Shown here piece after piece: positions 1 to 64,000 of a stretch of DNA of 64,000 nt. The position numbers and the translations under genes are program-made. Numbering within the stretch: position 1 is the first letter of the stretch; the number at the start of each line of letters is the position of its first letter. Under the pieces are notes generated by a model. The model made no database searches and had not been told where the DNA came from. It saw nothing but the letters and a program-made list of their open reading frames with translations. The DNA comes from Phycisphaerales bacterium (GTDB lineage Bacteria > Planctomycetota > Phycisphaerae > Phycisphaerales > UBA5793), in assembly GCA_020852515.1 (NCBI GenBank), contig JADZAS010000004.1:1-64000 (forward strand), read 5' to 3'.

Positions 1-232
1 CATCAGTCCAGACGAACACTTTGATGACACCCTCGCTTGTTAGTGTCTCCCCGACGACGACGCCGGCGTTGTTGATCGACCGCGGCGTCGTTCCCCGGCC
101 TCCGATATCCCCGATGTCCACGATCGCATAGCGCGCGGCCTCCTGGCCGCGCGCTACGCCGCAGTGTGCGAATGCTCCGAGAATGACGGAGATGAACAGA
201 GCTTGTCGTCTCGTTGACACATGATGCATCAT
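1..232 (-). CDS. HAF-repeat secreted protein, 5' end only (cut by window edge)
   Basis: The first 77 codons of a minus-strand gene that continues beyond the left edge. Two in-frame ATGs (232 and 229) follow an AGAAAGGA ribosome site about 8 nt upstream. The product starts with a basic segment and a hydrophobic signal peptide (QALFISVILGAFA), then enters the N-terminal motif of HAF proteins: YAIVDIGDIGG, a SINNAGVVVGE repeat and a VFVWTD end. HAF repeats are thought to form a beta-propeller outside the cytoplasm; their ligand is unknown. Four other HAF-type genes lie in the window (8335, 14118, 16940, 43961). Whether it carries their C-terminal tail cannot be seen. Confidence 0.75.
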   Translation of the reverse strand, partial: MMHHVSTRRQALFISVILGAFAHCGVARGQEAARYAIVDIGDIGGRGTTPRSINNAGVVVGETLTSEGVIKVFVWTD

Positions 233-261
233 GTGCAAGTCCTTTCTGATCAGGCGGCAAA

Positions 262-405
262 TCACGGCCGCGGCGCGCAGTTACAGTCTGTCGTCGGCGC
301 AATCGGGCGCGGCACGAACGAGCCGATCATGTACGCGCCGTTGTCCTCCTCAATGTCGCCGCGCAGATCGGTGAACAGGTTCGCGTCATCGATCTTCGAA
401 CGCTG
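262..405 (-). pseudogene. Possible C-terminal remnant of a decayed gene
   Basis: A 47-codon open stretch bounded upstream by a stop and without a start in a sensible place. The translated tail reads like real protein: acidic, with TDLRGDIEEDNGAYMIGS, then a Pro/Cys-rich end (TTDCNCAPRP) and a TGA. Cysteine-containing termini also end the 916-aa protein at 14118-16868 and the remnant at 9780. This could be the 3' piece of a lost secreted protein. Chance is not excluded. Confidence 0.25.
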
Positions 406-638
406 TCAGATTACCACCTTCTCGCGGGCGACGCAACGAGAAAAGCGGCAATTGGAGGAGAATCTGCACAGTTCGGAGGAGAGTGACATCCACGCCTTAG
501 GCGTCCGCGCCGCCGCAGAGCACGACCAGCGGGGGGAAACTACATGTTTGGCGCCAACGTGCCCGCGCTGCTCAAGGTGGGCTGCGCGATGCTCGAACAG
601 GGCGTCGTGTGAGCGGCGGCTGCCACTCTGAGAACATG

Positions 639-670
639 AACCGCCCCGCGGAGTGTTCCGCGGGGCGGTT
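639..670 (-). terminator. Hairpin terminator after the 720-1580 gene
   Basis: A perfect 14-bp stem (AACCGCCCCGCGGA and its complement) with a 4-nt loop, 50 nt past the stop of the minus-strand gene at 720. There is no strong U run on the minus side and a short TTTT on the plus side, so it may act in both directions. The other tail-domain genes in the window (33679, 34806) end with hairpins of the same kind. Confidence 0.7.
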
Positions 671-719
671 GCGTTTTCAATCTGCTCAGCGCTGTGCCGC
701 GCTGAATGCGCACCAGACG

Positions 720-1580
720 TCAAGGCAGTTGCGAGACATTTGAGGTGTTGCACGATCCCGCTTCGACGAGTTGCAGGAAATCGTTGCAGATGCCGGTGCC
801 GATCTGCCCGTTTGCCGTGCCCGAGCCATTTCCGGTTCCGATGATGTTGACCAGCTGCACGCCGCCCTGCAGGCCAAGCATCGTGCCCTGGCACGGTCCG
901 TTAGGGATGGTGGTGCTGCCCTGATTGGCCCCGTAGACGATGCCCTGCTGCACGCTGGGTGTCGCGCCGCTCCAGCGGAGCGTGACGGTGCCGGGGCACT
1001 GGCCGGTGGTGCTCAGGCGATATCCGCCGACCGCCTCGAGGCGTACGTCGTCCATCAAGGTGATGTTGCCGTTTTCGCCGTTCGTTTCATCGATCTCCAC
1101 GCGAGCGATGTCCGCGCTGGTTTCGTAACCCAGAAACACCGCATCCGACTGCGCCGGCATGGTCCGCGTCACGAATCCGAGGAGATTGTTCGAGGCGTCG
1201 TACAGGTTCATCGTCCACGTCGTCACCGGAGTGGTCGAAAGCAGACAGCCGAAGCGGCGGATCCCGGCCGGCGGCCTCATGATGATCAGCGAGTCGCCCC
1301 ACTGGTCGTTGAACCCGTTGCCCTGCGAAGAGCCGGGAATGTTGTCGAAGTACGATCCCCAGTTGATGCTCCCGTTGAAGCCAGCGCCGCCGCTGCCGCC
1401 GCCGCTTTCCGAAAACTCCACCCCCTCGTACACGAACGGCGCGTTCTGCCCGCCAAAGCCCGGCGTGAAGGTGATCACCTGCTCGTTGCCGGAGAAATCG
1501 CCGATGTTGATCGGCTGACCCAGTGCCGCCGCTCCCGCGACGCCTACCACCCCAGCCAGCACCATAATTTTCAAAGACAT
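720..1580 (-). CDS. Secreted protein with cysteine-rich C-terminal tail domain
   Basis: 286 aa from the ATG at 1580, which follows AGAAGGAGAG. Residues 1-22 are a signal peptide (MSLKIMVLAGVVGVAGAAALG). The middle (about 25-185) is Gly/Asn-rich and beta-strand-like, with motifs such as GDSLIIMRPPAG and ARVEIDE. I do not recognise a named family, though it resembles exported jelly-roll domains. The last 100 residues form a tail shared with the genes at 33679 and 34806: CPGTVT, WSGATPSVQQGIVYG, IPNGPCQGT, GIC, then GSCNTSN near the terminus. The four cysteine positions suggest two disulfides, which fits an extracytoplasmic location. The tail looks like a common sorting or attachment module. Function unknown. 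Confidence 0.8.
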   Translation of the reverse strand: MSLKIMVLAGVVGVAGAAALGQPINIGDFSGNEQVITFTPGFGGQNAPFVYEGVEFSESGGGSGGAGFNGSINWGSYFDNIPGSSQGNGFNDQWGDSLIIMRPPAGIRRFGCLLSTTPVTTWTMNLYDASNNLLGFVTRTMPAQSDAVFLGYETSADIARVEIDETNGENGNITLMDDVRLEAVGGYRLSTTGQCPGTVTLRWSGATPSVQQGIVYGANQGSTTIPNGPCQGTMLGLQGGVQLVNIIGTGNGSGTANGQIGTGICNDFLQLVEAGSCNTSNVSQLP

Positions 1581-1728
1581 GACTCTCTCTCCTTCTGATG
1601 CGGCGAGCCGCGCCCACCGCTCGCCCGACGCGGGCAAAACGTTTGGCGGCGCAGGCCTCGCACGCGCCCATTGTAACGGATTTGCACGTCGAAATAGGGT
1701 CAGGGGTGGAAATGAGACGCAATCGGCA

Positions 1729-3039
1729 TTATTTCGCCCCACCCGTATCCGCCGCCACCGGCGACTCTTCATCCCGAAGCACTCGCAGGCGGATGCGCCG
1801 CAGCCTCGTGCGCTCGACGTCGAGTACGGTCACCTCGATCGAGCCGATGCGGAACACTTCGCCCTCGGCCGGGATGCGGCCGAGATTGGCAAACACCCAC
1901 CCGGCGACCGTGTCGTAGTCTTCATCCTCGGGGAGATTCAACGAGAGTTCGTCATTCAGATCGCTCACGCGCACGCGGCCGTCCACGTCGGCGGTCCCGT
2001 CGCCGTTGGTCGTGACCTCGGGTTCGGGGAGATCATCCACGTCGTGTTCATCGCGGATCTCGCCGACGATCTCCTCGACGATGTCTTCGATGGTGACGAG
2101 CCCCGCCGTGCCGCCGTACTCGTCGAGCACGATGGCCATGTGCACCTGCTGGTTGCGGAACTCGACGAGCAGGTCGCTGATGCGCCGCGACTCGGGCACG
2201 AGGATCGCCTGCCGCAGCAGCGGCTTGAGGCGGAAGTCGCCCGAATCCTCGCCGACGAACGGCAGCAGGTCCTTGGCGTAGAGGATGCCCACGATGTGAT
2301 CGAGGCTGTCGATGTACACCGGGAAGCGCGAGTGGCCGTCGTCAATCACCTTCTGCTTGACCGCCTGCAGGTCGTCGGTGAGTTCGAGGCCGTCCACGTC
2401 GATGCGCGGCGTCATGATCTCGCCGACCGTGCAGGTGCGGAAGTCGACGATGGCTTCGATCATCTCTTTTTCGGCGCCGCTGATGTGCCCCTCGCGCTCG
2501 CCTTCCTCCATGACCTGGCGCAGTTCGACTTCGAGGTCATCGCGCAGTTCCGCGCCCACCAGGCGCCGCACCACTTCGTTGAGCCAGTTCAGCGGCGCGA
2601 TGAGCGGGATCATCAGGACGTAGAGAAGCGGCAGCACGCGCAGCGAGCCGGCCACGACCGGCGCCGCGATGTGATCCGAAATCGCCCACGCAAGGCCGAT
2701 GTGCGTGAGCCAGATCCAGAAGAACGCGGCAAATGACCAGCCGATGATGGCCCAGGTCGGCTGAGCGCTGCCCAGCGCGAAGGCAGCCAGTACGGCCGCC
2801 AGCAGGGCGACCGCCGACGCCCGCCGCCAGATAGCGACGGCCAGGATCAGGTCGTCCAGGTGCACCATGAGCCAATTGACGCGGGCCTGGCTCTTTCCGT
2901 TGCCGAGGTGGCTTTCGAGTTCACCGCGCGTGAAGTCTTCCAGCGAGAGTTGCAGGGCGGAGAGATACCCGCCTCCAAGGGCGGAGACGATCGCCAGCCA
3001 TATCCAGGGATCGGACACCGAAGTGCGGACCTCGTTCAC
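1729..3039 (-). CDS. CorC/HlyC-family CBS-domain membrane protein
   Basis: 436 aa. An N-terminal membrane region (DUF21/CNNM-type, hydrophobic segments at roughly 12-30, 75-95, 98-118, 125-150) is followed by a paired CBS region (about 205-330; motifs TVGEIMTPRIDVDGLEL, HSRFPVYIDS, VLDEYGGTAGLVTIEDIVEE) and a C-terminal transporter-associated CorC_HlyC domain (DYDTVAGWVFANLGRIP). Family members are tied to Mg2+/Co2+ efflux or ribosome-associated stress tolerance. It lies directly downstream of ybeY, the classical ybeY-corC arrangement. The start used is a GTG without a clear ribosome site; a second GTG seven codons later is possible. Confidence 0.9.
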   Translation of the reverse strand: MNEVRTSVSDPWIWLAIVSALGGGYLSALQLSLEDFTRGELESHLGNGKSQARVNWLMVHLDDLILAVAIWRRASAVALLAAVLAAFALGSAQPTWAIIGWSFAAFFWIWLTHIGLAWAISDHIAAPVVAGSLRVLPLLYVLMIPLIAPLNWLNEVVRRLVGAELRDDLEVELRQVMEEGEREGHISGAEKEMIEAIVDFRTCTVGEIMTPRIDVDGLELTDDLQAVKQKVIDDGHSRFPVYIDSLDHIVGILYAKDLLPFVGEDSGDFRLKPLLRQAILVPESRRISDLLVEFRNQQVHMAIVLDEYGGTAGLVTIEDIVEEIVGEIRDEHDVDDLPEPEVTTNGDGTADVDGRVRVSDLNDELSLNLPEDEDYDTVAGWVFANLGRIPAEGEVFRIGSIEVTVLDVERTRLRRIRLRVLRDEESPVAADTGGAK

Positions 3040-3164
3040 GATTCAATCGGCCAGGCCACCCGCGCGGCCGCGTGATCGGCCCGCGCTGCGCGTCCGGGCA
3101 AAGCCCCATCGACCCACGGCGGGGCGTCGCCGGCACTGCATGATAGTCGCCGCCGGCCGATCAG

Positions 3165-3650
3165 TTAGGCCCGATCGTGGAACACGGCGCCCAGGCCGAT
3201 CGCCGACAGTAATTCATCCTCCCGCAGGTGCATTTTGCGGGCCTGGGCTGGATCATGATCGTCGTACCCGAGGCAGTGGAGCAGCCCATGGACGATGTAG
3301 AGCAATGCCTCCACACCGGCTTCCCGCCCGCGCCGCTCGGCCTCGCGCTGCGCCACCTCGGCGCCTACGACGATTTCGGCCTCCAGTTGGCCGCGCTCGC
3401 CTGTCGCCTCGCTGAAGTGAAACGTCAGCACGTCCGTCGGACCCGCCAGCCCCTTGTGCTGCTCGTGCAAACGACCCATTTCCCCATCGTCGGCCAGGTG
3501 GATCGAGACTTCGCCCGAGCGCAGACCCAGCAGCCCGGCGATCTGCCGCGTCTGCGCCGCCAGCCGCCGCCGATCGATCCCGCGGAATGGCCGTGAGGCC
3601 GAAACTTCGATGGTCAACTTCGGGCCGGGTTGTCGCGAGTCGGTCGGCAT
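3165..3650 (-). CDS. ybeY: Endoribonuclease YbeY (16S rRNA maturation)
   Basis: 161 aa from the ATG at 3650. The frame is open to a TTG at 3689, but the ATG gives the usual family length. The zinc-binding signature HGLLHCLGYDDHD is present near residues 125-137, preceded by PTDVLTFHFSE, the conserved YbeY substrate-loop motif. YbeY is a single-strand-specific metallo-endoribonuclease required for 16S rRNA 3' processing and ribosome quality control. The corC-type gene follows 125 nt downstream on the same strand. It is divergent from the ECF sigma gene at 3809. Confidence 0.93.
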   Translation of the reverse strand: MPTDSRQPGPKLTIEVSASRPFRGIDRRRLAAQTRQIAGLLGLRSGEVSIHLADDGEMGRLHEQHKGLAGPTDVLTFHFSEATGERGQLEAEIVVGAEVAQREAERRGREAGVEALLYIVHGLLHCLGYDDHDPAQARKMHLREDELLSAIGLGAVFHDRA

Positions 3651-3808
3651 GAGGGAGATAAATTCGGAAGCATTAACGGCAAGTGGCAACCGGTTTTACC
3701 CGCGATTGCACTTGTACAGGCGCCCGGTCGTCGGGTATCCTCCAGAGGACCGCAACGGCCCCGCTGGCCCGCGGTATCAGGATCGTTGACTCCTTTCAGA
3801 GGCTCGGC

Positions 3809-4432
3809 ATGCTACGCGCTCAAGAGCAGCAACTCATCAAACGGGCCAAGACAGGAGATGCCGAGGCGATCACCTCGCTCATCCGCACGCACCAGGAGTC
3901 GCTCTACGCGTTCATGCTGCGAATGTCAGGTCGGTCCGAAGTCGCCGAAGACGTTGTGCAGGAAGCGTTCGTGCGCGTGCTCAAGAACCTCGACCGCTTC
4001 GACCCGAAGTACCGCTTCTCGACCTGGCTGTTCACGATCGCCAAGCGGCTGTACGTGAACTGGGTTCAGAAGTTTCACCCGATTGCCGAATCAGAGATTG
4101 TGAACGGATGGCGCAGCGACGCCGATTCGCCGTTGGCCGATGCCGTCGGCGTCGAGACGCGCACCACCGCCCGCCGTGCCGTGGCGCTCGGCCTGGCGAG
4201 CCTCGGCGACGCGCAACGCGAGATCGTGCTGCTCTTCCACCAGCAGGAGTGGTCGATCGCCGACATCTCACTCTACCTGAACATGCCCGAGGGAACGATC
4301 AAGAGCCACCTCCATCGCGCTCGCAAGAAGATGCGCGAAGCCATCGAGCAGGCCGAGCTCTACGAACCCCAGGCTCTGCCCGAGACGCCGGGACCCGCGA
4401 CTGCATCATTCGAGACGGCGGATGCGACATGA
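3809..4432 (+). CDS. ECF RNA polymerase sigma factor
   Basis: 207 aa from the ATG at 3809, preceded by AGAGG. Region 2 is clear at about residues 18-85 (HQESLYAFMLRMSG, AEDVVQEAFVRVLKNLDRFD, STWLFTIAKRLYVNW). Region 4 lies at about 135-190 (LGDAQREIVLLFHQQEWSIADIS, then a helix-turn-helix ending in GTIKSHLHRARKKMRE). It directs RNA polymerase to an unknown regulon. Its stop overlaps the start of the next gene (ATGA), so the one-TM protein downstream is the likely partner. It has no long C-terminal extension. Confidence 0.92.
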   Translation: MLRAQEQQLIKRAKTGDAEAITSLIRTHQESLYAFMLRMSGRSEVAEDVVQEAFVRVLKNLDRFDPKYRFSTWLFTIAKRLYVNWVQKFHPIAESEIVNGWRSDADSPLADAVGVETRTTARRAVALGLASLGDAQREIVLLFHQQEWSIADISLYLNMPEGTIKSHLHRARKKMREAIEQAELYEPQALPETPGPATASFETADAT

Positions 4433-5127
4433 GCGCTGACGATCATCTCCATCCTCGCGACTCAGCTCGACGCGATGAAGAATCGCAGCGCATCGACGCC
4501 TACTTCGATGCGCGCGGCTCAGGCAAGCCGGCCCGCTCCATGCTCGATGACGTGCTGCGCGATGCCTCCGTGCTTGACGATCTCGCGCGAGACCGGGAGT
4601 GGATCGACGAAGTCCGGGCCGGCGCTCCCGCGCCCGATCAAACGCTGCGCATTCTCGATCGCCTCGGCGTGGACCCGATCCGTTTCGACCGCCGGCGGCA
4701 TCGCTTCACCGTCATTACCCGCCGGCTGGCCACCGCGGCCGTGCTTCTCTTTGCATTCGTCATCGGCATGTGGGCGCGATCCACCGGCTTCCGTCCCGCC
4801 GCCGCGGAGCGAGTCGAAACGGCGCGCCAGTTCGAGCGCGTCATCGAATCGCTGCCGATGCAGATCGACCCGTTCGATCGGGTGCGCGGCGCGATGCTTG
4901 AGTTCGGTTCTACGCTCGCCGAAACCGAGGCGCCGACCATGCCGATCGATCAGACCGAGATTCGCCGCCAGAACCCGCCATCGCGGGTGCAGCTCCGACC
5001 AAACCGGCCGGTGCTCAAGCGGGCCACGATCGAGCCAATGCCGCCGGCCCTCGACGATGGGCTGATCGATGAAGACATCGACGTTGAAACCCTCAAGGCG
5101 ATCTACAAGGACCTGGGGATAGTCTGA
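4429..5127 (+). CDS. One-TM protein, candidate anti-sigma factor
   Basis: 232 aa, starting at the ATGA overlap with the sigma gene. An acidic N-terminal cytoplasmic part (about 1-100, with DAYFDARGSGKPARSMLDDVL) is followed by one membrane span (LATAAVLLFAFVIGMWA, about 105-121) and a periplasmic C-terminal part. No HxxxCxxC zinc motif of ZAS anti-sigma factors is present. The call rests on position and topology, not on family similarity. The last residues (DIDVETLKAIYKDLGIV) look like a conserved short helix. The stop is 3 nt before the next start. Confidence 0.6.
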   Translation: MSADDHLHPRDSARRDEESQRIDAYFDARGSGKPARSMLDDVLRDASVLDDLARDREWIDEVRAGAPAPDQTLRILDRLGVDPIRFDRRRHRFTVITRRLATAAVLLFAFVIGMWARSTGFRPAAAERVETARQFERVIESLPMQIDPFDRVRGAMLEFGSTLAETEAPTMPIDQTEIRRQNPPSRVQLRPNRPVLKRATIEPMPPALDDGLIDEDIDVETLKAIYKDLGIV

Positions 5128-5130
5128 GTC

Positions 5131-6741
5131 GTGCTCGCTCTGCGCCCATTCCGGTCTCGCGCGCTCGCTCTGGCAGTTCTGCTGCTGGCCGCCGCCGCGC
5201 TGCCCCCTGCGCCCGCGCGCGCCGGCGAGGCTTTTCCCGACCCCTTTGAAGACGCCCGCTACCTGCCCGCCACCATCACCCAGTACTACTGCTTCGTTGA
5301 CGCCGGCGAGAGCCTCGCGGAATTGATGGACTCATCGCTCGCGCCCGGTCTCAAGGCCTTTTACGAAAGCGGCCAGAGCGGCAAATCATGGAAAGACCTT
5401 GCCGCCGCCACCGGCGTTGATCCTGATGCGCTCTTTGACATGCTCGTGAGCAAGCGCGTCACGCTCGTCACCGACCAGCAACCCGACGCGCACGCGGGTC
5501 GCGGCAAAGGTCCCGACTTCAGCCGCTGGGTCATGATGGCCCACGTCGATGAACCCTTCGCTCGCGATCTGCTCAAGATGCTCGGCGGGCGCGTGCGCGA
5601 GTTTGTCGATGACACCCCGCTCTACGCCGCGGAGAACGGCTCTCTGCGCTTCGCCTACAGCGACGGCCGGTTCTACCTCACCGCCGCCGATGGCGAAGCC
5701 CTGCTCAAGACCATGCTCGGCAAGCCGACCGGCCGCTCGCTCGCCGACGACGACGAATTCCGCGACGCTCGCTCCGTCGGCCCCGGCGATTTTGGCATGT
5801 TCCTGCGCGGCTCGGGCGAAGGCCGGTGGAAAGCCGGCGCCGCCAAGTTGCGCCGCGACCGCATGTACCTCAACTTTGCCTCCGTTCACGAGCCGCGCGG
5901 CATCGACAGCAAGCCCGACGATGCCGTCAACCTCGGTCTGCTCGGCACGCTCGCCGAGCACGCGCTCTACGTCAGCATCGAGCGCACGCCCGAGCCCGGC
6001 GACCCGCCTTGCGATCGCCGTACCGGCCCGGCGCTCATCGCACTCGTGCCCATCGCGCTGGCCCAGCCTGAGATGCTCGAGCACCTCGGCCCAACCATGT
6101 TCACCGTCATCGACTCGCCTGAAGCCACGGCCGCCGGCGCCACCGGCGTGCCCGCCATGACCGTCGGCATCGAGATGCGCCAGCCCGACCAGGCCGTCGG
6201 CGAACTTGACGAGTTCATGGGGCACGCCACCGCCCGCCTCTCAAAGTTCCGCCGTGGGAAACGGGACAAAGATGAACCCGCGCCCGCCGTATCGTTTGCC
6301 GGCACTGATCCCGACGATCTGCGCACCGCCGAGTGGCGCGGCGCAGGCCTGCCGATGAACACCCTCGGCCTCAGCGGCGCCTGGCCCGAGCGCGTCGTCT
6401 GGTCGAGTGTCGATGGAAAGGACCGCGCGTGGTGGGTGGCCTCCACCGATGAACTGTGCCAGCGCCGCATCGCCGCCAAACTCCAGGAAGTTGATCCCCC
6501 GTGCCGCACCGGCTCGCAGACGCAGGCGCGTGGCGTGATCTTCGGCGGCCGCGTCTCGTCGCTCATCGAGCAGTGGCCCGCCGTCAGCGCTGAAACGGAG
6601 CACCCGTTCCTCGCCGAGCTCTTCGGCTGGCGCGAACTGCTCTCAGCCGTCTCCGAAATCCGCTGGCGCGTCACGCAGCCCACACCCGAGCGCACCGAAA
6701 CGGGCATCTCCATCGCGTGGAAGTGCAACGATCGCGACTGA
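5131..6741 (+). CDS. Secreted protein of the sigma operon, function unknown
   Basis: 536 aa from a GTG 3 nt after the upstream stop, so translationally linked. A signal peptide spans residues 1-32 (long Ala/Leu core ending ARAGEAFPD). The rest resembles DUF3352-type proteins of planctomycetes only loosely: long alternating strand/helix segments (FSRWVMMAHVDEPFARDLLK, GDFGMFLRGSGEGRWKAG) without catalytic motifs that I can name. Cysteines are few and scattered. It could be the sensed or controlled target of the sigma cassette. Sure as a gene, unsure as to role. Confidence 0.8.
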   Translation: MLALRPFRSRALALAVLLLAAAALPPAPARAGEAFPDPFEDARYLPATITQYYCFVDAGESLAELMDSSLAPGLKAFYESGQSGKSWKDLAAATGVDPDALFDMLVSKRVTLVTDQQPDAHAGRGKGPDFSRWVMMAHVDEPFARDLLKMLGGRVREFVDDTPLYAAENGSLRFAYSDGRFYLTAADGEALLKTMLGKPTGRSLADDDEFRDARSVGPGDFGMFLRGSGEGRWKAGAAKLRRDRMYLNFASVHEPRGIDSKPDDAVNLGLLGTLAEHALYVSIERTPEPGDPPCDRRTGPALIALVPIALAQPEMLEHLGPTMFTVIDSPEATAAGATGVPAMTVGIEMRQPDQAVGELDEFMGHATARLSKFRRGKRDKDEPAPAVSFAGTDPDDLRTAEWRGAGLPMNTLGLSGAWPERVVWSSVDGKDRAWWVASTDELCQRRIAAKLQEVDPPCRTGSQTQARGVIFGGRVSSLIEQWPAVSAETEHPFLAELFGWRELLSAVSEIRWRVTQPTPERTETGISIAWKCNDRD

Positions 6742-6776
6742 TTCGCGCCCCACTCGCACTCATCTGTTCGAGCAAC

Positions 6777-7151
6777 TCAGTCCACCCGGCACGCCGGCGC
6801 TGCGGCATCGCGCGGCCGCCGCTTTGCGAAAGCGTCATAACCCAGCCGACCCAAGTGGCTGATGCCCGGCACGTAGAGCAGCCAGCCCAGCAGCCAGCCC
6901 AGCGGCGTGTGAATGAACGCATGCCGAATCGCCGGAAAGCCGATGAGCACCCGCCCGTCGCGTGTGCGCAGAGGCATGCCCCGCATGAAGACCGATTCCT
7001 CCACCGGCCGATCCGCAGGCGCCAGCGACGTGTAATCGACCGGTTCGAGCGCGCCCAGCCAGTCCAGCCGCCCCAGACGCTTCACACCCGCCCGGCAGAC
7101 GCCGCACCGTCCGTCGTAATACATCGTGATCTTCCCGCCGCGTTCCGCCAT
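6777..7151 (-). CDS. DCC-family thiol-disulfide oxidoreductase-like protein (DUF393)
   Basis: 124 aa. The N-terminal DxxCxxC motif that names the family is present (YYDGRCGVCRAGV, residues 11-23), followed by the family pattern in which an aromatic/hydrophobic C-terminal half (GWLLGWLLYVPGI, about 85-97) packs on a thioredoxin-like core. Family members are predicted redox proteins whose substrates are unknown. It follows the MoaD-type gene by 20 nt on the same strand, so the two are probably co-transcribed. Confidence 0.87.
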   Translation of the reverse strand: MAERGGKITMYYDGRCGVCRAGVKRLGRLDWLGALEPVDYTSLAPADRPVEESVFMRGMPLRTRDGRVLIGFPAIRHAFIHTPLGWLLGWLLYVPGISHLGRLGYDAFAKRRPRDAAAPACRVD

Positions 7152-7171
7152 GATGCACGTGCCTCGGCTGC

Positions 7172-7420
7172 TCAGCCGCCGCTCACCGGCGGGATGATCG
7201 CCACCGTATCGCCCGCGGCGAGTCGCGCCGAGGGCGGCGCGTAGCGCTCGTTGACGGCGATGGCCACGCGCTCCAGCAGCGGCCGCGCCGCCGGGTGCGC
7301 CGCTCCCAGCAGCGCCAGCAACTCACCCGCTGAACAGTCCGCGCGCACCTCCATCTCCAGCCGCGACACGCCCACGGCATCCGCGGCGGCTGCAAACAGA
7401 AGAATCGTCACCGTCGTCAC
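7172..7420 (-). CDS. moaD: MoaD/ThiS-type sulfur carrier protein
   Basis: 82 aa from the GTG at 7420 (or 7423), which sits just after AAGGAG. The upstream open frame is not needed. The fold signature is a beta-grasp protein ending in Gly-Gly (GDTVAIIPPVSGG), the residue pair that is adenylated and thiocarboxylated. The length and the FAAAADAVG N-terminal segment fit MoaD, the small subunit of molybdopterin synthase, better than ThiS. No other Mo-cofactor gene is in the window, so the exact carrier role is inferred. Confidence 0.83.
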   Translation of the reverse strand: MTTVTILLFAAAADAVGVSRLEMEVRADCSAGELLALLGAAHPAARPLLERVAIAVNERYAPPSARLAAGDTVAIIPPVSGG

Positions 7421-7539
7421 CACGCGCTCCTTGAACGAGCATAGCGCCGCTTCGCCGGCGGCGCAGCGCCGAACCGTCGCCCGCGCATCTCCCGCGGCGC
7501 CCGGCCTTGATATAGCCTCGCGGCGGGCCACAATCGATC

Positions 7540-8202
7540 ATGACCGCTGGCAACGATCCGACGTACACCGCCGCCGACGCGCGCGACTTCCTCCGCCGCC
7601 ACACCGTCGCCACCCTCGATCGCGACGGCTTCTACTCGGGCGTGCGCTACGTCCTCGGGCCGCGCGGCGAGCCGATCATCTGCGGCAGCGCCGACATCCT
7701 CACCGCCGACTCAACCGTGCTCTTCATCCCTTCTGACGTGCCCGACGTGCTCGAACTGCTCGCGACCGTCGAGGCAGTCGAAAGCGAGAGCCACGAAGCC
7801 GACCGCTGGCGCATCTACCACGGCAAGCCGACCGACATCGCCTTCTATCGCATGAACATCGACGCCGCCAAGTGGCGCGGCCAGGTGTTCGACGGCGAAG
7901 ATCTCATGGAGCCCAACGCCCTCGCACCCGTCGAGCCGGCCCTGTGCCGGTGGATGAACACGCAGCATCGCGCCGATCTCATGGCCATGAGTCGGCACTT
8001 CAACGGCGTCGAGATCGACGAGGCCGTGCTGGTGGGCGTCGATCCGAGCGGCATCGACATCCGCGCCAAAGCAGGCATCATCCGCATCGACTCCCGCCAC
8101 CGACTCGCCGACGAAGCCCAGGCCCGCGCTGTAATCGAAGAGATGCGCCGCGAAGCGCTTGCACCACGGCGAAGCACCGAGAGAGGTGAGAGCAGACAGT
8201 AG
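7540..8202 (+). CDS. HugZ-like protein: PNPOx-like fold plus DUF2470 domain
   Basis: 220 aa. The N-terminal half (about 8-130) is a split-barrel, pyridoxamine-phosphate-oxidase-like domain (RRHTVATLDRDGFYSGVRYV, CGSADILTADSTVLFIPSD). The C-terminal part (about 133-210) matches DUF2470 (RWMNTQHRADLMAMSRHFNG, then GVDPSGIDIRA). This architecture occurs in heme-utilisation proteins of the HugZ type. The last seven or so codons (8180-8202) lie inside the long inverted repeat, so the C-terminal residues ERGESRQ derive from repeat DNA. It is divergent from the moaD operon. Confidence 0.75.
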   Translation: MTAGNDPTYTAADARDFLRRHTVATLDRDGFYSGVRYVLGPRGEPIICGSADILTADSTVLFIPSDVPDVLELLATVEAVESESHEADRWRIYHGKPTDIAFYRMNIDAAKWRGQVFDGEDLMEPNALAPVEPALCRWMNTQHRADLMAMSRHFNGVEIDEAVLVGVDPSGIDIRAKAGIIRIDSRHRLADEAQARAVIEEMRREALAPRRSTERGESRQ

Positions 8203-8334
8203 AGCAGGAGACCAGGCCCTCGCTGCCTTGCCGCCTTACTGCCTCGATGCCTTTCCCTAATCCCTAATCCCTAATCCCTAGTGCCTAGTGCCCGGCGCTT
8301 CGCCGCCCTGAGCGAGGCTTTGCGAGTCGAAGGG
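8180..8334. repeat. Left copy of long inverted repeat (non-coding part)
   Basis: These 155 nt are the reverse complement of 18302-18463. I see one substitution next to the stop codon and one 7-bp unit more in the right copy. The repeat continues with about 9 percent divergence into the 3' coding ends of the two HAF genes. Inside are tandem heptamers: three GGGATTA units and two GGCACTA units (three in the right copy). The left end lies within the last codons of the HugZ-like gene. Confidence 0.95.
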
Positions 8335-9708
8335 TCACTCAAACTCATGCACGACGAGCTGGCTGATGGCGCACTCGTTCTGGACGACGGCCTGGAAGAG
8401 GATGGTCTGGCCGCGCGCGATGAGGGGGACGGGGCGGGTGATGGTGGCGACGCCATTCGCGTCGGCGATGGCGCTGCCGATGATCGTCGGCTGATCGAGT
8501 TGCAGCGCGTTCTGCTGCAGGTCGCAGCCGGGGATGCGCGTGCCGCCGCCGTTGCGGGAGTAGAGGAACGTGACACGAGCGCCGGGCGTCACGTTGCTGA
8601 CGGTGATGGTGTTGGCTGTACCTGCGGTCCCGGGCGAGGGAGCGGCGAGGTCCATCGATGGATTCACGGGTGTCAGAAGCAGCGCGAATCGATCAATTGT
8701 GCCCCGAATGTAGGCGGTCACGCTGATCTGTCCCGCATCATTGATATGGCCACGATCGAATCGCCAGTCTTCACGGGTGCGCGGCGGCGTCAGGTCTTTG
8801 AGCAGGCGCATCGGTTGACTGGATTCGCGGATAAACATTTCGCGCGTGCCAAGGTAGCCGATGGCGCCAATGACTTGTCCTGCATTGTTGATATCCTGGC
8901 CCCAACTCGCAGGACCGTACTCAGGTACGTGAAGGTCAAAGATCTGTCCATCGATCCAGACCACGGCGTGGAGATTCCCGTTGGCTGCGTTGGACGAACC
9001 CACGATCTGGCCGAGATCATTGATGGCGTAGGCCACACTACTGCCTTGGGAAAGCGACCCGAGGTCGACGGGAACCTCATCTATCCAGAGCATGGCACGC
9101 TGCATCCCGTCGAGATTCAGCCCCTTGCCCACAACTCCACCGTCCTCTCCAATTCCCCAGACATCGGTCGCATTGCGGTCCGGCCATGGATCATCGAGTT
9201 CTCGCATGATGCCCTGCTCCCAAAGGAAGCCAACACTTGCGAGGTTGCCGAACTCAAACTCGGAATTCCCGACGACTTGCGACCGGTTGTTGATGCCGAC
9301 TGCACCGCTCGACTCTCCACCGAGCGTTCCGAGGTCGATCATCTGGCCATTGCGCCAGAGGAACGCATGGCCGACGAAGATGCTCCCGCCCAGCTCGAAT
9401 CCCGACGAACCTACGATCTCGCCGAGGTCGTTGATGTCGCCAGCGCTCGATAAATCCCCTCCCAGGGTGCCGAGATCAATGACGCCGCCCTCTCGCGGCC
9501 AGAGTACAGCGCGCGGCCACCAGATGCTCTCCGTCGGAGCGCTGCCGACCACGTCGCCAAATGCGTTTAATGCTCCGGCCGCATCAGATTTGAGCGATTC
9601 ATTCTGCGAGGGCAATCTCAGCAGCGCATACGGGTAGTCCTGCGCAGAGGCGCCGGCGACGATCGAGATCGAAAGAACAATCGAAATTACGGAGCGCATT
9701 GAAAACAT
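8335..9708 (-). CDS. HAF-repeat secreted protein with conserved C-terminal tail
   Basis: 457 aa from the ATG at 9708, which follows GGGAGG. A signal peptide (to about residue 23, ending GASAQ) is followed by five or six HAF repeats of about 45-60 residues. These show the family words GGVIDLGTLGG, DINDLGEIVGSS, HAFLWRNGQMIDLGTLGG and AINDLGQIVGSS. Such repeats are predicted to build a beta-propeller. The last 111 residues are a tail shared almost unchanged with the genes at 16940 and 43961 (TPGARVTFLYS, RIPGCDLQQNALQL, QNECAISQLVVHEF), with one cysteine pair. Function unknown; probably surface-exposed. Its 3' end lies in the inverted repeat. Confidence 0.88.
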   Translation of the reverse strand: MFSMRSVISIVLSISIVAGASAQDYPYALLRLPSQNESLKSDAAGALNAFGDVVGSAPTESIWWPRAVLWPREGGVIDLGTLGGDLSSAGDINDLGEIVGSSGFELGGSIFVGHAFLWRNGQMIDLGTLGGESSGAVGINNRSQVVGNSEFEFGNLASVGFLWEQGIMRELDDPWPDRNATDVWGIGEDGGVVGKGLNLDGMQRAMLWIDEVPVDLGSLSQGSSVAYAINDLGQIVGSSNAANGNLHAVVWIDGQIFDLHVPEYGPASWGQDINNAGQVIGAIGYLGTREMFIRESSQPMRLLKDLTPPRTREDWRFDRGHINDAGQISVTAYIRGTIDRFALLLTPVNPSMDLAAPSPGTAGTANTITVSNVTPGARVTFLYSRNGGGTRIPGCDLQQNALQLDQPTIIGSAIADANGVATITRPVPLIARGQTILFQAVVQNECAISQLVVHEFE

Positions 9709-9779
9709 GTGAGCCTCCCGCGAGATCTCTTGAGAAAGCGTCTGGAGCGGCTCTCGCCGCTCCAGACGTCGAGAATCAC

Positions 9780-9851
9780 TCATTGCCCGCCGCAGCCGGG
9801 GCAGACTTCACTCTCATCGCACCCGAACCCATGGGGTGCGGAGTTGGTAGG
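9780..9851 (-). pseudogene. Remnant of a cysteine-tailed protein C-terminus
   Basis: The minus-strand frame reads APHGFGCDESEVCPGCGGQ then stop. It strongly resembles the end of the 916-aa protein at 14118-16868 (TPHSCACDSEYTCPDCP), with PH, CD-E, CP and C in the same order. An in-frame stop lies 23 codons upstream and there is no start codon. I read this as the last piece of a deleted relative, not a gene. Confidence 0.45.
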
Positions 9852-9868
9852 TCAGGTCGAGACCTGAC
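9851..9868. repeat. Short palindrome GTCAGGTC-GA-GACCTGAC
   Basis: Two 8-bp arms with a 2-nt centre. A related but imperfect arrangement (GACCTGCCAGGTC, overlapping AGGTCTCGACC) lies at 18487-18505, just outside the right inverted-repeat copy. It may be a dispersed REP-like element or part of a terminator. Confidence 0.4.
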
Positions 9869-10076
9869 AGTTCGGCGCGTACGCGCTCTGCGCCGTGCGT
9901 TGATCTTGTCGGTGCCTGATCTCAAGCGCCTCGTCCTCATCCCTCGGTGCTTCGGTGCCTCGGTGCGTTGATGCAAAGATACCACAAACCGCAGCCGCCG
10001 CAACCGGCAAAGTACCAAACTCAGGCCGAAAATCACGAAACCACAGCGCCCCGGCGGAGGGGCCAGTCGCCGACAG

Positions 10077-11138
10077 TCAGTCCGGTGCCGCGAGGACCTC
10101 ATCGCTCGCGCGGCACACGAGATCGAGCGCGATCTCCGTTATCGGCTCGCCGCCGGTGCTGATCTGCTTCTCGGGCGGGTACTCGATCTGGGCCCAGCGC
10201 GGATCAGTCGGGCCGAACAGCGAGACGATGGCCAGCGGCGGCGCGTTGGTGGTCCCCGAGTCCTGCGCCTCCATCGCGCATGCCGCGGCGATGTGCCGCG
10301 TGCCGGTGTCGTTGGTCACCAGCAGCCGCGCGCGCGACGCAACATATTTCAGCGGCCCCAGCGCGATGTTCGCTTCCACCAGGTCGAACGGTCGCGAAGT
10401 CGCGCTGCGGCAGATCGACTCGATGAGATCGCGCTCGCGCGGCGAGCCGCTCACGAGCACGCGCAGATGGTGATGCTGTGCGAGATGGTCGGCCAGTTTC
10501 GCGAATCGATCGGCCGGCCAGCGCTTCGCGCTTTTACTGGCGCCGGGATTGAGTACGGCGTAGCCGGCGCCATCTGCCACGCCGGCGCGTTCGAGGATCG
10601 CCTCGGCGACGCGCTGCTGCTCGGCAGATGCGCGAAGGCTCATGCGCCGATCATCTGCGGCGATGCCCAGACTGCGGCCGATGGAGAGGTAATAGTCGAT
10701 CGCGGGTATCGGCTGCTTCCACCCGCCGGGCGCGGGGCTCGGCAGCGGGTGCGTGAGCATCCAGCCGCGCGCTTCGCGGTTGTAGCCGATGCGGATGGGA
10801 ATGCTCGCGAGCCGCGCCGTCGCCGCCAGTCGCCAGCTGTTGGGAAGCAGGATGGCGGCATCGCATCGCGCCGTCGCCAGCCGGCGTCCTTCGCGCCACG
10901 GCCCGGTTGCGCCCTCGGGCCGGCCGACGATCATCTCGTCGAGCAGGCCGCTGCCGTCGATCAATTCATCGAGGCCCGGCCGCATGTAGCCGATGAGCCG
11001 GAGATGGCACGACTGCGCATCGCTGCGCAGCGCGCGGAGCAGCGGTGTTGCCATCGTTGCATCGCCGACCCACGACGGCATGATGATCAGCAGGCGCTGG
11101 AGAGCGGGCCAGTCGAGTGCGGGAAGCGGGCCACTCAT
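10077..11138 (-). CDS. Glycosyltransferase family 9 (heptosyltransferase-like)
   Basis: 353 aa from the ATG at 11138, overlapping the upstream stop by ATGA. The N-terminal Rossmann-like domain starts LLIIMPSWVGDATMATPLLRAL, the GT9 nucleotide-sugar transferase signature seen in WaaF/WaaC. The C-terminal domain has YAVLNPGASKSAKRWPADRF and LLVTNDTGTRHIAAAC, the ADP-heptose-binding motifs. It most likely transfers a heptose or related sugar onto a lipopolysaccharide-type acceptor at the cytoplasmic face of the inner membrane. The GmhB-type phosphatase in the same operon supports an ADP-heptose donor. Confidence 0.88.
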   Translation of the reverse strand: MSGPLPALDWPALQRLLIIMPSWVGDATMATPLLRALRSDAQSCHLRLIGYMRPGLDELIDGSGLLDEMIVGRPEGATGPWREGRRLATARCDAAILLPNSWRLAATARLASIPIRIGYNREARGWMLTHPLPSPAPGGWKQPIPAIDYYLSIGRSLGIAADDRRMSLRASAEQQRVAEAILERAGVADGAGYAVLNPGASKSAKRWPADRFAKLADHLAQHHHLRVLVSGSPRERDLIESICRSATSRPFDLVEANIALGPLKYVASRARLLVTNDTGTRHIAAACAMEAQDSGTTNAPPLAIVSLFGPTDPRWAQIEYPPEKQISTGGEPITEIALDLVCRASDEVLAAPD

Positions 11139-11419
11139 GTGTGAGGCTCGCCCCACAGCGTGTCCACGCCGAACTTGTGCCGGTACCAGTTGGTCGTCAG
11201 GCGGCGCAGTTCTGCGGCAAAGCCAATCGCCACAATGCGCTCCGCGGCAACCGTTGCTGTTACACTCGCTTCGTCGGCTTCGATCTGCGTGATGCGCAGG
11301 CCCTGTCGCTCGGCCAGCGCCTCGGCCGTTGCGATGACCATCGTGCGGATGTTCTCGTGCTGCAGCGGCGTGCCCTCGAGCGCTCGCAGCGTTACACGGG
11401 TTGTCGGCATCGTGCTCAT
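11135..11419 (-). CDS. Small conserved-looking protein of unknown function
   Basis: 94 aa, lying between the GmhB-type gene (28-nt gap) and the GT9 gene (4-nt overlap). It is soluble, with alternating strands and helices (TRVTLRALEGTPLQHENI, TMVIATAEALAERQGLRITQI) and ends NWYRHKFGVDTLWGE. No cysteine pair or signal peptide. I do not recognise a family. Its tight fit in the operon suggests a helper role in heptose transfer or synthesis. Confidence 0.75.
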   Translation of the reverse strand: MSTMPTTRVTLRALEGTPLQHENIRTMVIATAEALAERQGLRITQIEADEASVTATVAAERIVAIGFAAELRRLTTNWYRHKFGVDTLWGEPHT

Positions 11420-11447
11420 TGCAACACAGCAGTTCAGGCTCAGGGCA

Positions 11448-12689
11448 TCAGCGCCGAAGATTGATCGCGACGAACGCGACTACGCCGAGTTGCGCCACGA
11501 TAGTGGCGCCGATCCACGGCGTCGCGATGGCGGGATCGAGATAAATACCCAGCAACACCGCGAGTATCACCAGCGCCAGCGATGCAAGCGAACCTAACAG
11601 AAGCGACGGCGTGAACTCGCGCTGACTGTGCCGCCACGAGCGCACTTCGCCGAGCAGCTCCGTCAGCAGGCGCTCCGCATGCTGCTGCGGCGAGTCGCGA
11701 TCTGGCTGCGGCCGCTCGATGCCCTGTACGCGAAGCGGGATGTGTCGAAACGGATCGCGCCGAGGTCCGGCGGGCGCCGACGATGATTGCCCGGGCTGCT
11801 CTTCCGCTGTCTCTTCCGCTAAATCGTCTTGAACAACTTCAATCTCGACGTCAGCCGCACCTTCGGAGATCGCTTGGCTTTCATCCGCATCAACCCGCTC
11901 GATACCGACTTCAGCAAGAGCGTCCGCGTTCGCCGCCGCAATCGCGGGTTCTGCCTCGGCGAGCCGTGTTGGCGCCGCGTGGGGCGCCAACACGGGCGTG
12001 GAGATGATGCGCTCATCGGGCGCGTGCTCGGGGGCGGCACGTGCAGCGTCGGCCCGGCCCGTGATCGCCGCGGCGTGTCGCGGTTCGTGCACGACCTTCG
12101 GCGACACGACCACGGTCGGCGCCGGCGGGATCACCTGCCGCGGGCGAACGCGGTTCTGCGCGATGATCGCCGCCGCCTCCGCGAGCGAGCCCGCCTGAAA
12201 GTCCGCCTTCGTATTAACACTCGTCTTGCGAGTGATGAGAATGGTCTGGCACCCGGCGGCGCGCCCGGCCTCGATGTCGCGCTCGCCGTCGCCGACCATC
12301 CAGCACTCTTTCAGATCGAGATCAAGACTCCGCGCCGCCTCGAGCAGCATGCCCGGCTGCGGCTTGCGCCACGGGTGCTCTTTCGCATACTCGGCAACGG
12401 TCCCCTCGGGATGAAACGGGCAGTAGTAGAACCGGTCAATGATCGCCCCCGCCGAGTCGTGCACCATCTGCGCGATGCGCTCGTGCACCGCATCGACATC
12501 GCGCTCGGTGTAGCGCCCGCGCGCCACGCCGCCCTGGTTGCTCACGACGATGATGCGATAGCCCAGTTGCCGCAGCGAGCCGATCGCATGAGCCGCGCCG
12601 CGGATGAGCCGCACCTCATCCGGGTTTCCGAGGTCGCCGTCGTTGAGAATGATCGTGTTGTCACGATCGAGGAAGATTGCCCGTTTCAC
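11448..12689 (-). CDS. gmhB: GmhB-type heptose bisphosphate phosphatase with membrane tail
   Basis: 413 aa, more than twice the usual length of about 185. Residues 1-180 are an HAD phosphatase: FLDRDNT (D8, D10), VVSNQGG, KPQPGM and GDGERDIEAG. It should remove the C7 phosphate from D-glycero-D-manno-heptose 1,7-bisphosphate. The zinc loop is degenerate: CPFHPEG is kept, but the later CxC of E. coli GmhB is replaced by HPW. Residues 185-335 are a low-complexity Ala/Glu/Pro linker. Residues 345-413 hold two membrane spans (LLLGSLASLALVILAVLLGI and TIVAQLGVVAFVAI). The tail would tether the enzyme near the inner membrane, close to the heptosyltransferase-like protein. Confidence 0.85.
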   Translation of the reverse strand: MKRAIFLDRDNTIILNDGDLGNPDEVRLIRGAAHAIGSLRQLGYRIIVVSNQGGVARGRYTERDVDAVHERIAQMVHDSAGAIIDRFYYCPFHPEGTVAEYAKEHPWRKPQPGMLLEAARSLDLDLKECWMVGDGERDIEAGRAAGCQTILITRKTSVNTKADFQAGSLAEAAAIIAQNRVRPRQVIPPAPTVVVSPKVVHEPRHAAAITGRADAARAAPEHAPDERIISTPVLAPHAAPTRLAEAEPAIAAANADALAEVGIERVDADESQAISEGAADVEIEVVQDDLAEETAEEQPGQSSSAPAGPRRDPFRHIPLRVQGIERPQPDRDSPQQHAERLLTELLGEVRSWRHSQREFTPSLLLGSLASLALVILAVLLGIYLDPAIATPWIGATIVAQLGVVAFVAINLRR

Positions 12690-12731
12690 GCGGCAAGTGT
12701 AGGAGCCAGAGCCACTAAGGCGAAAACCACT

Positions 12732-13718
12732 TCACCGACGCTCCACCCGGTTAATCGGATTCGGTGGGATTTCACCCCTCAGTGCGGCAATCACATTCCG
12801 CTGTGCCATCCGCGCCATCTCTGGGCGCGCGCTGCGCGAGGCGCTGCCCACGTGCGGCATCAGGCACGTATTGCCCAATTCGCCGAGCCCCGGCGCCAGG
12901 CGCGGCTCATCCTCGTACACATCCAGCCCCGCCCCCGCAATGTCCCCCGACGCCAACGCCTCCACCAGGGCCCGCTCGTCTACTACAGCCCCTCGTGAGG
13001 TGTTGATCAGATACGCCGTCGGCTTCATCAGCCCCAGCTCGCGCCGCCCGATCAGGTGCCGCGTCTCGCGCGTCAGCGGCGTGTGCAGCGAGACGTAGTC
13101 CGCCTCGCGCAGCCCCGTCTCCAGGTCAACCCGCTGCGCCCGCAACGGCGGCTGCTCAAACTCCTCGTGCGCCGAACGCGCCACGTAGAGCACGCGCATG
13201 CCCCAGCCCAGCGAGCGCATCGCGGTGGCATAGCCGATGCGCCCCGCGCCGACGATGAGCAGCGTGCGTCCCTCGAAGTCGCCGCCGATGAGGTGCCGCG
13301 GGTCGTAGCCGCGCCGCGTGCTGAACTCGCCGCTGCGCACTTCGCGCTCGCCTTCGTGCACCCGCCTCGCCACGGCGAGCATGAGCGCCCAGGCCATGTC
13401 GGCGGTCGGAGCGGTCACGGCGTCGGGCGTGTTGGTGAGCCAGATGCCGCGCCGCGTCGCCTCGGGCACATCCATGTTGTCAAAGCCCACGGCGTAGTTC
13501 GCCACCACCTTCAGATTCGGCCCCGCAGCGTCAAACAGCTCCGCATTCACCGCTTCGTTGAACTGGCACAGCAGCCCATCCGCGCCCGCGATGCGCGCCA
13601 GCAGCTCGCCGCGATCCGGCCCGATGCCCGGCGGCGCGATCCACAGGTCCGTGATGCCCGGCTCGCCCTCGAGCAACTCCACTCCACCCGCCAGCGTTCG
13701 CGTCACCACCACCTTCAC
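12732..13718 (-). CDS. D-2-hydroxyacid dehydrogenase (glyoxylate/hydroxypyruvate reductase type)
   Basis: 328 aa from the GTG at 13718, which follows GGGAG by 8 nt; a longer frame to 13790 lacks support. The NAD-binding fold GAGRIGYATA lies near residue 155. Catalytic residues of the family are present: R in INTSRGAVVDE, E in DVYEDEP and H in LMPHVGSASR. It reduces glyoxylate or hydroxypyruvate, or oxidises a D-2-hydroxyacid. It heads the operon with gmhB, the 94-aa gene and the GT9 gene (gap to gmhB 42 nt), but its own substrate need not be a heptose precursor. Confidence 0.88.
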   Translation of the reverse strand: MKVVVTRTLAGGVELLEGEPGITDLWIAPPGIGPDRGELLARIAGADGLLCQFNEAVNAELFDAAGPNLKVVANYAVGFDNMDVPEATRRGIWLTNTPDAVTAPTADMAWALMLAVARRVHEGEREVRSGEFSTRRGYDPRHLIGGDFEGRTLLIVGAGRIGYATAMRSLGWGMRVLYVARSAHEEFEQPPLRAQRVDLETGLREADYVSLHTPLTRETRHLIGRRELGLMKPTAYLINTSRGAVVDERALVEALASGDIAGAGLDVYEDEPRLAPGLGELGNTCLMPHVGSASRSARPEMARMAQRNVIAALRGEIPPNPINRVERR

Positions 13719-14117
13719 AATCCATCTCCCGGCGCCTCGCGGCGCCCTGTACCCGGCACGTCCGGGGTTCGATTTCATCATGTCCGCCACCGACGCCTCG
13801 ATTGTGGCTCGCCGCGCGGTGATTTCAAGGCGAGAAGGTGCGGGAGATGCGCGCTGGTGCGCAGATTCTCACTCAACCACAGCGTGTTCGGCACAAGAAA
13901 TTCACCCTGATCGAGTGTCGCTTTATCGCTTTGTTCTCGACGATGCGGCCGTCTGCAGGTAGGTTGGAGCAGCGTCTCGAAGCGCTGTCGCCCATTGGTC
14001 TGGGTGGCCGCTGGTCGCGGAGGCTACGGCCGCCGTTCTCAGTCGATTCTGCGGTGGATGGAATCGCCATCTTGTCGATGGCGAATTTGTCGCCGCCCTC
14101 TTCGAAGGAGGCGTCCT
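13719..14117. other. Divergent intergenic region, no gene seen
   Basis: 399 nt between the minus-strand dehydrogenase and the plus-strand 916-aa protein. It should contain both promoters. I see no convincing -35/-10 pair. A GAAGGAGG ribosome site lies just before 14118. Confidence 0.5.
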
Positions 14118-16868
14118 ATGAGACGTCCTTTCAAGCGCATTCACGGCGGATTCTCGACCATTTCGCTGCTCGGAGCCAGTACAATCTTGCTGGCGGCTGC
14201 GGGAGAGACCTTGTGGCACGCCAACTCGGCGGCCAGTTCGGAGGGAAGGTGGGCCGCACCGACAGTCGGGGTGGAAGCCGCGGCTGCCGCCGGAGCGGCG
14301 AGCGCTGCAGCGGAAGCGGAGAATGCCTCGATGACCGCGCCCATCTTCAAGCCGTTCGTCTACGTCGAACTGCCCGTGCCCAGCGGCTACTCGCTGCTGC
14401 CCGAGCCCGGCGTGCACATGAACAACGACGGGGTCGTCGTCGCCACGATGAACAACGGATCGGCCAACTACGGCTACCTCTGGTTCGATGAAGACTTCAC
14501 GACGGGTTGGTATGGTCCGATTCAGTACGACAGCACGACCGACCTCATTCTCGCGGATGAGGGCATCAGCAGCATCACCGCCAATTCTCAAGGCGCGATC
14601 TACCTCTGCGGCACGTGCATCGACAATACGCTCGACAAAGCCTTCTTCATGGAGATCACCGATCTCACGGACCCCAGTGCGCCTCTGGGCGACCGCACGA
14701 TCATCGGCAGCGGCTACGCCCGCGATGTGAACGAGCAGGGCGTCGTGGTCGGGACTTCACTCGCGGGTCATCCAGTCGCGTGGTGGGACATCGTCGGCAC
14801 GCCGCAGGTGCTCTCCAGTCCCGGAGACCTGACCAATGCGCTGGGCGTGACTCCTAATACCCTCCCCGGTCAGAGTCTTGTCGCCGGCCAGGCGGAGGAT
14901 GCCAGCGACATCGTCCAGGCGGCGCTGTGGTACTTCGACGGCAATGACTGGCAGGTTCTCTCTCTCTCGAACGTTGCGCAAGGCGATTGCGGCGCTGCAA
15001 TCGACGTGAGCGATGACGGCGTGGTCATCGGCGCTCTCTTCGATGGTTCGACGCTCGATGACACGGTGATGTGGTACTACGACGAGGGAGAATCGGAGTG
15101 GACGCAGGTCAGCCTGTCCGTCTCGCCGCTCTTTACTCCCGAAGCCATCAACAACCAGGCGAACCCGGAAATCGTCGGCGGGGAGTCTCTCCTGGTTTCG
15201 ACGGACGTCTCGCCCGTCACCGGCCACCAACTCGACCTCACTGCGATGAGTCTGGGTTTCCCGTCCAACATGATCGACGTGCGCTGCACCGATATCAACG
15301 ATGCCGGCGAGATCGTCGGCGTGGGCCAGTTGGGCAGCCTTGGGCCGTGGACCGCCTTCAAACTCGTGCCCTATGACGTGAACAACAACGGACAGCCGGA
15401 CTTCCGCGAGATCATCGACGGAAGCGAAGCAGACTCGAATGACAACTGGCTGATTGACTGGGCGGAGACGGACACCGCGAATGCGCCGTCGGGTATGCGC
15501 CTCGGTCTGCACGGACCCGGCGATATCGCCGTGGACGGAAAGATCGATCCGGTCCAGATCGTTCGTTTGAAGGTGAGCATCGCGCCGCACGGTGGGTTGC
15601 ACCCCGAGATGCCCGATGGCGATGACTACATCGACCAGATCGTCGATGCTGCGTACTGCACGGCGTGCAGCAACTTCACCCACGTCATCGACGACTGGGG
15701 CACCGGCGATGCCCGGCCCTCGCCGCTCACCGGTGAGCAATCCGAGATTCTCGTCCGCGTGCATTCGATGATGGGCAATGAATCCGGATTTGGCACTAAC
15801 GAGGGCCTCCCCGAGGACCAGAACGCCCGCGATCAGGCGCTGGATGATCTGCAGACCTTCGGCTACCGCTTCGCCCACTGCATCGACTACCTTCAGTGGG
15901 GAAACGAGTCCTTTGGCGGGTCCGGCGGCTACCTGTTCCGAGAGGATGATCTCACCGGCAATTGCACGTGGACCGGTGCGCCCAAGAGTTTCGTCGAGAT
16001 CGGCCAACTGGGGGGAACCACGACCTGCCAGACTCAAGCCGTCGATCTGGTGCTCGCGTGGCAGGATGAAATGATGTGGGCGGCGCTGCGCGGCTCGGCC
16101 CTTGCCGGCCGCCCGCTGCGCATGGTCACGACCGGGCTCCTGGGCAGACACGTGCGGGAGGGATACGACGCGGGCAACGCAGGAACTCCCGAGTCGCATC
16201 CGGGGTTCGCCGGGTACTACGTCACCGACCAGGTGAGCCAGTGGGCCAACTCGAACCAGATGTACACTGCACTTCACGTGCACTACATCACGGTCGCGCA
16301 GGGGCTTGAGACGATCCAGAAACTGGTGGATACGTATCAGGGCGCCGGCTCGCCGTGGGATGTGCCGAATTGGCGGATGGCGACGGAAGTCGGGACGAAG
16401 GCGGATTTTCCCGACCCGGCTCACAACTACACCGGGGATACGTGGTGGAATGAAGGCACGCCAAGCCGCACGGTGGTCCACAATGAGTTCTTCAAGGAAG
16501 GTGGAGAGCCTGGAATGCTCTGGGAAGAATTCATCAGTGATTGGGAGGACTTCTCCGATCACTTCGCCAGCACGGGCTTTGGAGTTGACGACGTGCTCGC
16601 CGAATTTGCCGATGCTGAGTTCGCCGCGGTGTGCTGGTCGTGCCTCCAGTTCGGATCGCACACCGAGCAGACTCCCAGCCCCTTCTTCGTCGAGGCGCTT
16701 CGCGCCGACAAACTCACGGACGATGAATTCACAAATGAGCCCAACCGCTTCACTCCACTCAAGTCGGCGTACGTGACAGAAGGTGCCGCGTACTACATCG
16801 ACGATCTGGTCTTCACCCCGCACAGTTGCGCGTGCGACAGTGAGTACACGTGCCCGGACTGTCCGTGA
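14118..16868 (+). CDS. Large secreted protein: HAF-like propeller, Ca-binding repeats, glycosidase-like domain
   Basis: 916 aa from the ATG at 14118 (GAAGGAGG upstream). A signal peptide/TM spans about 12-28. Residues 75-415 are HAF-like propeller repeats (VNEQGVVVGTSLAGHPVAWW, INDAGEIVGVGQLG). Residues 418-450 hold two acidic thrombospondin-3/dockerin-like calcium motifs (DVNNNGQPDFREI and DSNDNWLIDWAE). Residues 480-895 look like a TIM-barrel glycoside hydrolase: QWGNES (E597) and MATEVGT (E757) sit where clan GH-A acid/base and nucleophile glutamates occur. The terminus is cysteine-rich (CACDSEYTCPDCP). Hydrolase activity and substrate are inferred. It is separated from the next HAF gene by a hairpin. 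Confidence 0.85.
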   Translation: MRRPFKRIHGGFSTISLLGASTILLAAAGETLWHANSAASSEGRWAAPTVGVEAAAAAGAASAAAEAENASMTAPIFKPFVYVELPVPSGYSLLPEPGVHMNNDGVVVATMNNGSANYGYLWFDEDFTTGWYGPIQYDSTTDLILADEGISSITANSQGAIYLCGTCIDNTLDKAFFMEITDLTDPSAPLGDRTIIGSGYARDVNEQGVVVGTSLAGHPVAWWDIVGTPQVLSSPGDLTNALGVTPNTLPGQSLVAGQAEDASDIVQAALWYFDGNDWQVLSLSNVAQGDCGAAIDVSDDGVVIGALFDGSTLDDTVMWYYDEGESEWTQVSLSVSPLFTPEAINNQANPEIVGGESLLVSTDVSPVTGHQLDLTAMSLGFPSNMIDVRCTDINDAGEIVGVGQLGSLGPWTAFKLVPYDVNNNGQPDFREIIDGSEADSNDNWLIDWAETDTANAPSGMRLGLHGPGDIAVDGKIDPVQIVRLKVSIAPHGGLHPEMPDGDDYIDQIVDAAYCTACSNFTHVIDDWGTGDARPSPLTGEQSEILVRVHSMMGNESGFGTNEGLPEDQNARDQALDDLQTFGYRFAHCIDYLQWGNESFGGSGGYLFREDDLTGNCTWTGAPKSFVEIGQLGGTTTCQTQAVDLVLAWQDEMMWAALRGSALAGRPLRMVTTGLLGRHVREGYDAGNAGTPESHPGFAGYYVTDQVSQWANSNQMYTALHVHYITVAQGLETIQKLVDTYQGAGSPWDVPNWRMATEVGTKADFPDPAHNYTGDTWWNEGTPSRTVVHNEFFKEGGEPGMLWEEFISDWEDFSDHFASTGFGVDDVLAEFADAEFAAVCWSCLQFGSHTEQTPSPFFVEALRADKLTDDEFTNEPNRFTPLKSAYVTEGAAYYIDDLVFTPHSCACDSEYTCPDCP

Positions 16869-16882
16869 CATGGAACCTCGAT

Positions 16883-16908
16883 GGCGGGAGGGGGAAACCC
16901 CTCCCGCC
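16883..16908 (+). terminator. Hairpin terminator after the 916-aa gene
   Basis: A perfect 11-bp stem (GGCGGGAGGGG with its complement) and a GAAA loop, 14 nt after the stop. No U run follows. It separates the 916-aa gene from the HAF gene 32 nt beyond the hairpin, so the latter probably has another promoter or relies on read-through. Confidence 0.75.
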
Positions 16909-16939
16909 GGATTACGACTATCGAAAAGCGAGGTGACAG

Positions 16940-18301
16940 ATGAGAGCCGGACACGCATCACTGATCACGATTGTTGCAACTTTCGTGCAGATCGCCGGCA
17001 CCGCCGCCCAGGACCATCGCTACGCGGTATTCGAGTTGCCGGGATTGTCGCAGAACTACCAATGGGCCGGAGGCGTCGATATAAATTCAGCAGGCCATGC
17101 CGTCGGATTCACGGCACTTGCTTCGTTTCACATTCGTGCTGTTGTCTGGCCGAGTCGGGGCGGGGTGATCGATCTAGGCACACTCGGCGGGGAGAGCGCC
17201 GCAGCGACTGGCATCAATGATTCGGATGAAATCTGTGGTTGGGCGGTCTTCGATCCCGGTGGAAGCTTCTTTGATCGACATGCATTTCTGTGGCGCGACG
17301 GTGATATGACCGATCTGGGAACACTCGGCGGTGAGACCAGCTGGGCGAACGCACTCAATGGCAGCGCACAGGTCGTGGGCGAGTCGGAGTACGCTGGCGG
17401 CACAGGAGCGAAGGCGTTTGTCTGGGAGAACGGTGAGATGCGCGTTCTGCCCGCGCCCCATCCAGACTGGGATGGTCGGGCCGCTTTCGACATCAACGAT
17501 CTCGGCGAGATTGTGGGGTACGGATACGGCGTCGATGCTGTCCTGCATGCGCTGCTCTGGCGCAATGGAAACGTCACCGACCTTGGATCGCTGAGCAATC
17601 TTGAGAGCAAGGCGTACGGCATCAACGAGGGCGGTGTCATTGTCGGCTATTCGCGGATGCCGGACAACTACGTGCATGCGGTGCGCTGGACAAACGGCCA
17701 AATCGAAGATGTTCATACAGCCAATGTCGGACCGAATAGTATCGCGAGGGGGATCAACAACGTCGGTCAGATTGTCGGCGATGCATATGTCAGCACGCGC
17801 GCGTTCATCCTCAATCCCGGGGAGCAGATGATGCTGCTCGATGATCTCGTGCCGCCACAGCTCCGTCTTGCCTGGACAATGCAGCGAACCACACACATCA
17901 ACGACGCCGGTCAGATTCCTGTAACTGCGGAATACGATGGCGACACGTGGGCTTTGCTGCTCACGCCTGTCAACCCGACGATGACGCTCCAGAGCCCCGT
18001 ACCGGGCAGCGCCGGAACAACTAACCGGCTGCGCGCGACGGGTGCCACCCCCGGTGCCCGCGTCTACTTCTGCTACTCCCGCCACGGCGGGGGGACTCGC
18101 ATCCCCGGCTGCGACCTGCAGCAGAACGCGCTGCAACTCGATCAGCCGACCATCATCGGTAGCGCCATTGCCGATGCCAACGGCGTGGCGTCAATCACCC
18201 GGGCCGTCCCCCTCATCGCCCGCGGCCAGACCATTCTCTTCCAGGCCGTCGTCCAGAACGAGTGCGCGATCAGTCAGTTGGTGGTGCATGAGTTTGAGTG
18301 A
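16940..18301 (+). CDS. HAF-repeat secreted protein with conserved C-terminal tail
   Basis: 453 aa, start after AGGTGA. A signal peptide (to about residue 24) precedes HAF repeats: VIDLGTLGG, RHAFLWRDGDMTDLGTLGG, DINDLGEIVGYG and GINNVGQIVGDA. The 111-residue tail (IPGCDLQQNALQL, QNECAISQLVVHEFE) is nearly identical to that of the gene at 8335. The last 100 nt differ at about nine positions, most of them silent. The stop is followed at once by the right inverted-repeat copy. A gene-conversion or duplication partner of the 8335 gene. Function unknown. Confidence 0.88.
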   Translation: MRAGHASLITIVATFVQIAGTAAQDHRYAVFELPGLSQNYQWAGGVDINSAGHAVGFTALASFHIRAVVWPSRGGVIDLGTLGGESAAATGINDSDEICGWAVFDPGGSFFDRHAFLWRDGDMTDLGTLGGETSWANALNGSAQVVGESEYAGGTGAKAFVWENGEMRVLPAPHPDWDGRAAFDINDLGEIVGYGYGVDAVLHALLWRNGNVTDLGSLSNLESKAYGINEGGVIVGYSRMPDNYVHAVRWTNGQIEDVHTANVGPNSIARGINNVGQIVGDAYVSTRAFILNPGEQMMLLDDLVPPQLRLAWTMQRTTHINDAGQIPVTAEYDGDTWALLLTPVNPTMTLQSPVPGSAGTTNRLRATGATPGARVYFCYSRHGGGTRIPGCDLQQNALQLDQPTIIGSAIADANGVASITRAVPLIARGQTILFQAVVQNECAISQLVVHEFE

Positions 18302-18463
18302 TCCTTCGACTCGCAAAGCCTCGCTCAGGGCGGCGAAGCGCCGGGCACTAGGCACTAGGCACTAGGGATTAGGGATTAGGGATTAGGGAAAGGCATCGAG
18401 GCAGTAAGGCGGCAAGGCAGCGAGGGCCTGGTCTCCTGCTCTACTGTCTGCTCTCACCTCTCT
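18302..18463. repeat. Right copy of long inverted repeat (non-coding part)
   Basis: 162 nt, reverse complement of 8180-8334, with three GGCACTA-type units and three GGGATTA units. It begins directly after the HAF stop codon and ends about 110 nt before pyrC. Identity stops sharply after ACCTCTCT. The two copies flank about 10 kb in opposite orientation. Confidence 0.95.
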
Positions 18464-18575
18464 GGGCGTCTCGTTGCGCACACGCTGACCTGCCAGGTCT
18501 CGACCGGACCTTGCTTGGCTCTCGGCGTTTCGCCGCCGCTATGATGGGGGCGAACTGGAGGAGCCGCAGCAGCCG

Positions 18576-19940
18576 ATGGGTCGCATTGTTCTCAGCGCCG
18601 GGCACGTGATTGATCCAGCCAACGGCGTGGATGAGCCGGGCGACGTTGTCGTTGAATCGGGGCGGATTGTGCACGTCGGCCCCCCCCTGCCGCCGCGCGC
18701 GGATGATGAACGCATCGACGCGTCGGGCTGCTACGTCACGCCGGGGCTGATCGATCCGCACGTGCACTTGCGCGAGCCGGGCTTCGAGGATGCCGAGTCG
18801 ATTGCGACGGGGACTGCGGCGGGCGTGGATGGCGGCTTCACGACGCTGTGCTGCATGCCCAATACGAATCCCGCGCTGGACAGCCGGGTGATGATCGAGT
18901 TTGTCAACCGGCAGGCGGAGTTGCGCGGGCGCTGCCGGGTGTTCGCGGTGGGCGCGGTCACCGTCGGGCGCAAGGGCGAGGAGCTGGCGGAGATCCGGCT
19001 CATGTCGCGGGCCGGTGCGGTGGGCTTCAGCGACGACGGCGACGTGGTGGAGTCGCCGGCGATGATGCGGCGGGCCCTGACGCAGATCCGCCTGACCGGG
19101 CTGGCGCTCATGCAGCACTGCCAGGAGCCGACGCTGACGCGCGGCGCGGTGATGAACGCCGGGCCGACGGCCACGCGGCTCGGGCTGATCGGCTGGCCGA
19201 GCGTTGCGGAAGAACTCATCATCGAGCGCGACATCCGGATCAATCGCAGCATCGGCTGCCGGTACCACGTGCAGCACCTGTCGTGCGCGGGCGCAGTGGA
19301 GATTGTGCGGCGAGCGCGGGCGGAAGGTCAGCCGGTGAGCGCGGAGGCTTCGCCGCATCACCTGCTGCTGACGGATGAGGCGTGCGAAGGCTACGACACG
19401 ATGGCGAAGATGAACCCGCCGCTGCGCAGCGCCGCGGACGTGCAGGCGGTGCGCGAGGGCGTGGCGGACGGGACCATCACGGTGCTGGCGACGGATCACG
19501 CGCCGCACACGGCCGAGCGCAAGGCGCTGCCATTTGATCGCGCGCCGTTTGGCATCGTCGGGCTGGAGACGGCGCTGGCGCTGTACATCAAGGCGCTCAT
19601 CGACACGCAGACGATTCGCTGGTCGCGGCTGATCGAGCTGATGACTGTCAATGCCGCGCGGCTGTGCAATCTCGATCAGCCGCGCAGCGACATTGGGCAT
19701 GGGCTGGGGTCGCTGACGGTTGGCTCTCCGGCGGATGTGACGGTGATCGATCCGGAATTGCGCTGGACGATCCGGGCGGCGGAATTCCCCGGCAAATCGC
19801 GCAACACGCCGTTTGAGGGCTGGGATGTGCGGGGCCGGGCGGTGATGACGATCGTCGGCGGGCGGATCATGCTGGACCGGCAGGGCCGCTCGGCGCTGCC
19901 GGCGGCGAATGTGCCGCAGGCCCAGTCGCAGGCGGTGTAG
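18576..19940 (+). CDS. pyrC: Dihydroorotase (type I, amidohydrolase)
   Basis: 454 aa. The metal-binding motif PGLIDPHVHLREPGFEDAE lies near residue 56, NTNPALDS near 96, GFSDDGDVV near 150, a conserved His in QHLSC near 233 and the catalytic Asp in TDHAPHT near 310. Dihydroorotase cyclises N-carbamoyl-aspartate in pyrimidine synthesis in the cytoplasm. The length fits the long bacterial class. The start is an ATG 12 nt after GGAGGAG. No pyrB neighbour is in the window. Confidence 0.94.
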   Translation: MGRIVLSAGHVIDPANGVDEPGDVVVESGRIVHVGPPLPPRADDERIDASGCYVTPGLIDPHVHLREPGFEDAESIATGTAAGVDGGFTTLCCMPNTNPALDSRVMIEFVNRQAELRGRCRVFAVGAVTVGRKGEELAEIRLMSRAGAVGFSDDGDVVESPAMMRRALTQIRLTGLALMQHCQEPTLTRGAVMNAGPTATRLGLIGWPSVAEELIIERDIRINRSIGCRYHVQHLSCAGAVEIVRRARAEGQPVSAEASPHHLLLTDEACEGYDTMAKMNPPLRSAADVQAVREGVADGTITVLATDHAPHTAERKALPFDRAPFGIVGLETALALYIKALIDTQTIRWSRLIELMTVNAARLCNLDQPRSDIGHGLGSLTVGSPADVTVIDPELRWTIRAAEFPGKSRNTPFEGWDVRGRAVMTIVGGRIMLDRQGRSALPAANVPQAQSQAV

Positions 19941-20041
19941 CCGCGCCGGGTGGGCATTCTCCCTACACTCCCATAGTCCGAGAAGGAAGTGGCCGGCCGG
20001 CGTGAGGCTCGGCGACGGATGTGCGGCTGTGGAGCGTCAGT

Positions 20042-20677
20042 ATGGAGCGAATGGATTCGAATCCGACGCCCCCCGACGAGCACGTGTCGGACGGTGTGGC
20101 ACCGACACTGAGCCCGTCCGAGGTCGATGCGCTGTGGCGAGAGCATCGGCGCTGGGTGGCGGCGGTGATTCTTGCTCACATGCCGCGCGATGCGGACCTG
20201 GAAGACCTGCTGCAGGACGTGGCGCTGCTCATGGTGCGCTCGCTGCACACGCTCAACGACCTGAACGCGATTCGCCCCTGGCTGCGGACGATTGCGATCA
20301 ACACCTCGCGCTCCGCCGGGCGCAAGCGGAAGGTCCGGCAGCGGATGCGGCGCGACGTGGAGGACCTGGACACGATGTCGGGCACCGAGGCGGGGGTGAT
20401 CGCCGCGGAAAAAGACCGGGCGGCGCGGCTGGAACGCGGGCGAAGGCTGATGGAAGCGGCCCAGAGCCTGCCGCCGGCTTATCGGGAGCCGTTGATACTG
20501 CGGGCGGTGAGGGGAATGTCGCAGAAGCAGGTGGCAGAGGTGCTGGATCTGCCGGAAACGACGGTGGAGACGCGTCTGGTGAGGGCGAGGCGCATGGTTC
20601 GCGAGCAGATCGAGCGCGAAGATGCGATGCCCGAGTCGCGCGCGGCTGGTTCACTGTCGCAGGCTGAGTTGGCGTAG
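20042..20677 (+). CDS. ECF RNA polymerase sigma factor
   Basis: 211 aa from the ATG at 20042, placed 7 nt after GGAG. Region 2 appears at about 35-100 (DLEDLLQDVALLMVRSLHTL, IRPWLRTIAINTSRS) and region 4 at about 140-190 (LPPAYREPLILRAVRGMSQKQ, then ETTVETRLVRARRMVRE). The proline/acidic N-terminal 25 residues are unrelated to the other sigma factor. It heads a three-gene plus-strand cassette that parallels the one at 3809-6741. Confidence 0.92.
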   Translation: MERMDSNPTPPDEHVSDGVAPTLSPSEVDALWREHRRWVAAVILAHMPRDADLEDLLQDVALLMVRSLHTLNDLNAIRPWLRTIAINTSRSAGRKRKVRQRMRRDVEDLDTMSGTEAGVIAAEKDRAARLERGRRLMEAAQSLPPAYREPLILRAVRGMSQKQVAEVLDLPETTVETRLVRARRMVREQIEREDAMPESRAAGSLSQAELA

Positions 20678-20701
20678 CGCTGCTCAAAGGGGAAAGACGA
20701 A

Positions 20702-21322
20702 ATGACGGAGCCCATGGAATCACAGGAAGACATTCTCATCAGCCGCGTCATCGACGGGCGAGCCGGAGCGGATGACCTCCGGCAACTCTCGGCGATGGCG
20801 CAGGCAGACGGTTCGGTGTGGGACCGGCTGGCGGCGGCGGATGCAGACCGCGAAGCGCTGGCCCTGGTGGTTGAGTGCGAGACGGCCGTGGCGGAACTCG
20901 TCGAAGCGCCGAGCGCGGATGACCTGGAACACGAGCCGTATCGCTTTGTCGGCTGGACGGGCTGGATGGGCTGGGCGGCGGCCGCGGCCGTGGTGTTTGC
21001 CTGGACGATCACCGGCAGTGGGCCGGGGCGAAGTAACGTCCCGACGCCGACGGTGCAAAACGTGTCGCTGACGGCTGACGACGCTCTGGCGCGCTACATC
21101 GAAGCGAGCAAGGCGGAGGATCGGTTCATCCGTGAACTGCCCAAGGTGATGGTCGAGTCGCGACTGGCCGCCGACGGCCGGGCGACGGAGGTGACCTACC
21201 TGCGCCAGTTCGTGGAGAAGGCGACGGTGGACAATCTGTACGAACTGAGCACGGATGAGCACGGCCGGCCCGGTGCGGTGCGCGTGAGCAGCCCGATCGG
21301 TTCGTCGTCGCAGTTGTACTGA
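20702..21322 (+). CDS. One-TM protein, candidate anti-sigma factor
   Basis: 206 aa, 24 nt after the sigma gene. The N-terminal segment (ILISRVIDGRAGADDLRQL, then WDRLAAADADREAL) matches the pattern of planctomycete proteins encoded next to ECF factors. One membrane span follows (GWAAAAAVVFAWTITG, about 94-110), then a periplasmic C-terminal part. It lacks the zinc anti-sigma motif. Anti-sigma activity is inferred from operon and topology. Confidence 0.68.
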   Translation: MTEPMESQEDILISRVIDGRAGADDLRQLSAMAQADGSVWDRLAAADADREALALVVECETAVAELVEAPSADDLEHEPYRFVGWTGWMGWAAAAAVVFAWTITGSGPGRSNVPTPTVQNVSLTADDALARYIEASKAEDRFIRELPKVMVESRLAADGRATEVTYLRQFVEKATVDNLYELSTDEHGRPGAVRVSSPIGSSSQLY

Positions 21323-21370
21323 GTGGGCGGCGGGCGCGGGAGCGCCGCGCCGCTTGACTGGAGGTTTGCA

Positions 21371-22390
21371 ATGAACGGCATTCTTGCGAGTACTGGTCTT
21401 GGCGCGATGGCGCTGGCCGCGGTGGCGGCCATGAGCGGCCCGCCGACTGCCGAGGAGAAGGCGCCGCAGGAATCGATCACGCGGCAGTTTTTCATCACGC
21501 GGCAGATCGACACCGCCGAGCCGATCGAGGGCCGGTGGGAAGCGAACCTGCCGCCCGTGGGCCAACTCACCATCGTGGTGGATGAAAAGGGCAAGCGCGT
21601 CACGCTCAACGGCGAAGCGCTCTCGCCCGACCGGGTCATCTGGCAGCCGCACAACCTCGTAATGCTCATCGATGAAGCGCGGCGGCGTCAGTTTGAAGTG
21701 GTGCTCGGCGAGAACGGGCGGATCACTTCGGTGCGACCGAACTCGTGGCTCGAGTACCGCGGGTCTGCGGCGCCGCGCGTGGCCATCGGCATCTACACCG
21801 ACCCGGTGCCGGCGCCGCTGGCGGCCCAGCTGGGCATCGAAGCGGACCAGGCGCTGCTGGTGAGCAACGTCGTGCAGGACATGCCGGCGTTCAAGTCAGG
21901 CGTGCTGCAGTTTGATGTGATCACTGCCGTGGATGACGAGCAAGTGGTGAACCAGAATACGCTCAAGAACGTCGTGCTCGGCAAGGAGCCGGGGCAGACG
22001 ATTCAGCTGCGGCTGATTCGCCAAGCCAGGCCGCTGGAATTGTCGGTTGAAGTGGCGAAAGTCGAGCCGCTCGATCCGGGCGCGGTCGATCCGATATTCA
22101 GTCTGCCCAACGGTCCTGGTGAGATCAGGATCGATGCGGAGACCTTCAGTTCGCCGGATCTGGTTGACTGGACCTTTACCGGCTCCGGAGCGCGGGTGAT
22201 TCGGTTCGAGAATGACGATGCAATCCTGGTGCCGACGGTGGCCGGACGGTTCGGCGAGCCGGGCAATGTCCAGAGCCTGCAGGCGGAAATCAGGGCTCTG
22301 ACGGCGCGCATCACAAGCCTCGAAGCGATGATCGCGCAACTGCTCACCGAGCAGCGCGGCAGCGTCAAGCCGGCGGGAATCGACCCGTAG
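21371..22390 (+). CDS. Exported PDZ-domain protein of the sigma cassette
   Basis: 339 aa from the ATG at 21371 after GGAGG. A signal peptide spans about 1-22. A PDZ domain lies at about 140-235 (LGIEADQALLVSNVVQDMPA, FKSGVLQFDVITAVDDEQVV, PGQTIQLRLIRQ). A short coiled-coil segment near the C-terminus (VQSLQAEIRALTARITSLEA) may mediate oligomerisation. No protease domain is attached. It could bind exposed C-termini of envelope proteins and feed a stress signal to the candidate anti-sigma factor. Confidence 0.82.
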   Translation: MNGILASTGLGAMALAAVAAMSGPPTAEEKAPQESITRQFFITRQIDTAEPIEGRWEANLPPVGQLTIVVDEKGKRVTLNGEALSPDRVIWQPHNLVMLIDEARRRQFEVVLGENGRITSVRPNSWLEYRGSAAPRVAIGIYTDPVPAPLAAQLGIEADQALLVSNVVQDMPAFKSGVLQFDVITAVDDEQVVNQNTLKNVVLGKEPGQTIQLRLIRQARPLELSVEVAKVEPLDPGAVDPIFSLPNGPGEIRIDAETFSSPDLVDWTFTGSGARVIRFENDDAILVPTVAGRFGEPGNVQSLQAEIRALTARITSLEAMIAQLLTEQRGSVKPAGIDP

Positions 22391-22509
22391 TCTGCCCGTG
22401 GCGCCGTGGGTAGGCGCGGGGCGCATGCGCGGTGCCCGATGGCGCGTGACCCGATCGGTTGCGGCTCGTCATGCGGTTGCGCCCATTGTTGACGCGTCTC
22501 GCACGCGCA

Positions 22510-24745
<2,236 letters not shown>

Positions 24746-24749
<4 letters not shown>

Positions 24750-25603
24750 CGATGCCCGGCGCTGCGCGCCGCTCTCATTGGACGATTCAGTGCGCGCGAC
24801 AACTGGAAGAGACGAAGCGGCAGCACGATGACGACGACCAGAGCGCTGGGCCCGCCGATGAGGTAGATCGGAAACAGCACCACCATGAAGATGCCCCACA
24901 TGATGCCGGCGACATCGCCGACGTTATCGAACACTGCCGCAAGAAGCGCGGCGAGCATGGCGGTGACGACGAAGGCCGACATCGCGAGGTAGAAGGGTGT
25001 GATCTCGCGAAACTTGCGGCTCAACCCCTCATCGTCGGAGTAGAGCGCCAGACGCCACGCGTATTCGATGACGGCGTGGCCCAGCCAGAGCATCGCACAA
25101 ACGGCAGCCGGTCCGAGCAGCATGAACAACACCAGCCACTCGAGCAGCAGCGAGGCGACGGCTCCGATCAGGAGACCAGCGCTGAGGATGGAGAAGCCGC
25201 GAACCGCTTGGCGCAGTGTCTCCGTCGGAAAGCCAACTGCGGCTGCGTGCGGCCGAACGCTCAGGAGCATGAGCGAGATGAATATCCACATGAACAGCCC
25301 AACGAGCACGGTGGAGTACGCGAATTCGGTGGCAATGGATTCGGCGATCGCAAATGCGACGGGCAGAAGCGCCTGAGAAAGCGGAACGCACGCGAAGCCG
25401 ATCTGCATCTGGCGAAGCCGGCGCGGGTCGGCGTGGATGAGCCGGTTGGGATCGAGAGAGGTGGCGATGCTCGTGCCGCACTCAGGGCAGTCGCCTCGCT
25501 CGTCCAGGCCGCGCAGCAGGTAGCCGCATTGGATGCAGGTCGATTCGTCAATCAGCCGGCGCTCGACAGGAAACGCATCGAGATCGACCGGCGGCTCATT
25601 CAT
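24746..25603 (-). CDS. Zinc-ribbon multi-span membrane protein (paralogue 1)
   Basis: 285 aa. The zinc ribbon is TCIQCGYLLRGLDERGDC followed by PECG (about 22-42), with a DPNRLIHADPRRLRQM stretch like the DPERFVRVDARALRRI of its neighbour. About six membrane spans follow, ending LVVVIVLPLRLFQLSRALNRP. It overlaps the hydroxyacid dehydrogenase upstream by 8 nt and the paralogue downstream by 4 nt. This suggests a tandem duplication inside an operon. Function unknown. Confidence 0.82.
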
Positions 25604-26555
25604 CGCTCACGACCGCGTTTCGCGGCTGCTCGCCGTTGAGCACCCGCCATACGTCGTCGACCACGTCGCTCATTCTGGCCATTGCCGAGCGCGTTCGGCC
25701 GGCGATGTGCGGCGACAGATGCGCATTGGGCAGAGCCAGCAGCGGGTGATCGGGGCCGAAGGGTTCAGGCTCGTGCACGTCGAGCCGGGCCTGCGCTTGC
25801 GGATGTGCCTTGAGAAACGCGGCAAGCGCGGCGGGATCGACCACAAAGCCGCGCGCCGAGTTGATGATGGTGACATCGGGCCGCATGGTCGCAAGTTCGC
25901 GCGCGCCCAGCAGGTGCCGATTGCCCGGCCGGCCATCCACGTGGATCGTCAGCACATCGCTGTCGCGCAGCAGCGTGTCGCGATCGACCGGCGCCGCCCC
26001 GGCGCGCAACCCTTCCGGGATGTCAAGCAGATCGCAGTAGATCACGCGCATGCCCAGCGTCGCCCCCACTGCCGCGATGCGCTTGCCGATGCGGCCGAGG
26101 CCGAGGATGCCCAGCGTGAGTTCATCGAGTTGGCGCGGCGCTTCGAGGCGGTCGCGAAGTTCGCGCCACTGGTTCGCATCGACGGCCTCAGTCAGCCACC
26201 GCCGCGGCCGAAGCGCATCGAGCATCGCGGCCATAACGTACTCAACGACGGCCTCGGTGTTGGCGTCGGGCGCGTTGACGACGATCACGCCGCGCGCGGC
26301 GCAGGCGGGCAGGTCGATGTTGTCGACGCCGACGCCGGCGCGGGCGATGACCTTGAGGCGCGGGGCGCGGTCGAGCAGTTGCGCGTTGACCTGCGTGTAG
26401 GTGCGCACGACCAGCCCATCGGCCTGGGGCAGCAGCGAAGCGAATCTCGGGTCGTCGTGGCGGCAGACGATGAGGTTGACGCGCTCGCCCAGCCACGCAG
26501 CCGCCCGGGCGTCGAGATGCTCGGTCTGGATCACCGTCGGTCGGGTGTGACTCAT
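25596..26555 (-). CDS. D-2-hydroxyacid dehydrogenase (SerA-like, catalytic domain only)
   Basis: 319 aa, short for phosphoglycerate dehydrogenase and without an ACT domain. NAD motif GLGRIGKRIA near 150; catalytic R in INSARGFVVD, E within DVHEPEPFG and H in LSPHIAGRT. AGVGVDNIDL is the family substrate-loop motif. Start overlaps the phosphatase gene stop by ATGA. It may act on 3-phosphoglycerate or another 2-hydroxyacid. The neighbour eno hints at central carbon but does not prove it. Confidence 0.87.
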   Translation of the reverse strand: MSHTRPTVIQTEHLDARAAAWLGERVNLIVCRHDDPRFASLLPQADGLVVRTYTQVNAQLLDRAPRLKVIARAGVGVDNIDLPACAARGVIVVNAPDANTEAVVEYVMAAMLDALRPRRWLTEAVDANQWRELRDRLEAPRQLDELTLGILGLGRIGKRIAAVGATLGMRVIYCDLLDIPEGLRAGAAPVDRDTLLRDSDVLTIHVDGRPGNRHLLGARELATMRPDVTIINSARGFVVDPAALAAFLKAHPQAQARLDVHEPEPFGPDHPLLALPNAHLSPHIAGRTRSAMARMSDVVDDVWRVLNGEQPRNAVVSDE

Positions 26556-27925
26556 AGCGGCCCCATCGACTCCTGCGAAACACTCGGATCGATCGGCAAT
26601 CGGCGCACGATCAGCGCGGTGCGGTCGTCATCGGGCGGGCGGCTTCCACCGTGTTTGCCGAGCGCTTCGACGAGCCGCTCGATGATTTTTTCGGCGCTGC
26701 AGTCGAGACTGGCGGCAATCACCTCGACCACGGCGTGCGTGCCGAACTGCCGCCCGGCGGCATCCTGCGCTTCGAAGAAGCCGTCGGAAAGTACCGCGTA
26801 GACGTCGCCGGGCGCCATCTGGACCCGGCCGAGTTCGACTCCATCGACGACGCCAAAGGGCATGATGCCCATCGGCAGGCCGGTCGCTTCCGCTGAATCG
26901 GCGGCGCCGGTTGCGGCGTGGATGTGCAGCAGCGGCCCCTGGCCCGCGGAGTGAAACTCGATGGTGTGGGCATCGGAGTCGAGCCGGCCGAGAAAGGCGG
27001 TGATGAACCGGCCCGGCGGGAGGTCTTCGCAGAGCTGCGCGTTGATGTGGCGCACCGCCTGCTCGAGCCCCACGCCGCAGCGCATGGCGACGCGCGCCAT
27101 CGCGCGGGCCTGGGTCACGCTCAGCGCCGGGCCGATGCCGTGTCCGGTCGCGTCGGCGATGAAGAGCACCGCGCCGGCGCCGGGCACAGCAAACACATCG
27201 CACGCATCGCCGCCTGTCTCCTCGGCGGGCTGGAGGTAGACGGCGATCTCGTACCCTTCGGGCTGGGGCACGTGCGTAGGCCAGGTGGCTTCCTGCATGC
27301 GCTGGGCAAGGGCGATGTCCTGATCGAGTTTCTCCTGCCGCAGTTTGGCTTCAAATAGCGTGGCCCGCTGGAGCGCGACCGCCGCCTGCATGGCGAGCGC
27401 CTCGGCGATGAACTCATCGGCGGCGGTGAAGGCGCCCTCGTGCTTGTTGAGCACCTGCGCGACACCCACCGTCGCGCCATCCGTCGCCACGAGGGGGATG
27501 CACAGCAGGTTGCGCGTGCGATAACCGGTGCGCCGGTCCACGGCGTCGCTGAAGCGCGGGTCGGAATAACAGTCGGGGACGCTGATGATGCGCCGCTTGA
27601 CGCAGCACTCGCCGGCGAGCCCCTTATCCACGGCAAAGCGCAGCTCGCGCTGGGCCGACTCATCCAGCCCGTGGGCCACCCGCGAATAGAGTTCGTGCCG
27701 CTGCGGGTCGTACTGGAAGACGGTCGCCCGGTCGGCGCCGAGCAGGTCGCGCAGGGCGTCGATGATGAGCGAGAGGATTTCGGGCACGTCAGAGGTGCCG
27801 CCCAGCCGGCGGGCGACTTCCAGAACCCGAATCAGGGGCTCGTCACCACGGCCCGGGCCCGCTGAAACGGCCGGCGTGGAGGATGAAGTTGGCTGCGCTG
27901 GCGAAGTCACTTGGGCGGTCAACAA
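26552..27925 (-). CDS. GAF-domain PP2C-type serine phosphatase (RsbU-like)
   Basis: About 457 aa; the start is uncertain (TTG at 27925 chosen, no ATG available before the GAF domain). A GAF domain spans about 40-185 (DVPEILSLIIDALRDLLGAD, TRNLLCIPLVATDGATVGVA). A short coiled linker follows (LRQEKLDQDIALAQRMQEAT). The SpoIIE/PP2C domain runs from about 215: GGDACDVF, ADATGHGIGPALS, LSDGFFEAQD and DDDRTALIVRR give the metal aspartates. Such proteins dephosphorylate anti-anti-sigma factors. No RsbV/RsbW partner is in the window. It heads the operon into the dehydrogenase and zinc-ribbon genes. Confidence 0.86.
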   Translation of the reverse strand: MLTAQVTSPAQPTSSSTPAVSAGPGRGDEPLIRVLEVARRLGGTSDVPEILSLIIDALRDLLGADRATVFQYDPQRHELYSRVAHGLDESAQRELRFAVDKGLAGECCVKRRIISVPDCYSDPRFSDAVDRRTGYRTRNLLCIPLVATDGATVGVAQVLNKHEGAFTAADEFIAEALAMQAAVALQRATLFEAKLRQEKLDQDIALAQRMQEATWPTHVPQPEGYEIAVYLQPAEETGGDACDVFAVPGAGAVLFIADATGHGIGPALSVTQARAMARVAMRCGVGLEQAVRHINAQLCEDLPPGRFITAFLGRLDSDAHTIEFHSAGQGPLLHIHAATGAADSAEATGLPMGIMPFGVVDGVELGRVQMAPGDVYAVLSDGFFEAQDAAGRQFGTHAVVEVIAASLDCSAEKIIERLVEALGKHGGSRPPDDDRTALIVRRLPIDPSVSQESMGPL

Positions 27926-28023
27926 TACTGGTGTTCTCGGCTTCCCCCGGTCGATCTTGAAGGAACAATACACGCTCGAGCGCCGCCGCGCCGCGTTGAG
28001 GATCGCACGAACAAGGAAAAGGC

Positions 28024-29292
28024 ATGAGCATCGCAATTCACCGTCTGAAGTTGTCCACGCGCTCCATGTTGCTCTCTGCGCTGTGCAGCGCGGTGCTGGC
28101 GTCGGGCGGGTGCAAGTCCACGCAGACCACGGAGATCACCGAGCCTGTTGCGGCCAAGAACTACACCCAGCCGCTGCCGCCCGGCGTTAACCCGCTGCGC
28201 AAGGTGGAGGACCAGGCCCTCTACCGCCGGCTGCTCGAAGCATCCTACAGCCCCGATGATCCCCTGCTGCTTGAAGCCAGCAAGCGGGCGGCCGAGTGGT
28301 TCCGCAAGCCGTCGGCCAAGGGCTTCTTCCCCGTGGCGGGGGTCACCTTTGACCGAGCCCGGGCCAGCGTCGATGCGCTGCTCGAGATCCTCCAGGCCAA
28401 CCCGTCGCAATCGCAGTACGTCGCGAGCGTGATGGACCGGTTCGACCTGTACGAATCGGTCGGCTGGGACGGCAGCGGCGAAGTGCTCTTCACGGGCTAC
28501 TGCGCCATGGACTTCGACGCCAGCCGCACGCGCAGCAGCGAGTTCAACTTCCCGCTCTACACGCGGCCGGCGGATCTGGTCGTCGATGAGCGGACCGGCA
28601 AGGTGCTCGGCCAGCGCGTGGGCAACACGACGCGGCCATACCCGACGCGCCGCGAGATCGAAGAGAGCGGCATGCTCGCAGGCACCGAACTCGTCTACGT
28701 GCGCAGCCCGCTGGACGCCTACTTCATCCAGGTGAACGGCTCGGCGAAACTGTGGCTCGAAGACGGCAGCGTGATGTACCTCGGCTACAGCGGCACCAAC
28801 GGGCGCGAGTACACAGGATTGGGCGCGACGATGATCAAACGCGGCATCGTCGATCCCAGCCGCGTCGGCCTGCCATTCATCAAGGATTACTACAAGGCGC
28901 ACCCGCAGGAAGTGCTCGACATGATCCGCGACAACGACCGGTACGTCTTCTTCACCGCGTACGAGTCGAGCAAGTGGCCGGCGGGTTCGCTGGGCTATCG
29001 CGTGACGGAGAAGCGCACCATCGCGACGGATAAGGAAGTGTTCCCGCGCGGCGGGGCGGTGATTGTCGATACGCGCATTCCCACGTTCGGCCGCACGTTC
29101 GAGCCGTTCACGCAACTCATGTTCGACCAGGACACGGGCGGCGCGATCAAGGCGCCGGGCCGCGGCGATCTGTACATGGGCGAAGGCGCTGCGGCGGGAC
29201 TCATCGCCGGGCGGCAATACCAGGAAGGCCGGCTGTACTACCTCTTCCTGAAGGAATCGACGCTGCAGGCGGATGCGGGCGCGCGGCGCTAA
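28024..29292 (+). CDS. mltA: Membrane-bound lytic murein transglycosylase A (MltA) family lipoprotein
   Basis: 422 aa with a lipobox LASGGC (Cys30). The MltA barrel is marked by LFTGYCAMDFDASRTRSSEF, AYFIQVNGSAKLWLEDG and SGTNGREYTGLGATM. A C-terminal 3D domain (about 345-405) has FTQLMFDQDTGGAIKAPGRG and DLYMG, including the catalytic Asp of DTGGAI. The enzyme cleaves peptidoglycan glycan strands with anhydro-muropeptide formation. This indicates a peptidoglycan sacculus, consistent with current views of planctomycetes. It is divergent from the phosphatase gene. Confidence 0.92.
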   Translation: MSIAIHRLKLSTRSMLLSALCSAVLASGGCKSTQTTEITEPVAAKNYTQPLPPGVNPLRKVEDQALYRRLLEASYSPDDPLLLEASKRAAEWFRKPSAKGFFPVAGVTFDRARASVDALLEILQANPSQSQYVASVMDRFDLYESVGWDGSGEVLFTGYCAMDFDASRTRSSEFNFPLYTRPADLVVDERTGKVLGQRVGNTTRPYPTRREIEESGMLAGTELVYVRSPLDAYFIQVNGSAKLWLEDGSVMYLGYSGTNGREYTGLGATMIKRGIVDPSRVGLPFIKDYYKAHPQEVLDMIRDNDRYVFFTAYESSKWPAGSLGYRVTEKRTIATDKEVFPRGGAVIVDTRIPTFGRTFEPFTQLMFDQDTGGAIKAPGRGDLYMGEGAAAGLIAGRQYQEGRLYYLFLKESTLQADAGARR

Positions 29293-29314
29293 GGCGGATG
29301 ATGACTGAACCGAG

Positions 29315-29337
29315 CCCCACGCGTTAGCACGGGGTTT
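29315..29337 (+). terminator. Imperfect hairpin after mltA
   Basis: CCCC-AC-GC, loop GTTA, GC-AC-GGGG followed by TTT, 23 nt past the mltA stop. Two mismatches interrupt the stem. A weak intrinsic terminator or a decayed intergenic hairpin repeat. Confidence 0.35.
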
Positions 29338-29403
29338 GGGGCACGCGTCCGTTTCGGCCGCCGGCGCAAGGGCTGGTGTGCCGGCGAAGACCCTCCCTCA
29401 CGG

Positions 29404-30294
29404 TCAGGGCTCGGGTTTGCGTGTGGCGCGTTCGCTGCCGGGGCTTGAATCGTCTGTTTTGAACCTCAGCCCATCAGCGGGCCAGGCGGCGCGCTGCTGC
29501 GCGATCCAGCGGCTGGCGTCAATCGTTGGCGACTGAACGTCGCCGCGATCAAACACGCGATGCAGCAGTGGCTGGCCGGGCAGCGGGTCGCCCGTCAGCG
29601 GCGCTGCGGCGTCTTCAATGATGCGGCCCTGTTCGTCGACGCTTCGATAAACCTGCCGCGGCGCCGCGACGTAGCGCGCTCGCAAAGGCGCAATCGCCTC
29701 GACAAGTTCGCGCAGTGAAGTGCGCGTCGCGTCGGCCGCGTTGATCTGCCGCCGCCAGCAGCAGCGCACGTCGGGGCCGGCGGCGAATCCGACCGGCTCG
29801 CCGGCGATGAGCAGCGTGCCGGGCCAAGCGAGGTGGAGCGAGCCGTCGAAGTCGGCGCCGGCGAGGCGATGGAGCGCCGGGCGATAATCGTCGATCTCGC
29901 GCGGCTCGGATTCATCATCGGGCACGAGCCATTCGATGCAGCAACCGAGCATGGCGGCGCGAAGCGCCCCGGCCGCGTCGTTCATGAGTTCGAGCAGCAG
30001 CGGCGGCATGGGTTCGCCGCGCCAGGTTTGATTGAGTCGGCCGGACTCCTGCCGGAGCAGGATTTCCGCGCGGTCGAGGCCCAGAGCCCGCTCATCCTCG
30101 GGCAGGTCGCTGAGTTGCCCAAGCGCGAAGGTGATGGCCTGCAGGGTGATGACCGGCGCGACGGACGCTTTCCAGCGCTGGCCCTCGGCGTCGCGAGGCA
30201 ACGCGACCGACGCCCGGGCGAAGTCGAGCCATCGACCGAGCAGCGCCGCCCACGTGAGTTGATCGACCTGCAGCGCTTCATCGTGTGGTTGCAT
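29404..30294 (-). CDS. Cytoplasmic protein of unknown function
   Basis: 296 aa. No signal peptide, membrane span or catalytic motif that I can name. N-terminal helical part (LTWAALLGRWLDFARASVAL, FALGQLSDLPEDERALGLDR); a middle with GCCIEWLVPDDESEPREIDD; and a strand-rich C-terminal part (HLAWPGTLLIAGEPVGFAAG). Codon use matches its neighbours. Regular amino-acid composition over the full length argues for a real gene. It stands alone on the minus strand between mltA and the pseudopilin. Confidence 0.7.
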   Translation of the reverse strand: MQPHDEALQVDQLTWAALLGRWLDFARASVALPRDAEGQRWKASVAPVITLQAITFALGQLSDLPEDERALGLDRAEILLRQESGRLNQTWRGEPMPPLLLELMNDAAGALRAAMLGCCIEWLVPDDESEPREIDDYRPALHRLAGADFDGSLHLAWPGTLLIAGEPVGFAAGPDVRCCWRRQINAADATRTSLRELVEAIAPLRARYVAAPRQVYRSVDEQGRIIEDAAAPLTGDPLPGQPLLHRVFDRGDVQSPTIDASRWIAQQRAAWPADGLRFKTDDSSPGSERATRKPEP

Positions 30295-30467
30295 GAGGCA
30301 GTTTAGGAGGGCGTGCGCGGGCCCGGGAATCCGAGCGCGCCGGCGCGGCGTTGAACTTCTCAGGGAAAAACCCGAGGCGGTTCGATATGATGAGCAGGCG
30401 GCCCGAGGGCCGCGGATCGAGGGACCAGACGGCTGCGCTCGCAGTCGCGAAGATCGAGGGAGGCTTC

Positions 30468-31319
30468 ATGCACGAGTGTCGCACAAGTGCGCATCGCAGC
30501 GTCCGCCGCGCCTTTACGCTCATTGAACTGCTCGTGGTGATCTCCATCATCGCGCTGCTCATCGGGCTGCTGCTGCCTTCGCTGCATCGCGCCCGGTATG
30601 CGGCCAAGGAGACCAAGTGCCTGAGCCAGTTGCGGCAGATCGGCCAGGCGCAGTATGCGTACTCGACGTTCTACAAGGAGTACTTCGCACCGGGCTATCT
30701 CACCGACAATCGCAGCCTGCTGCTCGAACACTCGTGGTACCGCGGGCTCAAGGAGTTCACCTCCGGCAATGAGTACATGTGGGACTGCGACATCGCGCCG
30801 GAGCGCTATCCGACTTATGCGGGGTTCGACGACATCATTCCGGGATTCGAAAAGCTGAAGTGGAAGGAAGCGAACTACGGCATTCCGGTGTATTCATTTG
30901 GCTTCAACTACTATGGCCGCGACACACCCGCCGGCGCCATGGGGCTGAGCCACGAGCCGGGATTGAATTACGGAGCCAACTCCGAGCAGCGCAACATGTC
31001 GCCGTGCCGGACGGATTTTGTCAAGCGACCTGACACGTTCGCCATGGCCGGCGACATGAACAACGTGGGTATCAACACGCGGCGCGAGTCAGACATCCGC
31101 CGCATCGGATTCCACGGCTGCTATTTCGTGCAGTGCCAGAACACGGCGCACGGCAATGTCGAGCCCGGCCACGAGCAGGAGCGCAACGACGCCGCCACGA
31201 ATCAGTGGATCTTCGGCGACGGACACGCCAAGAAGATGACCTATCTCGACGTCTACGAGACCAAGGGCCGCATGTTCCGCCGCGACGGCGGGTGGAGCGC
31301 GCTCGATCGCGGGCCGTGA
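30468..31319 (+). CDS. Orphan type II pseudopilin (planctomycete H-x-DG type)
   Basis: 283 aa from the ATG at 30468 (GGGAGG upstream). A short basic leader ends at the prepilin cleavage/methylation site [19 protein letters not shown] (about 17-35; note Ala instead of the usual Gly at -1), followed by the hydrophobic N-terminal helix. The C-terminal globular domain ends with TAHGNVEPG and [10 protein letters not shown], the H..DG pattern common in planctomycete pseudopilins of the DUF1559 group. Such genes are abundant orphans; export through a type II-like machine is inferred. Confidence 0.87.
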
Positions 31320-31329
31320 GGCAGCGGGC

Positions 31330-32598
31330 TTACCTGTCCACCTGACCCATGACGATGTCGATCGAGCCGATGATCGCCGGCACATCCGCCAGCAGGACGT
31401 TGCCGCAGAGTTCCGGCAGCACGCTCAAGTTGCAGAACGCGCCGCTGCGCGCCTTAACGCGATAGGGCTGAGTCTGGCCCTGGCTCTCGATGAAGAAGCC
31501 CAGCACGCCGCGCGGGTTGTCCATTTCGACGTAGACTTCGCCCGGATCGGGCTTGAAGTTCTTGGGCAGTTTCACGCGGTGGCGCCCGCCGGTGGCGCTG
31601 TCATCCGAAGGATCGGGAATCATCTTCAGACACTGGCGGATGATCTTGACCGACTCTTTCATCTCGAGCATGCGCACCCAGTAGCGGTCCCAGCAGTCGC
31701 CGACCGTGCCGTACGTTCCCGTGCCGACGCAGACGTCAAACTCGAGTTCGGGGTAGACGGAGAACGGCTTGTCGCGGCGAAGGTCGTAGGGAATGCCGCT
31801 GCCGCGGATGACCGGGCCCGAGCAGCCGTAGGCGATCGCGAGTTCCTTGCTCAGCACGCCGACGTTGCCGGTGCGGATGGTGAAGATGCGGTTGTAACTG
31901 AGCAGGTCGTTGTACTCTTTGATCTTGGGCTCGAAGTAGTTGAGAAACTCGGTGAGTTTGTCGAGCCAGCCGTCGGGCACATCCTGCGTGAGCCCGCCGA
32001 TGGTGTAGTACGAGTACGTCAGGCGGGCGCCGCAGAGCATCTCGAACAGGTCGAGAATGTACTCGCGCTCGCGGAAGGCGTAGAGAAACGGCGTAAAGGC
32101 GCCCATGTCCAGGCCGTAGGTGCCGAAAGAGACCAGGTGGCTGGCGATGCGCTGGAGTTCGCCGACGATGACGCGGATGAACTCGGCGCGGCGCGGCACT
32201 TCGATCTCGGCGAGCCTCTCGACGGCGATGCAGAAGGCCCAGTTCTCGTTCATCCCCGCGACGTAGTCCATGCGGTCGGTGTAGGGGATGTACTTGTAGT
32301 ACGGGATGCTCTCGCCGATCTTCTCGGCGCAGCGGTGGAGGTAGCCCAGGTGCGGCACGGCCTCGAGGACGAGTTCGCCGTCGGTTCGCAGGACGACGCG
32401 GAGCACGCCGTGCGTGGCCGGGTGCTGAGGCCCCATGTTGACGAGCATTTCCTCGGTCTGGACGTCCTCGAGTTCGATCCCCGAAAGCGCCACCTGGTGC
32501 GCCGGATCGAACCCGTTGCTGCCGGGCCCTTCCGTTTGGCCGTCAAAATCGGTGGTGCGGGGAACCTTGAAGTCGATCTCGTGTTCGGTCGTGCTCAT
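31330..32598 (-). CDS. nuoD: NADH-quinone oxidoreductase subunit D
   Basis: 422 aa. The 49-kDa subunit signature MGPQHPATHGVLRVVLRTDG lies at about 54-73, with HLGYLHRCAEKIGE, YTDRMDYVAGMNEN and a C-terminal LLADVPAIIGSIDIVMGQVDR. It forms part of the quinone-binding site of complex I at the inner-membrane face. The N-terminal 45 residues are a family-variable extension. No nuoC or nuoE is adjacent; nuoF is found 29 kb away, so the nuo genes are scattered. Confidence 0.96.
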   Translation of the reverse strand: MSTTEHEIDFKVPRTTDFDGQTEGPGSNGFDPAHQVALSGIELEDVQTEEMLVNMGPQHPATHGVLRVVLRTDGELVLEAVPHLGYLHRCAEKIGESIPYYKYIPYTDRMDYVAGMNENWAFCIAVERLAEIEVPRRAEFIRVIVGELQRIASHLVSFGTYGLDMGAFTPFLYAFREREYILDLFEMLCGARLTYSYYTIGGLTQDVPDGWLDKLTEFLNYFEPKIKEYNDLLSYNRIFTIRTGNVGVLSKELAIAYGCSGPVIRGSGIPYDLRRDKPFSVYPELEFDVCVGTGTYGTVGDCWDRYWVRMLEMKESVKIIRQCLKMIPDPSDDSATGGRHRVKLPKNFKPDPGEVYVEMDNPRGVLGFFIESQGQTQPYRVKARSGAFCNLSVLPELCGNVLLADVPAIIGSIDIVMGQVDR

Positions 32599-32712
32599 GG
32601 CGCTGGGAAGTCCCTCGGATCGTGTCCGCGATGCTAGGGCCGCAGGGCCGAACTGACCATGACTCTGAGGAACGCACGCGGCGAATCCGGATGAACCCCC
32701 GGCGGAAAGCGC

Positions 32713-32742
32713 GACGCACTCCCGGAGGGCCGGGAGTGCGTC
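32713..32742 (-). terminator. Perfect hairpin after the PEP-CTERM-like gene
   Basis: A 13-bp perfect stem (GACGCACTCCCGG and complement) with an AGGG loop, 32 nt past the stop. On the minus strand it is followed by a short TTT. A good intrinsic terminator. Confidence 0.8.
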
Positions 32743-32774
32743 AGGAACTCAGTGGGACAGGGACGGCAAGGCGG

Positions 32775-33416
32775 TCAGTTCGACCGGCGACGCCGCGCAC
32801 CGACGGCGACGGCGCCGATTCCCAGCAGGGCCGCCGAAGCCGGCGCCGGCACGGGGACCTTGTCCGAGCCGCCGTTGGCAAAGCCGCGGAACCGGACAAC
32901 GAAATTGAATTCGTTGGGTCCGTCGATGAAACTGGACGCGGTGAGCGTGCTGGCGAAGTCGGAGGTCACCTCGAACTGAAACGCACCGCTCGAACCGACG
33001 CCGATGCCCGTGTTCGGGCTGCCGCCGCCTTCGAACTGGCCGCCAATGCCTGCGCCGGCGTTGAAGTAGCCGAACGGCATGGCGTTGACGCCTGGGCCAG
33101 GGATGTTCACGATGGAAGGATGCGTAGAGAACAGCAGCGCCGCGGTATCAGCCTGGCTGTACCGGGGCGCGCCGATGTTGAACACGAAACCAGTGATGAA
33201 GCCGCCCAGCAGGGGATCGCTCGTGTTGGTCAACTGGATGTCGAGCAGGCCGGTGTCGCCGGACTGGAACTCGTACTGGATGAGGCCTGAGAAGTTCCCG
33301 AATCCCTCAGAGCTGTTGCTCGGATCCCCCTGGATGTTGATGATGTCGGCCGCCGCCAGCGAACTGATGGAACCGATCACGCCGGCTGCGAGAGCCGCGC
33401 ACACTTGTGAACGCAT
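32775..33416 (-). CDS. PEP-CTERM-type exported protein
   Basis: 213 aa from the ATG at 33416. Signal peptide at about 1-22 (AALAAGVIGSISSLAAA). A beta-rich middle, with IQYEFQSGDTGLLDIQLTN and GFITGFVFNIGAPRYS, follows. The C-terminus has the sorting-signal layout: VPVPAPASAALLGIG (the VPxPA motif and hydrophobic stretch), then an ARRRR basic end. Such tails are processed by exosortase-type systems in the inner membrane. No exosortase gene is in the window. It is monocistronic with its own hairpin terminator. Confidence 0.87.
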   Translation of the reverse strand: MRSQVCAALAAGVIGSISSLAAADIINIQGDPSNSSEGFGNFSGLIQYEFQSGDTGLLDIQLTNTSDPLLGGFITGFVFNIGAPRYSQADTAALLFSTHPSIVNIPGPGVNAMPFGYFNAGAGIGGQFEGGGSPNTGIGVGSSGAFQFEVTSDFASTLTASSFIDGPNEFNFVVRFRGFANGGSDKVPVPAPASAALLGIGAVAVGARRRRSN

Positions 33417-33620
33417 GAATCGAACCCTCTTTCTCACTCGTGAATGGAACGGTCCTGTGTGAAGTCCGGCGGGCTGTGCATCGCCACGCCGGAACAGCGA
33501 CCATCAAGTATGAGATACGAATGAGCAGATGTAAAGCCGCGGGCCCCGCACTGCGGTGCGTTTCGGCTCAATTCCGGAGCCGATAATGCGCGGCGCGCAT
33601 GTGGCGACGCCTGAAAAGGC

Positions 33621-33650
33621 GGAACGGGCGGGGAATTCCCCGCCCGTTCC
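33621..33650 (-). terminator. 30-bp perfect palindrome terminator
   Basis: GGAACGGGCGGGGAA and its exact complement form a 15-bp stem without a loop, 28 nt past the stop of the gene at 33679. On the minus strand it is followed by CTTTTC. Strong intrinsic terminator. Confidence 0.82.
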
Positions 33651-33678
33651 GGTGAATGCCGATTGAACGACCTTCGAA

Positions 33679-34548
33679 TCAGATCTGGTCCGGATTACTC
33701 GTGTTGCACGAGCCGGCTTCGATCAACTGGAGGTAGTGGCCGCAGGCGCCGCTGCCGGCGTTGCCGTTGACCGAGCCGCTGCCGCCACCGGTTCCGAGGG
33801 TGCGGATGAGGCGCACATTGCCCTGGACGCCCAGCGAGGTGCCGGTGCAAGGTCCGCCGGGGATGACGGTCGTGCCGAGGTTGTCGCCGTAGACGATGCC
33901 CTGCTGGACGCTGGGCGTGGCGCCGCTCCAGGCGACGGTCACGGTGCCGGGGCACGGGCCGGTGACGTCGAGCGTGTAACCGCCGCCGCCGGCGTTGCCG
34001 TGCTGCATGTCGTCGATGGCGAAGGCGTTGAGGGCGCCTTCGTTGTGCGTGTCGCGCGTGGCGGCGTCCTGGTAGGAGCCGATGCGCAATTCGTCGAAGT
34101 TGCCCGAGAAGCCGATGAGAACACCGGCCGAGAGGTCGGCGTCAAAGTCCTGCACCGGGTTGCCGTTGAGGTAGGCCGTGGCCCACATGTAGACGCTGCA
34201 ACCGGAGAAGCCGTGCGAAGGCAACATCTCGAGATGCGAGAAGTCGCTGCCGTCGATCTTGGTGATGGTGATCCGCTCGGTGACGCCGCCGTTGGGGTAG
34301 TAGATGTTCGGATTGTTGAATCCGCAGGGCTGGAAGACGAACGCGAAGTCATTGACGTCAACGGTGAGGCCCTGGTCCATGTAGTTCACCAGCGTCTGGC
34401 CGTTCATGGTGATGTCGCTGAAATGGAGCAGCCCATCCGAGTTGACGATCTGGCTCGTGCCGGTGTAGAAAGTCACCTGCCCATTGGCGGCGCCGGCGGT
34501 GAGCAGTGCGCAGGCGGCAAAGGCCCCGATCGCAAGAGTCGATTTCAT
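33679..34548 (-). CDS. Secreted protein with cysteine-rich C-terminal tail domain
   Basis: 289 aa from the ATG at 34548 after AAGGAG. Signal peptide about 1-22 (FAACALLTAGAANGQ). Residues 25-188 form a strand-rich exported domain (GLLHFSDITMNGQTLVNYM, FSGCSVYMWATAYLNG, FSGNFDELRIGSY). Residues 191-289 are the tail shared with the genes at 720 and 34806: CPGTVTVAWSGATPSVQQGI, IPGGPCTGTSLG, ACGHYLQL, GSCNTSN. The middle domain differs from both relatives, so the tail is the shared module. Function unknown; probably surface-attached. Confidence 0.82.
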   Translation of the reverse strand: MKSTLAIGAFAACALLTAGAANGQVTFYTGTSQIVNSDGLLHFSDITMNGQTLVNYMDQGLTVDVNDFAFVFQPCGFNNPNIYYPNGGVTERITITKIDGSDFSHLEMLPSHGFSGCSVYMWATAYLNGNPVQDFDADLSAGVLIGFSGNFDELRIGSYQDAATRDTHNEGALNAFAIDDMQHGNAGGGGYTLDVTGPCPGTVTVAWSGATPSVQQGIVYGDNLGTTVIPGGPCTGTSLGVQGNVRLIRTLGTGGGSGSVNGNAGSGACGHYLQLIEAGSCNTSNPDQI

Positions 34549-34747
34549 TTCTTTCTCCTTCAAAGACGTTTGATGGACGCCGCCGGTCGGCCACGTTTGG
34601 AGCCGCATTTCGCGGTCCCGCCGAACGGCGACACTGATGTTTATACCGCAAAGGCTCAAGAGTTGCAAGGGGCGGCTTGCAGGAAATGACGACTTTGCGG
34701 TGCTGCGAGCCCGGAATTCCTCGATGCCGGGCCATGAGAAAGCGGCC

Positions 34748-34775
34748 GCGGCCCCGCTCGGGTGAGCGGAGCCGC
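34748..34775 (-). terminator. Hairpin terminator after the 34806 gene
   Basis: A 12-bp stem with one mismatch and a GGGT loop (core GGCCCCGCTC / GAGCGGAGCC), 30 nt past the stop. A third example of a strong hairpin closing a monocistronic exported-protein gene in this stretch. Confidence 0.65.
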
Positions 34776-34805
34776 GCGCCAAGGTGAATCAGCACTCGTC
34801 GAGCG

Positions 34806-35657
34806 TTACGGGATCTGGTCCACGTTGCTCGTGTCGCACGAGCCCGCCTCGACCAGTTGGAGGTAGCGTCCGCAGGCTGCGGTGCCGGCAGCGCCGTTGA
34901 CCGAGCCGTTGCCGTTGGCGCCCGAGCTGACCGTGCGGATGAGTTGCACGCCGTTCTGGACTCCCAGTTCCGTTCCGGCGCAGGGGCCGCCGGGGATGAT
35001 CGTCGAACCCTGGTTCTGACCGAAGACGATGGCCAGTTGCGTGTTGGGCGTGGCGTTGTTCCACGCGACGGTGACGGTGCCCGGGCAGGCGCCGGTGACG
35101 CTGAGCGAGAGGCTCGGCGGGCCGGCGATGACTTCGATGTTGTCCCAGGCCGTGTTGCCTTCGATCTGGCTGCCGCCGTTGCTGGTCGAATCCATCACGA
35201 TGCGCGAGATGCCGTTGTTGCTCGTGGCCGTGTAGCGGAAGCCGGCGCACACGTTGCTGGTGCGGGTGACCGACGGCACGTCGAGGACGATGTTGCCGCT
35301 CATGTCATAGATAGTGAGGCGTTGATCGACGTACGCGGACAGATCAAAGGCGAAGGAGCTGATGCTGGCGCCAAAGGACGGGTCGAAGGTGATGGTGCTG
35401 GTCGGGCCGCCGTTGCCCCCGCCGCAGGTCTGCGTGTCGGTGATCCACAGGCCGCAGGGGTTGTTGCCGCGATAGCTTTCATCGCAGTTGCCCGAGGCGA
35501 CGTAGTAGTTGCCGGCGTTGGTGTTCTGGTAGAACCAGCGGGTGGTCCAGTCGCCGAACGGGTCGTCAAAGTTTTCGTTGTAGGTCTGAGCCAGTGCCGA
35601 ATTCGCCAGTGCGGCGACGCAGCAGGCTGCCGATGCCAGAAGTGCGAGTTTGCGCAT
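34806..35657 (-). CDS. Secreted protein with cysteine-rich C-terminal tail domain
   Basis: 283 aa, start after AAGGAG. Signal peptide about 1-23. The exported domain (about 25-180) has FGDWTTRWFYQNTN, CGLWITDTQTCGGGNGG, then a strand-rich part ending GISRIVMDSTSNGGSQ. This looks like an extracellular jelly-roll. The last 100 residues are the shared tail: CPGTVTVAWNNATPN, IPGGPCAGTELG, ACGRYLQL, GSCDTSN. It is the second of two tandem tail-domain genes (34806 and 33679), each with its own terminator. Function unknown. Confidence 0.82.
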   Translation of the reverse strand: MRKLALLASAACCVAALANSALAQTYNENFDDPFGDWTTRWFYQNTNAGNYYVASGNCDESYRGNNPCGLWITDTQTCGGGNGGPTSTITFDPSFGASISSFAFDLSAYVDQRLTIYDMSGNIVLDVPSVTRTSNVCAGFRYTATSNNGISRIVMDSTSNGGSQIEGNTAWDNIEVIAGPPSLSLSVTGACPGTVTVAWNNATPNTQLAIVFGQNQGSTIIPGGPCAGTELGVQNGVQLIRTVSSGANGNGSVNGAAGTAACGRYLQLVEAGSCDTSNVDQIP

Positions 35658-35685
35658 TTTCTACTCTCCTTGTGAACCTTCTCAA

Positions 35686-35775
35686 TCACTTCAGCGGCCC
35701 CAGCCGCGCCGGAACCCGCTTGTACTCAATGTACCAGATTTCCGGCCGCGCGTCTACGGCTGGCGGAGGTCTCAT
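35686..35775 (-). CDS. Candidate 29-codon small ORF
   Basis: A short frame starting ATG at 35775 and ending 28 nt before the start of the secreted-protein gene. Its product ends RPEIWYIEYKRVPARLGPLK, which has the composition of a real protein terminus rather than of translated intergenic DNA. No ribosome site is seen, and the same frame is open upstream to a second ATG. It may be a small protein, a leader, or a decayed C-terminus. Confidence 0.3.
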   Translation of the reverse strand: MRPPPAVDARPEIWYIEYKRVPARLGPLK

Positions 35776-35955
35776 CGCAAAATCACGAAGTTTCTGCCGC
35801 GATTTCCGCTGATGCCCTCCCCCGCCAAGGGCGGCCGGGCACGATAACCGCATGGAACGGCCCCGCCGCCGCTCCTATCATCCAGTTCGCCAGCGCCCGC
35901 CGCGATTGCCCGCCAGGCCGCGGTCCATCCCACTGTCCGGAGGTCACCACGTCCC

Positions 35956-36189
35956 ATGATCGAAGCGCTCAAGGATGATGAACTGATGCGGAAGGTCGGC
36001 GGCAAGTTTCGCCTCGCCTCGATGATTCAGCGCCGCTGGTGCCAGTTGATGGATGGCGCCCGCCCGCTGGTTGAGCGCGCCGGCCGGACCGACCTCGAAA
36101 TCGTGGTCGAGGAGATCCGCCAGGGATTGCTGACCTACGAGCGTCTCACGGCCTCCGAGATGGGCGCCGCGCCCGCCGAAGTGCTCTGA
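35956..36189 (+). CDS. rpoZ: RNA polymerase omega subunit
   Basis: 77 aa. The omega-type pattern appears: VGGKFRLASMIQRRWCQLMD (the region that clamps the beta-prime C-terminus) followed by a helical acidic segment (DLEIVVEEIRQGLLTYERL). The position directly before coaC supports this strongly, since rpoZ-coaBC is a common pair. It assists RNA polymerase assembly. GGAGG lies about 12 nt upstream of the ATG, a long spacing. Confidence 0.82.
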   Translation: MIEALKDDELMRKVGGKFRLASMIQRRWCQLMDGARPLVERAGRTDLEIVVEEIRQGLLTYERLTASEMGAAPAEVL

Positions 36190-36223
36190 GCGCGTCGATC
36201 CTTTCACCGCTCACCGGTGATGC

Positions 36224-36820
36224 ATGAGTGACGGCCAGAGCGACAGCCCGCTGTCCGATCTCGCCCGCCGCGTCGCCGGCAAGGCGATCGTCGTGGGCGT
36301 CACGGGCGGCATCGCCTGCTACAAGACTGCACACGTCGTGAGCCGCCTGGCCCAGACCGGCGCGAAGGTTTCGGTCCTGATGACCGACGCGGCGTGCCGG
36401 TTTGTGACGCCGCTGACGTTCCAGGCGCTCTCCGGCCGGCCCGTGTATACGAGCCAGTGGGAGCACGTCGAATCGAGCGACCCGCAGCACATCAGCCTGG
36501 CGCGCAGCGCCGCTGTGATGCTCATTGCGCCGTGCACCATGGACATGATGGCCAAATTGGCGACGGGACGCACCGATGACGTCGTGTCGCTCGTGGCCTC
36601 CGCGGTAGATCGCAGCAAACAGCCGTGCCTGCTGGCGCCTTCGATGAACGCGGTCATGTGGAACCAGCCGGCGACGCAGCGGGCGCTCAGGCAACTCGTC
36701 GAAGACGGCTTTAGCATCATCGGCCCGGACTGCGGCTGGCAGGCCTGCCGCACCGAAGGCGTCGGCCGGATGAGTGAACCCGAAGAGATCCTCGCGGCGA
36801 TCGCGGCGCAACTGGCTTGA
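36224..36820 (+). CDS. coaC: Phosphopantothenoylcysteine decarboxylase domain (CoaC)
   Basis: 198 aa. Only the flavoprotein half of the bifunctional CoaBC protein is present: IVVGVTGGIACYKTAHVVSR, the active-site His region SSDPQHISLA, APCTMDMMAKLATGRTDDV and PSMNAVMWNQPATQRALRQL. It decarboxylates phosphopantothenoyl-cysteine in coenzyme A synthesis. No CoaB synthetase domain follows, so that activity must be encoded elsewhere. It is 34 nt after rpoZ on the same strand. Confidence 0.92.
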   Translation: MSDGQSDSPLSDLARRVAGKAIVVGVTGGIACYKTAHVVSRLAQTGAKVSVLMTDAACRFVTPLTFQALSGRPVYTSQWEHVESSDPQHISLARSAAVMLIAPCTMDMMAKLATGRTDDVVSLVASAVDRSKQPCLLAPSMNAVMWNQPATQRALRQLVEDGFSIIGPDCGWQACRTEGVGRMSEPEEILAAIAAQLA

Positions 36821-36907
36821 ACGCGCCGGCCACCCGTGGCGGCTCTGTGGCGTCAGACCTGGTAGTATCACGCGGAATTCTGACCTCTGGCTCAGAGGAG
36901 GACTGCG

Positions 36908-37942
36908 ATGCTGCGCCTGTCACTTGTGATTGCCCTGGCGGTCGCCGGCTGCTCGCAGCGCGCCGACTGGCGCGCGAGCCTCGTTCCTGCATCGCCTCGC
37001 GCCGCGACGGCGCCGGGCGAACTCCGCCGGCCGGTGGCAACGTACTCCATCGTCGCGCGCGATCCGGCGACGGGGCAGATGGGAGTGGCGGTGCAGTCGC
37101 ACTGGTTTTCGGTCGGCCCCATCGTGCCGTGGGCCGAGGCGGGAGTCGGCGCGGTGGCGACGCAGTCGCTTGTCGATCCGGCGTACGGGCCGCTGGGCCT
37201 CGAGATGATGCGCCTGGGTCGCAGCGCGCCTGAGGCGCTGGCGGGACTGCTCGCTTCAGATGAGAATCGCGAAGTGCGGCAGGTGGCGATGGTCGATGCG
37301 CGCGGCGGCATCGCAGCGCACACCGGCGCGCGGTGCATCGCCGCGGCGGGCTGCATCGTTGACACCGACCAGCAGTTCTCCTGCCAGGCGAACCTGATGG
37401 AGAAGGACACCGTGTGGCCGGCGATGGGGGATGCGTACCTTGCCGCGAACGGCGATCTGGCCGATCGATTGCTCGCAGCGCTCGATGCGGCGCAGGCCGA
37501 AGGCGGCGACATCCGCGGCCGGCAGTCGGCGGCGATTCTGATCGTCGCCCCCACGTCAACTGGCAAGCCGTGGGTCGATCGACTCTTTGACCTGCGCGTC
37601 GAGGATCATCCCGAACCTCTCGAGGAACTGCGACGGCTCGTCGGCGTGCAGCGAGCGTACAACCACATGAACGCGGGCGATCTGGCGATGGAGCACGGCG
37701 ACTTCGACGGGGCCAACCGCGAGTACACGAAGGCCGAACAGCTTCAGCCGCAGATCGTGGAGATTTCATTCTGGCGGGCGACGACGCTGGTCGCCAGCGG
37801 CAAGGTGGAGGAGTCGCTGCCGATCTTCAAGCGCGTGTTCGCGCAGGAACCAAACTGGGCCGTGCTGGTCCCGCGCCTGGTTGACGCGGGGTTGCTCACG
37901 GATGATGAGGCGGTGATTGCACGGATTCTGGAGCAGAGGTAG
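36908..37942 (+). CDS. DUF1028 lipoprotein with C-terminal TPR-like region
   Basis: 344 aa from the ATG at 36908 after GAGGAGG. A short signal peptide ends at Cys15 (IALAVAGC), likely lipidated. The DUF1028 domain (about 43-240; ATYSIVARDPATGQMGVAVQ, GVGAVATQSLVDPAYGPLGL, FSCQANLM) is predicted to have an Ntn-hydrolase fold. The last 80 residues read as two TPR-like helical hairpins (AGDLAMEHGDFDGANREYTK). A periplasmic hydrolase of unknown substrate. Its 3' end overlaps the convergent gene by 47 nt. Confidence 0.85.
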   Translation: MLRLSLVIALAVAGCSQRADWRASLVPASPRAATAPGELRRPVATYSIVARDPATGQMGVAVQSHWFSVGPIVPWAEAGVGAVATQSLVDPAYGPLGLEMMRLGRSAPEALAGLLASDENREVRQVAMVDARGGIAAHTGARCIAAAGCIVDTDQQFSCQANLMEKDTVWPAMGDAYLAANGDLADRLLAALDAAQAEGGDIRGRQSAAILIVAPTSTGKPWVDRLFDLRVEDHPEPLEELRRLVGVQRAYNHMNAGDLAMEHGDFDGANREYTKAEQLQPQIVEISFWRATTLVASGKVEESLPIFKRVFAQEPNWAVLVPRLVDAGLLTDDEAVIARILEQR

Positions 37943-39617
37943 CGAGCGGGTTGAGTCTGGCGGTGAAGAGGCCCAGCGTCGCGGCGATCCCAGCTTGCCA
38001 GAGGGCGAACGTGGCGGTGATGCAGAGGAAGCCGCCGAGAGTTGCCACATCCGGAATCGTTGCCATCGGATTGAGCAGCGCCCATGTCCCAATGGGAATG
38101 CCGGCCGCAGCGCCGCCGACGCACGCTCCCAAGAGTGGACGACGGGACGAAACGATCGGCTTCAGAAGCTCATTGAAAAGGTCGCGCAAGGACCTGCGCT
38201 GACCCAACGTGAGAATGGGGTGTGCCTGCCGCGCGAGGTAGTGTTCCAGCGCCAGCGCACTGAGTGCACCCGCGGCTGCCGCCGAGAGCGCCAGCAGGAG
38301 TGGAGAATCGCGCGTTGTTCCAAAGAGAACGATGGTGATTCCGACGAGCCAGGTGCTCAATGCTGCACTGATTGCACGGATACGCGAGTGCAGGACGGGG
38401 CCATCATCCTGAAGCAGTGGGCCGAGCACCATCATGCCAAAGCAGATCGCGGGCGCCACGAGCAGCAAGATGAACGCCAGCATCATCAGGGGCCACATCA
38501 GTGATGCTGTCATGAGGACCGCCAAACCAATGACTGCGGCACTCATCGCGCCCGAAATCACTCCGACTCGTGCCCATCTCAGCACCAGATGACGCGGCGT
38601 GAGTGACTCGCCGCTCCACGCCATTTCCCAGTCGATCGGCTCGCCACATTCCGGACAATGGTCGCCGGTGAAAGCGCGCAGCCAGTAACCGCAATGCGCG
38701 CACGCCGGCGTCGGCCGTGCGTCGGCGTAATTGTCGCCGCCGCCGGGTTCTCGCTCTCCGGCTTGCGAACTCACATCATTCAGTTGCGGAGCAGCGCCCT
38801 CGCCGGCCATGGTGCGCGCGGCACTCAACTCAGCAGCAAGAATGCCAAGCAGGCAGGCCACAGCGGTTTGCCACGCGACGATGACGGACGCGATCTGGAA
38901 TTCATCGCCGCCAGCGATGGCGGGCAAGCCGACCCACGCCGTAGTCGCCGATGCAAGAGCGGCCGCGAGCCATGCCGCCCCGCCCCCCACTGCGGCAGCT
39001 GCTCTGGCCCGATGCTTGAGCAAGCGCCGCTCCTGAATTGCCGGCAGCATATCGTCATCCGAAAGCTGAGGATAGATCAGTCTGACGAGTGCCGCGGCGC
39101 CAAATCCGCCGGCTACGGCGAGCGCGAACGCGTCCCATTCGGCCGATCGCGGCAGGAGACTCAGCAGAGCGCGGATGCCCGCGGCAAAAAAGAAAACTGC
39201 AGCGCTGGAAATAAGGCCACGCGACAGCGGCAGCGCAATCAAAGCGGATTCGCGCAGCAGTGGCATCACCACGATCAGTCCGAACAGCAATCCGGGGCCG
39301 AGGCAAGCCACGACGAGACCGAAGCCGGCGACGAAGTCCTGCATACCGCCCGTGGCTCGCAGACCGATGGCGCAGATGGCCGCTGACATCAGCCCGGCAG
39401 CGGCGCCAGCGCACGCGTATCGAAGACCGAGGACGCGCGCCGTGAGTCGCTGGCCTCGTACCGCCATCTTCCAGTCGATTATCCGTCCGCACCCCAGGCA
39501 GGTCCGGCCCTGATGGCCGTGCAACCATCGGTCACAGTACGGGCAAGCCGGCAGTCTGCGGGGGGCGTTCACGGACCTAACTGTACCCGACAGGCGCGTG
39601 CTCTCGATCTGAAGCAC
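37896..39617 (-). CDS. Duplicated zinc-ribbon multi-span membrane protein
   Basis: 573 aa made of two similar halves. Half 1: CPYCDRWLHGHQGRTCLGCG, then IIDWKMAVRGQRLTARVLGL and about six spans. Half 2 (from about 300): CAHCGYWLRAFTGDHCPECG, then PIDWEMAWSGESLTPRHLVL and about six spans. The clear match of ribbon, linker (RL/SLTxRxLxLR) and spans shows an internal tandem duplication. It is related to the genes at 23877 and 24746. The start is a GTG at 39617; another GTG at 39572 is possible. Function unknown. Confidence 0.82.
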   Translation of the reverse strand: MLQIESTRLSGTVRSVNAPRRLPACPYCDRWLHGHQGRTCLGCGRIIDWKMAVRGQRLTARVLGLRYACAGAAAGLMSAAICAIGLRATGGMQDFVAGFGLVVACLGPGLLFGLIVVMPLLRESALIALPLSRGLISSAAVFFFAAGIRALLSLLPRSAEWDAFALAVAGGFGAAALVRLIYPQLSDDDMLPAIQERRLLKHRARAAAAVGGGAAWLAAALASATTAWVGLPAIAGGDEFQIASVIVAWQTAVACLLGILAAELSAARTMAGEGAAPQLNDVSSQAGEREPGGGDNYADARPTPACAHCGYWLRAFTGDHCPECGEPIDWEMAWSGESLTPRHLVLRWARVGVISGAMSAAVIGLAVLMTASLMWPLMMLAFILLLVAPAICFGMMVLGPLLQDDGPVLHSRIRAISAALSTWLVGITIVLFGTTRDSPLLLALSAAAAGALSALALEHYLARQAHPILTLGQRRSLRDLFNELLKPIVSSRRPLLGACVGGAAAGIPIGTWALLNPMATIPDVATLGGFLCITATFALWQAGIAATLGLFTARLNPLATSAPESVQSPPHHP

Positions 39618-39733
39618 CGGTGAGTTCCCTGATTTGGCCGGGCCGCGGCGCTGGCGTGCAGCGCGTCTGCCGTGGCGGGCTATGATGCGCTTGATATCCG
39701 CTTGTCCGTCTTTTTCCGGGAAGGAAGGCGATC

Positions 39734-40687
39734 ATGCCCGCACGTGCGAAGATCTCGATCATTGGTGGTGGAAACGTCGGCGCTTCGTGCGCCCTCTGGG
39801 CTGCATCCAAGGAACTGGGCGACATCGTCGTACTCGACATCCCGCAGGCCGAGAATCTCGTCAAGGGCAAGATGCTCGATCTCGCCCAGTGCTCGCCCAT
39901 CGAGCGCTTCGACTGCAACATCGTCGGCACCGCGGACTACAAGGACATCGCCAATTCCGACGTCGTCGTCGTCACCGCCGGCCTGCCGCGCAAGCCCGGC
40001 ATGAGCCGCGATGATCTCATCCAGACCAACGTCAAGATCGTCAAGAGCGTGAGCGAGAACATTCGCGAGTACGCGCCCGATTCGATCGTCATCGTCGTGT
40101 CCAATCCGCTTGACGCGATGGTGTACACCGCGTGGAAAACGACGGGCTTTCCGACCAAGCGCATCGTCGGCCAGGCAGGCTGCCTCGACGTGGCGCGCTT
40201 CCGCACGTTCCTCGCGATGGAGACGGGCTTCAGCGTCGAGGACATCAACGCCCTGCTGCTGGGCGGGCACGGCGACGACATGGTGCCCCTGCCGCGCTAC
40301 ACGAACATCGCGGGCATCCCCATCACGCAGTTCATCAGCGAGGCCAAGCTCAACGAGATCACCGAGCGGGCCAAGGTCGGCGGCGGCGAGATCGTCAAGC
40401 TCATGGGCACCAGCGCCTACTACGCACCGGCCAGCGGCGTCATTCAGATGGTCGAAGCGATCGTCAAGGACAAGAAGCGCATCCTGCCGTGCGCCGGCTA
40501 CTGCGACAAGGAGTACCGCGTGGGCGGCTACTTCGTCGGCGTGCCGTGCGTGCTGGGCGCTGCCGGAGTCGAGCGCATTATCGAGATCGACCTGAACGAA
40601 GGCGAGAAGAAGCTCATGGCTGAGTCGATCAGCCACGTGAAAGACCTCGTCAAGGTCGTGCGCGAGATGTTCCCGGAACTGGCGTGA
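39734..40687 (+). CDS. mdh: Malate dehydrogenase
   Basis: 317 aa, start after GGGAAGGAAGG. NAD-binding GGGNVGAS near residue 11; the LDH-like malate dehydrogenase signature with VTAGLPRKPGMSRDDL, VSNPLDAMVY and catalytic GGHGDDMVPL (His). PRKPGM carries the Arg that selects dicarboxylates. It interconverts malate and oxaloacetate in the TCA cycle in the cytoplasm. It stands alone on the plus strand. Nothing unusual. Confidence 0.95.
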   Translation: MPARAKISIIGGGNVGASCALWAASKELGDIVVLDIPQAENLVKGKMLDLAQCSPIERFDCNIVGTADYKDIANSDVVVVTAGLPRKPGMSRDDLIQTNVKIVKSVSENIREYAPDSIVIVVSNPLDAMVYTAWKTTGFPTKRIVGQAGCLDVARFRTFLAMETGFSVEDINALLLGGHGDDMVPLPRYTNIAGIPITQFISEAKLNEITERAKVGGGEIVKLMGTSAYYAPASGVIQMVEAIVKDKKRILPCAGYCDKEYRVGGYFVGVPCVLGAAGVERIIEIDLNEGEKKLMAESISHVKDLVKVVREMFPELA

Positions 40688-40707
40688 GCGCCGAAGGCCG
40701 CTGAATT

Positions 40708-41496
40708 TCAGGGCTCGTACTGCTGCAGCGCGACCATGTAGGTGGCGGTGATCAGATCCGCAGGATCGATGTCGATCTGCCCGGCGTGGCCGTCGTAGAA
40801 GAGCATCGAGTGCCGATCCACCGTGCCGTGATGCGGGATCGAATTGGTGCGGTGAAACCACAACGCCCACTCGGCCGAGTCATCCATGACCGACACGTAG
40901 CGGCTCGCGTCGTTGAGAATGAGCGAGCGCACGCGCCGGCGGGCGCTCTCGGGCGATGGATCGAGCGCCCAGAACACGTTGAACGAGTAACTCGTGCCGG
41001 CCGAGTCGTAGGCGCTCAGGCCGAAGCGGGCTTCGGTGGCGTAGAAGGCTTCCTGGTAGTTGAAGCTCTTGTCCGACGGGCAGGCGAAGAGCGGCAGCTC
41101 GATGGCGTCGATGACGGGATCAGGCTCGATCGGGCTGCCGAGGTTGACGCCCGACTGCACGTAGCGGTTGAGCGGCCGCTCGTAGGGCTTGGGCGCGGCG
41201 AGGAGGCCGCCGCGGAGCAGGCTGTTCTCCTCGGCCCACTTGCCGCCGAAGGTCAAGCCGCGGTAGGTCGGCCCCAGCGGCTCGCCCACCGGCAGGCCCT
41301 CGTTGAACTCGTCGAGATAGAGGCCGACGCCGATGGCGATCTGGCGGAGGTTGCTGATGCACGCGGTGGTGCGGGCCGCCTCGCGGGCGCGCGACAGCGC
41401 CGGCAGGAGCAGGCCGATGAGAAACGTGATGATGGAGATGACGACGAGCAACTCAATGAGAGTGAAACCACGTCGCCCGCTGCCTCCAGCGGTCAT
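40708..41496 (-). CDS. Orphan type II pseudopilin (planctomycete H-x-DG type)
   Basis: 262 aa from the ATG at 41496, after AGGAAGGGAAG. Leader [10 protein letters not shown], then the cleavage/methylation site [20 protein letters not shown]. The conserved [20 protein letters not shown] stretch follows the transmembrane helix. The C-terminal domain contains [20 protein letters not shown], the H..DG motif. A companion to the one at 30468 but with the canonical Gly before FTL. Probably displayed or exported by a type II-like system encoded elsewhere. Confidence 0.88.
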
Positions 41497-41677
41497 GCAC
41501 TTCCCTTCCTGGACCAGGCCGGGCGCGGCCTGAGCCCACGGCCCCCGGGCGTGCTGTTCATTGCGCAGATCATAGGCGAGGGCAGCCCGGTCGCGTCCGG
41601 ACAAGCCGCGCCGGCCGCCTCCACCGCTATCATCGACCTCCCCCGAACGCCGGATACTCCCACACCCGCGAGCCAGG

Positions 41678-42319
41678 ATGACGCAAGCCCACAGTTCACA
41701 AACCATTGCAGGATATCGGCCCTCAATCGGCGTCCTGATCAGCGGCTCGGGCCGGTCGCTCGAGAACCTCGCCCAGCGCATCCGCGAGGGACGGCTGGAG
41801 TGCGAGATCGCACTGGTCATCTCGTCGAGCCCGAAGGCGGGCGGCATCAGCCGGGCGCGGCGATTCAATCTGCCGTTTGTCATCATCGATCGATCCGTCT
41901 ATGCGGATGATGCAACGTTTTCGCGGGCGGTCTTCGACGCATTGCGGCGGGTCGGCGTGGACCTCGTCGTCATGGCCGGATTCCTCAAACTGCTCGTCAT
42001 CCCTGACGATTTCGCCGGGCGCGTGATCAACATCCATCCAGCCCTGCTGCCCCGCCACGGCGGCAAGGGGATGTACGGCCAGCGCGTGCACGAAGCCGTC
42101 CTGCAGTGCGGCGACACCGAGTCGGGCTGCACCGTGCACTTCGCCGACAATGAGTACGATCACGGGCCGATCATCCTGTGCAAATCATGTCCCGTGCAGC
42201 CGGGCGATACGGCGGCGACGCTCGGGGCCCGGGTGTTCGAGCTGGAACTGCAGGCACTGCCCGAAGCCATCGCCAAGGTGCTCGCACAGCGGGCCGCACA
42301 GCAGGATGGACCGCACTGA
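41678..42319 (+). CDS. purN: Phosphoribosylglycinamide formyltransferase
   Basis: 213 aa. [15 protein letters not shown] is the phosphate-binding N-terminus; the catalytic Asn/His motif reads [18 protein letters not shown]; and [13 protein letters not shown] holds the catalytic Asp region. It transfers a formyl group from 10-formyl-THF to GAR in purine synthesis. The motif [13 protein letters not shown] resembles the formyltransferase branch that includes bacterial PurN. A 29-nt gap separates it from the peptidase-like gene downstream. Confidence 0.92.
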
Positions 42320-42348
42320 ACCCACGCGCCGCGGCAACAGGAGTTCGC

Positions 42349-43887
42349 ATGAGAGATCAACTGCACGCCGTCATCCGCCGAATCATGCTGCGCGCCGCCG
42401 CGGCGCTGGCGATGGCCGGTGCGTGCAGCGCCTCGGCGAGGCAGGAGCCGCCGCCGGGCCCCCCTGCCCAGGCTCCGGCGTCTCCGCTCGACGCCGAAGC
42501 GATCGCCAGACTCCACGAGCAGGCGATCGAGAAGTACGAGAGCGGCGAGACGGAAGATGCGCTGGCGCTGTGGCTCGAGATCCTCCAGGCTGAGCCGCGC
42601 GACACCCAGGCGCTCTACAACAGCGCCTGCGCCGTCACCAAACTCGGCTACAAGGATGAGGCCTTTCAACTGCTCGACCGGGCGGTACAGTTCGGCTTTG
42701 TCAACTTCGAGCACCTCAAGCACGACGCCGACCTTGCGCCGCTGCGCGATGATCCGCGCTATGCAGCGCTGATCGATTCGGTCGAAAAACGCTATGGCGA
42801 GGCGGCTCAGTACATGGAGCAGTGGTCGCGGCAGGTGCTCGGCGCCGATGCGATTGTCGAGCGCGATGATGATCTGCGCCTCGTGCTGGCGACGAACCTG
42901 GACCGCGAGACGTTCGAGCACATGCGCAAGACGATCAGCGGGCAGTTCCGCATGCAGATCGACACGATCTTCGATGGCCCGCCGAACTCGTACGTACTCG
43001 TCATGGTCCCCACGCCCGAAAAGGCGGACGAGATGATCGGCTCGGTGCGCGTCGCCGGGTTCTACGACCACGACACGCGCCGGCTGGTGCTGCGCGACAT
43101 CGGGCCTTCGCTGCGCCACGAACTCACGCACGTGCTGCACCACGCGCAGATGGACCGGCTCAGCCAGGATCACCCGATGTGGATCCAGGAGGGGCTCGCC
43201 TCCATGTTCGAGATGTACGACACCGACGAGAGCGGCCACTACCGCGTACTCGACAACACCCGCATCAACATCGCCATCAACCTCAAGCGGAGCGCTGCGC
43301 TCACGAAGTGGCGCGACTTCTTTGCGCAGGAAGATCGAAAGTTTAACCGCATCCGGGCCGGGGCGAAGTACGCCGAGGCGAGGGCGATCTTTCAGTACCT
43401 CGCTGAGCAGGGGCTGTTTGAGAAGTGGTACCGGCTCTACCTCTCGACGTGCAGCGAAGACCGCAGCGGCGCGCTCGCCTTCGAACGCCTCTTCGACAAA
43501 CCGCTTGATGAGATCGAACTCGACTACCGGCTGTGGCTGGGCGGCAAGGAGAAGATTCCCGAAGAGGTGCGCTGGGGGCAGCCCTCGATCGGCGTGTGGC
43601 TGGCGGACCAGGCGGCCAACGACGGCGTGCTCGTACTCGATGTGAACCCCGGCGGAGCGGCGCTGCAGGCGGGCATCCGCGCCGGCGATGTGATCACCGC
43701 CATCAACCAGCGGCCGATGTACGCCGTCGAAGAAATCGTCGCCGACATCCTCAAGCGCGGCGACGGCGAAGAGGTCACGCTGCGCCTGCGCCGCGGGCGG
43801 GCGTACCGCGATGTGAAGGTGACGCTGCGGCCGATCCGCGAAGGCCGCGCCACGCGCGACCTGATCGAGCCGGGCCCGGCGGCGTAA
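42349..43887 (+). CDS. Exported TPR-gluzincin peptidase-PDZ protein
   Basis: 512 aa from the ATG at 42349 after ACAGGAG. Signal peptide at about 1-35. TPR-like helices lie at about 55-135 (YESGETEDALALWLEILQAE). The central peptidase-MA domain has the zinc motif HELTHVLHH near residue 260 with a downstream Glu in WIQEGLASMFE. The C-terminal PDZ domain (about 405-500) has VLVLDVNPGGAALQAGIRAG and VITAINQRP. This three-part architecture suggests a periplasmic metallopeptidase with substrate binding by TPR and PDZ. The substrate is unknown. The 29-nt gap to purN allows co-transcription. Confidence 0.84.
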   Translation: MRDQLHAVIRRIMLRAAAALAMAGACSASARQEPPPGPPAQAPASPLDAEAIARLHEQAIEKYESGETEDALALWLEILQAEPRDTQALYNSACAVTKLGYKDEAFQLLDRAVQFGFVNFEHLKHDADLAPLRDDPRYAALIDSVEKRYGEAAQYMEQWSRQVLGADAIVERDDDLRLVLATNLDRETFEHMRKTISGQFRMQIDTIFDGPPNSYVLVMVPTPEKADEMIGSVRVAGFYDHDTRRLVLRDIGPSLRHELTHVLHHAQMDRLSQDHPMWIQEGLASMFEMYDTDESGHYRVLDNTRINIAINLKRSAALTKWRDFFAQEDRKFNRIRAGAKYAEARAIFQYLAEQGLFEKWYRLYLSTCSEDRSGALAFERLFDKPLDEIELDYRLWLGGKEKIPEEVRWGQPSIGVWLADQAANDGVLVLDVNPGGAALQAGIRAGDVITAINQRPMYAVEEIVADILKRGDGEEVTLRLRRGRAYRDVKVTLRPIREGRATRDLIEPGPAA

Positions 43888-43960
43888 GAGAAGTAAGTGG
43901 TGCGGCGCTTTCCCGGCTCGGAGAGGGGCTTTGAAGGTCTCCCCTTCCGGCGTCACCGCC

Positions 43961-45331
43961 CTACTCGAACTGATGCACCACCAACTGACTGATCGCGCAC
44001 TCTTGCTGGACCACGGCCTGGAAGAGGATGGACCTGTTCTGCGCGATCAATGGGACGGTTCGGGTGATGGTGGCGGTCCCGTTGCCGTCGGCGATGGCAG
44101 TGCCGATGAGCGTCGGACTCTCAAGTTGGAGGGCGTTCTGCTGGATGGTGCAGCCCGGGATGACGGCGCCGCCGCCGTGGATGGAGTAGTAGAAGCCGAC
44201 GGTCGCGCCGGGCGTGACGCCGGTGATGCGCAGAGTGTTGCTCACACCGGCGATGCCAGGTGAGGGCGCTTCGAGCGTGAACGTCCAGTTGACGGGGGTG
44301 AGGAGGAAGGCGTGGCCAACGCCAAAGCCGCTGTCGGCGCCGCGCTTGCCGTGCCCGACCATTTGCGCTGAGTCGTTGAGGTCATCGACGGTTTCGATTC
44401 TTCGCCAGAGCGACTGGGGAGGAAGAAGATCCTGCACTTCGGTGTAGGGGGCCTGAGCACTGGGCCAGAAGACGTAGATGTTGTTACCGCCGGGGCTGCG
44501 CTGCACATGGCCGACGATGTGGCCAGCGTTATTGACATGAAAGGGCTCGATGTTGTATCGATCATTCGGCCGCAGACGGAGCGTCTGCGGGATGCCGTTG
44601 TTCCAGAGAACCGCCTTCCGTTCAAAGTCGGCGGACCCGACGATCTGTCCTTGGTCGTTCATCCCTTGCGCGTTAGTGGTTTCGCCGTCGGCCCACTCTA
44701 ATTCCTCCATGTCGCCATTCCGCCACAGAAATGCTCTGCTCACGTCGCCGCTTGATAGACCGACAATCTCGCCGACTTCGTTGATATCGTTCGCAGTTGA
44801 GCGATCATGCCCCGGCAACGGCAGCACGCCGAGACTGATCATCTGCCCGTCTTTCCACAAGATGGCTCGCCGGAGCTCATTGACCAACGGATCGTTAGCG
44901 TCGCCGGCCACTTCTCCGGCGTCGTTGATCGCCCACGCCTTTGAATAATGGGTTTGCCACGTGTCGAGATCTCTTACGCGGCCCTGAGCGTCCCAGAGCG
45001 TCGCGGTCACCAAGCGGCCGTTGGTAAGGTACGTCTCGCCGGCGACTTCGTCGAGGTCGTTGATCGCCCGGCCGAGAGCGTCGCGGCCCTCTGCCAGCAG
45101 CGGCAATTCCGTCATTGCGCCGTCCCGGTAGATGTACGCGCGGTGGGTGGCATTGTTCGAGAGATAGGCGCCTCCCGTAACATGTCCGACCGAATTGATG
45201 CCACGTGCGCTGGTGAATTCCCCTCCCAACCCCGGAATCGTCACGATGGCGAATCGCGGCGGGTTCGAGTCAGGTGACGTCTGCACGCAGAGCGCTGCGC
45301 CGAATGCCGCTGTCAAGATTGAATGAAGCAT
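43961..45331 (-). CDS. HAF-repeat secreted protein with conserved C-terminal tail
   Basis: 456 aa, ATG after GGAGG. Signal peptide to about residue 18. HAF repeats include AINDLDEVAGETYLTNGR, AINDAGEVAGDAND, INEVGEIVGLSSGDVSRAFL and MNDQGQIVGSADFERKAVLW. The tail (last about 110 residues) has GVTPGATVGFYYSIHGGG, IPGCTIQQNALQL and QQECAISQLVVHQFE, closely matching those at 8335 and 16940. Unlike those, its 3' flank does not carry the long repeat, so tail and repeat are separable. Function unknown. Confidence 0.88.
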   Translation of the reverse strand: MLHSILTAAFGAALCVQTSPDSNPPRFAIVTIPGLGGEFTSARGINSVGHVTGGAYLSNNATHRAYIYRDGAMTELPLLAEGRDALGRAINDLDEVAGETYLTNGRLVTATLWDAQGRVRDLDTWQTHYSKAWAINDAGEVAGDANDPLVNELRRAILWKDGQMISLGVLPLPGHDRSTANDINEVGEIVGLSSGDVSRAFLWRNGDMEELEWADGETTNAQGMNDQGQIVGSADFERKAVLWNNGIPQTLRLRPNDRYNIEPFHVNNAGHIVGHVQRSPGGNNIYVFWPSAQAPYTEVQDLLPPQSLWRRIETVDDLNDSAQMVGHGKRGADSGFGVGHAFLLTPVNWTFTLEAPSPGIAGVSNTLRITGVTPGATVGFYYSIHGGGAVIPGCTIQQNALQLESPTLIGTAIADGNGTATITRTVPLIAQNRSILFQAVVQQECAISQLVVHQFE

Positions 45332-45659
45332 CGGAACCTCCTGCCCCTGCTCTCAGCACGTTCCAGAATGCCCTTGCCTCCCGTCAGGAAGGCGCGGGCA
45401 GATCGTTCACGGCCCGCAATCGACTGGTGCGCTTGTTTGGCATGCTTTGGGATGTCGCCTGGACTTGCTTGAATCCCCCTCGAACCAGAACCAGATCCAC
45501 CCGCGGGCAACGACTCCCCGACCCGGGCGGCAGCAAAGGCACAATACAACCTAACCGATCTTGCGGGCAGGTGCAAGAGCAATTGGGAAAAATGGATGGA
45601 ATTGAGGGCGCTTCGCGGGCGCAAGTCCGTCATTCCGGCAAGTCCGAGCCGGTGACCGG
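45332..45659. other. Intergenic region between fabF 3' end and HAF gene 5' end
   Basis: 328 nt. It must hold the promoter of the HAF gene and the end of the fab transcript. I see the HAF ribosome site (GGAGG at about 45338) but no clear hairpin or promoter. Confidence 0.45.
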
Positions 45660-46907
45660 TCAGTTCGGATAGCGGCCGAAGACGAGGGTGACGTTGTGGC
45701 CGCCGAAGCCGAAGCTGTTGTTGAGGGCGTAGCGGATGGTGCCCTTGCGCTCGTGGTTGGGCACGAAGTCGAGATCGAAATCGGGGTGGTCGAGGTTGGC
45801 CGTGGGCGGGATGACCTGCTCGGCGATGGTGCGGACGACGGCCATACTCTCGATGCCGCCCGAGGCGCCCAGGGTGTGTCCGGTGACGCCCTTGGTGGAA
45901 CTGATGGCGAGCTTTTTCGCGTGCTCGCCGAACACGCTCTTGATGGCCATGACCTCGGCGGCGTCGCCCAGTGGCGTGGAGGTGCCGTGCGCGTTGATGT
46001 AATCGATCTGCTCGGGCTTGAGGCCGGCGTCTTTGAGGGCGAGCACCATGCAGCGGGCGGCGCCGATGCCTTCGGGATCGGGCGCGGTGATGTGGCCGGC
46101 GTCGCCGGATGAGCCGAAGCCGAGCAGTTCGCAGTAGATCCGGGCGCCGCGTTTTTTGGCGTGCTCGAGTTCTTCGATGACGAGAATCCCGGCGCCCTCT
46201 GCGAGGACGAAGCCGTCGCGATCATGATCGAAGGGGCGCGACGCGTGGTTGGGATCGTCGTTGCGGGTGGAGAGCGCCCGCATGACCATGAAGCCGGCCA
46301 TGCACAGCGGCGTCATTGCGGCCTCGGCGCCGCCGGTGACCATGACGTCGGCATCGCCGTCCTGGATGAGTTGAAAAGCATCGCCGATGGCGTTGGCGGC
46401 CGAGGCGCAGGCCGTGGCGGGCGCGCTGTTGGGCCCCTTGAGGCCGTAGCGGATGGAGACGTTGCCCGAACAGGCGTTGACCATGAGGCGAGGCACGAGA
46501 AAGGGCGTGACGCGATCAGGCCCCTTGACGTGCATCTTCTCGATGTATTCTTCGATGGTGTTGACGCCGCCGACGCCCGAGCCGATGACCACGCCGCAGC
46601 GGAACGGATCCTCTTTGGAGAAGTCGATGCCGCAGTCCTGCACGGCTTCGACGGCGGCGTAGAGGCCGAGCATGGTGAATCGGTCGAGGCGTTTGAGTTC
46701 GCCGCGTTCGAGGCGGTCGGTGCCATCCCAGTCGACGACTTCGCCGCCGAACTTGACGGCCCAGCGCTCGCCCTGGAATCGTTCGATGGGGCGCATGGCG
46801 GGCCGGGCCTGGCGCATGGCTTGCCAGATGTCCAGACTGTTGTGCCCGACGTTACAGATCGCCCCCAGTCCGGTGACGACGACACGACGTGAGGGTTGAG
46901 TGCTCAT
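45660..46907 (-). CDS. fabF: 3-oxoacyl-ACP synthase II
   Basis: 415 aa from the ATG at 46907. The catalytic Cys lies in TACASAANAIGDAFQ (about residue 165); the two His are in NAHGTSTPLGD (about 305) and GVTGHTLGASGG (about 340). The N-terminus VVVTGLGAICNVGHNSLD is typical. It elongates acyl-ACP in fatty-acid synthesis. It is the last gene of the fab cluster and is separated from acpP by 117 nt that contain a complex hairpin. Confidence 0.96.
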   Translation of the reverse strand: MSTQPSRRVVVTGLGAICNVGHNSLDIWQAMRQARPAMRPIERFQGERWAVKFGGEVVDWDGTDRLERGELKRLDRFTMLGLYAAVEAVQDCGIDFSKEDPFRCGVVIGSGVGGVNTIEEYIEKMHVKGPDRVTPFLVPRLMVNACSGNVSIRYGLKGPNSAPATACASAANAIGDAFQLIQDGDADVMVTGGAEAAMTPLCMAGFMVMRALSTRNDDPNHASRPFDHDRDGFVLAEGAGILVIEELEHAKKRGARIYCELLGFGSSGDAGHITAPDPEGIGAARCMVLALKDAGLKPEQIDYINAHGTSTPLGDAAEVMAIKSVFGEHAKKLAISSTKGVTGHTLGASGGIESMAVVRTIAEQVIPPTANLDHPDFDLDFVPNHERKGTIRYALNNSFGFGGHNVTLVFGRYPN

Positions 46908-46974
46908 GGAACGGATATGGGAGGGCGCGTGGACTGCATGGGCGGAGAATCGAACCTGCGGCCGGCATGACGCG

Positions 46975-47010
46975 GCTGCGGGGCGACCCCGCAGCACCGG
47001 CGCTGCGGGG
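46975..47010 (-). promoter_or_regulatory. Competing hairpins between acpP and fabF
   Basis: In the transcript order: CCCCGCAGC, six bases, GCTGCGGGG, three bases, CCCCGCAGC. The central 9-mer can pair perfectly with either flanking copy, giving two mutually exclusive hairpins with loops of 6 or 3 nt. This layout suits an attenuator, a differential-stability signal or a processing site that sets acpP higher than fabF. Confidence 0.5.
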
Positions 47011-47024
47011 GATTGTACGGAGGC

Positions 47025-47276
47025 TCACTCGCCGCCGGACGTCGCTTTCATGATGAATTCGACGGCCTGTCCAACGGTCTGGATTTTCTCCGCTTCCTCA
47101 TCGGGAATCGAAGTTTCGAACTCGTCTTCGAGTTCCATGACCAGTTCGACGGTGTCGAGGCTGTCGGCGTTGAGATCGTTGACGAAACTGGTGTTGCGGG
47201 TGATCTGCGCCTTGTCGACGCCCATCTGCTCGGCGACGATGCTGATCACCTTGGCTTCGATTTCGGATTCTTGCAC
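47025..47276 (-). CDS. acpP: Acyl carrier protein
   Basis: 83 aa from a GTG 9 nt after GAGGAG. The phosphopantetheine serine lies in [20 protein letters not shown]. The overall acidity and four-helix pattern are typical. It carries growing acyl chains for FabF, FabG and FabD and supplies acyl-ACP to PlsX. It lies between fabG and fabF, as in many bacteria. Confidence 0.96.
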
Positions 47277-47445
47277 GTTCGAATCTCCTCAGGGGGTTTG
47301 GTACGTTCGTTTCCACTCATCTGACGAAGCGTCGCGCCCGCAGCGAGGGGCAGAAATATAGCCGTCCGCACCGCAGCCTACAAGCCCCGACGCCTCGTGA
47401 AAGCACGATTGGCAGAGCCGGGCACGCAGGTCTTGAACTCCGCGG

Positions 47446-48192
47446 TCACATCCCCATTCCACCCGCCACGGCGAGCACTTCTCCGGTGACAAACCCGGCG
47501 TCTTCGGCGGTGAAATAGGCTACCGCCGCGGCGATTTCGTGCGCCTGGCCGAAGCGCCGCATAGGGGTGATGTTTCGGGCTTCTTCCTTGACCAGATCGG
47601 GCAGGTCGGCGGTCATGTCCGTTTCAATGAACCCGGGCGCCACCACGTTGGCGGTGATGCCCTTGGTCGCAAACTCCTTGGCGATGGCCTTGGTCATGCC
47701 GATGAGCCCCGACTTGGCAGCGCAGTAGTTCACCTGGCTCGCCCGGCCGACGCGGCCTGAGATGGAACTGATGTTGACCATGCGGCCCCAGCGGTTGCTC
47801 ATCATCGGACGCGCCGCGGCCCGGCAGGCCACGAAGGCCGACTTGAGATTGACGCGAATGACCTCGTCAAAATCTTCATCGCTCATGCGCAGCAGCAGGC
47901 CGTCGCGGGTGATGCCGGCGTTGTTGACGAGAATGTCGAGCCGACCCAGGGAACGAGCGGTGTCGCTCACGGCGTCGGCCAGGGCTTTTGAGTCGCCCAC
48001 GTCGCAGCAGACGGCGGTCGCTGAGCCGCCGGAGGATTCGATCGATGTCTTCAGATCGTTCAGCGGGCCGGCCGTGCGGCTGACGAGCACCACGTGCCGG
48101 CCCTCGCAGGCCAGACGCTCCGCCACGGCACGACCGATGCCCCGGCTGGCGCCGGTCACGAAAGCCACGCGCTTCTCGTCGCTCATTGCCAT
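47446..48192 (-). CDS. fabG: 3-oxoacyl-ACP reductase
   Basis: 248 aa. SDR fold with FVTGASRGIGRAVAERL at about 10-26, NNAGITRDGLLLRM near 90, and catalytic Ser-Tyr-Lys in SSISGRVGRASQVNYCAAKS. It ends in GEVLAVAGGMGM. It uses NADPH to reduce 3-oxoacyl-ACP. Two ATGs (48192 and 48186) are possible starts. It is 169 nt upstream of acpP. Confidence 0.95.
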   Translation of the reverse strand: MAMSDEKRVAFVTGASRGIGRAVAERLACEGRHVVLVSRTAGPLNDLKTSIESSGGSATAVCCDVGDSKALADAVSDTARSLGRLDILVNNAGITRDGLLLRMSDEDFDEVIRVNLKSAFVACRAAARPMMSNRWGRMVNISSISGRVGRASQVNYCAAKSGLIGMTKAIAKEFATKGITANVVAPGFIETDMTADLPDLVKEEARNITPMRRFGQAHEIAAAVAYFTAEDAGFVTGEVLAVAGGMGM

Positions 48193-48224
48193 CCCAACCC
48201 CGAGACTTGTTGTCTGAACCGACG

Positions 48225-48938
48225 TTACGGCGAACCCGGACTCTTGCCCGGCGGCGGACTGCCCGGATCGGTCGGCTCCGGAACGCGCCGGCGTGGATCG
48301 CGGTTGCGGTCACGGTCGTCGGGCGGCTGTTCGCCGTTCTGACCCTGCTCGCCACCCTGTGCGGCCTTGAGTGCTGCCTCGGCCGCCTTGATCGCCTGTG
48401 TGCTCACGGGAACGACAGCGAAGGGGGCGAAGGTGTAGGTGTCGCCGCGCTGCGTGACGAGCCACTCCTGCTGCACGCGTCCCTTCTGGGGCATGACAAC
48501 GCTGAATGAGACGACGTTGCCCGCTCCCATCGGAACGGATGTGCGATCAATGAGATCAACCTCGACGATCTTGGAAGTTTCGCGCTCCCACACACCGCTG
48601 TCCACGAGATCATCGAGGACCTTTTTCCCGGTGGAGTCCATCTTCGTGCGCAGCGATTGAGCATCGCCTGCGGCGAAGTCGCTCATGAACTGAAGGATCG
48701 CCTTGACCTCCTCCTCGCTGCACTCCATCGGCTTGGCGTTCTGGAGGCTGACCTTCGGGTCGAGCGTGAGATACTCGGCGACGGCGTTCGGGTCGACCGT
48801 CGTCGGGCCGCGCGGCGGTGGCGGAGGCGGCGGCGGAGGCGGCTCTTCTTTCTTGCAGCCCGTCACGAATGCAGCCATCGGCAGCGCGACGGCGCAAAGT
48901 GCGAGCAGCGACAGCGATTTACGAACCAGGCTGGTCAT
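48225..48938 (-). CDS. Proline-tract lipoprotein inside the fab operon
   Basis: 237 aa. A signal peptide and lipobox (AAFVTGC) are followed by KKEE and ten consecutive prolines. The body (about 55-190; NAVAEYLTLDPKVSLQ, LQFMSDFAAGDAQSLRTKMD) looks like a small periplasmic mixed alpha/beta domain. The terminus is a disordered Gln/Arg/Pro-rich tail ending PPPGKSPGSP. It overlaps fabD by 20 nt and precedes fabG by 32 nt. I do not recognise the family. The proline run should make translation depend on EF-P. Confidence 0.82.
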   Translation of the reverse strand: MTSLVRKSLSLLALCAVALPMAAFVTGCKKEEPPPPPPPPPPRGPTTVDPNAVAEYLTLDPKVSLQNAKPMECSEEEVKAILQFMSDFAAGDAQSLRTKMDSTGKKVLDDLVDSGVWERETSKIVEVDLIDRTSVPMGAGNVVSFSVVMPQKGRVQQEWLVTQRGDTYTFAPFAVVPVSTQAIKAAEAALKAAQGGEQGQNGEQPPDDRDRNRDPRRRVPEPTDPGSPPPGKSPGSP

Positions 48939-49845
48939 GGTTCACCACCTTCACTTCGCGGTTGATTCGCCTCATCAGCCCCGTCAGCACCTTGCCCGGA
49001 GCCAGTTCATGATAGCGACCCGAGACGTGGTTCCCAAGCCACTGGCAGGACTGGCTCCAGCGCACCGGCGAGGTGATCTGCTCCACGAGGCGGCGGCGGA
49101 TGGAATCGGCGTCGCTGCCGTGCGGCTGAGCGGTCACGTTGGATACGACGGTGAATCCCGGGGCGTCAAACGGCACCGCCGCCAGAGCCTCTGCCATGCG
49201 CCCGGCCGCCGGCGCCATGAGGGCCGAATGGAACGCGCCGGCGACGGCCAGCGGCGTGGCGCGAAGCCCCATCTCACCGGCAGCGTCGAGCGCATCTTTA
49301 CAGGCGTCGGCATCACCCGAAAGCACGATCTGTCCCGGCGCGTTGAAATTGGCGGGCACGAGCACGCGGCCGCGCGCCACCCGCTCGCACAACTCGTGCG
49401 CCTGGGCGTCGTCGGCGCCGATGAGAGCGACCATCGAGCCGCTGCTCGCTTCTGCGGCATCCTGCATGAACCGGCCGCGCTGCGCCACGAGGCGCAGGCC
49501 ATCTTCGAACGAGAAGACGCCCGCGAGGTGCAGCGCGGTGTATTCGCCGAGACTCAATCCCGCGCAGGCCGCGATGCCGGACGCATCAAGTTCGGCGCCG
49601 GCCGCGCGAAAGCAGGCGACGGATGTGACGTAGATGGCCGGCTGGCTGACGTCAGTCTGATTGAGCCGCTCGACCGGACCTTCAAAGCAGATCCTTGAGA
49701 GCGGCGCGCCCAGCGAGTCGCCGAGGATGCGGTCCGCTTGTGCGAAGGTTTCGCGGGCGCCGTCCGACGCCTCGACCCAGGCGCGGCCCATGCCCACGAC
49801 CTGCGCGCCCTGACCGGGACAGAGAATGATGGTGTTTTCCGCCAT
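48919..49845 (-). CDS. fabD: Malonyl-CoA:ACP transacylase
   Basis: 308 aa, ATG after AGGTGA. N-terminus LCPGQGAQVVGMGRAW; nucleophile Ser in AGLSLGEYTALHLAGVF (about 92-108); the catalytic His is in GAFHSALMAPAAGRM (about residue 200). It loads malonyl groups onto ACP. It sits between fabH and the inserted lipoprotein, 57 nt after fabH. Confidence 0.95.
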   Translation of the reverse strand: MAENTIILCPGQGAQVVGMGRAWVEASDGARETFAQADRILGDSLGAPLSRICFEGPVERLNQTDVSQPAIYVTSVACFRAAGAELDASGIAACAGLSLGEYTALHLAGVFSFEDGLRLVAQRGRFMQDAAEASSGSMVALIGADDAQAHELCERVARGRVLVPANFNAPGQIVLSGDADACKDALDAAGEMGLRATPLAVAGAFHSALMAPAAGRMAEALAAVPFDAPGFTVVSNVTAQPHGSDADSIRRRLVEQITSPVRWSQSCQWLGNHVSGRYHELAPGKVLTGLMRRINREVKVVNHDQPGS

Positions 49846-49902
49846 GTGATCCGTCTCACCTTTGTGTCTTCGGGAATCGCGCCGAGGAGAACCGTGGAGC
49901 GG

Positions 49903-50904
49903 CTAGAGGCGCCAGATGCTCGTGCCCCAGGTCATCCCGCCGCCCATCGCCACAAACGCGACGACGTCGCCGGCGCGCACGCGGCCGGCGTCGCGCAGTT
50001 CGTGCAGGCAGATGGGCACGCTGCCGGCGCTCGTATTGCCGTATCGATCGATGTTGACGTAGAAGCGGTCTTCCGGCATCGCGAGTCGTTTGCGCGTGGC
50101 TTCGATGATGCGGGCGTTGGACTGGTGGGCGATGATCATCGCCACCTCGTCCATCGCCACACCCGACTTCTTCAGTGCTTCCTCGAGCGCTTCAGGGAAT
50201 TTCGTAACCGCGAACTTGAAGACCTCTCGGCCCTTCATCTGGAGGTACTCGAGTTTGGTTTCGTTCCAGTCCACGTCCGGCGGGACGTGCTCCTCGCGCG
50301 TGGGAATGTAGAGGTAGTCCCAGAGCGTGCCATCGGAGTACATCGATTGGAAGAGGCAGCCGCGCGAAGTATCGTCGGTGCGCCGCAGGATCGCGGCGCC
50401 GGCGCCATCGCCCGAGAGGACGCTGACTTTGCGATTGGTGTAGTCGGCGACGCGCGTGAGCGAGTCGGCGCCGATGAGAGCGATGGTGCGGTAGCCTCCC
50501 TGGCGGATGAGCGAGTCGCTGACGTTCAGGCCGTAGACGAATCCGCTGCAGGCGGCGGTGAGATCGAACGAGCCGGCGGGGACGGCGCCGATGCGGCCCG
50601 CGACGCGGCTGGCGGTGCTCGGGCAGGTCATGTCCGGCGTGCAGGTGGCGACGATGAGCAGGTCGAGGTCCTTGGCGGCCACGCCGGCGCGGCCCAGCGC
50701 CTGGCGCACGGCGGCTTCACACAGCGAGGTGACGTCTTCGCCGAGTTTCGGATCGCTGCGGTATCGCGTCTTGACGCCGGTGCGCTGGACGATCCACTCG
50801 TCGCTCGTGTCCATCATTTTCTCGAGATCGGCGTTGGTTAACGCCGTGCTCGGAACCGCCATGCCGGTGCTGAGAATCTCGACCCCGCACTGACCTGCGC
50901 TCAC
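49903..50904 (-). CDS. fabH: 3-oxoacyl-ACP synthase III
   Basis: 333 aa, overlapping plsX by ATGA. Catalytic Cys in DLTAACSGFVYGLNV (about 117), His in IIAHQSNARIIEATRK (about 255), Asn in RYGNTSAGSVPI (about 285). It starts chains by condensing an acyl-CoA primer with malonyl-ACP. The usual position between plsX and fabD supports the call. Confidence 0.96.
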   Translation of the reverse strand: MSAGQCGVEILSTGMAVPSTALTNADLEKMMDTSDEWIVQRTGVKTRYRSDPKLGEDVTSLCEAAVRQALGRAGVAAKDLDLLIVATCTPDMTCPSTASRVAGRIGAVPAGSFDLTAACSGFVYGLNVSDSLIRQGGYRTIALIGADSLTRVADYTNRKVSVLSGDGAGAAILRRTDDTSRGCLFQSMYSDGTLWDYLYIPTREEHVPPDVDWNETKLEYLQMKGREVFKFAVTKFPEALEEALKKSGVAMDEVAMIIAHQSNARIIEATRKRLAMPEDRFYVNIDRYGNTSAGSVPICLHELRDAGRVRAGDVVAFVAMGGGMTWGTSIWRL

Positions 50905-51923
50905 CCCACACCCACCTTAGTGTCGGCTTCGGCGATGCGCTTGACCAGCGCCTGGTTCACGCCCTGACTGACCATGTTGCGGCTCTTGAGTATCGCGTTA
51001 GTGATCGTGCGCGCTTCGGATGAGCCGTGGCAGATGATGCAGATGCCGTTGACGCCCAGCAGCGGCGCGCCGCCGTGCTCGTGGTAGTCGTGCAGCGCGT
51101 AAATGCGCTTCTGTACCGGCTTGAACCGTTCCACCAGGTTGGGATCGATCGCAGCAATTTCCCGCGCGATCGTGCGGAACAGGCCGGAAGCGAGACCCTC
51201 TGCAAGTTTGATCACGACGTTGCCCACGAAACCGTCCGTAACGACGACGTCGGCGGCGTGATCAAACAGCGACCGCCCTTCGACGTAGCCGACATAATTG
51301 AGATCGGGCGTGGCGCGAAGCAGGTCGCGCGTGGCCTTGATGATTCCCGTGCCCTTGCCCTCTTCGCCGCCGATGTTCATCATGGCGACGCGCGGGCTGG
51401 CGATGCCGAGCACCTCGCGGGCGTAGACCTCGCCCATGAGGCCGTACTGGGCCAGGTGCGATGCCCGGGGATCGGGATTGGCGCCGACGTCGCAGAGCAC
51501 GACCGGCCCGCCGAACGTGGGGAGGATGACCGCGATGCCCGGCCGGTGCACGCCTGGCAGGCGGCGAAGCGACATCTGGGCCGCGGTGACGCAGGCGCCG
51601 GTGTTGCCTGCGGAGATGATGACATCGGCGCTGTCTTCGGCCCGGCGATGGGCCAGTTCGGACATGACGACGATCGAACTTCGAGGCTTGGAGCGGACCG
51701 CTTCGACGGGCTGCTCATCCATGCCGATCTCATCGGGCGCATCGACAACCCGCAAGCGCGGATCAGTGATGGCCGCGGCCGCAATGGCCTGACGGATGAC
51801 GGCCTCCTTGCCGACGAGCAGGAGTTCATCACCGGGATCGAGTGATTTGAGGGCCGCGAACGCGCCGTCGAGGATGGCGCCTGGCGCGTGATCGCCGCCC
51901 ATCACGTCGATGGCGATCCGCAT
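50901..51923 (-). CDS. plsX: Phosphate acyltransferase
   Basis: 340 aa. Typical N-terminus MRIAIDVMGGDHAPGAILDG, the IISAGNTGACVTAAQMSL motif near 105, NIGGEEGKGTGIIKATRDLL near 188 and VTDGFVGNVVIKLAEGL near 228. It makes acyl-phosphate from acyl-ACP for PlsY and so links fatty-acid and phospholipid synthesis. It starts 3 nt after rpmF. Confidence 0.96.
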   Translation of the reverse strand: MRIAIDVMGGDHAPGAILDGAFAALKSLDPGDELLLVGKEAVIRQAIAAAAITDPRLRVVDAPDEIGMDEQPVEAVRSKPRSSIVVMSELAHRRAEDSADVIISAGNTGACVTAAQMSLRRLPGVHRPGIAVILPTFGGPVVLCDVGANPDPRASHLAQYGLMGEVYAREVLGIASPRVAMMNIGGEEGKGTGIIKATRDLLRATPDLNYVGYVEGRSLFDHAADVVVTDGFVGNVVIKLAEGLASGLFRTIAREIAAIDPNLVERFKPVQKRIYALHDYHEHGGAPLLGVNGICIICHGSSEARTITNAILKSRNMVSQGVNQALVKRIAEADTKVGVG

Positions 51924-51926
51924 GGT

Positions 51927-52115
51927 TTAGTCTTCCTCGGAAGTCTCAGTCTTCAACTGGAGACCGGGCCGAACGTACCCGCAGTTGGCGCAGGCGCAGT
52001 GCGGCAGTTTGTTCTCGCCGCAGTTGGGGCACAGCGTCGTGTGTTCGCCGCGCAGAGCGTGGTGGGCACGACGCCGGCGCTTGCGACCGGGTGAAGTTCG
52101 ATGTGTGGGATGCAT
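51927..52115 (-). CDS. rpmF: 50S ribosomal protein L32
   Basis: 62 aa. N-terminal basic segment HPTHRTSPGRKRRRRAHHAL, then a zinc ribbon CPNCGENKLPHCACANCGYV (four cysteines kept), with an acidic tail. rpmF-plsX-fab is a standard order and co-ordinates ribosome and lipid production. It is the first gene of the operon. A candidate promoter lies at 52235-52263. Confidence 0.93.
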   Translation of the reverse strand: MHPTHRTSPGRKRRRRAHHALRGEHTTLCPNCGENKLPHCACANCGYVRPGLQLKTETSEED

Positions 52116-52234
52116 GACCGAAGGCCTCGCAAAGATCGGGTCAATGATAGCGCGGGGTTGTGCCGAATCCGGCCCGCGGACGGGCGCGGCCAACCAGCCG
52201 GCGGCCGCGTGAAAACGGCAAAAACACGTCCTCA

Positions 52235-52263
52235 AAGGTAGTTCGGATCGGTGATTCAGTCAA
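52235..52263 (-). promoter_or_regulatory. Candidate sigma-70-type promoter for rpmF-fab operon
   Basis: TTGACT, 17 nt, TACCTT on the minus strand, about 120 nt upstream of rpmF. The -35 fits well (5 of 6); the -10 is weak (3 of 6). No other good pair is in the gap. Confidence 0.4.
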
Positions 52264-52283
52264 GGCGCGTGTTCGATGCCCAC

Positions 52284-52311
52284 TTGACCCGCCGCCGCGA
52301 ATCGGTACGCT
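52284..52311 (+). promoter_or_regulatory. Candidate promoter for tRNA-Lys
   Basis: TTGACC, 16 nt, TACGCT on the plus strand, 34 nt before the tRNA 5' end. It may also serve the downstream Ebo-type operon by read-through, since no other promoter is evident in the 152 nt after the tRNA. Confidence 0.42.
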
Positions 52312-52345
52312 TGAGTTCAGTCGGCCCGGCTTGCCCTGGCCCCCT

Positions 52346-52418
<73 letters not shown>

Positions 52419-52570
52419 TTGCCCTGCGCCCGATTCGGCGGCCCAGCCGGCCGGCGACGCGAGGCGAAACACCGCTTCGCGTGCAAGGGCCGGGAGCGCC
52501 GGCGACATTCACACCGGGGGCTGCCTTCGAACTCACCTGCGGGGCGCACAGGGCCGGGGCCTATCGTTCA

Positions 52571-53830
52571 ATGATCGTACCAAACTCCCGTATCACCTCG
52601 CCGCAAGAGGGCTTTTCGACATTGTCCGATCACCCGGACCACGCGCTGCCCGCTGCTTTCGATCGCCAGGACTGCGGCGTCGATGCGCACTTCTCGACCG
52701 ACTGGTGCTTCCGGCTGCGCTTTACGTTCGATGCCCTCTCGCCCGCCAACTCCCTGCTGGCTGACGCTTTCGATATCGACTCCGCCCTGCGCCGCGCGCG
52801 GGTGCTCGCGTTTGTCGATCAGGGCCTGGCGGACGTCTCGCCCTCTGTTGTCGATCGCATCGCGGCCTACGCCGAGGCCCACTCGGATCGTCTCGAACTC
52901 GTCGGGCGGCCGGTGCTGATCCCCGGCGGCGAGCGCGCCAAGAACGACCGCGCCATCTTCGATCGCGCGGTGGCGGCGATCCATGACGCCGGACTTTGCC
53001 GCCGTTCGTATGTGCTGGTCATCGGCGGCGGCGCGGTGCTCGACGTGGTGGGCTTTGCCGCGGCGGTGGCGCATCGCGGCGTACGACTCGTGCGAATGCC
53101 CAGCACCGTGCTTGCACAGGATGACTCGGGCGTTGGCGTCAAGAACGGCGTCAACGCGTTCGGCAAGAAGAACTTCCTTGGCACGTTTGCGCCGCCGTGG
53201 GCGGTCATTAACGACTTCAGCCTGCTCGCGACGCTGAGCGACCGCGACTGGTGCGCGGGGTTCAGCGAGTGCGTGAAAGTGGCGCTCGTGAAGGACGCGG
53301 GCTTTTTTGAGGAGTTGAGTGATGCGGCTCCACGGCTGGCCGCACGCGATGGCGATGCCGCGGCAGGCGTCATCCGGCGCTCGGCCGAACTGCACATGGC
53401 GCACATCGCCACCGGCGGCGATCCGTTCGAACTCACCGCGGCCCGGCCGCTCGATTTCGGCCACTGGGCCGCGCACAAGCTCGAGCAGATGACCGATTTC
53501 GAAATGCGCCACGGCGAAGCGGTGAGCATCGGTCTCGCACTCGATTCGACGTACTCCATGCTGCAGGGCTGGCTGAGCGAAGCGGACCTGCGCCGCATCG
53601 TGAGCGTACTTCAAACTCTCGGACTGCCGACCTTTCATCCTCATCTTCGGCGCACGGATGAGCTGCTCGCCGGGCTTGAAGAGTTCCGCGAGCACCTCGG
53701 CGGGCGGCTCACGCTTGCCATGCTGCGCGGCATCGGCGGCGCCTTTGACGTGCACGCGATGGACCGGGCCGTCCTGGCCGAGGCCATCGAGCGCCTCGCG
53801 GGCGAAGCAGGCGAAGCGCAGCGCTCGTAG
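52571..53830 (+). CDS. eboD: EboD: AroB-like sugar-phosphate cyclase of the Ebo-type cluster
   Basis: 419 aa from the ATG at 52571 (weak ribosome site; TTG at 52622 is an alternative). A dehydroquinate-synthase fold: VLVIGGGAVLDVVGFAAAVA (NAD loop), MPSTVLAQDDSGVGVKNGVN, FGKKNFLGTFAPP; metal ligands Glu in GFSECVKVAL and His in DFGHWAAHKLE. The insert DDSGVGVKNGVN departs from true AroB (VDSSVGGK) and matches EboD-type relatives of 2-epi-5-epi-valiolone synthase. Probable cyclisation of a sugar phosphate; product unknown. First gene of a six-gene operon, 152 nt after tRNA-Lys. Confidence 0.86.
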   Translation: MIVPNSRITSPQEGFSTLSDHPDHALPAAFDRQDCGVDAHFSTDWCFRLRFTFDALSPANSLLADAFDIDSALRRARVLAFVDQGLADVSPSVVDRIAAYAEAHSDRLELVGRPVLIPGGERAKNDRAIFDRAVAAIHDAGLCRRSYVLVIGGGAVLDVVGFAAAVAHRGVRLVRMPSTVLAQDDSGVGVKNGVNAFGKKNFLGTFAPPWAVINDFSLLATLSDRDWCAGFSECVKVALVKDAGFFEELSDAAPRLAARDGDAAAGVIRRSAELHMAHIATGGDPFELTAARPLDFGHWAAHKLEQMTDFEMRHGEAVSIGLALDSTYSMLQGWLSEADLRRIVSVLQTLGLPTFHPHLRRTDELLAGLEEFREHLGGRLTLAMLRGIGGAFDVHAMDRAVLAEAIERLAGEAGEAQRS

Positions 53831-53871
53831 AGTACATCTGGAACGCATCTCCCGAGACGAAGGAGGATCGC

Positions 53872-54189
53872 ATGGCCACGGCAACGCCATCCTGCCCGGC
53901 GACGCGCTCGAAGGTGATCGAGCTTTATTTCATGGAACACCGCGCCAAGGTGCTCGACCTCGCGGCATTTCTCGATCGGCTTGACCGGGCATCCGACGAT
54001 CTGGGGCATGAGGACTTTCGAGTCGCGGCACTCAAGGAAGCCATGCGCATCGTGCTCGACGGCAAGGGCGAACGGGCGAAGCGCGTGCTCGACCACTTCA
54101 GCGATCCGACCGACCAGCCGCTCGAGTCGGCTGCGGGAATGAAAGGCGCCTTTGGCGTCTATCCCGGCGTGAAGCGAGGCGCGCGATGA
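53872..54189 (+). CDS. Small helical protein at the EboA position
   Basis: 105 aa from the ATG at 53872 with GAAGGAGG upstream. Almost wholly helical and charged: [40 protein letters not shown]. It ends in a flexible Gly-rich stretch ([11 protein letters not shown]). It lies between EboD and EboB (4-nt overlap with EboB), where other clusters often have EboA, but it is shorter than the EboA proteins I know and the match is not certain. No membrane span or signal peptide. Confidence 0.75.
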
Positions 54190-54995
54190 CCTACATCGAC
54201 CCGCACATTCACATGGTCTCGCGCACGACCGACGACTACCAGCGCATGGCGCAGGCGGGGTGCCTGGCCATCACGGAGCCGGCCTTCTGGGCGGGGTTCG
54301 ACCGGTCGAGCCCGAGGGGTTTCTACGACTACTTCCGGCAGCTCACCGAATCTGAGCCGAGCCGGGCGGCGCAGTTCGGCATCCGCCACTTCACCTGGCT
54401 GTGCATCAATCCGAAGGAGGCCGAGGACCCGGGCTTAGCGCGCGAAGTGATGTCGCTCATTCCCGATTTTCTCGATCGGCCCAACGTGCTGGGCATCGGA
54501 GAGATCGGTCTGAACAAGAACAGCCGCAACGAACTTGAGATCTTCGAAGCGCACGTCGAACTAGCGGCGCAGCGGAACCAGCTCATTCTCGTGCACACGC
54601 CTCATCTCGAAGACAAGCGCAAGGGAACGCGGCTGATCATGGATGCCATCCGGCGCAACAGCCGGATCGACCCCGGTCGCGTGCTCATCGACCACGTGGA
54701 AGAGCACACGGTGCAGATGGTGCTCGACGCCGGCTTCTGGGCGGGAATGACGCTGTATCCCGACACGAAGTGCACGCCGCAGCGCGCGGCGGACATTTTC
54801 GAGATGTACGGCACGGAGCGGATCTGGATCAATTCGGCAGGCGACTGGGGGATCAGCGACCCGCTGGCGGTGCCCAAGTGCCAGGTGGAGTTGCGCCGGC
54901 GCGGTCATACGGAAGACCTGGTTCGGCGCGTATCGCTGCAGAATCCTCAGACGTTTCTGAGTCAATCGCCGAAATTCAAGGTCAATGAGCGCTGA
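54186..54995 (+). CDS. eboB: EboB: TatD-like metal-dependent hydrolase
   Basis: 269 aa. The metal-binding N-terminus is [16 protein letters not shown], with [36 protein letters not shown] and the second-sphere His in [24 protein letters not shown] supplies the late Asp. TatD proteins are TIM-barrel hydrolases. In Ebo clusters the substrate is unknown. It overlaps EboE by 11 nt, showing translational coupling. Confidence 0.88.
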
Positions 54996-56184
54996 TCCGC
55001 TGCCAGCCAGGCGAGTTGGGTACTGCACCAACGTGCATCCCGGGCGGACGCTTGCTGAAACGCGCGATCAACTGGATCGACACGCCGTGGCCATCCGCGA
55101 GCAAATCGCACCCGACGGCGCACTGAATGTCGGCCTCTGGCTCTCAGCTGGTTCGGCATTGGAACTCGACTCCCCCGCCGACATCGATGCGTTCAAAGCA
55201 TGGCTCGATGCGCGCCAATTGCGCGTATTCACGCTCAATGGCTTTCCCTACGGCGACTTTCACGACCCGGTTGTCAAGCATCGGGTCTACGAACCGTCCT
55301 GGAGCGATCCGCGCCGGCTTGTGTACACGCTCGAACTGGCGCGCATTCTCGCGTCGCTCATTGATGAGGGTGAGCACGCCGGCATATCGACGCTGCCGCT
55401 CGGCTGGCCGGGTGAGCCGTGCGCGGCTGTCGATGCCCAGGCGGCGGTTCATCAGTTGCGAATCGCCGCCGCCGAGTTGAACCGCATCGCCGGAGAGACC
55501 GGGCGGCTGGTTCATCTCGACATCGAGCCTGAGCCCGGCTGTATCTTCTCGACGAGCAGCGATTTCTGCCGATTCTACCGGCAGCAATTGCTCAGCGGCA
55601 CGTGCGCCGCGGAGGAGCGGATCATCCGCCGCCACATCCGCGTGTGCCATGATGTCTGTCACGCCGCGGTCATGTTCGAGACGCAGCGGGAAGCGCTCAA
55701 CCGCTATGCCGCGGAAGGCATCGCGATCGGCAAAGTGCAGGTCTCCAGCGCCATCGAGGCGACTGCTCCGGCCGACGATGAGGCGCGAGAGGATCTGATC
55801 CGATCTCTGCAGCCCTTCGCCGAAGATCGATACCTGCACCAGACGAGCATCCAGCGGGAAGGTATCCGGACATTCTTTGAAGATCTTCCCGCGGCGCTGG
55901 CGCAGCCGCCTTCCGGCAGAGCGGAGCGGTGGCGCATCCACTACCACGTGCCGATCAGTTCGGAACACATGGGGCCGCTGGGCACCACGCAGTCCGCCAT
56001 CACCGAGTGTCTTCAACTGCTCGCAGAAGCGCCCGTGCGCGATCTCGAAATCGAAACGTACACGTGGGGTGTTCTGCCCGAGCGCGAGCGCCCCGGCAGC
56101 ATTGCCGAGGGGATATCAGGCGAGATGAGGTGGCTGCTGGGCGAGCTGGATCGCCTGGGCATCGCGTGCGAGGCCGCGGCATGA
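54985..56184 (+). CDS. eboE: EboE: metabolite-traffic protein of the Ebo cluster
   Basis: 399 aa. The family N-terminus is [24 protein letters not shown]-barrel, xylose-isomerase-like core has [40 protein letters not shown] and [13 protein letters not shown]. The C-terminal part, [20 protein letters not shown] and TYTWGVLP, holds likely metal His and Glu. EboE is assigned to metabolite transport or modification; no activity is proven. It overlaps EboC by ATGA. Confidence 0.9.
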
Positions 56185-57050
56185 ACATCCGAGCCTGGCT
56201 GGAACTGATGCGGCTCTCCAACGCGCCGACGATTGTGAGCAATGTTCTCGTGGGCTGGGCGATCGGCCTGGCGGCGGGCGGCGACGGGGCGTGGTCCGGC
56301 GCGGCGCTGACGGCGCTGGCCATGCTGCTGCTCTACATCGGCGGCATGGCGTTCAACGACGTGATGGACGTTGAGATCGACAGGCGGCAGCGGCCGAGCC
56401 GGCCGATCCCATCCGGGCGCGTCACGCGCAGCGCTGCGGCGATGTTCGTGATGGCCTGCTTCCTCGCAGCGCTGGGCATTCTTGCCACCCAGGACCTGAT
56501 GGCGCTCGCGTGGGGCTTTGTCCTCATGATCGCGATTGTTCTGTACGACATCATTCACGCGCGCACGGTGGTGTCGGTGGCGCTCATGGGCCTGTGCCGC
56601 GGCCTGGTCTATGTGACGGCGGCGATAGCGGCGGGCTGGTCGCCGCAGTGGAGCGAGCCGCTGCTTCTGCCTGTGGCGCTGATGACCTACGTGCTGAGCT
56701 TCTCGCTGGTGGCGCGTAGTGAGGCGGGAAGCGATCGCGTGAAGTTCGAGTCCATCATCGTGCTGCTGCCGATGTGCTCGGTTGTGTTCGGCGAATTCGT
56801 GTCGAGCAGTGCGCCGGCGTGGCTGACAATCCTCGGCCGCGCGGCGTTTCTCATCTGGACGCTCGGCGTGGCGATGTACGTGCAGCAGCCGCAACGGAAC
56901 GTGGGCCGAGCCGTGGCGGGGTGGATCGCCGGCATCGCGCTGCTCGATCTGTATCATCTCACGCGGCTGGACCAGCCCGAAGCAGCTCTGGCCGCCGGTG
57001 CGTGCTTCCTGCTCACGCTGATCGGGCAGAAGTGGATCGCAGGAACCTGA
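56181..57050 (+). CDS. eboC: EboC: UbiA-family prenyltransferase
   Basis: 289 aa, nine or so membrane spans. The first Asp-rich motif is NDVMDVEIDRRQRPSRPIPS and the second region has YDIIHARTVV. UbiA enzymes transfer prenyl groups to aromatic or other acceptors in the membrane. In Ebo clusters it probably prenylates or carries the product of EboD. It starts at the ATGA overlap with EboE and ends one nucleotide before EboF. Confidence 0.93.
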   Translation: MNIRAWLELMRLSNAPTIVSNVLVGWAIGLAAGGDGAWSGAALTALAMLLLYIGGMAFNDVMDVEIDRRQRPSRPIPSGRVTRSAAAMFVMACFLAALGILATQDLMALAWGFVLMIAIVLYDIIHARTVVSVALMGLCRGLVYVTAAIAAGWSPQWSEPLLLPVALMTYVLSFSLVARSEAGSDRVKFESIIVLLPMCSVVFGEFVSSSAPAWLTILGRAAFLIWTLGVAMYVQQPQRNVGRAVAGWIAGIALLDLYHLTRLDQPEAALAAGACFLLTLIGQKWIAGT

Positions 57051-57051
57051 G

Positions 57052-58425
57052 ATGGCGCACTCGACTGCGGTAATCAACATCGTCGGATTGTCCGCATCGC
57101 TCGTCGGCGAGCACACGCCGCGCCTCAGCGCGTTTGCCGGCGCGGGGCGAACGCAGCGGCTCAGGCCGGTGCTGCCGGCGGTGACGTGCAGCGTACAGTC
57201 GAGCATGCTCACAGGTTTGCCGCCGCGCGAGCATGGCATCGTCGGCAACGGGTGGTATGACCGCACGCAGTGCGAAGTGCAGTTCTGGAAACAGTCGAAC
57301 CGGCTCGTGGGCGGCGAGAAGGTGTGGGAGACGGCGCGGCGGCGCGATCCCTCCTTCACGTGCCTGAACATGTTCTGGTGGTACAACATGTACTCGTCGG
57401 CGGACTGGTCCGTCACGCCGCGGCCGCAATATCGCGCCGACGGGCAGAAGATCCCCGACTGCTACAGCCACCCGGCCGAGCTGCGCGACCTGCTTCAACG
57501 CCAACTCGGGCCGTTTCCGCTGTTCTCATTCTGGGGGCCGGGTGCGTCGATCGAGTCGAGCCGCTGGATCGCCCGCGCCACGCAACTGGCGTGGGAGAGG
57601 CACCAGCCGACGCTCACCCTCGTCTACCTCCCCCACCTCGATTACGCGCTGCAGAAGGTCGGGCCGAATCATGCGTCGATCCCGGGCGAGTTGCGCGCGA
57701 TCGACGCCGCGGCCGGCGAACTGCTCGATTTCTTCACGCAGCGCGATGTGCGCGTGATGCTGCTGAGCGAATACGGCATTGAGCCGGTCGATGATGCCGT
57801 GCACATCAACCGCGTGCTGCGCGAGGCGGGCTGGCTGGCGGTGCGCGAAGAGAACGGTCGCGAACTGCTCGACGCCGGCGCGAGCCGGGCGTTTGCCGTG
57901 GCCGATCACCAGGTGGCGCACGTGTACGTGAACGACGAGGCGCTGCTAACCGAGGTACGAGGTGCGTGCGAGAGGACGCAGGGCGTGGCCGAGGTGCTCG
58001 ACCGCGCCGCGCAGCGCGAAGCGGGTATCGACCATGCCCGAGCGGGTGAACTCGTGCTCGTGAGCGAAGCGCGGCGGTGGTTCAGTTACGACTACTGGCT
58101 GGATGACCGCCGGGCGCCGGACTTTGCGCGGACCGTGGACATTCACCGCAAGCCCGGCTACGACCCACTCGAGCTGTTCATCGACCCGGCGATCGCTCTG
58201 CCGAAGGCGCGCCTCGCGTGGAAACTGCTCCGCAAGAAGCTCGGCCAGCGCACACTGTTCGACGTGATCCCGCTCGACACGCGCCTCGTGCGCGGCTCAC
58301 ATGGCCGGGTGGATCAAGCGCCGGAGCATCAGCCGGTGCTCATCACGCAGCACGGAGCCTCGGATGCCGACGAACTCCGCTGCACCGCCGTACGCGATGT
58401 CATGCTGAGTCACTTGCAAGATTGA
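57052..58425 (+). CDS. eboF: EboF: alkaline-phosphatase-superfamily phosphodiesterase-like protein
   Basis: 457 aa. The nucleophile region is LPAVTCSVQSSMLTGLPPRE (Thr at about 46), then GNGWYDRTQCEVQFW; metal ligands are LPHLDYALQKVGPNH and, in place of the usual SDHG, LLSEYGIEPVDDAVHINRVL. The C-terminal half has AGELVLVSEARRWFSYDYWL and SHGRVD. It resembles nucleotide pyrophosphatases. It may release the product of the cluster from a nucleotide or phosphate carrier. Last gene; the YkgJ-like gene converges 5 nt after its stop. Confidence 0.9.
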   Translation: MAHSTAVINIVGLSASLVGEHTPRLSAFAGAGRTQRLRPVLPAVTCSVQSSMLTGLPPREHGIVGNGWYDRTQCEVQFWKQSNRLVGGEKVWETARRRDPSFTCLNMFWWYNMYSSADWSVTPRPQYRADGQKIPDCYSHPAELRDLLQRQLGPFPLFSFWGPGASIESSRWIARATQLAWERHQPTLTLVYLPHLDYALQKVGPNHASIPGELRAIDAAAGELLDFFTQRDVRVMLLSEYGIEPVDDAVHINRVLREAGWLAVREENGRELLDAGASRAFAVADHQVAHVYVNDEALLTEVRGACERTQGVAEVLDRAAQREAGIDHARAGELVLVSEARRWFSYDYWLDDRRAPDFARTVDIHRKPGYDPLELFIDPAIALPKARLAWKLLRKKLGQRTLFDVIPLDTRLVRGSHGRVDQAPEHQPVLITQHGASDADELRCTAVRDVMLSHLQD

Positions 58426-58430
58426 GCCGT

Positions 58431-58883
58431 TCACTTCGGCGTGGCCTCGCGCTGGATGCGGATGGATTCGACGGGAATCAGCGGGCCGGTGTTGATGCCC
58501 GGGCAAGTGCGGCCGGCGCGCTGCCAGTCGCGCGGGTGGCGGAGATTCTCGGGCCAGAAGGGCCAGGTGCGGCACTGCATCGGCCGGGCCCGGTAGATGC
58601 CGCACACCGCCTTGCCAGGGACGCTCGTGCGATCGAGAAACACGCAGTCGTAGCCGTGCTCGCCGGGCTGCTCGGTGAGTGAGCGCCGGCCGTGCAGTTG
58701 CCGCGTGTAGCGCGATTCGGTTTCCTGCTCACTCAGTCCCAGCGTCGCAGCGATGGCGCGGAGTTCATCATCACCCACCCACACGAAGCCCGTCGGCCCG
58801 GTGCAGCAGTTGCCGCACTGCGTGCACTCGAAGCGCAGGCCGTCGGCGTACCAGTCGGAAGAGATCGGGTGGACGTGGGTCAT
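58431..58883 (-). CDS. YkgJ-family cysteine-cluster protein
   Basis: 150 aa. The cysteine cluster FECTQCGNCCTGPTGFVWVG (about 16-35) is followed by further cysteines in YDCVFLD, CGIYRARPMQCRTWPFWP and RTCPGIN. The family (UPF0153) is thought to bind zinc or an Fe-S cluster. A gene of this kind is common in planctomycetes. The start is an ATG at 58883 without a ribosome site. It converges tightly with EboF. Confidence 0.85.
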   Translation of the reverse strand: MTHVHPISSDWYADGLRFECTQCGNCCTGPTGFVWVGDDELRAIAATLGLSEQETESRYTRQLHGRRSLTEQPGEHGYDCVFLDRTSVPGKAVCGIYRARPMQCRTWPFWPENLRHPRDWQRAGRTCPGINTGPLIPVESIRIQREATPK

Positions 58884-58979
58884 GTCGAATGGGCGCGCTC
58901 CGCTGCGCAAAGCCGCCGGTTCGCGGCTAACTCGATTCCTGGATGCCTCGATGCCTCGGTCCCTTGATGGCTGATCCAA

Positions 58980-59483
58980 TCATTCGCCGGATGGGAACAG
59001 ATTGCCCTGGCCTGGGACTTCGGTGCTGGCGCGCTCGCGCACATCCTGTGCTTCGTCGATGAGCTGGTCGAGGCCGTGAAACTCCTTGTAGACGCTGACG
59101 AAGCGCACATAGGCGACCTGGTTGAGTTTGCGCAGACGCTGGGCGACGCGCTCGCCGATGGTCAGCGCCGGCACTTCGCGCTCGAACTCGCGGTGCAGTT
59201 CCTCGTCGATCTCTTCGACGATCTGCGTCTTGGCCTGCGAAGCGATGGGCAGCTTGCCGCATGCGGACTCGATGCCGGCGAGGATCTTCTGCGGGTCAAA
59301 GGCCTGGCGGGTGCCATCGCGCTTGACGACCATGAGCCGGCCTGCGGTTTCGACGCGCTCGTAGGTGGTGAAGCGTTTGCCGCAGCGATTGCAGACGCGC
59401 CGGCGACGGATCGCCTTGCCGCCCTCGCTGGCGCGGCTGTCGATCACGCGGTCATCGTTGGCGGCACAGGCTGGACAGATCAC
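58980..59483 (-). CDS. nrdR: Transcriptional repressor NrdR
   Basis: 167 aa from the GTG at 59483, the usual start one codon before the zinc finger. Zinc ribbon CPACAANDDRVIDSRASEGG with RRRRVCNRCGKRFTTYERVE, then an ATP-cone (VVKRDGTRQAFDPQKILAGI, about 50-135). It represses ribonucleotide-reductase genes when dATP is bound. C-terminal extension DVRERASTEVPGQGNLFPSG is family-variable. No nrd gene is in the window. Confidence 0.95.
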   Translation of the reverse strand: MICPACAANDDRVIDSRASEGGKAIRRRRVCNRCGKRFTTYERVETAGRLMVVKRDGTRQAFDPQKILAGIESACGKLPIASQAKTQIVEEIDEELHREFEREVPALTIGERVAQRLRKLNQVAYVRFVSVYKEFHGLDQLIDEAQDVRERASTEVPGQGNLFPSGE

Positions 59484-59587
59484 CCCTCGGCTCCATGCAA
59501 TATCTGGTGGGGCCGGAATCGGCGCCATCCTATGTTGTGGAGCCTGCCTGCGGAAGTCAAACGCATGCCGCAGCATCCGTCGGCCGG

Positions 59588-61282
59588 TCAGTCGGGGATG
59601 TCGGGCACTTCCACCTCGGACTTGTGGCTGACGACGAGGGTGTATTCGATGGTGGCGTCCTTGCCGCTGGCCGGCAACTCGACATCCCAGCGGAGCAGCC
59701 CGGAAGAACGCTGCCGCAGCCGATAGTGCTCATCGCGACTGACCGATGGCGAGATCGAAGTCGTCGAAACGGAGATGCGCTCATCGCGCGTCATGGGCGA
59801 GCGGTCCCACACCTCGACGGCGACGGTCTGGCCGGTTGAATTGCTCGCCTTGATGCGGTACTCGACAAGTGTTTCGCGCCCGTCGCCGAGCAGGCCGGTC
59901 GAGCGCGTGCGGGCGGATTGCTTGATGCGCTGGGCGCGCACGCGGTGGTCGGTGCCGAAGAAGAGTTCGAGCCGAGAGCCGGGCGCGACGTATGGAATGG
60001 TCGTCTCGCCGACGTACTCGCTGCCCAGAAAGAGCGATGCCGGGCCGGGCAGCCAGTGGATGCGGCTGGTGTTCTGCATCGTGCCGCGCAGAAAGGCGCT
60101 GTCTGAGATGACCGGTACGGCAACGTAGCGGAACTCGGGCCGCTCCCTGAACGTGCCCAGGCGCAGCCGCTGTGCGTGGGCTTCTCCGCTCGGGATCGTG
60201 ATGGGCTGCGAAATGCGAAAGACGGTGAAGGGCGGCGAGCCAAGCGAGCCGGTCGAGGTGACCGTGCCGCCCTGGCCCACCAGTTGAGCGAGCGTCGCAC
60301 GGCCGGCGAGCAGCGGCCCCGTCTCGCGCTGCTGACGGATGCTCATCGACGGTGACTCTCTCTCATTCGACTCGACGAGCCCCGGCGAGAGCGAGGGCGG
60401 TGAGGTGGGGTCGATAACCGGCTGCGTGGAATAGGCGAAGTTGACATCCTTCCACAATTCGCCGGTGTTCTGTTCCAGTTCGAGTTCGAGTTCCATGGTG
60501 GAGTGCGTGAGGTTCGCATCGGTGCGCACGTTGTATTGAACATGCGTCCGCACGCCCGAGGCAAGGTAGTTGAGTTGCACCTGCACGGCGGAGGACTCGC
60601 CCTCGGCGACGGAAATGCCCAGCAGGGCCGAGCGCTCCAGTGGCGGGCCGGTGGCTTCGTACTCGGTCCTTTCCAGCGTGAGGCGATCGACTTCGCCCTG
60701 GACGACGCGCTGCTCTTCAATGACGCCGCGCCGCCGCTCGAGCAGCGCGGCATTCTGCTCGGCGAGGTACTTGGAGACGCGGGTGATTTCTTCGAGATCG
60801 ATCTTGCCCGAACCGACCTGCTCGCCGGACTGCTGGGCGGTACGTTCGGCGATGGCGTCGAGCAGGCTCTCCTCCTTGGCGATGACCTGCAGCTTTTCGT
60901 CGAGCATTGCCAGCGCTTTGCGCGCCTCGCCCAGCCGCGCAACCAGATCGGCCAGGCCGGCGCTGTAGGTCTCTACGTCCTCGCTCACTTCAAAGACCAG
61001 GCGCGTGACTTCGGCCCGGCCGCCGGCGTCGGCGCGGATCGAAGCCGGTTCGATGGTGGAAGGCAGTTCGGTGAAGCGCACTTCGTGCTGGCCGGCGGCG
61101 AGATCAAAGGTCGCCACGCGCGTGACGCTGGCCCAGTCCTGGTGAACCGTAACTGCGAAGATGCGGCCGGGCGTCTCCATCGGCTCGGTCTGGTCGCGCG
61201 CGGCGCGGGCGCCAAGGAAGACGGCGGCCAGAGCGGCGAGCACCAGCGTGAATGTTGAGTTGCGGCAGGGGATGCTGCGCAT
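59588..61282 (-). CDS. DUF4140/DUF4139 exported protein (mucoidy-inhibitor-like)
   Basis: 564 aa, start after AAAGGAG. Signal peptide to about residue 30. DUF4140 region (about 40-130) starts FAVTVHQDWASVTRVATFDL. A coiled-coil part (about 105-205; LVARLGEARKALAMLDEKLQ) follows. DUF4139 (about 215-560) has YLASGVRTHVQYNVRTDANL, ERPEFRYVAVPVISDSAFLR and PGSRLELFFGTDHRVRAQRI, ending in a beta-sandwich. The family is secreted and of unknown activity. It lies 45 nt downstream of nuoF on the same strand. Confidence 0.88.
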   Translation of the reverse strand: MRSIPCRNSTFTLVLAALAAVFLGARAARDQTEPMETPGRIFAVTVHQDWASVTRVATFDLAAGQHEVRFTELPSTIEPASIRADAGGRAEVTRLVFEVSEDVETYSAGLADLVARLGEARKALAMLDEKLQVIAKEESLLDAIAERTAQQSGEQVGSGKIDLEEITRVSKYLAEQNAALLERRRGVIEEQRVVQGEVDRLTLERTEYEATGPPLERSALLGISVAEGESSAVQVQLNYLASGVRTHVQYNVRTDANLTHSTMELELELEQNTGELWKDVNFAYSTQPVIDPTSPPSLSPGLVESNERESPSMSIRQQRETGPLLAGRATLAQLVGQGGTVTSTGSLGSPPFTVFRISQPITIPSGEAHAQRLRLGTFRERPEFRYVAVPVISDSAFLRGTMQNTSRIHWLPGPASLFLGSEYVGETTIPYVAPGSRLELFFGTDHRVRAQRIKQSARTRSTGLLGDGRETLVEYRIKASNSTGQTVAVEVWDRSPMTRDERISVSTTSISPSVSRDEHYRLRQRSSGLLRWDVELPASGKDATIEYTLVVSHKSEVEVPDIPD

Positions 61283-61327
61283 GGCGACGCTCCTTTCGCG
61301 CCCCTTCGAGGGGGCGCTGCACGCGAG

Positions 61328-62671
61328 TCAACCCACTCCGACGGTCACGGGCACGAACGACGGCTTCACGCGCGCCTCGAACTCGCTGCGGAACTTGTTG
61401 ACAATGGTGCGGACGGCCCAGTTGTTGCCGTCGGCGAGGCCGCAGATGGTCGTGCCGGGCATCGCGCCCATCGAGCCGGCCAGTTCGAGCAGCAGGTCGA
61501 GGTCTTTGCTTTTCGCTTCGCCGGCTTCAATGCGGCACATGAGTTTGTACATCCAGCCCGAGCCCTCGCGGCAAGGGGTGCACTGACCGCACGATTCGTT
61601 CTTGAAGAACCGCGTGATGTTCCGCGCGACCATGACCATGTCCGTGTCTTCATCGAAGATCGTCGGGCACGCCGTGCCCAGGCCGAGCACTTCGTACTTA
61701 CGCCCGATGTCGAAGTCCATCTCGGCGTCGAACTGGTCGGTGCCGAGGACGCCCATGGAGATGCCGCCGGCGATGGCCGCCTTGTACTTCTTGCCGCCGC
61801 GCATGCCGCCGCAGTAGTCATCGACGAGTTTGCGCAGGGGGATGCCGAGGTCGCACTCGTACACGCCGGGCCGATTGACGTGGCCGGAGACGCCCATGAG
61901 TTTGGTGCCGTAACTCGGCGGGCCCTTGATCGAAGACTCGCACCCGAGCGACTTGAACCACCCGACGCCCTGCTCGACGATGAAGGGCACGCAGCAGAGC
62001 GTCTCCACGTTGTTGATGATGGTCGGCTTGCCAAAGAGGCCCTTGACAGCGGGGAACGGCGGCTTGATGCGCGGCCAGCCGCGCTTGCCTTCGAGCGATT
62101 CGAGCAGTCCCGTTTCCTCGCCGCAGATGTAGGCGCCGGCGCCGCGGTGCAGGTAGCAGTCCACCTTGAAGGGGCTCGCGCCTCCCAGCAGCCCTTTACC
62201 GCCAAAGATGCCGTTGTCGTACGCCTCGGCGATCGCCTTCTCGAGGACGTGGGCCTGGTGGTGGTACTCGCCGCGGATGTAGATGTACGCGGTCTGAATC
62301 CTGCACGCGTAGCAGGAGATGGCGATGCCTTCGAGGAGCATGTGCGGGTCGTAGTCGAGAATGAGCCGGTCCTTGAAGGTGCCCGGCTCCGATTCGTCGG
62401 CGTTGACGGCGAGGTAGCGCTGTCCCTCGTAGTTCTTCGGCAGGAAGGTCCACTTGAGGCCGCAGGGAAAGCCCGCGCCCCCGCGGCCGCGCAGACCCGA
62501 ATCCTTGACCTGGTCCACGATGGCGGCCGGCTCCTGGGCGATCGCCTGCCGCAGCGCCTCGTAGCCGCCGGACTTGAGGTAGTCTTCGTACCAGACGGTG
62601 CGGCGGTCTTGCGGGTTGCCGTAGGGAAACGTGGGGATGCGCCGGGTGAGCACCGGCCCGGTCATGGGCAT
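61328..62671 (-). CDS. nuoF: NADH-quinone oxidoreductase subunit F
   Basis: 447 aa. NADH site GLRGRGGAGFPCGLKWTFLP (about 60-79), FMN site YLAVNADESEPGTFKDR, GAGAYICGEETGLLESLEGK; Fe-S ligands CGQCTPCREGSGWMYKL and TTICGLADG. It is the NADH-oxidising 51-kDa subunit of complex I. The nuoE and nuoG partners are not adjacent, and nuoD is 29 kb away. GGAG lies 9 nt before the ATG. Confidence 0.95.
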   Translation of the reverse strand: MPMTGPVLTRRIPTFPYGNPQDRRTVWYEDYLKSGGYEALRQAIAQEPAAIVDQVKDSGLRGRGGAGFPCGLKWTFLPKNYEGQRYLAVNADESEPGTFKDRLILDYDPHMLLEGIAISCYACRIQTAYIYIRGEYHHQAHVLEKAIAEAYDNGIFGGKGLLGGASPFKVDCYLHRGAGAYICGEETGLLESLEGKRGWPRIKPPFPAVKGLFGKPTIINNVETLCCVPFIVEQGVGWFKSLGCESSIKGPPSYGTKLMGVSGHVNRPGVYECDLGIPLRKLVDDYCGGMRGGKKYKAAIAGGISMGVLGTDQFDAEMDFDIGRKYEVLGLGTACPTIFDEDTDMVMVARNITRFFKNESCGQCTPCREGSGWMYKLMCRIEAGEAKSKDLDLLLELAGSMGAMPGTTICGLADGNNWAVRTIVNKFRSEFEARVKPSFVPVTVGVG

Positions 62672-62721
62672 GATTCAGACTCCAAACGCAGCAAAGCGCT
62701 GCCATCCAGCGGTGGACGGAA

Positions 62722-64000
62722 TCATAGCGCCGGCTGGGCGGCGGCGGATTCGGCGCGAGGCGCCGAAGCGCGCGCCGCGATCTCGGTCAGCAGCGGGATC
62801 ATGCCTTCGGCCATGACGGTGTCCCAACTCATCCCGTCGGCGAGTTCGCGGCCGGTCTGGAGCAGGCGCCGCCGCTGGTCCTCGTTGCGCGGCAGGCGGC
62901 GGTGCAGTTCGGCCGCCACCGCGCGCGCCACGCGTTCCTCGACGTGGTCGCGCTGCTGCTGAGTCATGGCGCGGAGTTCATCGAGGCTCATCGGCCGGTC
63001 GAGCCGGGTGTAGTCCGCGACGATGACGTTGGGGTAATCCCGCGCCGCCTCGCCCAGGCGGCCCACAACGTGCTGATACGACGTCACGCACCCGCACACC
63101 GAACTGGCGACACAGATGGCGCCGCTGCCGAGCGGCTCGAACTGGGCGATGCCGAACGGCTCGTAGATCGACTGGCCGAATTCGACGTCCGCCGCCTGCC
63201 GCAGCGTGGCGAAGCTCATGTCCTCATGGGCCGCATCGCCCAGAACGGCGCGGCTCCAGCCGAACTGGTTGACCAGCATCACCTTGACATTCGTGTGGCC
63301 GGCGTTGAACGCCTTGACGAGTTGAAAGATTTCGAGTTCAGGCCCGGCGAGATCGGGATAGCCCTCGCGATGATGCCATGGCCAGCCATACTCGCGCGCC
63401 ATGCGGTTCACATCCGCCATGCTGCGCGGCGGCGCGCCGCAGGTCAGGATGACGAGCAGTCCCGTGCGCCCGTCGGCGCCCAGCGCCGCATCAAGATGGG
63501 AGATGACTTTGAGGTCGCGCCAGAATCCCTTGCTGATCACCGGCCGGGCGACGTGGGTCATGAGCACGTCGGGCGCGTAGCCGATGACGCGCTGAGCCCA
63601 CTCGATCACAAGTTGCCGGCTGCGTGTTTCCTGGTCAAAGTCGCTGTAGAACGCCGGCAGGCCGTTGTAGACGAGGCGGACTTTGTCGCTGTTCGTTTCA
63701 GCGTTAAGGAAGCGCATTTCCTCGGCGGTCGGGTCGCCCACGGCCACGATCGCGTCGAGCAGATGCGCGCGACTCACGAGAGCGTGGCGCATGAAGCCGG
63801 ACTGGTCGCCGAAGACATCCTCGACGAACATTCCCTTGGCAGCGCCCTGGCGCATGAGGTTGTAGAACGCGGTGTCGTGCCCGGGGTGGTGCTCGGTGAG
63901 GCGTCGCGCAGTGGCGCACTCGTGAGCGTGGAAGACGGTGCGAAAAGCGTCGCCGCCATCCATGACGGCCTTGAGCGCCGTGCACAGGCCCATGAACTCG
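62722..64000 (-). CDS. Glycogen-synthase-like glycosyltransferase, 5' end missing
   Basis: At least 423 aa are visible; the frame stays open to the window edge and the first in-frame residues upstream of the ATG at 63993 are Glu-Phe, so the true start is outside. The visible part has VFHAHECATARRLTEHHPGH and MFVEDVFGDQSGFMRHAL, typical of the N-domain of starch/glycogen synthases. The C-domain has MTHVARPVISKGFWRDLKVI and IYEPFGIAQFEPLGSGAICV, the family E-x7-E-like nucleotide-sugar motif. It probably uses ADP- or UDP-glucose. Substrate uncertain. Confidence 0.8.
   Translation of the reverse strand, partial: EFMGLCTALKAVMDGGDAFRTVFHAHECATARRLTEHHPGHDTAFYNLMRQGAAKGMFVEDVFGDQSGFMRHALVSRAHLLDAIVAVGDPTAEEMRFLNAETNSDKVRLVYNGLPAFYSDFDQETRSRQLVIEWAQRVIGYAPDVLMTHVARPVISKGFWRDLKVISHLDAALGADGRTGLLVILTCGAPPRSMADVNRMAREYGWPWHHREGYPDLAGPELEIFQLVKAFNAGHTNVKVMLVNQFGWSRAVLGDAAHEDMSFATLRQAADVEFGQSIYEPFGIAQFEPLGSGAICVASSVCGCVTSYQHVVGRLGEAARDYPNVIVADYTRLDRPMSLDELRAMTQQQRDHVEERVARAVAAELHRRLPRNEDQRRRLLQTGRELADGMSWDTVMAEGMIPLLTEIAARASAPRAESAAAQPAL

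Follow-up and report, generated by a model that had tools for sequence, protein, structure and literature searches.

The C-terminal tail described here, a domain of about 100 residues, is carried by about 200 exported proteins of a Phycisphaerales bacterium. Sister families have known anchors at this extreme C-terminal place, and the tail is therefore likely to be a surface-protein address label or anchor not described before. We hold with moderate confidence that the tail is a folded, lineage-specific C-terminal sorting or attachment domain of exported proteins, present in this family and in some other Planctomycetota. How many copies there are, where in the protein they lie, how diverse the passengers are, which fold is predicted, and that the slot is swapped were all established by computation. 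A literature search found no paper on this tail.

Results

Tail-bearing proteins in the window and copy number in the genome

In the window, which is the whole stretch of 64,000 nucleotides analyzed here, the original prediction had described three otherwise different exported proteins, encoded by ORFs ending at 720, 33679, and 34806, as sharing their last 100 residues. All three ORFs were real, and the alignment bore out the description: the last approximately 100 residues were 60–66% identical, and the N-terminal parts were dissimilar. The motifs it had listed were also recovered, with four Cys, CPGTVT, ATP, IP.GPC.GT, LQL, and SC.TSN invariant in the three tails. The first protein (720..1580, minus strand; signal peptide MSLKIMVLAGVVGVAGAAALGQ) has a passenger with relatives at loci L005 and L027, and its tail, of the CPGT subfamily with four Cys, lies at 723..1028 (minus strand; profile E 1.4e-55, with alignment). 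The second protein (33679..34548, minus strand; signal peptide MKSTLAIGAFAACALLTAGAANGQ) has an unrelated passenger and a four-Cys tail of the same subfamily at 33682..33984 (minus strand; profile E 2.9e-55). The third protein (34806..35657, minus strand; signal peptide MRKLALLASAACCVAALANSALAQ) has a passenger of 150 aa that is also found inside L027 (67% identity), followed by a tail at 34809..35117 (minus strand) identified by a profile match and predicted by AlphaFold to be a beta-sandwich (pLDDT 92). The listed ORFs 720-1772 and 33679-34782 were over-extended at the start; the signal peptide of the 720 protein begins near MSLKIMV (about 1580), and that of the 33679 protein begins near MKSTLAIG (about 34548).

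Three divergent copies in the window had been overlooked, all found by profile searches. Two of them belong to exported proteins with scored HAF repeats: one encoded at 8335..9783 (minus strand) with a two-Cys tail at 8338-8652, and one encoded at 16940..18301 (plus strand) with a tail at 17981-18298 that was also modeled by AlphaFold (pLDDT 90). The third, at 43964-44275, ends an exported protein (43961..45331, minus strand) whose build by eye resembles that of the two HAF-repeat proteins. The three tails form part of a divergent subfamily. The start of a further exported protein with HAF-like repeats was seen at 2-265 (minus strand); its C-terminus is out of sight because the contig start cuts the gene (window base 1 is contig base 1).

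A profile built from the three original tails matched 127 places in the source genome (G000, Phycisphaerales, 4.72 Mb), most of them with E < 1e-10, which excludes chance resemblance of the three. A broader profile of 132 rows matched at least 150 places, and about 64 further places were added by one built on the divergent subfamily, which is poor in cysteine. The genome therefore holds roughly 210 tail copies.

The tail is the last element of the protein in the source genome

The tail was the last element before the stop codon in all 194 distinct complete ORFs examined in the source genome (fetched loci and window). The profile match ended 0–8 residues from the stop in 176 ORFs and 13–21 residues from it in 18, in which the last strand was present and merely unaligned. 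Several residues were conserved at fixed distances from the stop, namely C at -10, S at -7, N at -6, V at -5, and an aliphatic residue or F at -2. Exactly one tail per protein was observed in 193 of the 194; the exception, L245 (G000:C16:445883-446473), was the sole protein found in the genome with two tails, arranged in tandem at the C-terminus. N-terminal or internal tails, the observation on which the original prediction was to fall, were thus absent from the source genome. Beyond it, the picture was mixed: among 47 confident tail ORFs from other families of the phylum (one weak partial row was left out of the count), the tail was terminal in 44 and internal in three. These three, L158 (G401) and L221 and L222 (both G115), continue for 138 to at least 200 residues after the tail.

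The main rival reading takes the tail for an accessory domain of the ordinary FN3/Ig type, with a part in ligand binding, adhesion, or matrix assembly, which would have spread through C-terminal shuffling; its terminal position would then be accidental, and no sorting machine would be involved. We regard this reading as possible but unlikely. The three internal tails in other genomes are in its favor. However, FN3-like accessory domains are usually internal and multi-copy, unlike the single, always-last tail of 193 of the 194 ORFs.

Passengers are exported and diverse

A signal peptide was recognized by a strict rule in 101 of the 123 complete tail ORFs, compared with 2.4% of shuffles. Passengers 100 aa or longer, of which there were 116, formed 53 unrelated clusters. 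Pfam and NCBIfam labels among them comprised beta-propellers (SBBP, FG-GAP, Kelch), HAF repeats/DUF3466, DUF7948, proteases (S8, M14, M28, and trypsin-like), beta-helices, CHRD, Ig domains, and the choice-of-anchor domains B, J, Q, and R. One protein of 599 aa, L027 (G000:C2:102736-106047), consists of three successive passengers joined by short linkers, with a single tail at the end, and each of these passengers is also found by itself on some other tail protein of this genome (67–69% identity), including the 34806 protein of the window. The presence of three passengers and yet one terminal tail argues against an accessory domain.

On the other side, about 17 proteins consisted of a signal peptide and a tail with virtually no passenger, and they often formed tandem clusters, which suggests that the domain may have a job of its own, as an accessory domain would. 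Such clusters of two or three tandem passenger-less genes were seen at L064, L085, L084, L120, and L123; the neighbors of L064 and L085 were read and had no obvious partner in common. A pure signal does not account for the tail-only proteins, and these, together with the tandem pair of L245 and the internal copies, count against a sorting or attachment domain.

Of 172 pairs of proteins with related passengers, 145 showed a higher similarity in the tail than in the passenger (means of 49% and 40%, respectively), and tails were up to 88% identical between unrelated passengers. We take this only as supporting evidence, because the pairs are non-independent and neighbors may exchange tails by conversion; the higher conservation of the tail could alternatively come from a general structural constraint or from gene conversion among neighboring genes.

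The tail takes the slot of known anchors

Within the order, tails were detected in all six sampled genomes of the source organism's own family (f1) and in none of 95 genomes of the other families (E <= 0.001). In the sample of the phylum, 39 of 392 genomes had tails; family f62 was rich in them, and the others had 1–6 matches, with counts cut off at 12. Named contigs with tails were those of UBA5793 (Phycisphaerales) and of the planctomycete MAGs KLAP200 and PLA5.

Were the tail a module of the anchor type, tail-free lineages would be expected to have other anchors on the same passenger. This expectation was tested with the HAF-repeat proteins, which occur across the order. All six own-family loci ended in a tail. 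Of the 18 complete HAF-repeat ORFs from sister families, six had a C-terminal GC-type dockerin scored by NF041540, two had a dockerin-like repeat by eye, and the other ten had a C-terminal proline motif, a hydrophobic stretch, and arginines, judged PEP-CTERM-like by eye; a few of these ten also scored with PEP-CTERM models, with weak E-values. The C-termini of the HAF-repeat proteins are thus swapped among tail, dockerin, and PEP-CTERM-like ends, which indicates that the tail occupies the anchor slot. That the same passenger bears known anchors in the identical slot elsewhere is a further point against an accessory domain. The HAF-repeat proteins ending in a GC-type dockerin, or in a similar repeat finishing in CP, included L174, L179, L184, L186, L188, and others (family f2 and some f3). 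The largest number of HAF-repeat matches in any sampled genome, at least 94, was found in a sister genus (G005).

The source genome had nine PEP-CTERM and two GC-type dockerin matches, neither at a tail, and most genomes of families f5 and f6 had 20–107 PEP-CTERM matches. We propose that the tail would have replaced PEP-CTERM and the GC-type dockerin as the main anchor-slot module of its lineage. Genomes of f2 and f3 had mostly no tails and few PEP-CTERM matches; the order therefore has at least three solutions, and replacement of PEP-CTERM by the tail is only part of the picture, because f2 and f3 are mostly without either in number.

A co-occurring processing protein, which the original prediction had suggested looking for, was not found, and neither was a partner, a translocon, or a protease. 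Exosortase, considered as a candidate partner, occurred in each of the 41 genomes tested from the order, whether tail-bearing or tail-free, and hence does not track the tail. A PEP-CTERM protein at 32775-33437 of the window (minus strand) adjoins the two tail proteins; PEP-CTERM models matched this neighbor and matched neither the three originally described tail proteins nor any of the 132 tails, and the genome had two exosortase matches.

Predicted fold and relation to known families

AlphaFold, run with a 21-row alignment, modeled the tail of the 34806 protein as a beta-sandwich with eight strands listed (pLDDT 92), and the divergent-subfamily tail gave a similar fold (pLDDT 90). The proposed structure prediction thus returned a confident Ig/FN3-like beta-sandwich. 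The PDB fold neighbors of the 34806 tail were of the Ig/FN3 type, the best being neocarzinostatin (1nco; Z 9.9, rmsd 2.4 over 85 residues), and those of the divergent tail were the C-terminal domain of Nir2 (Z 9.6) and neocarzinostatin (Z 9.0); scores of this size are modest and unspecific, no relative stands out, and the likeness in predicted fold is silent on function. In the predicted structure, the tail has the Greek-key beta-sandwich of the FN3/Ig families (Z up to 9.9). A generic FN3/Ig sandwich nearest to neocarzinostatin, FN3, and Ig domains is also what an accessory domain would show, but the tail differs from these domains in sequence, with no significant match: FN3/Ig Pfam models did not match over the tail in the three originally described proteins at up to E 5, and the best hit of a PDB sequence search with the tail was a monobody at E 0.22.

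The four conserved Cys, which the original prediction took to suggest disulfides, are not universal. All four were present in 104 of 132 tails, two in 18, three in five, and none in five, and Cys co-occurred in the pairs C46-C94 (127/127) and C11-C82 (phi 0.89; numbering of the 34806 tail), which predicts the disulfides C46-C94 and C11-C82. Cys that co-occur almost without fail and would form one or two disulfides, on a domain attached to every sort of passenger, could also suit an intramolecular stabilizer or cap that protects exported proteins outside the cell or aids their folding; we consider such a role improbable, since it leaves unexplained the tail-only proteins, the strict terminal position, and the exchange with PEP-CTERM and dockerin.

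No known enzyme domain was matched by the tail in Pfam, NCBIfam, PDB sequence, or fold searches; such a match had been named in advance as evidence against the original prediction. The three originally described tail proteins had no Pfam match at up to E 5 and no NCBIfam model, and the 132 tails had no type IX secretion system (T9SS), PEP-CTERM, or GC-type dockerin model from NCBIfam. APH, FlhE, and other scattered labels, which appeared at E of about 0.0005–0.7 on one or two of the 132 tails, were rejected as noise.

TIGR04183, the model of the T9SS C-terminal domain (CTD), gave no match and no candidate in the source genome, although the same search was positive in 22 of 294 genomes of the phylum and in two controls. 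The CTD-like matches in planctomycetes were scattered over these 22 genomes (G116, G279, G171, and others), some with E below 1e-8. No SprA match was obtained across 41 genomes from the order, in a search that was equally silent in the control genomes, and no T9SS CTD structure was among the 50 fold matches listed. We do not class the tail as a T9SS CTD because TIGR04183 is silent here and yet positive elsewhere. A true type IX CTD too divergent for the model, served by a diverged T9SS working in this family, would account for the Sec signal peptide, the C-terminal Ig-like sandwich, the large and diverse cargo set, and the few small CTD-only proteins, but is highly improbable given the TIGR04183 result, the lack of a SprA match (shared with the controls), and the absence from the tail ends of the KxxxK end of published CTDs (PMC5445135).

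Discussion

The original prediction that the tail is a sorting, secretion, or anchoring signal is supported in part by our results. In its favor are the terminal position in every complete ORF of the source genome, the slot swap with PEP-CTERM-like and dockerin ends, and the choice-of-anchor domains among the passengers; against it stand the failure to find a processing protein and the tail-only proteins, which fit poorly. The main cautions are these tail-only proteins, about 17 in number, and the internal tails of other families (3/47).

The nearest model for the tail is the T9SS CTD, which it probably resembles in its way of working. The CTD (TIGR04183, Por_Secre_tail, Bacteroidota) is an Ig-like sandwich with its signal in the last strands (PMC4804311, PMC5445135), and the system includes a CTD protein of 112 residues, Fjoh_0547 (cited in PMC7712824). 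In both cases, a Sec signal peptide is combined with an Ig-like sandwich, of 70–100 aa in the CTD, at the opposite extreme end of the protein (PMC4804311, PMC5445135), cargos are many and unrelated, and small members without cargo occur (PMC4804311, PMC5445135, PMC7712824). The tail had these two features in the form of signal peptides in 101 of 123 ORFs and a predicted sandwich that was terminal in 194 of 194. It differs from the CTD in lacking a TIGR04183 match and the KxxxK end, in having conserved disulfides, in belonging to another phylum, and in having no known translocon. PEP-CTERM (TIGR02595; exosortase, TIGR02602) likewise sits at the C-terminus of many kinds of exported protein, HAF-repeat proteins among them, but it is a short motif with a membrane helix and a basic end, whereas the tail is soluble and folded and has no membrane helix. 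The GC-type dockerin (NF041540) resembles the tail as a folded, anchor-type C-terminal domain in the same slot of sister-family HAF-repeat proteins; it is, however, a short, acidic, EF-hand-like repeat unrelated to the tail in sequence.

For the tail as a sorting or attachment domain, we propose the following pathway. The protein would leave the cytoplasm by Sec export through its N-terminal signal peptide, as the sequence suggests, and the tail would fold in the periplasm into the predicted Ig/FN3-like beta-sandwich, with one or two disulfides holding it together. The last strands at the very C-terminus may then be recognized by a common envelope partner, which would take the protein through the outer membrane, keep it on the cell surface, or do both. 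We infer recognition, the partner, and the choice between secretion and retention, and sequence cannot separate a secretion signal from surface retention. More tentatively, and at less than even confidence, we suggest that Planctomycetota of this family have an undescribed outer-membrane secretion-and-anchoring pathway that reads the folded, disulfide-bonded C-terminal sandwich on about 200 exported proteins and that arose by convergence as a counterpart to type IX secretion.

The distribution of PEP-CTERM earlier led to EpsH as its partner (PMC1569441). The presence of the tail in its own family and in 0 of 95 sampled genomes of the order's other families likewise gives a sharp phylogenetic profile for a partner hunt. 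How planctomycetes export proteins to the surface and retain them there is poorly understood. The tail would also supply a function label for a large set of exported proteins whose C-termini fit no family model, and it would show that a single order uses three unrelated modules to fill one anchor slot on the same passengers.
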